A stretch of DNA of 39,837 nt, taken from NCBI GenBank assembly GCA_905233535.1, contig CAJOEO010000016.1, positions 1 through 39,837 on the forward strand, read 5' to 3'. Positions 1-39,837 of this stretch are shown here, one piece after another; within the stretch, counting starts at the first letter, position 1; each line of letters starts with the position of its first letter. The position numbers were made by a program, and so were the translations under genes. This DNA is from an uncultured Treponema sp. (GTDB taxonomy: Bacteria; Spirochaetota; Spirochaetia; Treponematales; Treponemataceae). Under the pieces are notes generated by a model. The model made no database searches and was not told the origin of the DNA. It worked only from the letters and a program-made list of their open reading frames with translations.

Positions 1-1
1 C

Positions 2-706
2 GCGGGGATTTTTCATTTTTGCGAAAACGCGAAAGAATTTTCGTACAAGGCGGATTTTTCAGAAATCGAGCGGGAAGAATTTTTTTCAAAAATCGACAAA
101 ATCGAATCGGAACTCGCTCAAAAACTATTCCGCTCGAACGATTTTCAAAGAAAAATCCCAAAGTTCGAGCCGTTGATTTTAGGGCGCGACGAAGCGTACA
201 TCGGCGTTTTAATCGACGATTTGGTAACGCTCGGCACAAAAGAGCCGTACCGAATGTTTACGGCGCGCGCCGAATATCGCCTGAAACTGCGGCACGACAC
301 GGCAGACCGCCGTTTGGCAGAAAAAGCGTTTTCCGTCGGCTTGAAATCGCAGGCGCAAATCGATTCTGTGCGGCAAAAATACGCGCTTGTTTCGGAGGCT
401 ACGGAGATTCTTTTGAAAAATCCAGACGCTCAAAACGGCGGATTTTCTGCTTTAGTTTGGGAAATTGCAAAAGAGGACGCAAAATACAAGTATTACATTG
501 AAAAGCAGGACGCTCGTGTGGCGAAAATGCACAAAATGGAAAAATACCGCATTCCGCCCTCGTTTGATTACGGAAAAATCCCTGCGCTTTCTGCGGAAAG
601 CCGCCAAAAACTCGAAAAGGTGCGTCCGCTAACGCTTGGGCAAGCATCGCGCATTTCTGGAATCCGCAACAGCGACATTATGCTTTTGATGGTCTATCTG
701 GAATAG
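2..706 (+). CDS. mnmG: tRNA uridine-5-carboxymethylaminomethyl(34) synthesis enzyme MnmG, C-terminal part (gene starts before window)
   Basis: Open frame from base 2; LILGRDEAYIGVLIDDLVTLGTKEPYRMFTARAEYRLKLRHDTADRRL and C-terminal LTLGQASRISGIRNSDIMLLMVYL are MnmG hallmarks. Confidence 0.93.
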   Translation, partial: AGIFHFCENAKEFSYKADFSEIEREEFFSKIDKIESELAQKLFRSNDFQRKIPKFEPLILGRDEAYIGVLIDDLVTLGTKEPYRMFTARAEYRLKLRHDTADRRLAEKAFSVGLKSQAQIDSVRQKYALVSEATEILLKNPDAQNGGFSALVWEIAKEDAKYKYYIEKQDARVAKMHKMEKYRIPPSFDYGKIPALSAESRQKLEKVRPLTLGQASRISGIRNSDIMLLMVYLE

Positions 707-814
707 AAAATTTTAGATTCAAAAAACGCGCGACGGTTTCAAATCTCCCCTACCCGCGCATTTTCTGCAAAAAAACTTGTGGATTTTTTGTGATTTGTTC
801 GATAGAATGAATAA

Positions 815-922
815 AAAGACACAGCCACGGGAGCGTCCGCAAAACGCTCCCAAGATAACGCGGTTGGTCTTCATTTTTCTGAATACAAACCGCCAAGTTT
901 TTGCTTAGGCGGTTTCTTTTTT
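815..922 (+). ncRNA. candidate small RNA (possible type I antitoxin), convergent with the 22-aa peptide ORF
   Basis: TAGAAT -10-like box at 803-808; perfect 8-bp stem GGGAGCGT(829-836)/ACGCTCCC(844-851); intrinsic terminator AAACCGCC(887-894)/GGCGGTTT(908-915) then C+TTTTTT. Confidence 0.5.
887..922 (+). terminator. intrinsic terminator, hairpin usable on both strands
   Basis: AAACCGCC...GGCGGTTT stem followed by CTTTTTT. Confidence 0.75.
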
Positions 923-955
923 ACTTCTTACAAAAAAAATGCAAGAAGGGTGCAA

Positions 956-1024
956 TTACCAAACAGGATAGCCCGCCAAAAGTAAGCAGACAATCGCTAA
1001 AATCATAATGATTCGTGTAGCCAT
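956..1024 (-). CDS. 22-aa hydrophobic peptide MATRIIMILAIVCLLLAGYPVW, candidate type I toxin
   Basis: ATG at 1024, TAA at 956-958; GGAGGG Shine-Dalgarno 6 nt upstream (ctttGGAGGGcgtgcaATG); almost entirely hydrophobic; below the ORF-track length cut-off. Confidence 0.55.
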   Translation of the reverse strand: MATRIIMILAIVCLLLAGYPVW

Positions 1025-1084
1025 TGCACGCCCTCCAAAGATTGAATTCCGCTCATTTGAGCAGTGAAGTTTGAAGAGCAACCT

Positions 1085-1176
1085 CAAGACAAACGAAACC
1101 TCCTGTTTCGTTTGTCTTGTCGCAAAACTTCGTTTTGCGCTTGGCTTTGCGCCCGCGTCCTGCGGGCGTGTTTTTT
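1085..1176. repeat. array of three perfect hairpins, last followed by T-tract
   Basis: CAAGACAAACGAAAC-ctcct-GTTTCGTTTGTCTTG (1085-1119), CGCAAAAC-ttc-GTTTTGCG (1121-1139), CGCCCGC-gtcct-GCGGGCG-tgTTTTTT (1150-1176). Confidence 0.85.
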
Positions 1177-1236
1177 CGGCAAAATCCGAATTCGTTTTTA
1201 ACTTCGTTTCGACTTTCGCTCAACGAACGAGAACGT

Positions 1237-1268
1237 GGTGGTTGAGTCTGTCGAAACCACCTTTTTTG
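1237..1268 (+). repeat. dispersed GGTTGAG...TCGAAACC hairpin element with T-tract
   Basis: GGTGGTTGAGTCTGTCGAAACCACC followed by TTTTTT; same element recurs elsewhere in the window. Confidence 0.7.
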
Positions 1269-1380
1269 TGCAATTTCGAGAGCCTCAATCAGCGCAAAAA
1301 AAACGGCGAAAATTGGTGAAAATCACTTGCCAAAGTCTAGTTTTTTTTTGTATCGTAAGTGTGATTTTTTAGGAGGATTT

Positions 1381-2856
1381 ATGAAAAAATCGCACTTGCT
1401 TTTGGCGTTTTTGGCTTTGCTTGGATTCTTTTTTGTTTCCTGCGCGGACGAAATCGAGGATTCCAAAACGTACATCGTGTTTTCGTCGGGTTCTCGCGCG
1501 GCGGAAAAGAAAGCGGAAAATCTCACGGACATTTCGTTTAAGGGAATATTGGGTGATATAGAAACGCTAAAAAAAACTTATGACAAATGGGAAGATTTGC
1601 CGAACGACATAAAAATCGAAAAAACTTATGACAAATGGTCGGACGCGGCGAACGACAAAATCGAACTTGATGCGGGCGAGTGGGTATTTGCTTTATCTGC
1701 ATCTTTGGACGATGAATTCTACTATGCGCAAACATCTAATTCGACGGAATCGGAAACTGAAACGGCGGAAAGTTCTGACAGCGAAATCGAAGTACAGAGA
1801 ATTGTTCTAAAAACAGGGGCTGACATCAATTCTATTCTGACATCTATCGGCTCAAATGCAACGGCGTTTACCCACAGTTCGACCGCTCCTACTTCAACCG
1901 TAGGAACGCTTGACAACAACGGGTTGATTCCCGTATGGCTTGAAGGCAATACGATAAAATATTACGTCCCGGACAACGTAATACTCGTTCTCAACGCCGA
2001 CTGTAGCAGTCTTTTTAAAGGAATGCTGTATCTTAAATCAATCGATGTGAGCAAATTCGACTCATCAAATGTTACAATTATGAACAGTATGTTCTCTGGC
2101 TGTTCTGCTCTTACAACACTTGATGTGAGCGGTTTTAACACGAGCAGAGTTACAGATATGCGCTATATGTTCTACGACTGCAAATCTCTTACAGAACTTG
2201 ATGTGAGCGGTTTTAACACGAGCAAAGTTACAGATATGAGCTATATGTTTTACGAATGCAACTCTCTTACAGAACTTGATGTGAGCGGTTTTAACACGAG
2301 CAAAGTTACAGATATGCGCCGTATGTTCTACGGCTGTTCTGCCCTTAAAAAACTTGATGTAAGCGGTTTTAACACGAGCAACGTTACAAATATGAGTTAT
2401 ATGTTCTACAACTGCAAATCTCTTACAACACTTGATGTGAGCAAGTTTGACACGTCGAATGTTACAGATATGGAAAATATGTTCTCTGGCTGTTCTGCTC
2501 TTACAGAACTTGATGTAAGCAAGTTTAACACGTCGAATGTTACAACTATGAAAAGTATGTTCTACAACTGTTCTGCTCTTACAGAACTTGATGTGAGCGG
2601 TTTTAACACGAGCATAGTTACAGGTATGGACCATATGTTCTACAAATGCAACTCTCTTAAAACAATTTACGCCGCAAGCAACGCTAATTGGAGTTCGAGT
2701 TCAGTCAGCAATAGCGTTTCTATGTTTGATGGTTGCGAAAATCTCGTCGGCGGCAGTGGCACATCATACGACGACGAAAAAACCAACGCGACATACGCAA
2801 GAATCGATGGCGGCACGGATAGCGATAGCCCTGGCTACTTTACGGCAAAGCAATAA
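1381..2856 (+). CDS. BspA-like / DUF285 repeat surface lipoprotein
   Basis: AGGAGG SD before ATG 1381; lipobox FFFVSC; eight LTELDVSGFNTSKVTDMSYMFYxCxS repeats. Confidence 0.88.
   Translation: MKKSHLLLAFLALLGFFFVSCADEIEDSKTYIVFSSGSRAAEKKAENLTDISFKGILGDIETLKKTYDKWEDLPNDIKIEKTYDKWSDAANDKIELDAGEWVFALSASLDDEFYYAQTSNSTESETETAESSDSEIEVQRIVLKTGADINSILTSIGSNATAFTHSSTAPTSTVGTLDNNGLIPVWLEGNTIKYYVPDNVILVLNADCSSLFKGMLYLKSIDVSKFDSSNVTIMNSMFSGCSALTTLDVSGFNTSRVTDMRYMFYDCKSLTELDVSGFNTSKVTDMSYMFYECNSLTELDVSGFNTSKVTDMRRMFYGCSALKKLDVSGFNTSNVTNMSYMFYNCKSLTTLDVSKFDTSNVTDMENMFSGCSALTELDVSKFNTSNVTTMKSMFYNCSALTELDVSGFNTSIVTGMDHMFYKCNSLKTIYAASNANWSSSSVSNSVSMFDGCENLVGGSGTSYDDEKTNATYARIDGGTDSDSPGYFTAKQ
2032..2655 (+). 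repeat. eight tandem 78-bp (26-aa) DUF285 repeats, with a degenerate ninth after 2656
   Basis: Units start with CTTA..GATGTGAGC..; 8 x 78 = 624 nt fits exactly 2032-2655. Confidence 0.9.
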
Positions 2857-2871
2857 ACGCGGGTAAACACG

Positions 2872-3036
2872 CGGAGATTTCGACAAGCTCAACCACCGCG
2901 AACAATAAACGAGCAAACGGTGGTTGAGGTTCTCGAAACCACCGTTTTTCATTTCGACTTCGCTCAATGACCGCGTGTTTTCGGTGGTTGTATAAAAAAA
3001 ACGGTGGTTGAGCGAAAGTCGAAACCACCGTTTTTT
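2872..3036. repeat. cluster of dispersed GGTTGAG...TCGAAACC elements between convergent genes
   Basis: TTTCGACAAGCTCAACCACCG; CGGTGGTTGAGGTTCTCGAAACCACCGTTTTT; ATTTCGACTTCGCTCAATGACCGCG; ACGGTGGTTGAGCGAAAGTCGAAACCACCGTTTTTTT. Confidence 0.8.
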
Positions 3037-3044
3037 TCATCGAA

Positions 3045-3947
3045 TCAAAGAAAAATTAAGCCCGCGATTCCGAGGGGAATTAAATAGGCGGCAAACCATT
3101 CTAAGTGACCTTTTCGGATTATGCGCATAAAAATCGCAAGCGCAATGTAGCCAAAAACAAACGCACACACGCAACCTGCAATCATCGGCAAAAATCCAAT
3201 CGCGCCACTCATTTCGTCAAGGTGGCGAAGTTCAAGGACAAACGCGCCCAAAATTGCTGGAATAGAAGCGAGAAACGAATAGTCGCCCGCAACTTTTCGC
3301 GAAACGCCACAAAGTCGTGCGCCCGCAATAGTTGAGCCTGAACGCGAAACGCCAGGCAACGTTCCAAATCCTTGCGCAATTCCAATTATCAACGCTTGTT
3401 TCCAAGTAATTCCGCGGTCTTGAACTTGAAAAAGATTGTCCTGCATTTCCGCGGAATCTAAAATGTCGTGTTTTCTCGAAATAAACGAAGAAATTATAAG
3501 TAAACACGCGGTAACCAAAAATCCCGCCGACACGAATTTTAACGACAAATCGGGAATCAATTTTGAAGACGCGATTCCCAAAATTCCCGTAACGATTGTA
3601 GTCAAAATTATGTAAAGAATCGTTTTTCGTCCAACTTTGTCGGACGGCGCAAGTTCTAGCGTTTTTTCGTCGGGTGCGATTACAATGCTAACGTCGTAAG
3701 AATTTTCGATTTCGTTTTTGTGAAAAATCCAACGAAAAAGAACGACAAAAAGTCTTATGATTATTTTTCTAAAATAAAGAATCACCGCCGCCAACGTCGC
3801 AACGTGAAGTACAACATCAAAAAGAAGCGGAATGTCGTCTAGCGCGAAAAAATGTTGAACCAATCGCAAATGTCCGCTTGACGAAATCGGCAGGAATTCT
3901 GCAACCCCCTGTACAATCCCCAGCAAAGCCCCCTGCAATACCGTCAT
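3045..3947 (-). CDS. uppP: undecaprenyl-diphosphatase (BacA/UppP)
   Basis: MTVLQGALLGIVQGVAEFLPISSSGHLRLVQ and PGVSRSGSTIAGA motifs; multi-TM. Confidence 0.95.
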   Translation of the reverse strand: MTVLQGALLGIVQGVAEFLPISSSGHLRLVQHFFALDDIPLLFDVVLHVATLAAVILYFRKIIIRLFVVLFRWIFHKNEIENSYDVSIVIAPDEKTLELAPSDKVGRKTILYIILTTIVTGILGIASSKLIPDLSLKFVSAGFLVTACLLIISSFISRKHDILDSAEMQDNLFQVQDRGITWKQALIIGIAQGFGTLPGVSRSGSTIAGARLCGVSRKVAGDYSFLASIPAILGAFVLELRHLDEMSGAIGFLPMIAGCVCAFVFGYIALAIFMRIIRKGHLEWFAAYLIPLGIAGLIFL

Positions 3948-4055
3948 TTTTTCTCCTCATTTTTTAATTTTAAACAACTTTTTATAAATGCTACCATAAA
4001 ATCAGCATATTTTAACACGCTTAAAAAGAATATTCCTCGTATTAAACGCATTATT

Positions 4056-4799
4056 TTAAAGCGAATATGATTCTTCCGTTCCGTCTTCAAATGTGATTTT
4101 TACGCGCGTAATTTTGATTTCGTCGATTGCAAAATCCGTCCAAAACGCACTCGTTTGCGTTTTATATCGTTCGCCATCTTTGATTGAATCTTTTGTGCGA
4201 ACTGTCGTTTCGTCTGCGCCAGTCGTGTGATTTTTTACGACCATGCCTTTGTCGGTGGCTTTTAGCGTAATTTCCACAGAACGAATCATTTTTCCAGAAA
4301 TGTTCCGAAACGAAAATTCCGCGTGGATTCCGTCGCCGTTTTTGTTGCGAATCGCGCGCGATTCAAGCGAAGCAAGCGGACGCACGGCTTTTGCGTAATT
4401 TATCGTAATCGCTGCCGTTTCGTCTTTTTTTTCAATCGAATACAAAACTTCGATTTTTGGTTTTGTCGCCGTAATCGCAAAATATCTAAATCGATTCATC
4501 GGCGTAACTTTGTAGCGCAACGCTTTTGAAATCGTGTCGGTGTCGTTGTAATCGCTCGTTTTTAGCGAACCGTAACGTACCCAATCGGAATCTTTTTCTG
4601 ACCACGCGAGAACGGAAAACGAGATTTTTTCGCCCGTTTTGTTCAAAACGCTTACGTCGTCGTAATCGCCGTCTTCAAAAAGTTTTTTCGCATCAAACTG
4701 AATCACTGAATCTTCTGGAAATTTTGGAGAATCTTCCGTTTGGGAAAAAACAAAATTCGCCAAAAACAAAGCAATAAAAATACAAAAAAATCGTTTCAT
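4056..4799 (-). CDS. hypothetical exported protein
   Basis: Signal peptide MKRFFCIFIALFLANFVFSQ; internal start 4799 preferred over 4904 because TATAAT lies 6 nt upstream. Confidence 0.7.
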   Translation of the reverse strand: MKRFFCIFIALFLANFVFSQTEDSPKFPEDSVIQFDAKKLFEDGDYDDVSVLNKTGEKISFSVLAWSEKDSDWVRYGSLKTSDYNDTDTISKALRYKVTPMNRFRYFAITATKPKIEVLYSIEKKDETAAITINYAKAVRPLASLESRAIRNKNGDGIHAEFSFRNISGKMIRSVEITLKATDKGMVVKNHTTGADETTVRTKDSIKDGERYKTQTSAFWTDFAIDEIKITRVKITFEDGTEESYSL

Positions 4800-4859
4800 G
4801 TGGGAATTATAGCAAAAAACGCTATTTTGTTGCCGATTTTTGTGCGTATAATAAAAAAT

Positions 4860-6980
4860 ATGAAAACGTCGGAAATCACGAATTCCATAAGCAGTTTGCC
4901 GCAAATCGGCAAGGCAAAGGCTCTTTTATTTGCGAATTTGAACATTTTTACGGTGGCGGATTTGCTTCAATTTTATCCAAGACGATACGACGACCGCACA
5001 AAACGAACGTCGCTCGCCGAATGTGCGTTTTCGCTTGAGCCAAAATCGGCGCACACGATTGCGCAAGTTACAAAAGTAATTCGATTTGGAAACAACGCAA
5101 AACATTTGAGAATTTTTATCACGGACGGAACGAGCGCGGGCGAAATTTTGGCGTTTAATCGTTATTGGCTGGAAAAATCGCTTACAGTCGGTTCGATTAT
5201 TGCCGTTCACGGCGAGTTTGCAAATAAATTCAACTCGCTTCAATGTTCCACGTTCGATTTTCAAAAAATCGCAGACGGCGGTCTTCTTTCGGATTTTATG
5301 GACGCGCCAATTCCAGATTCTCGCGTAATTCCCATTTATCATCAAACGGAAGGTTTGACGAGCAAAATAATTGAATCGACGGTGAAAAATGCGTTTGAAC
5401 GTTTTTTAATTGGAATTGAAGACGAAATTCCAGAAGAAATTAGAAAATCGCGCGGGCTTTTACACAAAAAAGACGCTTTAAGAAAAATTCATCTGCCTGA
5501 AACGATGGAAGAAGTCGAAGAGGCAAAAAAAACGCTCGTTTTTGAAGAATTGTTCGTTTTTCAAAAAACGATTGCCGAACGCGCGCTGGCGCACAAAGGA
5601 AAACTTCCGTCGATTGAAGAAAACCAAAATGAAAAACGATTTTCGGACGCGGATTTTAAAAAATCGCTTTCGCCACGTCAAAAGAATCTTTTGTCGCGTT
5701 TGCAATTTTCGCCAACGGACGACCAAAAATCCGTAATTACAAAAATCAATTTGGACATCGACAAAAATTACAATTCGGCGGCAAAAGGCGAAAAGCCGTT
5801 CGCGCTTCGTTCTCTTTTGCAAGGCGACGTTGGAAGCGGAAAAACGCTTGTTTCTTTTTTTGCCGCGCTTCGCGTAATCGACTACGGCGGGCAATGCGCT
5901 CTTATGGCTCCCACGGAACTTTTGGCAAGGCAACACGAGGAAAATGCCGCAAAAATGCTGGAATCGCTTGGCGTTCGCGTGGCGTATTTGACGGGAAATC
6001 TAAAATCAAAAGGTCGAACGGCGTTGCTTTCTGCCATAAAAAATGGCGAAGTGAATTTTGTGATTGGAACGCACGCGCTTTTTTCTAAAGGCGTGATTTA
6101 TCGCGACCTTGCGCTTGCGATTATCGACGAGCAACATCGTTTTGGCGTTTTGCAACGTTCTGCAATCGTTCAAAAAGGACGCGACAGCGTGAATGCTACG
6201 CTTCGAGAACCGAATCTTTTAATGATGAGTGCGACTCCGATTCCGCAAACCCTCGCTCTTACGATTTTTGGAGATTTGGACGTTTTAACAATAAAAACGC
6301 TTCCAAACGGAAGAAAACCTATTCGCACGTTTTGTGTTCGCGAAGGAAACGAAAGAAACGCTTATGAGGCGGTTCGAGGAGAATTGCGTCGTGGAAAACA
6401 GGCGTATTTTGTTTATCCGTTAATCGAAGGCGGCGACGAGGCGAACGGAAAAACGGCGGCAAAAAGCGCGGAAGAAATGTTCGATTTTTTGTCAAAACAA
6501 GTTTATCCAGAATTTTCTGTCGCTCTCGTTCATGGAAAAATCGACGACGAACAAACTTCAAAAATCTTGGAATCGTTCAAAAATGGCGACGTTCAAGTTT
6601 TAGTGGCGACTACCGTTGTCGAAGTTGGCGTGGACGTGCCGAACGCAACGTGCATAATAATTGAGCAGGCGGACAGATTCGGGCTTGCCGCTCTTCATCA
6701 ACTTCGCGGGCGCGTTGGGCGCGGTAGCGAGCAATCGTTTTGCTTTTTAGTATACAGAAATTCGATTACGGAAATTGGAATCGAACGAATGAAAGTGATT
6801 CACGACACGACGGACGGATTTAAAATCGCCGAAGAAGATTTGCGTTTGCGCGGACCTGGAGAGATTTCGGGGACGGCGCAAAGCGGTTCCCTTGCGTTCA
6901 AAATCGCAGACCTTGAACGCGACAAAGAAATCATGTTACAAGCGCGCGAGGCGGCTTTCGCGCTCGTGTCAAAATCATAA
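4860..6980 (+). CDS. recG: ATP-dependent DNA helicase RecG
   Basis: LLQGDVGSGKT, DEQHRFGV, MSATPIPQTL, TTVVEVGVDVPNA, LHQLRGRVGRG motifs. Confidence 0.96.
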   Translation: MKTSEITNSISSLPQIGKAKALLFANLNIFTVADLLQFYPRRYDDRTKRTSLAECAFSLEPKSAHTIAQVTKVIRFGNNAKHLRIFITDGTSAGEILAFNRYWLEKSLTVGSIIAVHGEFANKFNSLQCSTFDFQKIADGGLLSDFMDAPIPDSRVIPIYHQTEGLTSKIIESTVKNAFERFLIGIEDEIPEEIRKSRGLLHKKDALRKIHLPETMEEVEEAKKTLVFEELFVFQKTIAERALAHKGKLPSIEENQNEKRFSDADFKKSLSPRQKNLLSRLQFSPTDDQKSVITKINLDIDKNYNSAAKGEKPFALRSLLQGDVGSGKTLVSFFAALRVIDYGGQCALMAPTELLARQHEENAAKMLESLGVRVAYLTGNLKSKGRTALLSAIKNGEVNFVIGTHALFSKGVIYRDLALAIIDEQHRFGVLQRSAIVQKGRDSVNATLREPNLLMMSATPIPQTLALTIFGDLDVLTIKTLPNGRKPIRTFCVREGNERNAYEAVRGELRRGKQAYFVYPLIEGGDEANGKTAAKSAEEMFDFLSKQVYPEFSVALVHGKIDDEQTSKILESFKNGDVQVLVATTVVEVGVDVPNATCIIIEQADRFGLAALHQLRGRVGRGSEQSFCFLVYRNSITEIGIERMKVIHDTTDGFKIAEEDLRLRGPGEISGTAQSGSLAFKIADLERDKEIMLQAREAAFALVSKS

Positions 6981-7072
6981 TCGCGCCTTTTCGCTGATTG
7001 AATCTCTCGAAATCAACGAAAAGAACGCGCGGATTTCGACTTTCGCTCAACGAACGGCGCGGACAAAAAAAA

Positions 7073-7096
7073 GCCCCGCACAAAGCGGGGTGTTTT
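7073..7096. terminator. intrinsic terminator between convergent recG and 7098 gene
   Basis: GCCCCGC-acaaa-GCGGGGT stem with T/A tracts on both sides. Confidence 0.8.
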
Positions 7097-7097
7097 C

Positions 7098-7463
7098 TTA
7101 GAACGAAAAATCAGAATTATTTGGTGCGGCTTTGCCAGTGGTTTTGAACTTGCTCACCACAAAACGCCCGTCGCGGAGCGTCTGAAATCCAATCAACTCT
7201 TTTTGATTTATGATTCCCGTAAGCTTTAACTGCTCGCCCTGATGAGCAGAAATATCGTTCATTGAAAACTTCGCGTCTGAATCAATGTCAAGCGAATACT
7301 GCTTGCCGTCGTCCGTTATAAATCCAACGAATGTATGCGGCGCGCTTCCGTAAATCTGAATGTAGCCCGTAATCGTTTTTTTCCAGCTGAACGCCGCCAC
7401 CGCCGAAATCGCAATCGCAAAAAGCGTCGCAAAAACCGCACCTTTTTTTACCGCATTTTTCAT
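7098..7463 (-). CDS. hypothetical small exported/membrane-anchored protein
   Basis: N-terminal hydrophobic signal MKNAVKKGAVFATLFAIAISAVAAF; GGAGG SD upstream. Confidence 0.65.
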   Translation of the reverse strand: MKNAVKKGAVFATLFAIAISAVAAFSWKKTITGYIQIYGSAPHTFVGFITDDGKQYSLDIDSDAKFSMNDISAHQGEQLKLTGIINQKELIGFQTLRDGRFVVSKFKTTGKAAPNNSDFSF

Positions 7464-7539
7464 TTTGTTCCTCCGTCGTTTTCGATTCTGTGTCTTGAAG
7501 AAGATGCCTACAAATTACATTTGCGTCAATGTGAAGCAT
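7464..7539 (-). pseudogene. truncated PIN-domain (VapC-like) toxin, N-terminal ~20 codons only
   Basis: MLHIDANVICRHLLQDTESK matches the PIN N-terminus (hDxNVhhRhLhxDxE) and then runs into the SD/start of the next gene; overlaps the end of the 7526-7762 antitoxin-like ORF. Confidence 0.55.
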
Positions 7540-7762
7540 ATTTTTCTGCGACAGCCTCTTCCCACGCTGTTTTTTCCCGTTCTATAAGCGTCGGATTTGC
7601 AAATTCCTTTAGACTTCCCGCGCTTTTTGCGATTGCCTCGAATTTTGCAGAATCCAAAAAATCGTCGTGAATAAGCATTGTTATCCGCTGATTCGGCTTT
7701 GCAAAAAGCGGTTCAAGCGGACGAACCGCCGTGCCGTCAAAATACGCTTCGATTTTCCGCAT
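7526..7762 (-). CDS. antitoxin-like protein (AF2212/DUF104-like), apparently orphaned
   Basis: MRKIEAYFDGTAVRPLEPLFAKPNQRITM resembles short antitoxins paired with PIN toxins; followed directly by the PIN remnant. Confidence 0.5.
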   Translation of the reverse strand: MRKIEAYFDGTAVRPLEPLFAKPNQRITMLIHDDFLDSAKFEAIAKSAGSLKEFANPTLIEREKTAWEEAVAEKYASH

Positions 7763-7770
7763 TTTCTTCT

Positions 7771-9561
7771 CTACTGAATTATAACATACATCGTTACAGT
7801 GTTCGCGCCCGAATCCCCGAATGTAAGAGTGAGCGAACTGTCCGACGCAGTAGTTTCGCGAAGTTTGTGAAGCGTCATTCCGTAATTCGGGCGAAGCGCA
7901 CAGCCCATATTCGACGCAAAAATGAACGGTCCAGTTTTGTCGGAATCGCTGTTGTAGCCCGCGCTTGATTGATTTCTTACTAGATAATCAGTCGAAGAGC
8001 GTTTGTAATCATTTCCCCACAAATCGATTGCCGTCATCGGATATGAATATGAGTCTTTTGTGATTGTTTGAGTTGCGTCTTGATTGTGCGTAAAAACTTC
8101 TGAATCCGTTGTTGCCGTTCCTGACGAACTTTTGTTTGTGCAGGCAATCAAAAATTGTTTGAAAAGGTCGCTGAATGTGTAATTGTTGCCGCTGTTTACG
8201 GAATTCACCGCGGCAACAAGCGAGTCGTTGTCGATTTTGTTGTTTTCCATAATCGCTTTTACAAGTTTTGCTCCGCCGTATTGTCTGCAAAGCCAAGAGC
8301 CGAATCCGTAGGAAGTTGAATAAGAAAGCGCGGCATAGCTGTCGTTTCTGTATTCGCGGATTCCGCTTAAAAAGTACGAAGAATTAAAGTACGGCAAACG
8401 CTCGTGTTTTACATTGTTTGAATTATCAAGACCAAGTTTTTCCGCCATCATATCTTCGCAAAGCATAGAAAGCATTTCGTTGTAAGATGTATCGGGAGAG
8501 CCGTAATCTTTCATATCTTTCATTCCGTAATTTATCATGTGCTGAAACTCGTGCGCCAGCGTGGAAATCGTGGTATTTATTGATTTTACAGCATATATCG
8601 CATCGATATAAAAATATTTTCCTTCGTTGCTGTATCTTATTACGCTATTAGAATTTGACACGCGAGTAAAATAATCTTTTGCGTAAAAATATCCCAAAAC
8701 GCCACACTGCGAACTTGCCTCGTAATCCGCTCCGATGTCGTAAATTACGATGTTGATTTTTTTTCCTGTATCGCCGTAGGTTTCCATATCGATTGAAGCC
8801 GCTTCTGAAAGTTTTGAAGTTGACGCATTGGAATTTATGAGTTTGTCGGATTCATTTCCAAAAACATTTGTTATTAACGGATAAAATGCTTCGAATTTTT
8901 CTTTAAATTCTTTAGCGATTTTTTCCATCTCTGTTGAATCTTTGCCTTGCTTGGTAAAATCAGATTCTACGCACCAAACATAACAATTATCTCCGCTCGC
9001 ATACAATTTTGCAGTTTTCAGCGAGTATTGCGTCATATTTACATTTGAATCTACATAAATATCTTTTGTATTGCCGACCGAGTAAGTCGTTTGGGATTTT
9101 GCAGGAGCGGGCGGTTCGGGGAGCGCGCTTCGTCCTGCGCTTCGGATTCCGTCCAGCGTGATTTTTTCGCCTTCAAAATGCTTAAACTCGCTTTGCGGAA
9201 TTTCGCTTGAATCCACATCGATTTCCGCATCAAAAATCGCCGCGCGGCTTGTGCTTGCAGAGCGCAGCGCAGAAAGTGGCACGCTCACATTTCCCGTGTT
9301 CACTTTTGCAAGATAAATGCTTTTGTTCGACGGAACGCCAGAAATCGTAATGGATTTTGTGGTCGGCGCAATTTCAAAAATCGGCAAATCTGACTTGTAA
9401 ACTGCTGTATCTGATTTTGTCGCAGAAACGACATTGTACGAAGAAGAAGAACTTGTATCATCGTCCGAAAGAGAGCAAGCCAAAATTCCAAGTCCAACGC
9501 CTGACAAAATTAACGCGCTTGCTCCAAAACTCGCTATTTTTTTGTTTATTCGATTTTTCAT
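7771..9561 (-). CDS. lipoprotein metallopeptidase, M30 (hyicolysin)-like
   Basis: Lipobox GLGILAC; HEFQHMINY zinc motif; GGAGG SD before start at 9561. Confidence 0.7.
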   Translation of the reverse strand: MKNRINKKIASFGASALILSGVGLGILACSLSDDDTSSSSSYNVVSATKSDTAVYKSDLPIFEIAPTTKSITISGVPSNKSIYLAKVNTGNVSVPLSALRSASTSRAAIFDAEIDVDSSEIPQSEFKHFEGEKITLDGIRSAGRSALPEPPAPAKSQTTYSVGNTKDIYVDSNVNMTQYSLKTAKLYASGDNCYVWCVESDFTKQGKDSTEMEKIAKEFKEKFEAFYPLITNVFGNESDKLINSNASTSKLSEAASIDMETYGDTGKKINIVIYDIGADYEASSQCGVLGYFYAKDYFTRVSNSNSVIRYSNEGKYFYIDAIYAVKSINTTISTLAHEFQHMINYGMKDMKDYGSPDTSYNEMLSMLCEDMMAEKLGLDNSNNVKHERLPYFNSSYFLSGIREYRNDSYAALSYSTSYGFGSWLCRQYGGAKLVKAIMENNKIDNDSLVAAVNSVNSGNNYTFSDLFKQFLIACTNKSSSGTATTDSEVFTHNQDATQTITKDSYSYPMTAIDLWGNDYKRSSTDYLVRNQSSAGYNSDSDKTGPFIFASNMGCALRPNYGMTLHKLRETTASDSSLTLTFGDSGANTVTMYVIIQ

Positions 9562-9681
9562 AAAATCTTCCTCCGTACCCGTTGGCGCAAAAATTGTATT
9601 TAATTTCATTGCATTGTATCACAAGTTGTATAAAGTTTCGCGTGTTTGCGCGAAAATCATTTTTGATTTACATTTTTTCGC

Positions 9682-10419
9682 ATGAATATTTGCCTTTTTG
9701 ACAAAAACGAACGCGACGAAAACGGAAAAATTGTTTTTTTGAAAAACGACGAACGAGCAAATCACATTTTGAACGTTCTAAAAAAGAATGTCGGCGACAC
9801 GTTTCTTGCGGGAATTGTGAACGAAATGGCGGGAATTGCGACAATTGAAAAAATCGACGACGGAAAAATTGAATTTTCGTTCGAGCCGAAAACGGACGGA
9901 AAACCGCTTGCGCCGATTGATTTTTTGGTGGGATTTCCGCGCCCGATTCAACTTCGTCGGCTTTTGCGCGATGTGGCGGGCTTAGGTGCGCGAAAAATCG
10001 TTCTTTGCGGTACGGAACTCGGCGAAAAATCGTATTTGGATTCTAACGTTGTAAAAGACGGAAGCGCGCAAAAAATGCTTTTTGACGGCACTGTTCAGGC
10101 GGGAAGCACGCACGTCCCCGAACTTGTTGTTTGTAAAAATATTTTTGACGCTTTTTCGATTTTGAACGCCGACATAAAAATCGCGCTGGACAACAAACGC
10201 GCGCAAATGTCGCTCGGAAAAAAATTGCGCGAAAACGCGGACAAAAAATCGATTTGCCTTGCAATCGGAAGCGAACGCGGCTGGACGGAAAACGAGCGCG
10301 ATATTTTTTTGAAAAACGGCTGGTCGCTCTGCTCGATGGGAAGCCGCGTTTTGCGAACGGAAACTGCCGTAACGGTTTCGGGCGCAATCGTTTTGGACGC
10401 GCTCGGCTTTTTGGATTGA
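9682..10419 (+). CDS. rsmE: 16S rRNA (uracil(1498)-N(3))-methyltransferase RsmE
   Basis: AIGSERGWTENERD, GSRVLRTETAV knot motifs. Confidence 0.92.
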   Translation: MNICLFDKNERDENGKIVFLKNDERANHILNVLKKNVGDTFLAGIVNEMAGIATIEKIDDGKIEFSFEPKTDGKPLAPIDFLVGFPRPIQLRRLLRDVAGLGARKIVLCGTELGEKSYLDSNVVKDGSAQKMLFDGTVQAGSTHVPELVVCKNIFDAFSILNADIKIALDNKRAQMSLGKKLRENADKKSICLAIGSERGWTENERDIFLKNGWSLCSMGSRVLRTETAVTVSGAIVLDALGFLD

Positions 10420-10540
10420 CATTTTGCGATTTTCAATTTTCGTTGGTTGAACTTCTCGAAACAAATTTTTGATAAACAAAACAATAGCGTTGACAGAAAA
10501 TCTGCAATATTCAAAAAAAATCTTCTATAATATACAAATC

Positions 10541-11344
10541 ATGGAGAACGAAGAAATAAAGGAAAACCTTTTGAAATTGGCGCAAACGTCGCTTGATTTT
10601 ACGGTTGTTCAAACGGGGAAGGAATCTGTGCGCGTGAACGGGCTTTACGACGCACAAACGCACGAGATTTTGTTGCACAACAAAAATTTTGCGAACGACG
10701 ACCAATTGATTTACACGGCGGTTCACGAGTTTACGCATCATCTCGAAACCGAAAAATTTATTGCGGAAAACGGCGGCAAAGTTCCGCCAAAAGGAACGCG
10801 AGTTCATTCAAAGGCGTTTTGGTCGCGTTTTCACGAATTGATTGCAAAGGCGGAAGAAATCGGCATTTATAAAATTGCAATCGAGGAATCGCCCGAACTT
10901 TCTGAGTTGACGAAGAAAATCAAAACGGAATTTATCGAAGCGAACGGAAAACTCATGGTGGAATTCGGCAAACTTTTGGCGAAAGCGCACGATTTGTGTA
11001 AAAAATCGAATATTCGCTACGAGGATTATCTCGACAGAGTTTTGTGTCTTCCGCGTTCTACGGCAAAGGAAATTCAAAAAGTAAGCGAAAGCGGCGTGAA
11101 TCCTGCGGTCGGCTTTGAAAATATGAAAAGTCTTGCGACGATTAAAGACGAAGACGAACGCAAAAACGCCACGGAAAAAATCATCGAAGGAAATCCCGCG
11201 GACACGCTCGACGAATTAAAAAAGAAAAAAACGGAAGATTCTCCGCGAGAAAAGTTGGAAAAGGAAAAGGCGCGAATCGAAAAAACGATTGAAACCTTAA
11301 AAGAACGCTTGCAATATGTGGAGGAAACCCTTGAAACACTCTGA
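10541..11344 (+). CDS. putative zinc metallopeptidase-like cytosolic protein
   Basis: VHEFTHHLE motif; coiled-coil C-terminus; TATAAT 9 nt before ATG 10541. Confidence 0.6.
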   Translation: MENEEIKENLLKLAQTSLDFTVVQTGKESVRVNGLYDAQTHEILLHNKNFANDDQLIYTAVHEFTHHLETEKFIAENGGKVPPKGTRVHSKAFWSRFHELIAKAEEIGIYKIAIEESPELSELTKKIKTEFIEANGKLMVEFGKLLAKAHDLCKKSNIRYEDYLDRVLCLPRSTAKEIQKVSESGVNPAVGFENMKSLATIKDEDERKNATEKIIEGNPADTLDELKKKKTEDSPREKLEKEKARIEKTIETLKERLQYVEETLETL

Positions 11345-12188
11345 AAAAATTTCAATCGCGCTTTTTTCTGCGATTTCGACTTTTGCGTTTGCGCAAAACG
11401 GACCAACGCCACCGTCGCCACCAAGTGTCGCGCTTCCGTCATTTGGCGGATTTTACACGCCTGGCACAAATGGATTTTACACTGGTTCTCGCCACGCGCC
11501 GCCTTACGTTCCGAATTTTCAAAATTCGCAAAATTCGCAAAATCGAGTTTTGACGGAATCGCAGAAAAAACAAATCGAAGAAGAAACCGCGGATTTAATC
11601 GGAAGCACAGAAAATACGAAAATCAATTTGAGCGCGAAAGACATGGCTTCTCTTGAATCTCTTGGTTTGTTAAAAAAAGTTTCTGCGTCGATTGGAGCGA
11701 ACGCCACGCAATCAAAAGAAGACAGCGAAACTTTAAAAGCGATTTTGGCAAAATTGAACGAAATCAAAGTTGAACTCGACAAAAACGCCGAAGAAAAATC
11801 GCAAATCGAATCTGAAAAATCGCCCACGGTTTTGAGATTTACGGCGGACGGCGTGGATTGGACGGGTGCGATTCAATCGGCGCATTTTTCCGACGAAGAG
11901 GCGGACGGTTCGTTTTTGTTTACGAGCGACATCGCGTATTCTCACGACGGCAAGCGCACCGACGAAACGTTTTATTTGCTTTTTTCGTCGGACGTTGGCG
12001 AAGGCGGCATAAAAAAATACAACGTAAAAGCCGAAACGAACGGCGAAGACGCGGGATTTTTTCTTTCGCGGTTGGCGCAAAAAGGCGTGCTTACGGCAAC
12101 GCGAACGGGAAATCTCGTTTCGTTTCGCGTGAACGAAAGCGATGTTTCGGTGGATATGCTTCTTTCGATGAAAAAAATCGGGCAGTAA
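11331..12188 (+). CDS. hypothetical exported protein
   Basis: Signal-like KHSEKISIALFSAISTFAFAQ; GGAGG upstream of TTG 11331; overlaps preceding stop. Confidence 0.6.
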   Translation: MKHSEKISIALFSAISTFAFAQNGPTPPSPPSVALPSFGGFYTPGTNGFYTGSRHAPPYVPNFQNSQNSQNRVLTESQKKQIEEETADLIGSTENTKINLSAKDMASLESLGLLKKVSASIGANATQSKEDSETLKAILAKLNEIKVELDKNAEEKSQIESEKSPTVLRFTADGVDWTGAIQSAHFSDEEADGSFLFTSDIAYSHDGKRTDETFYLLFSSDVGEGGIKKYNVKAETNGEDAGFFLSRLAQKGVLTATRTGNLVSFRVNESDVSVDMLLSMKKIGQ

Positions 12189-12189
12189 A

Positions 12190-12888
12190 ATGGCAAGCGA
12201 GATTTTAAAAAACGGAATCGAAGAGATTTTGAAAGCCGATTTTTTTTCGATTCAAACGGAAAAAAACGACGAACTTTTTGAAAAACTCACCGTTTTCACG
12301 AATCTTCTTTTGGAATGGAACAAAAAATTCGACCTTGTGAACGCCGAAACCGAAGACGAAATTGCCGCGCGGCACATTTTGGATTCGCTTGCGGGCGCAA
12401 GCGCGATTTGTGCCGAACTTTCAAACAGAAAACGCGAAAACGCCACGATTGCCGACATCGGTTCTGGCGCGGGGTTTCCAGGAATTCCACTTGCGTGTCT
12501 TCTTCCAAATCAAAAATTCGTTTTTGTGGAAAGAATGTCAAAGCGGTGCAATTTTTTGCAAAATTGCGTGCGCGAACTTGGGCTTTTAAACGTGGAAGTT
12601 GAGGAAAATCAGGCGGAACGTCTTTCGCAAAATCGTTTTTTTGTGGCGACTTTTCGCGCGTTTCGTCCGCTTGAAAAAAAAATGCTCCGCGTGCTTTTGC
12701 GGATTTTGGAAAACGGCGGATTTTTGGCGGCGTACAAAGCGCGAAAAACAAGCATCGACGCGGAACTTTCCGCGCTTGAGTTTTTGCCACCGCACAAAAT
12801 CGTGGAACTTTCTGTTCCGTTTTTGACGCAATCGACAAAAAAAGGCGAAGAACGCGAACGAAATCTCGTCATAATTGAAAAATCTTGA
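12190..12888 (+). CDS. rsmG: 16S rRNA (guanine(527)-N(7))-methyltransferase RsmG
   Basis: RHILDSLAGA, ADIGSGAGFPGIPLA, FVERMSKRCNFL motifs. Confidence 0.93.
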   Translation: MASEILKNGIEEILKADFFSIQTEKNDELFEKLTVFTNLLLEWNKKFDLVNAETEDEIAARHILDSLAGASAICAELSNRKRENATIADIGSGAGFPGIPLACLLPNQKFVFVERMSKRCNFLQNCVRELGLLNVEVEENQAERLSQNRFFVATFRAFRPLEKKMLRVLLRILENGGFLAAYKARKTSIDAELSALEFLPPHKIVELSVPFLTQSTKKGEERERNLVIIEKS

Positions 12889-12895
12889 ATAAAAA

Positions 12896-12932
12896 AACGG
12901 TGGTTTCGACTATGCTCAACCACCGCTTTTTT
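12896..12932. repeat. dispersed GGTTGAG...TCGAAACC element (reverse orientation)
   Basis: ACGGTGGTTTCGACTATGCTCAACCACCGCTTTTTTT. Confidence 0.75.
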
Positions 12933-12969
12933 TCTCTCAATCACCGTTCTTTTTTATTTGGCGCGATTT

Positions 12970-14301
12970 TTAATCAACTCGCTTTAACATTTTTATAAGT
13001 TCGTCTTTTTCGACTAAATCGAGCGGACGACCTTCGGCAAATCGTCGCGCCTCGTCGCTGTACGTTCCCGCCGAAACGCAAATTCCTTTGTCCGCTTTTA
13101 CGTCGTTCACGCGAGAAAGAAATTCTCGCACAACAAGTTCGCCAATCGTGCCTTGCGTTCTGTAGAATCTGAAAATGTGGTCTTCTTCTGAGCGCGTAAA
13201 ATCGACATGAAGTTGAATCTGCACGTTGTCTTGCGAAACGGAAATGTCCATAATTCTTGCCGTGCCTTTTTTGTACATTCTGAGGGCGACTTTTCGGCAA
13301 AGCGCAACGAAATCGCTAGAAGCCGCCATCAAATACGTTTGAAGATTTTTGTTTTGATTCAATTCGCTGTAACGCGAAAGCAACGACGCAACGTCTTTGT
13401 AATTCGGGATTATCGCTTGAATTTCGCGCAACGCTTCAAGTCCTTTTGTAATCGCGTTTTGCATAAAACACGCGGTCGCGTAACGATAGCGGATTTCTAC
13501 GGCAACGTCTTGCGGCGCACTTTGGTGCTTCATACCGATTTCAAAATCTTGCATGGCTTTGTCCGCTTGATTCATTTTTATGTGATGAAGCCCCGCCGCC
13601 AAACACGATTTCGCGCCGAATTCTGGGTCAGGACGCATATGCATAAAAACGCGCATCGCTTTTTCCGCGTAGCCACTTTCGTTCATTGAATCCGCCATAC
13701 AGAACAACGCTTCTTTGTTTTCTGGATTTTCGTCCAAAGCGCGTTTCAAATACGGCAACGCCTCTTTGTAATGTTTTCCTTTATAAAGACCAATACCAAG
13801 ATATTGATTTATACCAGGCGCATCAGAACGAAGCATTATACAACGTTTAAAACACGGAACAGATTTATCAAATTCATTGTTCTTAAAATATGCCACACCA
13901 AGATAATAATTTACATCAAAGTTTTGTCTGTTTATTTGATACGCCGCGCCAAGACCTTTGAACGCTTCTTGAATTTTATTGAGTTTTACTGCACAAATTC
14001 CTTGACGCAAAGACGCTTGAAATGGGTCGATTTCGCGGTGAGCCGCAGAAATGCTCATCATAGTTTCATAAATCGGATACGCTTTATCCCAATCGTGTTC
14101 GTTGTAATACAAATCGCCCAAGGGAATCAAACCTTCGGGATTATGCGGGTCTTGTGCAAGTTTTCTGTTAGCGTCGCGAAGAATTTGCGCACGTCCCTTT
14201 TGCCTGCCTTTTCCGCCACCGCTGCCACGCTTTTTTGTGGCTAAAACTATAATAAGTGCGCCAAACGCAATAACAATAACAATGCCAATCAAAACTTCCA
14301 T
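12970..14301 (-). CDS. membrane-anchored TPR protein with C-terminal Mrr-like (restriction endonuclease-like) domain
   Basis: N-terminal TM; several TPR units; C-terminal IGELVVREFLSRVNDVKADKGICVSAGTYSDEARRFAEGRPLDLVEKDELIKML resembles the Mrr_cat distal half. Confidence 0.7.
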   Translation of the reverse strand: MEVLIGIVIVIAFGALIIVLATKKRGSGGGKGRQKGRAQILRDANRKLAQDPHNPEGLIPLGDLYYNEHDWDKAYPIYETMMSISAAHREIDPFQASLRQGICAVKLNKIQEAFKGLGAAYQINRQNFDVNYYLGVAYFKNNEFDKSVPCFKRCIMLRSDAPGINQYLGIGLYKGKHYKEALPYLKRALDENPENKEALFCMADSMNESGYAEKAMRVFMHMRPDPEFGAKSCLAAGLHHIKMNQADKAMQDFEIGMKHQSAPQDVAVEIRYRYATACFMQNAITKGLEALREIQAIIPNYKDVASLLSRYSELNQNKNLQTYLMAASSDFVALCRKVALRMYKKGTARIMDISVSQDNVQIQLHVDFTRSEEDHIFRFYRTQGTIGELVVREFLSRVNDVKADKGICVSAGTYSDEARRFAEGRPLDLVEKDELIKMLKRVD

Positions 14302-14490
14302 AATAATTCATTATCGGTAAAAATGCCGTGAAATGCAACGGTGGCGGAAAGTGTCGTGTAAATACTTGTTTGTTTCGGATTATAGTCATTTTTCTAAAGT
14401 CAAGGAAACTCGTTTTTCATCGAAAATAATCCGCACAAAAGAGATTTTCAAAATCGGTTTGGCATTATAAGATTCATTTAAGGGGGAACG

Positions 14491-15340
14491 ATGAATATTC
14501 ACATTTTGGAAATGCCACTCGATTTTGGAGCGTCGCGCCACGGTTCTGACATGGGACCGTCGGCGATTCGTTTGGCGGGAATCAAAGAGCGTCTTGAATC
14601 GCTTGGGCATCGCGTTGAAAAGTTTTTTAGTCCAATTCAAATAAATCCGCAGGAATTTGAGGCGATTGGAAATCCAAAGGCGAAATATCTCGCGCCAATC
14701 GTTCGTGCAACGGAGCAGTTGGCGGAAGAAGTTGAACGCGCAACTAGCAAAGGCGGTTTTCCGCTCGTTTTGGGCGGCGACCATTCGATTGCATTGGGTT
14801 CGCTTGCAGGGCTTGCGGCAACGTGTCGCAAAAAAAATCGCACGCTCGGCGTTTTGTACGTTGACGCGCACGGCGATTTTAACACGACGGAAACGACTCC
14901 CAGCGGAAATATTCACGGCGAATGTATGGCGGCAAGTTGCGGCTACGGAATTCCAGAACTCACGAATCTTTATTTTGCGGGACGAAAAGTGAATCCGCAA
15001 AACGTTTGCTACGCTGGGCTTTGCGATGGACATTGACCGCATTGGATTCAATGAAGTCGTAAAAAAAGTTTTGGCATTTTTCAAAGAACGAGTCGATTTT
15101 GTTCACGTTAGTTTTGACATGGACAGCCTTGACCCGATGTACGCACCAGGCACGGGCTATCATCTTCCTGCGGGCATGACGAATCGCGAAGCTCTTCTAT
15201 TAATGGAAGAAATGCACGATTCAAACCTTGTTGGAAGCGCGGAAATCGTGGAAGTAAATCCCGTTTTAGACGTGCGAAATCAAACCGCCGCACTTGCCGT
15301 AGAACTCGCTGCTCGTCTTTTAGGCGAAAAGATTTTTTGA
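14491..15340 (+). pseudogene. rocF: arginase, interrupted by an internal out-of-frame deletion
   Basis: ORF1 MPLDFGASRHGSDMGPSAIRLAG...LGGDHSIALGS...YVDAHGDFNT...SGNIHGE...NVCYAGL then stop at 15034-15036; ORF2 (other frame) FAMDIDRIG...VSFDMDSLDPMYAPGTG...EVNPVLDVRNQTA. Confidence 0.88.
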
Positions 15341-15442
15341 ACCAACATTTTTCGTTTCGACTTTCGCGTATCGAACCAAAAACCGCAGAGGTTTCGATAC
15401 GTTCTCTCCGCCGTTCTTTTTGTTTGCGCGTAAAAGATTGCG

Positions 15443-16506
15443 TCAGACTTTTTTGTTTTGCGACAAGTTTTTGCTCGCTTCTTTGAGAAATTCGCCTGCG
15501 ATTTGGATAACGGCTTTGCGGGTTTCGTCGTCTAGCGACTTGAACGCCACAATCATCGCGGCGGACGAGCGGAGCGAATCGGCGTGGAGCGCGCTCAGAC
15601 TGCCGTTTTTTGTTGCGCCGATTACGCTGAAAACCACGTGCGCGAAAAATATTCGCTTTTTTCGTCGAGCGATTCCTTGAAAACGAACGAAGCACCCCGC
15701 ACCGCCCAAGTGAATGGGTCGTGTTGCATCAAAAATTGCCCAGAACTTTCGACCACATTGAATTCCTCAAAATGCTCAAAAAGTTGACCCACAATCGAAA
15801 ACTGCGGAAAAAACGACTTTACGAGCGGACGCAATTTTTCAAATTCGGAAGACGAAAGTTTTTCGCGGGAAAATCCTGGTCCGTCAAAATTGTAGATTCT
15901 CTTGATTTTTGAAAAATTTTCCGCAGAAAGTTCCGAAACCGAAAAAATCGCAAGATTTCCGCCTTTTGAATGTCCACCAACAAAAATCTCGTCGGGTGTT
16001 TTTAACGCGTTTAAAAAGGAAGAAAGATAGTTCGCCGCGTCGATTTGCGCCAAAACTTTGTCTTTGAACGCAAGATTGAAATCCTCTTTCCAGCCCACAA
16101 TCGTGTCGTCAGTGCCACGAAATGCGACAAAATGCTTGCCGTCAAACGAAAAAACGAGCGCGCAAAATTGTTCTTCCGCGCCGTCGTCGAATTTGTCCAC
16201 AAAACCCGAAAGTTCCACGCTCGAAAAACGAACGGACTTTGCAGCCGCCTCAAGCAAATCCACGGAAAGCGGATTTATGACGAGTCCCACGTTCTTCCGC
16301 TCAGAAAAATTTTGCGACGAACGGAATTTTTCCCAAGCGTCCGCGATTTTTGTTTTTTCGGCAAAATCCGCCGAAACGATTTCGCCAAAATTCAAATACG
16401 AAAGTTGCGTGAAAATCAGCGCGTCCACGTCGTTGAATCCGTCCGTCAAAAGCGGAATGTCCCCGCGCCAAGCGATGTAATCAAGAATCGTGTCGATTTT
16501 TTCCAT
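15443..16506 (-). pseudogene. DUF2974 / Mbeg1-like alpha/beta-hydrolase-fold protein, frame-disrupted near its C-terminus
   Basis: ORF 15622-16506 has FRGTDDT and GGHSKGGN; the natural C-terminus VVFSVIGATKNGSLSALHADSLRSSAAMIVAFKSLDDETRKAV continues in a second frame (15443-15709). Confidence 0.72.
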
Positions 16507-16605
16507 AATTTTCCTCAGATTTTAATTTAAAATTGCAGAATCATATCATCGTACATTACAGTAAGAAGCATTGTACTAGAAAAACTGCGTCTTTTTAGTA
16601 CAATA

Positions 16606-16950
16606 TCATAAAAAAAGCGCGAAAGTTGCGTATTTATGCCCAAAATGTTCATATAATTCCTTGTAGCCATACGCCGTTGGCGTTATATTTTTGTTCAGCC
16701 GCGCAATATGCCCGTTTTTTTTCACGAGATTTTTTGAAACGATTTTTGCGTTTTTGAAAATCAATTTTCGATTCAAATTTTCGAGAAAATCAAAAACGAC
16801 ATTTTTGTTTTCCTCTTGAATTTTTATAGTCGCGTCGTGCAAACCTTCAAAGATTTTGTAACGCTCGTCAAAAATCCGCTCGTCTGGAATGTCCAAAAAA
16901 ATGTATTTTAGAATCTTGGATTTTTTTATGTTGCCGAAAGTCAAAATCAT
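16606..16950 (-). CDS. hypothetical protein
   Basis: Start 16950 has a TTTTGGAGAAAAA SD context; no recognised family. Confidence 0.5.
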   Translation of the reverse strand: MILTFGNIKKSKILKYIFLDIPDERIFDERYKIFEGLHDATIKIQEENKNVVFDFLENLNRKLIFKNAKIVSKNLVKKNGHIARLNKNITPTAYGYKELYEHFGHKYATFALFL

Positions 16951-17128
16951 TTTTTCTCCAAAAATCGAATTTTTGTCATTTTTGAATTCGCTCAATCAGC
17001 GCAGATTCTGAAACTGTTTTAGAATTAAGAGATGTTACGAAATGTATGCTTTAAGAAGTTCGTTGAGTGAAGTCGAAACGAAAATGACAAACGATTTTTC
17101 AGCATACTTTCTGTAACACCACCCGAAT

Positions 17129-17644
17129 TCAAATGCGTTTTTGCAAAAGAAAATCCGTCTGCGCGTCCGTTCCAAGCACGAATGTGTGCGCGCCGAACTT
17201 TGAAAATCCAAGATGCGCGTAGAATTTTTTTGCGTTTTCGTTGTGTTCCCACACGCCGAGCCAAAGCCGCGAAAGCCCCTGCTTTCTTGCCTCTTCCTCC
17301 GCTTCTTGAATGAGCGCGCTTCCGAGGTGTTTTCCTTTGTGCGCTTTTAAAACGTAAAGCCGCTGGATTTCAAGCGAATCTTCTCCCTGCCTCTCGGTTT
17401 GCGCGTCGTGGACGTTTAATTTTGCGTAGGCGGCTGGAAAATCGCCGCAAAACGCGATAAAAAAAACAGAATTCTTTGCAGAAATCTCCGATTCAACTTG
17501 CGGAATATTGAAATTCTCGCTCAGATATTTTTCCATATCTTCGGCACTGTTTGTGTCCGCAAAAGTTTCAAAAAAAGTCTGCTTTCCCAAGTCCGCGATT
17601 GTCTGCGCGTCGTTTTTTTCCGCGCGTTTAATTTTGATTTCCAT
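17129..17644 (-). CDS. GNAT family N-acetyltransferase
   Basis: LEIQRLYVLKAHKGKHLGSALIQEAEEEARKQGLSRLWLGVWEHNENAKKFYAHLGF. Confidence 0.88.
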   Translation of the reverse strand: MEIKIKRAEKNDAQTIADLGKQTFFETFADTNSAEDMEKYLSENFNIPQVESEISAKNSVFFIAFCGDFPAAYAKLNVHDAQTERQGEDSLEIQRLYVLKAHKGKHLGSALIQEAEEEARKQGLSRLWLGVWEHNENAKKFYAHLGFSKFGAHTFVLGTDAQTDFLLQKRI

Positions 17645-17746
17645 TTTGCTCTCCAAATCAGCGTTTTCAATATTTTATAATCGAGATGTTGAATCCTCAA
17701 ATGCTTTCTTTTCGTGATATGATGAACACAATTAAAGGAGAAAAAA

Positions 17747-17962
17747 ATGCTTGTAGTATCTTATGCCGATTTTTTTGCGAATCCTGCCCAATACAAGAAC
17801 GAAGCCGCCGTTTCTGGACTAAAAATTCTGCCAGAGAAAAAACAAAAGAAAATTTCCCGCAAAGTACAGGAAAAGCTGGATGCCCTAAATGCAATCGTCG
17901 GAATTATTCCGCATGAAGTAGATGCAGAAGTATTATTGGAAGAACGCAGAATGTCAAAATGA
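17747..17962 (+). CDS. type II antitoxin paired with downstream PIN toxin
   Basis: AAAGGAG SD; short ORF whose end overlaps the PIN ORF by ATGA (17959-17962). Confidence 0.65.
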   Translation: MLVVSYADFFANPAQYKNEAAVSGLKILPEKKQKKISRKVQEKLDALNAIVGIIPHEVDAEVLLEERRMSK

Positions 17963-18372
17963 AGGTTCTAATAGACACAAATGTCATCATCGACATAATA
18001 AACAATAGAAGCCAATTCGTGCAGGATTCACTGTCTGCGCTGCAGCTTGTGCTGAAAGAGCATAATGCGTGCATATCGACAACGACGATTACCGATGTTG
18101 TCTACATAACAAAAAAGGCATTTTCTGATTCAGAAGTCCAGAAAAAAGCACTCTCTGCATTCTTCGAAAAATTGACGATTCTTTCCGTCACCAAGGCGGA
18201 GATAAAAAAGGCGTTCGATTCTCAAATGAACGATTTTGAAGATGCAGTTCAAGCGTTCTGCGCGGAAAAAGCGGGCGCGAAGCTCATCATAACCAGAAAC
18301 ACAAAGGACTATGCGCTTTCCCCCGTAAATGCAATCACGCCTTCGGATTTTCTGAAAACACGGCGCGAGTAA
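17959..18372 (+). CDS. PIN-domain toxin (VapC-like)
   Basis: MKVLIDTNVIIDIINNR ... CISTTTITDVVYI ... DFEDAVQAFCAEKAGAKLIITRNTKDY. Confidence 0.85.
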   Translation: MKVLIDTNVIIDIINNRSQFVQDSLSALQLVLKEHNACISTTTITDVVYITKKAFSDSEVQKKALSAFFEKLTILSVTKAEIKKAFDSQMNDFEDAVQAFCAEKAGAKLIITRNTKDYALSPVNAITPSDFLKTRRE

Positions 18373-18418
18373 TGAAAAACGCAAAAATCGCCGTCCTCGA
18401 TTTGATTCGCAAATATAT

Positions 18419-18659
18419 GTAGTTTTTTCGCTTCCGAAATTTTACGAACCGCATTTTCCGCAATTCGTAAAATTTGGCGAATCAAACGAAAATCTGAAAA
18501 TCGTCTTTGAAAAAATCCATAGAAAATCAAAAAATCGAATTTGGTCAATTCAAAAAAGACTTAAAATGTGCAAAAACTGACGGTCTTTCGGAACTGCAAA
18601 TTGCCCACATTCAGACAATCATCGACGATATTGTGGAAATTAAAGTTGCAACCAAATAA
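18419..18659 (+). pseudogene. remnant coding segments of an unidentified gene, split across frames
   Basis: Frame 1 VVFSLPKFYEPHFPQFVKFGESNENLKIVFEKIHRKS; then another frame ENQKIEFGQFKKDLKCAKTDGLSELQIAHIQTIIDDIVEIKVATK*; no intact ORF. Confidence 0.35.
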
Positions 18660-18793
18660 AAAAAATCGCCCGCTCCTCCAACCACCGAAGAAGCGGGCAT
18701 CTTCGGTGGTTTCGACTCCGTCTGGGTGACCGAGCTATAAATCGTTTTACAAATCGTACTCATTATAGTATTATTTGTCATTCGAGGTATGAT

Positions 18794-19051
18794 ATGGATA
18801 TCAAAATCACTGCGAACGATTTGAAAGTAAAGGGCGTAACGCTCATTGATTCTGTTGTTGATGAAAACGAAAGCGCAATTATCACAGTTCACGGAAAAGA
18901 AAAATATGTCGTTCTTAAAATTGCCGATTACAACCGAATGAGAGAACTGGAACTTGAGGAAGCGATTCAAGAATCAAAAGCGGATATTGCCGCAGGAAGA
19001 TTTCATACAGACGGAATCGATGCGCATTTGAAGCGGGTTTGTGATGTTTAA
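18794..19051 (+). CDS. Phd/YefM-like antitoxin
   Basis: LKVKGVTLIDSVVDENESAIITVHGKEKYVVLKIADYNRM; overlaps downstream RelE-like ORF. Confidence 0.75.
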   Translation: MDIKITANDLKVKGVTLIDSVVDENESAIITVHGKEKYVVLKIADYNRMRELELEEAIQESKADIAAGRFHTDGIDAHLKRVCDV

Positions 19052-19313
19052 GATAATTTTCACCGATTCCTACGAGAAGCGCGTCAAAAAATTCCTCAAA
19101 AAGCATCCCGACTTGCTCGGTTTATACGAAAAGACTCTAAAACTAATGGAACTCAATCCATATCACCCATCACTAAGGCTTCACAAATTCTCGGAATTAT
19201 TTTCGGTTTCGATAAATATGCAGTACAGAATCTCGATTGACTTCAAGCTTGAGAACGACACGATAACGCCGATTGACATAGGCGACCACAAGCAGATTTA
19301 CGGAAAAGAATAA
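19044..19313 (+). CDS. RelE/ParE-superfamily toxin
   Basis: MFKIIFTDSYEKRVKKFLKKHPDLLGLYEKTLKLMELNPYHPSLRLHKF...YRISIDF. Confidence 0.78.
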   Translation: MFKIIFTDSYEKRVKKFLKKHPDLLGLYEKTLKLMELNPYHPSLRLHKFSELFSVSINMQYRISIDFKLENDTITPIDIGDHKQIYGKE

Positions 19314-19604
19314 AAACCGCCTTCTCAAATCCAAAATCGAAAAAGAGCAAGATTTATTTCTTGAAAAATCGCTGTGTGTTCCCGTGTTGACCAAAGTCAG
19401 AACAAGGATTTTCTTGTTCTCTTTTTCATCAAACTCTTTCAAATACAACAATAACCAGTCAGGCTGAATATGACATTCCCAAACATCTTTAAAATTTCCG
19501 ACAAGTTGATGATTGTGGAATTTTTCTTCAAGTACTTCGTTTTTCATCAATTTGCCGATAACTTCTTCCAGTAATGAAATGTCCAGACCGCGTTTTTCAG
19601 ACAT
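19300..19604 (-). pseudogene. YafQ-family toxin remnant (N-terminus lost)
   Basis: KRGLDISLLEEVIGKLMKNEVLEEKFHNHQLVGNFKDVWECHIQPDWLLLYLKE...LVNTGTHSDF is YafQ-like; in-frame TGA directly before MSEKRG and no N-terminal strand. Confidence 0.6.
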
Positions 19605-19620
19605 TCAAAAACGATTTGCC

Positions 19621-19740
19621 CTACAAGATACAAAACATTGTATTTTTTGATTTTTCCCATCGGTCAATTAATTCTTTTTTATGCATTTCTGCCCAAGCAA
19701 GAATCAATTTCAATTTGCTCGCAAGGAAAAGACCTTGCAA
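19621..19740 (-). pseudogene. C-terminal fragment of a DUF4160-type protein
   Basis: LQGLFLASKLKLILAWAEMHKKELIDRWEKSKNTM* resembles the DUF4160 C-terminal helices; no upstream start or N-terminal half. Confidence 0.45.
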
Positions 19741-19798
19741 AAATAAATTGATTATATCACAAATGATTTTTTAAAAGAAATCGCCCGAAAATAAAAAA

Positions 19799-19836
19799 CA
19801 CCCGCAAGATTCGCAAAAATCGTGCGGGTGTTTTTA
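19799..19836. terminator. bidirectional intrinsic terminator downstream of gdhA
   Basis: ACACCCGCA...TGCGGGTGTTTTTA. Confidence 0.75.
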
Positions 19837-19874
19837 GCGGCTTTGACTCTGCGCTCAGCCGCCGAATTATGAAA

Positions 19875-21245
19875 TCAGACCAAGCCTTGAGCCATCATTG
19901 CGCGGGCAACCTTCAAGAAGCCGTAGATGTTCGCGCCCGAAACATAGTCAACGGTCGCGCTCGGCGCGTATTTTTTCGCTGTCGCGTAAGCGTTGTCGTG
20001 AATGTTCGTCATAATCTGCTTGAGTTTCGCGTCAACTTCCTCGCGAGTCCACGAAAGCCGCTCCGAGTTTTGCGACATTTCAAGTCCAGAAACCGCAACG
20101 CCGCCAGCGTTCGACGCTTTGCCCGGCGCAAAAAGAACGCCTTTCGACTGTAGATAAGCGATTGCGTCCGCGCGTGTCGGCATATTCGCGCCCTCGGCAA
20201 CGAGTTTCACGCCGTTCGCAACGAGTTTTTCCGCATCTTCCATATAGATTTCGTCCTGCGTTGCACACGGGAACGCGCAGTCCGCCTTAACTCCCCACGG
20301 TTTTTCGCCTTTGAAGAATTTTGCGTTCGGATATTTTTTGATGTAAGCGTCGATTTTTTCTTTGCGAGCGCGGAATTCCATAACATACGCCAATTTCTCC
20401 GCGTCGATTCCGTCTTCGTCCAAAATGTATCCCGTGGAATCAGAAAGCGTGATGACTTTTCCGCCGAGTTGCGTAACTTTTTCGCAAGCGTACTGCGCAA
20501 CATTTCCGTCGCCAGAGATGATTGCCGTCTTTCCTTTGAAATCCGTTCCCGCCGCTTTGAGCATACATTCCGCAAAATAAATGAGTCCGTAGCCAGTCGC
20601 TTCGGGGCGAATGAGCGAGCCGCCAAAATCCAAGCCTTTGCCCGTAAGAACACCCGTAAATTGATTAGTGATTCTCTTGTACTGACCGAACATATACGCG
20701 ACTTCTTTTCCGCCAACGCCTTTGTCGCCCGCTGGAACGTCAGTGTCCGCGCCGATGTGGCGGTACAATTCTGTAATGAAACTCTGGCAGAATCTCATAA
20801 TTTCGCCGTCAGATTTTCCGTGTCCGTCAAAATCCGAGCCGCCTTTGCCGCCTCCCATTGGAAGAGTTGTGAGCGAGTTTTTGAGAACCTGCTCGAATCC
20901 CAAGAATTTAAGAACGTCAAGACCAACTTCTGGAGAGAATCGCAAGCCTCCTTTGTACGGACCGATTGCGCTGTTGAACTGAACGCGGAATCCGCGGTTG
21001 ACGTGAGGTTTTCCCTGGTCGTCTGTCCACGGCACGCGGAACATAATGATTCGCTCTGGCTCAACGAATCGTTCGAGAACAGCGGTGTTTTCCAATTCTG
21101 GCATCGTGTCCACAACTGGCGAAAGCGTTTCCAAAACAAGACCCGCTGCCTGCAAAAAATGCTCCTGGTCAGCGTAGCGAGTTTTAAGTTCGTCCCAAAC
21201 GCGCTTGCAATAAGCGTTCTTCACATTGAATTCTTTGATTGCCAT
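19875..21245 (-). CDS. gdhA: glutamate dehydrogenase (NADP-type)
   Basis: GPYKGGLRFSPEVGLDVLKFLGFEQVLKNSLTTLPMGGGKGGSDFDGHGKSDGEIMRFCQSF. Confidence 0.97.
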   Translation of the reverse strand: MAIKEFNVKNAYCKRVWDELKTRYADQEHFLQAAGLVLETLSPVVDTMPELENTAVLERFVEPERIIMFRVPWTDDQGKPHVNRGFRVQFNSAIGPYKGGLRFSPEVGLDVLKFLGFEQVLKNSLTTLPMGGGKGGSDFDGHGKSDGEIMRFCQSFITELYRHIGADTDVPAGDKGVGGKEVAYMFGQYKRITNQFTGVLTGKGLDFGGSLIRPEATGYGLIYFAECMLKAAGTDFKGKTAIISGDGNVAQYACEKVTQLGGKVITLSDSTGYILDEDGIDAEKLAYVMEFRARKEKIDAYIKKYPNAKFFKGEKPWGVKADCAFPCATQDEIYMEDAEKLVANGVKLVAEGANMPTRADAIAYLQSKGVLFAPGKASNAGGVAVSGLEMSQNSERLSWTREEVDAKLKQIMTNIHDNAYATAKKYAPSATVDYVSGANIYGFLKVARAMMAQGLV

Positions 21246-21270
21246 ATTTTTTCTCCTTGTCTTTTGGCAT

Positions 21271-21331
21271 AAAAAAAGGTGTCAAAAACGAACCGACTGT
21301 AAAATTCAATCGATTTATTTTTGACACCTTT
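21271..21331 (-). promoter_or_regulatory. candidate attenuator hairpin in gdhA 5' leader
   Basis: 14-bp perfect inverted repeat AAAGGTGTCAAAAA (21275-21288)/TTTTTGACACCTTT (21318-21331), inner stem CGATTG/CAGTCG, followed on the minus strand by TTTTTTT. Confidence 0.65.
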
Positions 21332-21343
21332 GTCGAGAAAAGA

Positions 21344-21372
21344 GAGTAGCAAAAACAAAAAAAAATGTCAAC
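21344..21372 (-). promoter_or_regulatory. gdhA sigma70-type promoter
   Basis: Minus strand TTGACA-N17-TACTCT, predicted TSS a few nt before the hairpin. Confidence 0.65.
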
Positions 21373-21505
21373 GCATCGAGCAAGTTTTCAAAAATCTTAG
21401 AAATTCGTACTTTTCGGCAGAAAAATGCAAAACTTTAATTTTATTTGCCAACTCATCTTTTTTCTGCTATTATTTTTTACATTGTTACATATCTAAGGAG
21501 ATTTT

Positions 21506-22531
21506 ATGGACAAGGTTGTTACTTTCGGCGAGATTATGCTTAGAATTCAGCCAGCGGATTATTATCGCTTTGTGCAGGTCGATTCTATGACTACGACTTT
21601 CGGCGGTGGCGAGGCGAATGTTTCCGTTTCGCTTGCAAACTACGGATTCGATTCGTATTTTGTTACAAAACTTCCAACCCACGAAATCGGTCAGGCGGCG
21701 GTGAATTCGCTTCGCAAATACGGCGTAAACACGGAATTCATTGTTCGCGGTGGTCCTCGCGTTGGTATTTACTACAACGAAAAAGGCGCGTCGCAGCGTG
21801 GTTCAAAATGCATTTACGACCGCGCAGGTTCTTCGATTCAACTTGCAAAACCAGAAGAATTCGACTGGAAGAAGATTCTTGCTGGTGCAAAATGGTTTCA
21901 CATCACTGGAATCACGCCCGCACTTGGACCGAATATGGTTCAGGCTTGCATTGAGGCGTGCAAAGTTGCGCGCGAACTTGGCGTTACGACTTCATGCGAT
22001 TTGAACTACCGCGGAAAGCTTTGGACAAAAGACGAGGCTCGTGCGGCAATGAGCGAAATCTGCAAATACATCGATGTTTGCATTTCCAACGAAGACGACG
22101 CAAACGATGTTTTCGGAATCAAATCTGAAGGAACGGACACAACAAAAGGCGAACTCAACAACGAAGGCTATCTTTCTGTTGCCCGCCAGCTCAAAGAGAA
22201 ATTCGGCTTCAAGAAAGTTGCAATCACGCTCCGCTCGTCAATCAACGCGAACCGCAACGACTGGCAGGCTCTTTTGTACTGCGACGACAAAGACTACGCA
22301 TTCTCAAAGAAATACGAGCTTTGGATTGTTGACCGCGTAGGTGGCGGCGATTCGTTTGGTGGCGGTCTTATCTGCTCTCTTCTTTCTGGAAAGAACACGC
22401 AGGACGCAATCAACTGGGCGGTTGCAGCAAGCGCGCTCAAGCACTCGATTATCGGCGACTACAACATGGTCAGCGCGGACGAGGTGAACAAACTCGCAGG
22501 TGGCGACGGTTCTGGACGAATCCAGCGATAA
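21506..22531 (+). CDS. PfkB-family sugar kinase, likely 2-dehydro-3-deoxygluconokinase
   Basis: VVTFGEIMLRI, GGGEANVSVSLANYG, DRVGGGDSFGGGLI. Confidence 0.85.
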   Translation: MDKVVTFGEIMLRIQPADYYRFVQVDSMTTTFGGGEANVSVSLANYGFDSYFVTKLPTHEIGQAAVNSLRKYGVNTEFIVRGGPRVGIYYNEKGASQRGSKCIYDRAGSSIQLAKPEEFDWKKILAGAKWFHITGITPALGPNMVQACIEACKVARELGVTTSCDLNYRGKLWTKDEARAAMSEICKYIDVCISNEDDANDVFGIKSEGTDTTKGELNNEGYLSVARQLKEKFGFKKVAITLRSSINANRNDWQALLYCDDKDYAFSKKYELWIVDRVGGGDSFGGGLICSLLSGKNTQDAINWAVAASALKHSIIGDYNMVSADEVNKLAGGDGSGRIQR

Positions 22532-22551
22532 ACGAAAAATTTTCGTGAATC

Positions 22552-22583
22552 AAAAAGACTCGCTTTTTGGCGAGTCTTTTTTG
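22552..22583 (+). terminator. intrinsic terminator
   Basis: AAAGACTCGC-ttttt-GGCGAGTCTTTTTT. Confidence 0.88.
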
Positions 22584-22666
22584 TTTTTGGGGCTTTGAGA
22601 AAAGTCAATTTGGAAAATCTGCACAAAATTCGTTTTGTTGTGGTATCATCAAAGAGGGGTATTTGT

Positions 22667-24253
22667 ATGGCAAGAAGTTTGATTTGTTTATGCCTTACAG
22701 GGCAAACGTTGGAAGAGGATTTGGATATTGCTAACGAATATCGTGCATACATTGATATAGTTGAATTGCGAGCAGATTTCCTTACAGAAGACGAGCGACT
22801 TAGAATTCGTGAATTTCCAGAAATGGTGAAAATGCCATGTATTCTTACGATTCGCAGAATTTGCGACGGCGGACGTTATTCTGACGGCGAAGGCGCGCGG
22901 ACTGCACTTTTTGCGCGTGCGCTTGCGTTTGCTCAGCAAGATTCGCGGAAAAACTTTGCCTACGTTGATTTTGAAGAGGATTTTCAAGTGCCGAGTTTGG
23001 AAGACGCGGCGATGGCGTTCGGAACAAAAATCATTCGTTCGTTTCACGATATGGAAAATCCCGTTGACAACGTGGCAGAAAAAATACGCGCGCTTCGTTT
23101 GACGGGCTACGAAATTTCAAAAGTTGCGTTTATGCCACACGGACTTTCTGACGTAACATCGCTTTTTCAAGAAGCGTCGCAATTCCGAGGAACAGAACAA
23201 ATCGTTTGTGCGATGGGCGAATTTGGACTTCCGTCTAGGATTTTGGCGGCAAAATTCAATTCATATTTAACGTATACGTCGCCCGCTGAATTGTTGGAAA
23301 ATCTTAGTGTGATTGGGCATTGCGACCCAAAAACGCTTGAGCAAAGTTATCGTTTCCGTTCGATAAGTGCGCGGACGCGAGTTTTTGGAATCACTGGGTA
23401 TCCGCTAAAAGTTACGGCAAGCCCAAAGATTCACAACGAAAAACAACGTCAACTTCTTTTGGATTCCGTTTACATTCCGTTCCGTTCCGAAACGGCGCAA
23501 GAAGCGTTTGATTTTGCCGACGCGCTTGGAATGTTGGGCTACAGCGTAACGATTCCGCATAAAGAATCGATTATAGAATATTTGGATTGGACGGACGAAA
23601 AAGTCAAAAAAATCGGTGCGTGCAACACGGTCATAAAAAGCGGAAAAGAATGGCGCGGCTACAACACGGATTGCACAGGATTTTCTCGTTCGCTTGTGGA
23701 ATTTGTTGAAAAAGCCACGGGAAAAATCGGGATTGACGGAATGAAAGTTTCCGTTATTGGTGCGGGCGGCGCAAGCCGTGCAATCGTTTACGCGCTAAAA
23801 GAATTGGGCGCGAACGTTTGCGTTTTTAATCGAACAAGCATGAAAGCGCGAAAACTTGCGGAGCAGTTCGGCTTTGCTTGGGCGGGGCTTGGCGCGGATT
23901 CGATTTCAAAAATCAGTGAATATTCCGACATAATCGTTCAAACTACGAGTAAAGGCATGGGAATTACGGAAGACAGCGACGAATCGAACGACCCGCTTTG
24001 GTTCTACGAATTCACTGGAAAAGAACTCGTTTACGACGTAATTTACGAGCCTGAGCAAACGCCGATTCTAAAACGCGCATCTCTTTGCGGGTGCAAAACG
24101 TGCAACGGATATACGATGTTCATTTATCAAGCGATTTTGCAAATTGAACTTTTTATGCAATCGTACACCGAAGCGACCGCCCCGCGCGACCGCGCGTCTA
24201 TAAAACGAATGATAAATGTTCTTTTGAATTCAATGGGACTTGAAAAAATTTAA
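22667..24253 (+). CDS. bifunctional 3-dehydroquinate dehydratase / shikimate dehydrogenase
   Basis: N-terminal class I DHQase pattern (VELRADFL, KIIRSFHD) fused to AroE (FGITGYPLKVTASPKIHN, VTIPHKE, GAGGASRAI, YNTDCTGF). Confidence 0.9.
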   Translation: MARSLICLCLTGQTLEEDLDIANEYRAYIDIVELRADFLTEDERLRIREFPEMVKMPCILTIRRICDGGRYSDGEGARTALFARALAFAQQDSRKNFAYVDFEEDFQVPSLEDAAMAFGTKIIRSFHDMENPVDNVAEKIRALRLTGYEISKVAFMPHGLSDVTSLFQEASQFRGTEQIVCAMGEFGLPSRILAAKFNSYLTYTSPAELLENLSVIGHCDPKTLEQSYRFRSISARTRVFGITGYPLKVTASPKIHNEKQRQLLLDSVYIPFRSETAQEAFDFADALGMLGYSVTIPHKESIIEYLDWTDEKVKKIGACNTVIKSGKEWRGYNTDCTGFSRSLVEFVEKATGKIGIDGMKVSVIGAGGASRAIVYALKELGANVCVFNRTSMKARKLAEQFGFAWAGLGADSISKISEYSDIIVQTTSKGMGITEDSDESNDPLWFYEFTGKELVYDVIYEPEQTPILKRASLCGCKTCNGYTMFIYQAILQIELFMQSYTEATAPRDRASIKRMINVLLNSMGLEKI

Positions 24254-24257
24254 AATA

Positions 24258-24290
24258 AAAATGCCGATGAATTTGAAAAATCGGCATTTT
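24258..24290. terminator. intrinsic terminator
   Basis: AAAATGCCGA...TCGGCATTTT. Confidence 0.75.
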
Positions 24291-24311
24291 AAAATGGAGA
24301 AAATCTAAAAA

Positions 24312-24979
24312 ATGACGCAAAGCGAACAAAAAAAAATCGTGGCAAAAACCGCAATCGACACTTTGATTGAAGAAGGACGGATTTTTAGCGGAATGAAAAT
24401 CGGGCTTGGCACGGGCAGCGAACTCTAAAAGATATAAAAGCCGTTCCGACGAGTTTTCAGACCGAAAATTTTTGTCGCGATTTGGGAATTGACGTTTTTG
24501 CGTTGAACGACCGCGAAATCGGCGGCGCGGTGGATTTAACGATTGACGGCGCGGACGAAATCGACCCGAACGGAAATCTAATAAAAGGCGGTGGCGCGGC
24601 GTTGCTTTTGGAAAAAATTCTTGCGTACAATTCCGCGTTTTACGCAATCGTTGCCGACGAAACAAAATCCGTTTTGAATCTTGGCACAAAATTTCCGCTT
24701 CCCGTGGAAATCATTTCGGTGGCGCGAAAAAGCGTGGAAAACGCTCTAAAAAAATTGGGCGCAAAAACCACGCTTCGCGAAGGCGTAAAAAAATGCGGTC
24801 CTGTCATCACGGATTTTGGGCATTGGATTTTGGATTGCCTTTGGGATTTTCCAGTTGACCCGTGCGAAATGGAAGAAAAAATCGCGAAAATTGCGGGCGT
24901 TGTGGAAGTTGGATTTTTCACAAAAAATCACCCGACCGTTTTTATTGCACATTCTGACGGAACCGTGGAAAGACGATAA
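24312..24979 (+). pseudogene. rpiA: ribose-5-phosphate isomerase A, interrupted by internal out-of-frame deletion
   Basis: MTQSEQKKIVAKTAIDTLIEEGRIFSGMKIGLGTGSEL* then another frame LKDIKAVPTSFQTENFCRDLGIDVFALND...VDLTIDGADEIDPNGNLIKGGGAALLLEK... Confidence 0.88.
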
Positions 24980-25062
24980 TTTAAATATTCACTATGCAAA
25001 AAAAAGTTTATACCACTGGATAATGCCGTAGTAATTTTTCAACCGTTCCAAAGGAGAATTTG

Positions 25063-28000
25063 ATGAAACGGATTTTCGCTTTATTTTTAGCGATGATGTG
25101 TGTATTTGTTCATGCAAAAACACATAGTCAATTTGCATCACAATATACTAGCCGAGTTTGGAACACCGTTGATGGACTTGCGGGAAACACAATCACCGAC
25201 ATTTTACAAGATTCAGACGGCTACATTTTTCTTGGAACTTACGAAGGACTTGTTCGTTTTGACGGAATCGAATTTGTGCTTTTAAATCAAAGTAAAAGTC
25301 CAGACTTTTCGTTTGCGTCTGCGCGGTCGCTTTTTGAAGATTCAAATGGGCAACTTTGGGTAGGTTCAAACGACCAGGGAATCACGGTTTTAAGCAAAAA
25401 TTCACAACACATAAAAAAATTTACCACAAAAGACGGATTGCCGAGCAATTCCATTCGTTCAATGTGCGAAGACAACAACGGAAACGTTTGGGTTGGAACG
25501 TCGTCTGGTTTGGCTTGTATTTCTTCGGATTGGACGGTTTTTGAACCAAAAGGAATCGATGTAATTCCAGGCGGAAATACTCACATTACTTTGCATATTT
25601 TCAAGGATTCGTTTGGTCGGCTTTGGATTTCGACTGGCGACGAAGGCGTGTTTTTTTACGAAAACGAATCTTTCAATCGTTTTGTTGGCTTAAAAAGTTT
25701 TAAGAATTTGGACATAACTACCGTTTCGCAAGGAATCGATGGGGCGATGTGGTTTGGCTGTGCGCCGCATTACGCTGTAAAATTCGACAAATCGGGAGAA
25801 CAGATTTATGACATTGGATTTGGTGCGCAAAAAGGTTCGGTTGTAAATTCGATTTTGCAAGACCGCGACGGCAACGTTTGGTTTGCGCTGGATAACGGCG
25901 TTTCTGTTTTGTCGGAGGGCGAACTTTTTGGATTTGACGAAACGTCAGAATTAACCGACGACAAAGTTACAAAAATCATGCAAGACCGCGAGGGAAACAT
26001 TTGGCTTGCCACGGACCGCGGTGGCGCGCAAAGATTTAGTCGCGCTCGATTTAAGGCGTTTCACACAAAAAACACGGTCAACGCGATTGTAGAAGATTTA
26101 ACGCGAAATTGCGTTTGGTTTGCCGCAGACGACGGACTTCTTTGTTGGAAAAATGGAAGTTTTGTTGAAACTAAAGAAACCGAATTTGTAAAAAAAATGC
26201 GCGTTCGGCACGTTGGCGTTACAAAAAACGGCGGGCTTCTAGTTTCAACGTATGAACAGTTGGGGCAGATTCTTTTTGATGCTGACGGTACGATTCACCA
26301 ATGGACAAAAGACGACGGACTTCCTGGAATGCGGGTTCGTGTGGCGATAGAAAATCGCGCGGGCGATTTATACATTGGAACGACTACGGGACTTGCGATT
26401 TTTAAAGCGGACGGCAAAAAAATCAAAATTCGCAAAGAAGACGGAATTCCAAACGAATACATAATGGCGTTGCACGAAGACGAACAAGGGCGCATTTGGG
26501 TTGGTACGGACGGCGGTGGCATTTTTATCGTTAAAAACGAAATCGTTGAAAAAATCATCACCACAAAAGAAGGACTTGCAGGAAATATAGTATTCAAAAT
26601 CGACGAAGTTCGTCCAAATGAAATTTGGGTCAACACGGGAACGGGCGTTTCGATTTTTCGTCCAAACGGAAAAATTGACAATTACAACGCATATCACGGA
26701 TTAGGCTCGGACAGCACGTTTCAAGCAATCGAAAGCAACGACGCGAAAATTTGGTTTACGTCGAACCGCGGACTTTTTTCCGTTCCGTCAAAAGAATTCG
26801 ACTCTCCGCCTGCTCAAAACTTGCTAACGAGCAAATGGTACGGACGCAGCGACGGAATAATCACAAGTGGAATTACGTCAACGTCGCTTTCAATGCGCGA
26901 TTCTTCGGGGAATTTGTGGTTTACGCTAATCGACGGTTTTTTGCTTAGAAACGCCACAAACAAAAGTGAAAAGCCAAGTCCGCCAATCGTTCACATCGAA
27001 GAAATCAAAATTGGCGAACGAACCGTTCGTTTGGACGGAAGCCCCGTCATAATTTATCCAGGCGAAAATCGCGTTAATATAAAATTTTCGGGTTTAAGTT
27101 ATTCCGCTCCTGAACAAGTTAGATACAAAACATTTTTGCGCGGATTCGATTCCGACTATACAAATTGGAATTCTTCTCGAACTGTATCCTATACAAATCT
27201 CGCACCAAAAAAATATTACTTCACCGTAATTGCGCAAGGTGGCGACGAATCCGTCAGCCCGCCAAGCGAAACGTGCATAATCGACGTGCGACCTGCGTTT
27301 TATCAATTAAGTTGGTTTTGGCTCGTTTCGATTTCGGCGTTCGCGCTTTTATTTTTCTTGATTTTGCGCGGAAGATTAAACATGATAAAACGCCAGCAAG
27401 AATTCCTCGAATCCCAAATTCACGAAAGAACCGAAAGTCTTTTGTCGTTGCAGCGCGACCTCGAAAAGAAAGTCGAAGAGCGAACGGCAGAATTAAAACG
27501 CGAAAAAGAGCGAGTGGATTTGATTTCCGTGGAAGTTGTGGGCGCGCTTGCAAGTACAATCGATGCAAAAGACAAGTATACAAACGGACATTCGCGTCGC
27601 GTAGCGGAATATTCAAAAATGTTGGCAAAAGCTCTCGGCAAAGACGAGGAATACCAATCAAATATCTACTATATCGCGCTTCTACATGACATCGGCAAAA
27701 TTGGCATTCCTGACACGATAATCAATAAACCTGGAAAACTCACGGACGAAGAATTTAGAACTATACAACAGCACCCAGAATTCGGTTTTAAGATTCTAAA
27801 ATCCATAACCACGATGCCCGAAGTTAGCGTGGGTGCGCGGTGGCATCACGAACGCTACGATGGGCGCGGCTACCCCGACCATTTGGCAGGCGAGCAGATT
27901 CCAGAAATTGCGCGAATAATTTGCGTGGCGGACAGTTACGACGCAATGACATCGAATCGAAGTTACAGAAAATATTTGCCGCAAGCCGTTGTTCGCGAAG

Positions 28001-28098
28001 AAATCGTTAAAGGCAGAGGCACGCAATTCGACCCGATTATTGCCGACAAAATGATAGAACTAATCGACGCGGACAAAAACTACAAAATGCACGAATGA
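25063..28098 (+). CDS. Reg_prop (two-component propeller)/Y_Y_Y periplasmic sensor with cytoplasmic HD-GYP domain
   Basis: Signal peptide; repeated GLAGNTITDILQDSDGYIFLGTYEGLVRFDG-type blades; Y_Y_Y region; TM about 27300-27380; HDIGKIGIPD and HHERYDGRGYPDHLAG. Confidence 0.88.
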   Translation: MKRIFALFLAMMCVFVHAKTHSQFASQYTSRVWNTVDGLAGNTITDILQDSDGYIFLGTYEGLVRFDGIEFVLLNQSKSPDFSFASARSLFEDSNGQLWVGSNDQGITVLSKNSQHIKKFTTKDGLPSNSIRSMCEDNNGNVWVGTSSGLACISSDWTVFEPKGIDVIPGGNTHITLHIFKDSFGRLWISTGDEGVFFYENESFNRFVGLKSFKNLDITTVSQGIDGAMWFGCAPHYAVKFDKSGEQIYDIGFGAQKGSVVNSILQDRDGNVWFALDNGVSVLSEGELFGFDETSELTDDKVTKIMQDREGNIWLATDRGGAQRFSRARFKAFHTKNTVNAIVEDLTRNCVWFAADDGLLCWKNGSFVETKETEFVKKMRVRHVGVTKNGGLLVSTYEQLGQILFDADGTIHQWTKDDGLPGMRVRVAIENRAGDLYIGTTTGLAIFKADGKKIKIRKEDGIPNEYIMALHEDEQGRIWVGTDGGGIFIVKNEIVEKIITTKEGLAGNIVFKIDEVRPNEIWVNTGTGVSIFRPNGKIDNYNAYHGLGSDSTFQAIESNDAKIWFTSNRGLFSVPSKEFDSPPAQNLLTSKWYGRSDGIITSGITSTSLSMRDSSGNLWFTLIDGFLLRNATNKSEKPSPPIVHIEEIKIGERTVRLDGSPVIIYPGENRVNIKFSGLSYSAPEQVRYKTFLRGFDSDYTNWNSSRTVSYTNLAPKKYYFTVIAQGGDESVSPPSETCIIDVRPAFYQLSWFWLVSISAFALLFFLILRGRLNMIKRQQEFLESQIHERTESLLSLQRDLEKKVEERTAELKREKERVDLISVEVVGALASTIDAKDKYTNGHSRRVAEYSKMLAKALGKDEEYQSNIYYIALLHDIGKIGIPDTIINKPGKLTDEEFRTIQQHPEFGFKILKSITTMPEVSVGARWHHERYDGRGYPDHLAGEQIPEIARIICVADSYDAMTSNRSYRKYLPQAVVREEIVKGRGTQFDPIIADKMIELIDADKNYKMHE

Positions 28099-28180
28099 TT
28101 TTTCGCGCAAAAAACGAACAAAAATAAGATTCTGCGCCGTCGAATGATGAACAAAAAACGGTGATTGAAAAAAGAAAACG

Positions 28181-28213
28181 GTGGTTGAGCGAAGTCGAAA
28201 CCACCGTTTTTTT
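28181..28213. repeat. dispersed GGTTGAG...TCGAAACC element with T-tract
   Basis: CGGTGGTTGAGCGAAGTCGAAACCACCGTTTTTTTT. Confidence 0.8.
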
Positions 28214-28229
28214 TCGATTGAACGATTTT

Positions 28230-29135
28230 TTACAAAAGATTTCCGTCGCGTTCGATTTTTGCGTGTTGTTCTTCAAACTTTTCCATGATTTTGTCGATGA
28301 CCGCCTGTTTTGGGTCTTCGTGGTCTTTTGGAAGCGTGGACAAAAATTCTTTGCGCCAACTTTTACATTCAATTACGGGACTTGCGCTTATAATTTGTCG
28401 TGCTGGTTCTACAATATCTGCTAACATATCGTTTGGATTATTTACGTCTATCGTAAGACAACTGCCGTTTATCGTAACCAAAATCATCACGTCAAACATT
28501 CTAAGATACGAATCGATTTCTTTTAGACCTCGTTTTGTTTCTGGGTGACCTGGGCGGTAGCGCGTTCCGCTTGGAAAAACCAAAATCACTTCGCCGTCGC
28601 GTTTGCATTTGTCCATTGCACGCATTGCCGCAAGATTTATCGTTCGCGCCTTTTTTTCTTCAGCGATTTTTTCCTCTTCGCTTTTTGCATTTTCCTCGTT
28701 TTTTGTGAGCGAACGAGTTGGATAAATCACCACGCGCGTAAATCCTTCAGCGAACGCACGAACCATTGGGTCGTCTTCGTTTAATTTCATGCCCGCGATT
28801 GCAACTATTCGCTTGTCAAGGTCTTTGCCCGCTTCGCCCAAATCGTGTTCCACGAGGTAACAAAACGCAGGGAGGTCGGCATTTGAATAGTGTTCCATTA
28901 AAATCAAACCACTTTTTCCAGATTTCACCGCTTCCAAAAACGCCAAAAAATTCTCTTTTCCCTCAAGGCGACTGCCGTCCGCCATATTTTGACGCATAAA
29001 TTCGTTCATAAGAGCGCGGGATTTTGGATTTGCCTTTTGATAAACGTTCGTTTCGTCGATTTTTGCCGCCGCCATCGAAAACTCGCCGAGTTGTTTAAAC
29101 CAAGCCCCGTACTTTTCACGAATAGAAATGCCCAT
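28230..29135 (-). CDS. PlsC-like acyltransferase
   Basis: HX4D-type LMEHYSNADLPAF and EGTR-type VFPSGTRYRPG. Confidence 0.6.
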   Translation of the reverse strand: MGISIREKYGAWFKQLGEFSMAAAKIDETNVYQKANPKSRALMNEFMRQNMADGSRLEGKENFLAFLEAVKSGKSGLILMEHYSNADLPAFCYLVEHDLGEAGKDLDKRIVAIAGMKLNEDDPMVRAFAEGFTRVVIYPTRSLTKNEENAKSEEEKIAEEKKARTINLAAMRAMDKCKRDGEVILVFPSGTRYRPGHPETKRGLKEIDSYLRMFDVMILVTINGSCLTIDVNNPNDMLADIVEPARQIISASPVIECKSWRKEFLSTLPKDHEDPKQAVIDKIMEKFEEQHAKIERDGNLL

Positions 29136-29339
29136 TGATTTCCCCTACTTTCCAAAAAGATTTTCAATTATTCTATGCGTACAATTCCCAATTTGCAAGA
29201 ATCGAAAAGTTTTTGAATTTTCGCGTTTCGAGAATCTTTTGCAACCGAATAGATGCTAGTAACGGCTGGAGTTTTTGACAAAAACGCGGTGGCGGGTTTA
29301 TTCTATTTCTCATTATTCTTTTGCGATTTGAGGTTGTTT

Positions 29340-30425
29340 GTGAAACGATTTGGGATTTTTATTTTGTGTCTTTTTTGTTTTTTGGGGTGCGCACGTCAGC
29401 GTGGACACATCGTATACAGAAATTCGTCGCGAGGAAATTCTAATTCAACTTATATGCAAACGGCAGAAATCGCGCAAGATTCTACGCAAGAAGAGGCGGT
29501 TCGGCTTTCTTTTGCGCACAATCAAACGGCAATGGATAATCCATACGTTTTTGGCGCGGAGGCGTTTCGCGAAAAGTTGGAACAAATTTCGTCTGGCAAC
29601 GTAAAAGTTGACGTTTTTAACGGAACGATGACCGAAGACGAAGGCGAACTTTTCAGAAAATTGGAATCGGGCGAGGCTTCAATCGTTGTGGTTTCCCCTG
29701 GATTTTTAACGGCAAGCGTTCCCGAAGTTGACGTTTTTTCGTTGAATTATCTTTTTGACAATTTTGCGCATTGGGGCGCGGTTTTAGACGGCGAATTTGG
29801 AAAATCGCTTTCAGATATTGTGGCGCAAAAAACGGGTGGAAAAGTGAGAATCTTGGGATATTGGTCTGCGGGCGTTCGCGATTATTACGGAAAAAAGCCT
29901 GTTTATTCTCCCGCTGACCTTAACGGAATGACGATTCGAATCGGCTCATCGCCCGTTCAACAACAATTCTGGAAAGCGTGCGGCGCGATTCCAAAAAGCG
30001 TTGGTTGGGGCGCACTTTACGACGCACTAAACAGAGGAGAAGTTGACAGTGCGGAAAACGACTACACGAATTTCAGTCTAAAAAATCATCACAAAACTAC
30101 AAACGGAAAATTCGTCTGCGAAACGGAACACGATTTTACGACGCGACTAATGCTTGTAAACGGCGCGTTTTACGACAAACTTTCGGCGGCGCAAAAAAAA
30201 TATCTTGAAACGGCAAGTCAGTATGCGACCCAAATTGAACGGCAAAAAACATTTGAACAAGCGTCTTCCAGCAAAAACAAAGTCATTGCGGACGGCGCGA
30301 CCGTCATTGAAAACAAAGACATCGACATTGATTCGTTTAAAAGCATTGCGATTCCAATTCAAAACGAATACGCGCAAAAGAACGGCATGGAACGATTCAT
30401 CAAACTTGCGCGCGACGCTCGCTAA
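29340..30425 (+). CDS. TRAP transporter DctP-type solute-binding lipoprotein
   Basis: GTG start, lipobox CFLGC; FREKLEQISSGNVKVDVFNGTM, YYGKKPVYSPADLNGMTIRIGSSP, DALNRGEVDSAENDYTNF. Confidence 0.82.
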   Translation: MKRFGIFILCLFCFLGCARQRGHIVYRNSSRGNSNSTYMQTAEIAQDSTQEEAVRLSFAHNQTAMDNPYVFGAEAFREKLEQISSGNVKVDVFNGTMTEDEGELFRKLESGEASIVVVSPGFLTASVPEVDVFSLNYLFDNFAHWGAVLDGEFGKSLSDIVAQKTGGKVRILGYWSAGVRDYYGKKPVYSPADLNGMTIRIGSSPVQQQFWKACGAIPKSVGWGALYDALNRGEVDSAENDYTNFSLKNHHKTTNGKFVCETEHDFTTRLMLVNGAFYDKLSAAQKKYLETASQYATQIERQKTFEQASSSKNKVIADGATVIENKDIDIDSFKSIAIPIQNEYAQKNGMERFIKLARDAR

Positions 30426-30447
30426 AAAAAAACACAGAGGGAGAGAT

Positions 30448-32494
30448 ATGGCACGGAAAGAACTTGACCGATTTGACAAAAATCCAAAGAGAGATATGAA
30501 AATCTCCACAAAACTCATGCTTATAATTGGCGGTGCGGTGATTTTTAGTTGCGCGGTGGTTGGCGCGGTTTCGCTTTTTGTTTTTGATTCAACGAGAATT
30601 GGCGGTGAATTACGCAAAATTGATTGCGGGTTCGCAAGAACTCAAACTCGCTTTTTCGTCGAATTCTCCGACCTCGTTAAACGAAACACTTTTGCGAAGT
30701 GCGCAAGACGCTTCGCTTGGATTTTTGTTCGTTACGAATAAAAACGGGCGCGTTCTTCCAGGCGGTGGCATAAACGTAACGGACGGCGTTGACGTTTCTT
30801 ACATTGGCGTGGTTTCTAGCGCGTTGCGCGGAACGTCCAGCATGGGAATCGAAGGCGTGGCGAATTTCAATTACGCTATTATTGCGAGTAGTCCAATTTT
30901 GATTGGCGGACAAACAATGGGCGCGGTTGTTGCAGGATTCGACATTTCGTCGGGGTGGCTCGCAAACACGATTAAAAAAAGTTACAACGTAGAATGTTCG
31001 ATTTTCAAAGATGATGTTCGCGTTTCTTCCACGTTGACCGACAAATTTGGAAAATCTGCCGTTGGAACAAAACTCAACAATTCATTTTTGGAAGGAGTCG
31101 TTCTGAAAGACGGAAACGGCTGGGTCGGTCCTGTAGAAGTCCACGGAAAATCGTATTACGGATATTATTTCCCGATTGAATCTGGCGATGGGCGCATTAC
31201 AGGAATGATTTTTATCGCAAAAAACATGAAAATTGTTGAAAACGTCAGAAATCACACGTTGATTGTTGTATCGGGAATCATGGTTTTAATCGCACTCGTT
31301 TTGATTTTGGGCAGCGGCACGTTTGTTCGTTGGCTGATGTGGCGAATCTACAACGTAACGAACACGCTAAAAGACATGGAAACGGGCGACGCGGATTTAA
31401 CAAAACGATGCAAACTTTTCATTCGCGACGAAATCGGCGACCTTATTATTCATTTTGATTTATTCTGCGACAAATTGCAGGAAATTGTCAAAGAAATCAA
31501 AAAAAGCCGCGATTCACTTTCGGGCGCGGGGCAAAAAATGACATCTGCCACAAACGAAACTGCAAACGCGATTTCTGCAATTACGACTTCAATCAACGAC
31601 ATTCGTTCGCAAATCGAAATGCAAGGCGACAGCGTTCATCAAACGGCGAAATCAGTTACGGGAATTTCTCGTTCGATTATAATTTTGAACGGAATGATTG
31701 AAAGTCAATCGATGGGCGTTGACGACGCAAGCGCGGCAGTCGAACAGATGGTTGAAAACATTGCAAGCGTAAACGAAAGCGTTGACAAGATGGCGGATTC
31801 GTTTTCGGAACTTGCACAAAATGCGCAGGCGGGATTTTCAAAACAGCAAGACGTAAACGAAAGAATCAAACAAATCGAAACGCAATCCAAAACTCTTCAA
31901 GAAGCGAACAAAACAATCGCACAAATTGCAAACGAAACGAATCTTTTGGCGATGAATGCGGCGATTGAAGCGGCGCACGCAGGAAGCGCGGGGCGCGGAT
32001 TTTCCGTGGTTGCCGACGAAATTAGAAAACTCTCGGAAACTTCGCGCGAGCAATCCAAAACAATCGGCGACCAACTCAAGAAAATCAAAGATTCGATTAC
32101 GAGCGTTGTCAGCGCGTCGCAAGAATCTGGGGACGCGCTTTCTGCCGTTTCCGAAAAAATCAGCCAAACCGACCAACTTGTCGTTCAAATCAAATCTGCG
32201 ATGGGCGAGCAGAAAAACGGTTCTCAACAAATCGTGGGCGCGCTTCGCAACATGACGGAAAGTTCGCACGAAGTTCAACAATCGTCGAAAGACATGGCGG
32301 AACAAAACGAAACGATTATGCGCGAAGTACGAAATTTGCAAGAAATGACGCGAAGCATGAGCGGAAACATGGAAAAAATGAGCGAAGACGCAAGCCGAAT
32401 TGAATCGACGGGCGCGGAACTTTATTCGATTTCTGGAAAAGTCCGCGAATCAATCGAAAAAATCGGTGGCGAAATCGATTTGTTCAAAGTCTAA
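30448..32494 (+). pseudogene. methyl-accepting chemotaxis protein, interrupted just after TM1
   Basis: Frame 1: [51 protein letters not shown]; frame 2 (from about 30600): [22 protein letters not shown]...[38 protein letters not shown]. Confidence 0.8.
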
Positions 32495-33159
32495 TTTTTC
32501 GTCGGTTGAAGTTTGTCGAAACCCTTGTCGCGAGTTTTTTCCGCGCTTCCCGTAATCGGAATTTGCTCGCCTAAAAATTTCGGCGACGGCTGAAAAATCG
32601 CGTCCAAAACGGCTTTTGCCCGCGCCAGCGTTTCGCGAGCCGCCCAAAATTGCATTGCTCTAATCGGAAACGGCGCGATTTCTTCGGCACAAAGTCCCGC
32701 GCAATCGATTCCCGCTTTTCGCGCAAGAAAAACGGCGCGATAAATGTGGAACTTTTGCGTTACGAGCGTACATTCGTCCACGCAAAAAACTTTTTTTGCA
32801 CGAACGGCAGTTTCCCAAGTGCTGAATCCTGCGTGGTCCAAAAACACATTTTCGTCAAAGCCGTGTCGCCGCCGCAAATACAAAAGCGCGGTGTTCACTT
32901 CGTCGTAATTTTTGCGCCCGTGGTCGCCCGAAATCAAAATCCGCTGCGCCTTTTTGCTTTTGACGATTTTTGCCGCGCTTTCTAAACGGTCGCGCAAAAC
33001 GTCCGAAACGATTTCGCCGCGAACGCCCGCTCCCAAAACAAGAACGCAATATTTTTGCGGAACGTCCTCGATTTTTTCAAAAACGAACGGCTTTGTGCTG
33101 TAAATCACAAAAATGTTTGCAAAAATCACAAACGTGAAAAAAATCCGTTTGAGTTTCAA
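32491..33159 (-). CDS. SanA/YdcF-like DUF218 membrane protein
   Basis: [44 protein letters not shown]...[15 protein letters not shown] start with GGAGGAAAAAAG SD. Confidence 0.8.
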
Positions 33160-34508
33160 CTTTTTTCCTCCAAAATGATTTTGTAAGAAATGTTGCGGTT
33201 TCCAGACGATTTTTTCCAGCCCCAAGAAAAATTTTGTTCGCGCCCCGCGTTTTTCAACTCGCCCAAAACGTCGGATTTATTCTGCAAAAAACGGTCGATT
33301 TCGTTTGCGACGGCTTTGTTTTTTGCCACAAATTGAATAGTGATTTTCTTTGCAGAAGAATTTTTTGCCGCGTCAAAAATCATTTTTTGAACATCGTTTT
33401 TGTTTTTCGCAAACTGAATTCGCGTCGGCTCTTTTGTAAAAACGGTCGCGTCCGACGGATTTTCAACGTCTGTTTCAAATTTTTCGAGTTCCGCATAAGT
33501 GTATGGACCACCTTGCGCAATGTCGCCAAAATATCGCTCGTATTCAAAATCTTTTTTGGAATTCTGATTTTTAAAAATGACTTTTTGAGAAAAATTATCG
33601 GGGGTATGTTCCGCAATCTCTTTCATTTCATCGTGATTCAGATTGAAATATTGGGGGTATATTTTATTGTCGTCCCAAGTTACGTCCATTTGATAACATT
33701 GATTTTGCAAAATCAAAAGATTCCAAGCGTGGCTTTCGCTTTCGATTACGGCGCACGGAATTTCAAGTTGTTGCATATAATATTGAAACGCGCGTGCGTA
33801 TCCCGCGCAGACGGTTTTATACTTTACGATTGCACTATACGCGCTTTGCAACGTGCCGCCATAATTTCCCGAACGGAACGATTCCAAATCGTAATTCACC
33901 GAAAGACAAATGTAATCGTGAACGTATTTTACTCGCTCCATTTTGTCTTCCAAAAGCGACGCATAAAAAACGATTGGCGCGCTCATTTCCCAAAATTCGT
34001 CGTAGACTTTTTGAGAATCTTCCTTTGGAAAAAGATACGAAAATTCGATTCGCGTAACTGTTTCGTCGGAATTGCTGTAAAAAACGCAGTCGCCAGTCCA
34101 CCAAAAAAGTTCTGGATTATCGTTCAAAACCGCAAGAATCACGTTTTTTAGTTCGCCTTTTTTGATTTTCGCGGATTTTGACAAATCGAGATTTCCGTCC
34201 CATTGCAAAACTGCGCTAAAAATCTCGTCGTAGGCATTTTTTTGCGATTTTCCCAAAACCGAACGGAACAAAAGCGTGTTTTTTGAAATCACATCGCCAA
34301 AAATATTTTCCTTTGGAACGATTGCGCCCCGCGTTGACGAAAGCGGAACGTCGATTTCGTTCGTTTTTTCGTCAGTTTTTGCGCCCACAAAACCACCAAA
34401 ATCCTCGGCAAAATCAAAATCCGCCTCGTCAAACGAAACTTTTGGAGAAACGGCAAAAACGCTCGCCGACAAAAATGCAAAAGCAAAAATCTTACAAAAA
34501 AATCTCAT
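33156..34508 (-). CDS. exported transglutaminase-like domain protein
   Basis: Signal peptide at 34508; KTVCAGYARAFQYYMQQLEIPCAVIESESHAWNLLILQNQCYQMDVTWDD (C-H-D arrangement). Confidence 0.78.
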   Translation of the reverse strand: MRFFCKIFAFAFLSASVFAVSPKVSFDEADFDFAEDFGGFVGAKTDEKTNEIDVPLSSTRGAIVPKENIFGDVISKNTLLFRSVLGKSQKNAYDEIFSAVLQWDGNLDLSKSAKIKKGELKNVILAVLNDNPELFWWTGDCVFYSNSDETVTRIEFSYLFPKEDSQKVYDEFWEMSAPIVFYASLLEDKMERVKYVHDYICLSVNYDLESFRSGNYGGTLQSAYSAIVKYKTVCAGYARAFQYYMQQLEIPCAVIESESHAWNLLILQNQCYQMDVTWDDNKIYPQYFNLNHDEMKEIAEHTPDNFSQKVIFKNQNSKKDFEYERYFGDIAQGGPYTYAELEKFETDVENPSDATVFTKEPTRIQFAKNKNDVQKMIFDAAKNSSAKKITIQFVAKNKAVANEIDRFLQNKSDVLGELKNAGREQNFSWGWKKSSGNRNISYKIILEEKS

Positions 34509-34637
34509 GGATAAAATTATATCACACGCCATTTGACTTTTGTTTCGATTAAGATTTTTAAGATTCTGAAAAAACGAAAGATGTTCTTTTTGAAAAATTG
34601 ATTTAAAATCTTCCAAAAAAATTTTGGGGGAACAATG

Positions 34638-35249
34638 ATGAAAAAAATTCTTTCGGTTGCGTTTGTGTTTATGTGCGCAATTTTTGTGTTTGTTTCTTGC
34701 GCGTCGCGTCCCACGGGCAAAGTTTCGCCCGTTTTTGGTTTGCGCTGGGAGCAGGACGGCAAAGCGATTGGGCGATGTCATTTAATGGACAACGTTTCGA
34801 TTTCTGGAAAAGTGCGCGGTGCGGATTTTTCGGACGGAAGCGAGATTTTTCTTGAAGTTTATTATGTGAATCCAAACGACAAAAGCGTTCTGCACGAAAT
34901 AACTAATCTTTTGACAACTATTCAAAATGGGGCGTTTAAGTGCGATTTAGAACTTTCGTCTAAAGATTTGGAAAATTATTCTTCTGGAGAATATTTTGTT
35001 CCCGAAGTTTCGTTCAAAATCAAAAATGCTGCAGGCGACGTTTCCGTGCGCACGCCAGTTTTAAAAGCGTATTGTTGGATAAAAACGCAATTTCGGGACA
35101 GAAAAACGGGAAAAGCCATAGCGAATCATTCTTATATAATTTACAAATCTGACGGAAGCGAAATCCGCGGCACAACCGACGAAAACGGCTATGTAAACGA
35201 ACAATGGCTTCCGTTCGGCTCGTATTATTTGGATTTCATCGACGAATAA
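34638..35249 (+). CDS. hypothetical lipoprotein
   Basis: MKKILSVAFVFMCAIFVFVSCAS lipobox; SD GGGGGA upstream. Confidence 0.65.
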   Translation: MKKILSVAFVFMCAIFVFVSCASRPTGKVSPVFGLRWEQDGKAIGRCHLMDNVSISGKVRGADFSDGSEIFLEVYYVNPNDKSVLHEITNLLTTIQNGAFKCDLELSSKDLENYSSGEYFVPEVSFKIKNAAGDVSVRTPVLKAYCWIKTQFRDRKTGKAIANHSYIIYKSDGSEIRGTTDENGYVNEQWLPFGSYYLDFIDE

Positions 35250-35256
35250 AAAAAAA

Positions 35257-35284
35257 GCGATTGCTTTTTGCAATCGCTTTTTTC
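35257..35284. terminator. intrinsic terminator
   Basis: AAGCGATTGC-ttttt-GCAATCGCTTTTTT. Confidence 0.85.
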
Positions 35285-35286
35285 GC

Positions 35287-35763
35287 CTATTTTTCGTTTA
35301 CGATTTTTCCTGTCAAATGTTCAATCGTCATTTCCAAACACAAAACGCGCGTTTTGGCGTTTTCCCATTCCGTTTCCACGCTTTGCGCGGTTGGGTGATA
35401 TTTTAATCCGAGTGCGCAAACTTTTTCCTTGATTTTTGCTTCGTCTTCCACGATTTTGATTCGACCGAACGCCACGACGCTCGTAATGTTCAACGCCCAA
35501 TCGCCGTCTTTTTTGAATCCCGCGTCCATAACGCAAAACGACGCTTTGTCGCATTTTTTAATCGAATCGACTTTATGCCCCTCTTTTGCGCCGTGAAAAT
35601 AGATTTTCCCATCGGATTCATCGTAGAAAAAATCAAGTGGCACAGTGTACGGATAGCCGTCGTCGCCCAAAACCGCCAAAACTCCGCGCCATTCATTTTT
35701 CAAAATTTCAACGCATTTTTCCTTTGAAACTTGCTGTTTGAATCGTCGCATTTGCCTAAACAT
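35287..35763 (-). CDS. pyridoxamine 5'-phosphate oxidase-like FMN-binding split-barrel protein (NimA-like)
   Basis: GVLAVLGDDGYPYTVPLDFFYDESDGKIYFHGAKEGHKVDSIKKCDKASFCV. Confidence 0.85.
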   Translation of the reverse strand: MFRQMRRFKQQVSKEKCVEILKNEWRGVLAVLGDDGYPYTVPLDFFYDESDGKIYFHGAKEGHKVDSIKKCDKASFCVMDAGFKKDGDWALNITSVVAFGRIKIVEDEAKIKEKVCALGLKYHPTAQSVETEWENAKTRVLCLEMTIEHLTGKIVNEK

Positions 35764-36026
35764 TTTTGCCCCCTTTTGAAGAATCTTTTGGATTTACTTT
35801 TTTTTGCTTAACGCCCGCAGAGATTTCGAGAACCTCAATCTTAAAAACGACGTTTTTCAAAATTTCGTCTGTGCGAGGCGATTTTATAGGCACGATGAAT
35901 TCGATTCAATGTGCGAATTTTCGTTTTTTCATTTCAATTTTTTTATAACGAATGCAAAACAAAATTATTGACATAGTGCTTTTTTTTTGTAGAGTACATT
36001 ATTTTTCAAATGCGGAGGTTTTGTTT

Positions 36027-36758
36027 ATGATTCGAGCAAAAAATGTTTTTTGCGGCGTTGGCGGGGTGGCGATTTTTGCGGCATATTTTGCGCTGTCGCT
36101 TTCGTGCGCGTCGTCTAAAAACACGGGTTCGTTAAAAGAGGGTGGCGTGGAAGCGTCCGTTTTGCCGAGTAGAACGGCGAATTCTTGGGAAGATTACGAT
36201 ATTTTCCTCGTCAGTTCTAATCCGTCGCCGTCGCGAATTTTAAAACTCGTTCCAAAAAAGGCAGACGATGAAGAGCAGAAAATCTACTTTGCGATTTCAT
36301 CTCCAAACGACACGAAAATTCTGAAAATGGAAAAAAAGAACGGCGTTTCTACAAAAGCGGAAGTCGATGAAAATCTCGTTACGGCGAGCGAACTTGAAGG
36401 AAAAAGTTTGATAAGCGAAGAAGACGCAAAACGCGCGGTCGAATTCATAAATCAACTCGAACAAAATTTTCGGCAAGAACGTTCGCGCGAAGGCATTTTG
36501 AATAAATTTGAAATCGACAAAATTATCAAAAAAAGCGATTCGATTCGCGTTCCGTCAAAAGACGTATACAACGGCTATAGCTATGACAAGTATTATGAAT
36601 ACAAAACGGTAGAATGGGACGAAAAAAGGCGCGTGTTTTTCATTCAACATTCGACCGCTTACGGAAAAGACGAAATCATATATTCCGCAAACGGTTCTGA
36701 AAACTTTTTGATAACGCTCGAAAACGCGCTTGCTCTTAGAGATGCGCTCTCAAAATAA
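36027..36758 (+). CDS. hypothetical lipoprotein
   Basis: GGAGG SD; FALSLSCASS lipobox. Confidence 0.65.
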   Translation: MIRAKNVFCGVGGVAIFAAYFALSLSCASSKNTGSLKEGGVEASVLPSRTANSWEDYDIFLVSSNPSPSRILKLVPKKADDEEQKIYFAISSPNDTKILKMEKKNGVSTKAEVDENLVTASELEGKSLISEEDAKRAVEFINQLEQNFRQERSREGILNKFEIDKIIKKSDSIRVPSKDVYNGYSYDKYYEYKTVEWDEKRRVFFIQHSTAYGKDEIIYSANGSENFLITLENALALRDALSK

Positions 36759-37149
36759 AATTTGCGCGGGGCTAATACTGATGATTTTTGCAATCATTTT
36801 GTATTCAGCCCTGCACAACGTTGAAAATCTTTATATTTTCCACAATTTTGGCGAAAACTTATTTTTTGGAATCTACAAAAATTTTCAGTCGCACGCGATA
36901 AGAATTCTAAAACGTTTGCCATTTTTTTCGTTCGTAAAAAATCATTTGGTGGATTTGCTTTGGTTTTTGTCGTTTTCGCTAATTTTTAGCGCGATTTTTT
37001 CCGTCGCAAAAAAAACGCGATTTGCCGTTTTGATTTTATTGGCGTGTTTAAGCGAATTTTCTCAATTATTCTACGAAAATTTAGGCACATTCGACATTTT
37101 GGATTTGCTTTGCTATTTTTCAATCGCGGTCGTTTTTCTTGTCGTTTGA
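36742..37149 (+). CDS. small integral membrane protein, VanZ/DUF2809-like
   Basis: Four predicted TMs; LVDLLWFLSFSLIF..LSEFSQLFYENLGTFDILDLLCYFSIA pattern. Confidence 0.5.
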   Translation: MRSQNKICAGLILMIFAIILYSALHNVENLYIFHNFGENLFFGIYKNFQSHAIRILKRLPFFSFVKNHLVDLLWFLSFSLIFSAIFSVAKKTRFAVLILLACLSEFSQLFYENLGTFDILDLLCYFSIAVVFLVV

Positions 37150-37199
37150 CTTTCGTTCAATCTCCGCGTGTTTAAAAACGACGTTTTTCAAAATTTCGT

Positions 37200-39308
37200 T
37201 TATTCTTCGCGAGATTTTTGCGGTTGCAAAAAGAAAATCAAATCGGATTTTTCTTTGCCGTATGCCTCAAAAAGCCGTTCAAGAACGTGTTGTTTTGCAA
37301 GAGTGCTGTTCGCTTTGAAAATAAAAATCCCTTGTCCCAATTCAAACCAAGCAGAATTCCCGCGTTTGTCAAAAGCGATTTCGTTCACTTTGTCGTTTGT
37401 GGCAAGCGCGTTCATCGGCGCGTAATCCTCTTCAAAAAGCGTCTTTGCAACCGACAAATACATTTCCACCCATTGATTCACTTTCTGCTCGTCTTCGTTT
37501 GCGTATACAAATGAAAGGATTTTTCGACCCGTCAAATCGTCGGCATCTTCAAGCGTAATCGCGTCCAAAATATTGTCGGGTGGCACAAAATCCGTTTGCG
37601 GAAATTCCCAAAGCGATTTCATTTCGGCGACCAAAAATTCGTAACGGGCGTTCATTTCGGTTTCTGTCCACTTGTCAAATTTCTGGAAGATTTTATTCAG
37701 ATTTAAGCCACTATCAATAAATCCACGTTCAATCGTCTTTTTCGTGAAGAATCTTGAATTGCCGTATTTTGAATTGTAGCCCGTCAACGTCAAATTGCAG
37801 AGCGTGTGCAAGCGCGTTTCGTGGATTTTTTTCCAATTTTCGCCGAGGTCGCGTTTCCACTCGGCAGAAAGCGTTTGTGGCATAACGTGTTCCACCGTTA
37901 GTTTGTTCGTTTCGTCGGTGCTGTCCATCAGTTCCGCTACGTTCACTCGCTCCACGGAATCTTTATTTTCAAGGCGGTCAAAAAGATATTTCTTGTTTTT
38001 TTTCTGCATTTTGTACACATTTTTTTCAAAAATCGCCCGCGCAAATTCTTCGTCGTTCGGAAATTCCGCAGAACCACTTTTATTTTTTAGAACGTAAACG
38101 AGAACTTTTGAATATTCCGCTCCATTTTTGTTGAGTTTTTTAATATCGGAATCGAGCGTGCAGAAAATTTTATTCAGCGAATTTGTGGGAAGAGCGCACA
38201 TAATTCGCCTAAACAAAAACGATTCCAAGCACAAAAGCGATTTTTCGACTTCGATTTCGGGGATTTCGCCGTTTTCAAGCGCGCCAAAAATCGAAAGCAA
38301 AAACGGATAACTAACCGAAACGTCGATTAGCGCGAGTCGGCGCAATGCCAAAAGAATCCGCCAAGAAATTTTCCAGCCGTCCACGCAAAAAAGCGACACG
38401 CGCCCATAAATTTTCGCAAAAAAAAGCATTTCCGAAAGAAGCGTTCCATAATTTTGTGGCAAAATTTGCATTTTCTGCACAAATTCTTTGAACGTAAAAT
38501 AAACCGCGTTTATGTTCGGGATTTTCTTTTGTTTTACTGTAAGATAATGCCGTATAAAGTCGTTTACGTTATAACCTGTATATCTTTCGATTTTATTCCA
38601 ATATTTTTCGTAATATTCATTTTGAGTTTTTGAATCTAGTCCCATCAAAATAAAATTGCGAATTTTGTCGGCTTCCGTTAAATCGAGTCCCGTGGAATTT
38701 AAACTTTCAAAAATCAACTGCGGATTTTCGTCCGCTTCCACAAAAATGTCGATGATTTCGAGTTTTTTGATTGCGTCTATCAATTTTGTCGCGCAAATGT
38801 CGCCGTTCAAAATGCGCGTGCAGAAATATTCGTAATTTTGCGTAACGCGGGATTCTCGTTCAAAATCATCTTCGTCGCCCGCCACAATTTTGTCGAACGC
38901 GCGACAATCGTTTTTTATGGGTTTTAATCGAAGTTTTCGCTCGTCAGAAGAATACACGTCTAAAATAAAGTTCTCTAAAATATAGCGCGAAAGCATTGGG
39001 TCGTTACATTCGATTTTTTTTGCGTTGATTAGATTCGCGATTGCAACAAGAAGAATCGAAACGGTTGTAAGTCGTTGCTGTCCGTCGATTATCAAAAAAT
39101 CGCTGCCACTGCCACCCGACGCAAGCGACGACACGATTGCGCCGAAAAAATGGCGTTTGCGGTTTTCCTTTGAAACTTGCACCAAATCATCGAATAATTT
39201 TTTGCATTGTTTTTGCGTCCAATCGTAATTTCGCTGGTAAACGGGAATAATGTAGCGATTGTCCGCGCCGCTCATAAATTTTACAAGAAGTTTTGCCTGC
39301 CCGTTCAT
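37200..39308 (-). CDS. DUF262/DUF1524 protein, GmrSD-like type IV restriction / defence candidate
   Basis: IPVYQRNYDWTQKQC, IIDGQQRLTTVSILL (GmrS-like) and LTVEHVMPQTLSAEW...LCNLTLTGYNSKYGN (GmrD/HNH-like). Confidence 0.82.
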   Translation of the reverse strand: MNGQAKLLVKFMSGADNRYIIPVYQRNYDWTQKQCKKLFDDLVQVSKENRKRHFFGAIVSSLASGGSGSDFLIIDGQQRLTTVSILLVAIANLINAKKIECNDPMLSRYILENFILDVYSSDERKLRLKPIKNDCRAFDKIVAGDEDDFERESRVTQNYEYFCTRILNGDICATKLIDAIKKLEIIDIFVEADENPQLIFESLNSTGLDLTEADKIRNFILMGLDSKTQNEYYEKYWNKIERYTGYNVNDFIRHYLTVKQKKIPNINAVYFTFKEFVQKMQILPQNYGTLLSEMLFFAKIYGRVSLFCVDGWKISWRILLALRRLALIDVSVSYPFLLSIFGALENGEIPEIEVEKSLLCLESFLFRRIMCALPTNSLNKIFCTLDSDIKKLNKNGAEYSKVLVYVLKNKSGSAEFPNDEEFARAIFEKNVYKMQKKNKKYLFDRLENKDSVERVNVAELMDSTDETNKLTVEHVMPQTLSAEWKRDLGENWKKIHETRLHTLCNLTLTGYNSKYGNSRFFTKKTIERGFIDSGLNLNKIFQKFDKWTETEMNARYEFLVAEMKSLWEFPQTDFVPPDNILDAITLEDADDLTGRKILSFVYANEDEQKVNQWVEMYLSVAKTLFEEDYAPMNALATNDKVNEIAFDKRGNSAWFELGQGIFIFKANSTLAKQHVLERLFEAYGKEKSDLIFFLQPQKSREE

Positions 39309-39316
39309 TTTGAAAA

Positions 39317-39322
39317 ATTATA
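39317..39322 (-). promoter_or_regulatory. TATAAT -10 box 8 nt before the DUF262/DUF1524 start codon
   Basis: gtttgcTATAATttttcaaaATG on minus strand; no SD. Confidence 0.5.
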
Positions 39323-39347
39323 GCAAACACAAAAATCTTTTAAAAGC

Positions 39348-39377
39348 AAAAAAAGACGGCATCTTGTTCGATGCCGT
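39348..39377 (-). terminator. intrinsic terminator
   Basis: ACGGCATC-loop-GATGCCGT stem with 7 T on minus strand. Confidence 0.85.
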
Positions 39378-39448
39378 TTCAGAATGCGAACACGCTCTCT
39401 AGCGTTGCATGTGTGTGTGTCCAGCCTAGCCGCTGGTGGCGCAATAAA

Positions 39449-39496
39449 TTAGTAAAACCGCTCATCTGAGCCTTCTATCTTTGTCGGAAACTGCAT
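39449..39496 (-). CDS. 15-codon mini-ORF MQFPTKIEGSDERFY
   Basis: AGGAGG 4 nt before ATG (TTTAGGAGGCGTTATG); inside the candidate leader RNA. Confidence 0.35.
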   Translation of the reverse strand: MQFPTKIEGSDERFY

Positions 39497-39639
39497 AACG
39501 CCTCCTAAACGTGCGGTCGGTGTACGTCCTCATCTCGTTCCTTACCACGTCTTTAATAATACCACGTTTTTTTAATAATGCAAGTCTTTTTTGTAAAATT
39601 CAGAACTTTTTTTTAAGATTTTTCAGAGAAAAATTGGAC

Positions 39640-39668
39640 TTGCTCAAAAAACAAGGAACGGCTATATT
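39640..39668 (+). promoter_or_regulatory. metK promoter
   Basis: TTGCTC-N17-TATATT. Confidence 0.6.
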
Positions 39669-39760
39669 GTTCAAATATTTCTATCCCGTCGATTTATCCG
39701 AATTGCGGACGGAACCGTTCCCGTATGGGGCGGAAAACTTGCTAAAGAGGGAGACTCATC

Positions 39761-39837
39761 ATGAGTGTTTCTAATCTTCCAAAAAATCATTATCTTTTTA
39801 CATCTGAATCAGTTGGCGAGGGACACCCCGACAAACT
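39761..39837 (+). CDS. metK: S-adenosylmethionine synthetase, N-terminal fragment (continues beyond window)
   Basis: MSVSNLPKNHYLFTSESVGEGHPDKL. Confidence 0.93.
   Translation, partial: MSVSNLPKNHYLFTSESVGEGHPDK

Follow-up and report, generated by a model that had tools for sequence, protein, structure and literature searches.

According to a 2025 paper that adds a cyanobacterial case of its own, the only phyla with known type I toxin-antitoxin (TA) systems had until then been Proteobacteria, Firmicutes and Tenericutes (PMC12390103). In the par locus of pAD1, the Shine-Dalgarno (SD) sequence of the toxin is sequestered by a leader stem-loop, and the convergent RNAs meet at a terminator (PMC7472228). 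The overlap of the TxpA/RatA and BsrG/SR4 RNAs is restricted to their 3' ends, and Sib covers the entire ibs ORF together with its ribosome-binding site (PMC4147584). The literature that we searched describes no type I system in Treponema or other Spirochaetota; a prediction present only in T1TAdb is not excluded.

The window analyzed here, a stretch of 39,837 nucleotides from an uncultured Treponema sp. (contig CAJOEO010000016.1), carries one copy of a locus repeated in rumen Treponema that, judged from its sequence, would work like par/Fst or TxpA/BsrG and is not a member of the Ibs/Sib or Fst families. A sequence-only reading had suggested a spirochaetal type I pair. This suggestion is supported by frame conservation, covariation, a near-universal facing RNA and swapped peptides, and a chromosomal type I TA locus of a new family is, in our judgment, the likely interpretation, with toxicity, neutralization and transcription being inferred. 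On sequence evidence, these loci very probably form a type I TA family that is new to spirochaetes. As in par/Fst (pAD1 RNA I/RNA II), a toxin mRNA and a short antisense RNA appear to converge on a terminator, and a leader stem-loop masks the toxin SD. The Treponema loci differ in lacking direct repeats of the DRa/DRb type, in place of which they have an inverted 5' element at which the two RNAs resemble each other rather than being complementary. The toxin has no Pfam or NCBIfam relation to the Fst family. A bidirectional terminator belongs to par; the one here is strong for the RNA and ranges from weak to fair for the toxin transcript. The predicted anatomy also resembles TxpA/RatA and BsrG/SR4 of Bacillus in the small hydrophobic toxin and in RNAs that overlap at their 3' ends only. 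The comparison with Ibs/Sib of E. coli, drawn originally, holds for a hydrophobic peptide of about 20 residues and for several copies per genome. It goes no further, because Sib overlaps the whole ibs ORF, whereas the terminator of the window RNA ends at 922, short of the ORF at 956–1024. Another type I candidate from beyond the classical phyla is msoT1/msoA1 (PMC12390103), which comes from the cyanobacterium Microcystis.

The predicted toxin is a 22-residue hydrophobic peptide, MATRIIMILAIVCLLLAGYPVW, encoded on the minus strand at 956–1024 and opened by GGAGGG, six nucleotides and ATG, just as the sequence-only reading had described. Family members are 21–23 residues long, with hydropathies of about +1.8 to +2.6 and a C-terminal G-[YF]-x-x-W, which is GYPVW in the window peptide. 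The start codon shifts its position among loci (MATR..., MAK..., GTG starts), with the frame being kept. The window peptide matches no Pfam or NCBIfam family, and members of the toxin family are too short for homology to be recognized in databases. One 22-codon ORF alone is not significant, as the window contains many of that size, and a single locus would be compatible with a chance short ORF beside an ordinary small RNA. Among 25 distinct coding sequences (last 19 codons), however, in-frame pN/pS is 0.22 for close pairs and 0.42 when pooled, compared to 1.05 and 0.81 in the other frames of the same DNA, and reversed-pattern controls are near zero, which leaves the chance explanation hardly conceivable. 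By this measure the peptide frame is under purifying selection. A frame not conserved in relatives would have refuted the original proposal; the frame is conserved, with synonymous bias (pN/pS 0.22 versus about 1). A type I locus should encode a small hydrophobic peptide that has its own SD and is conserved as a coding frame, and these loci do so. In two loci of T. zioleckii (L087 and L102), the peptide ends in G[FY]PAF instead of GYPVW.

Upstream of the start codon, an extended SD, GGAGGGCGTGC (1026–1036, minus strand), is nearly invariant in the family. Both peptide search patterns fix most of this sequence, while loci found through the RNA are free of that bias. The SD is hidden in a leader hairpin (1030–1079, minus strand), which in the window pairs GCTCTTCAAA (1070–1079) with TTTGGAGGGC (1030–1039). 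All six SD nucleotides are paired with an upstream arm in each of the 23 leaders folded, and opening the masked SD would cost 6–12.5 kcal/mol, mostly above the values for shuffled leaders. The RNAs of 38 loci fall into two subtypes, A and B. The arms shown above are those of subtype A, and GGTCTTTCTGGCT pairs with AGCTGGGAGGGC in subtype B; both arms thus change together. Since the fold buries the SD, the full-length transcript is predicted to be translated poorly, and processing or refolding is probably required.

The absence of a clear promoter for the peptide, remarked on in the first reading, is explained for this copy by dispersed repeats (1084–1210), which replace the conserved leader and promoter upstream of 1083 in this copy only. 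These repeats have seven matches in their own genome and are either inserted in the toxin leader or stand in its place. The peptide and the SD hairpin are still intact, but with the leader and promoter broken, expression of this copy may be weak. The three remaining copies in the genome retain a leader element of the GCACAGTC type and look complete. No canonical −35 element was found for the mRNA of the GYxxW-class toxin. In two further loci (L031 and L055) the peptide codons are kept and the leader and SD are replaced, as though the toxin had been silenced.

The plus strand facing the peptide contains a putative non-coding antitoxin RNA of about 110 nt (814–922). Its −10 element, TAGAAT (803–808), is where it was first placed. 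The −35 element proposed with it (TTGTGG at a 20-nt spacing) was poor and gives way to TGGATT (780–785) with a 17-nt spacer, a σ70-like promoter that is preferred because homologues show the same spacing (TTGAAT-17-TATAAT in L007 and TTGACG-17-TAGAAT in L005). The 5' hairpin P1 (816–871) pairs AAGAC-A-CAGCC (816–826) with GGTTG-GTCTT (862–871) and contains the nearly invariant 12-mer CGGTTGGTCTTC. Inside P1 lies the 8-bp hairpin P2 (829–851), noticed at the outset and found only in subtype A, to which the window RNA belongs. The intrinsic terminator (887–922) is likewise located as originally described. It had been considered symmetric and able to end both transcripts; this stands for the plus-strand RNA, where the U-tract is strong, and is weaker on the peptide strand. 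Across 38 loci, the U-tract has on average 7.3 T in nine positions on the RNA strand, compared to 4.1 in nine on the peptide strand, where the tract reads TTTGTATTC in the window copy; the peptide-side terminator is weakest in subtype B.

The window RNA folds with a minimum free energy of −40.4 kcal/mol (z = −5.3 against shuffles), and RNAs of the family fold better than shuffled sequences (z from −3.5 to −5.3). The covariance model R1 places it at 815–921 with an E-value of 9.7e-18, the window copy being one of the 20 training sequences. The covariation of the RNA hairpins that the first reading proposed as a check is borne out. Variants of the 5' arm of P1 (CAGCC, CAACC, CGACC and CAATC) all keep the pairing, and seven type-A loci with CAGCC have GGCTG in place of GGTTG on the opposite arm. 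Among 20 type-A homologues, three pairs of P2 show two-sided, compensatory changes. The terminator of subtype A adds two compensatory pairs, one of them seen in a single sequence only; an A-U to G-C change occurs there in 8 of 20 sequences. Overall, 95.8% of cells are paired in subtype A, and 26 cells carry double changes where shuffles average 9.5. None of 500 shuffles reached the covariation score of 0.215, and slid controls gave at most 0.09. Only the 5' hairpin was scored in subtype B, whose RNAs lack P2; it is 95.7% paired, against at most 57% when slid, and varies on one side only, so that the pairing is consistent without two-sided covariation. No Rfam family, Sib RNA included, matches the RNA. 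The second component of a type I system would be a cis-encoded antisense RNA that can pair with the toxin mRNA and whose gene has a promoter and a terminator to itself; at the sequence level it is present here.

The whole unit of about 300 bp occurs four times in this genome with 80–87% identity (a 301-bp query matches three further places), and one match of 71% identity to the same stretch was found in a same-genus genome. Patterns combined with the covariance model detected about 40 loci, often in tandem, in same-genus genomes. With the RNA pattern (CGGTTGGTCTTC, a gap, AGGCGG), 32 sites turned up in 8 of the 196 genus genomes, and the reversed-pattern control matched once; a looser peptide pattern gave 25 matches versus none, and a pattern joining the SD to the peptide end gave further loci with zero control matches. 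One genome has 11 copies, three of them within 1.2 kb. Loci in one genome are paralogues, and the counts are not independent. Carriers include T. zioleckii and goat or sheep rumen MAGs; the public records that bear a name belong to T. zioleckii kT3, with loci on its contigs C2, C9 and C19, and to two MAGs from ruminants. These defined loci, in T. zioleckii available in public genome records, could be used to study type I TA biology in spirochaetes. A 35-bp match (L006) was rejected as chance. Spread outside Treponema was likewise rejected, as 15 of 19 matches to the SD-peptide pattern among genome contigs were due to chance, with no such peptide and no RNA motif. Nor was carriage by phages upheld: 38 matches on viral contigs had no facing toxin, and the sister-class pattern described below gave none.

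Peptide and RNA are not lost equally. Among 24 distinct loci found through the peptide, 23 face the RNA and the remaining one is cut by a contig end. When loci were found through the RNA, 22 of 31 that could be judged face an intact peptide, and in the other nine it is decayed or absent. The asymmetry (Fisher p = 0.007) deserves only limited weight: the search patterns, which it partly reflects, differ, and the loci share relatedness. In two loci (L015 and L021) the same RNA faces a different hydrophobic peptide of 29 residues, MDLMLCIAVVSCLASVVSAIVAVLSYLKK. The conserved peptide, the SD hairpin and the antisense RNA, like all the sequence evidence, would also fit a small membrane peptide that is regulated through a dedicated antisense RNA without being toxic, for instance one acting on a transporter or in a stress response, and toxicity is untested. 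Such a peptide, however, gives no reason for the near-universal RNA, and tandem multi-copy arrays, swapped peptides and RNAs that outlive the decay of their peptide are typical of type I TA loci; we regard this alternative as unlikely. Read as a type I TA family, the Treponema loci are well supported; the toxin and the antitoxin RNA are both new, and toxins are interchangeable. The swapped peptide lies at 1500–1555 on the minus strand in L015 and at 1957–2005 on the plus strand in L021, with GAGGAGGTCTGCA as SD.

An unusual and unexplained feature is that both convergent RNAs start with a similar hairpin, whose arm is specific to the locus. Positions 3 and 6 of the arm are identical between the two RNAs in 20 of 20 loci, compared to about 55% across loci (relatedness of the loci was not removed). 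In the DNA this shared element forms an inverted repeat, at both locus ends, and is thus not the direct repeat of par. Inverted repeats with locus-specific identity and many dispersed copies are also what a MITE-like mobile element would show, its terminal repeats being transcribed by chance with the peptide as a passenger. But the inverted elements sit within the transcripts and vary so as to keep RNA pairing, and the peptide frame is under selection, making a mobile element a very improbable explanation (target-site duplications were not looked for). For a type I TA locus, the shared identity could stem from mimicry of the leader, from a factor that binds both RNAs or from conversion between the inverted copies, and this remains open. 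The GGUUGGUCUUC of the antitoxin is similar to the SD-masking arm of the toxin leader. We can offer only as a tentative idea, more doubtful than not, a new control logic in which the antitoxin RNA represents an inverted copy of the 5' leader of the toxin mRNA, acting besides 3' pairing as a leader mimic or as a competitor for a common RNA-binding factor, on a scaffold that accepts different toxins. Two direct forms of 5' contact were rejected. Domain-swapped pairing of the 5' hairpins yields about −1 kcal/mol, with cognate pairs hardly better than non-cognate ones. Beyond the 3' overlap, an accessibility-based duplex search between the antisense RNA and the toxin leader or SD yielded nothing but weak, non-conserved interactions (−1 to −5 kcal/mol).

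The scheme that we propose infers transcription of both strands, RNA pairing, toxicity and membrane action from the arrangement of the locus. The plus strand would produce a short structured antisense RNA ending at the terminator (887–922), and the minus strand an mRNA for a single-helix hydrophobic peptide of 21–23 residues. The 3' ends of the two RNAs would overlap across the terminator, and pairing there may lead to double-strand cleavage, lock the fold, or both, keeping the peptide off. If the mRNA were left unpaired, the peptide could insert in the inner membrane and growth would stop.

The covariance model also detected weaker relatives in other Treponema genomes and in two other genera of the taxonomic family. 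Most relatives with a clear antisense RNA face hydrophobic peptides of 23–33 residues, and the promoters of these sister toxins are often clear and σ70-like (TTTACA-17-TATAAT, TTGACA-17-TACAAT). The sister-class pattern matches in 10 of 294 genomes, with no control match. These sister loci recall Hol-Tox, since their peptides score 15–21.9 bits on Pfam Hol_Tox, all below the curated cut-off of 23.3 and the best (E-value 1.6e-4) just under it; the window peptide, in contrast, has no Hol-Tox pattern and no Hol_Tox match, and ends in GYPVW. The link to the sister class is an inference only, as it is founded on an RNA architecture common to both and on a low score against Hol-Tox. Sister loci L088–L095, L099, L103 and L105–L120 have Hol-Tox-like or CIATVV...LSYLK peptides, and the RNAs facing sister peptides carry the motif GGTC[GA]TCTCCAC. 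Some order-wide matches of the covariance model near an E-value of 1e-3 (L096–L098) have no facing toxin and were not counted.

In the window, the upstream neighbor of the locus ends in an MnmG/GidA C-terminal domain. On the other side, a predicted lipoprotein (MKKSHLLLAFLALLGFFFVSC...) that contains numerous DVSGFNTSKVTDMSYMFY-type repeats is encoded on the plus strand at 1381–2856, and an undecaprenyl-diphosphatase of the BacA/UppP type (Pfam PF02673, E-value 2.7e-68) on the minus strand at 3045–3947.
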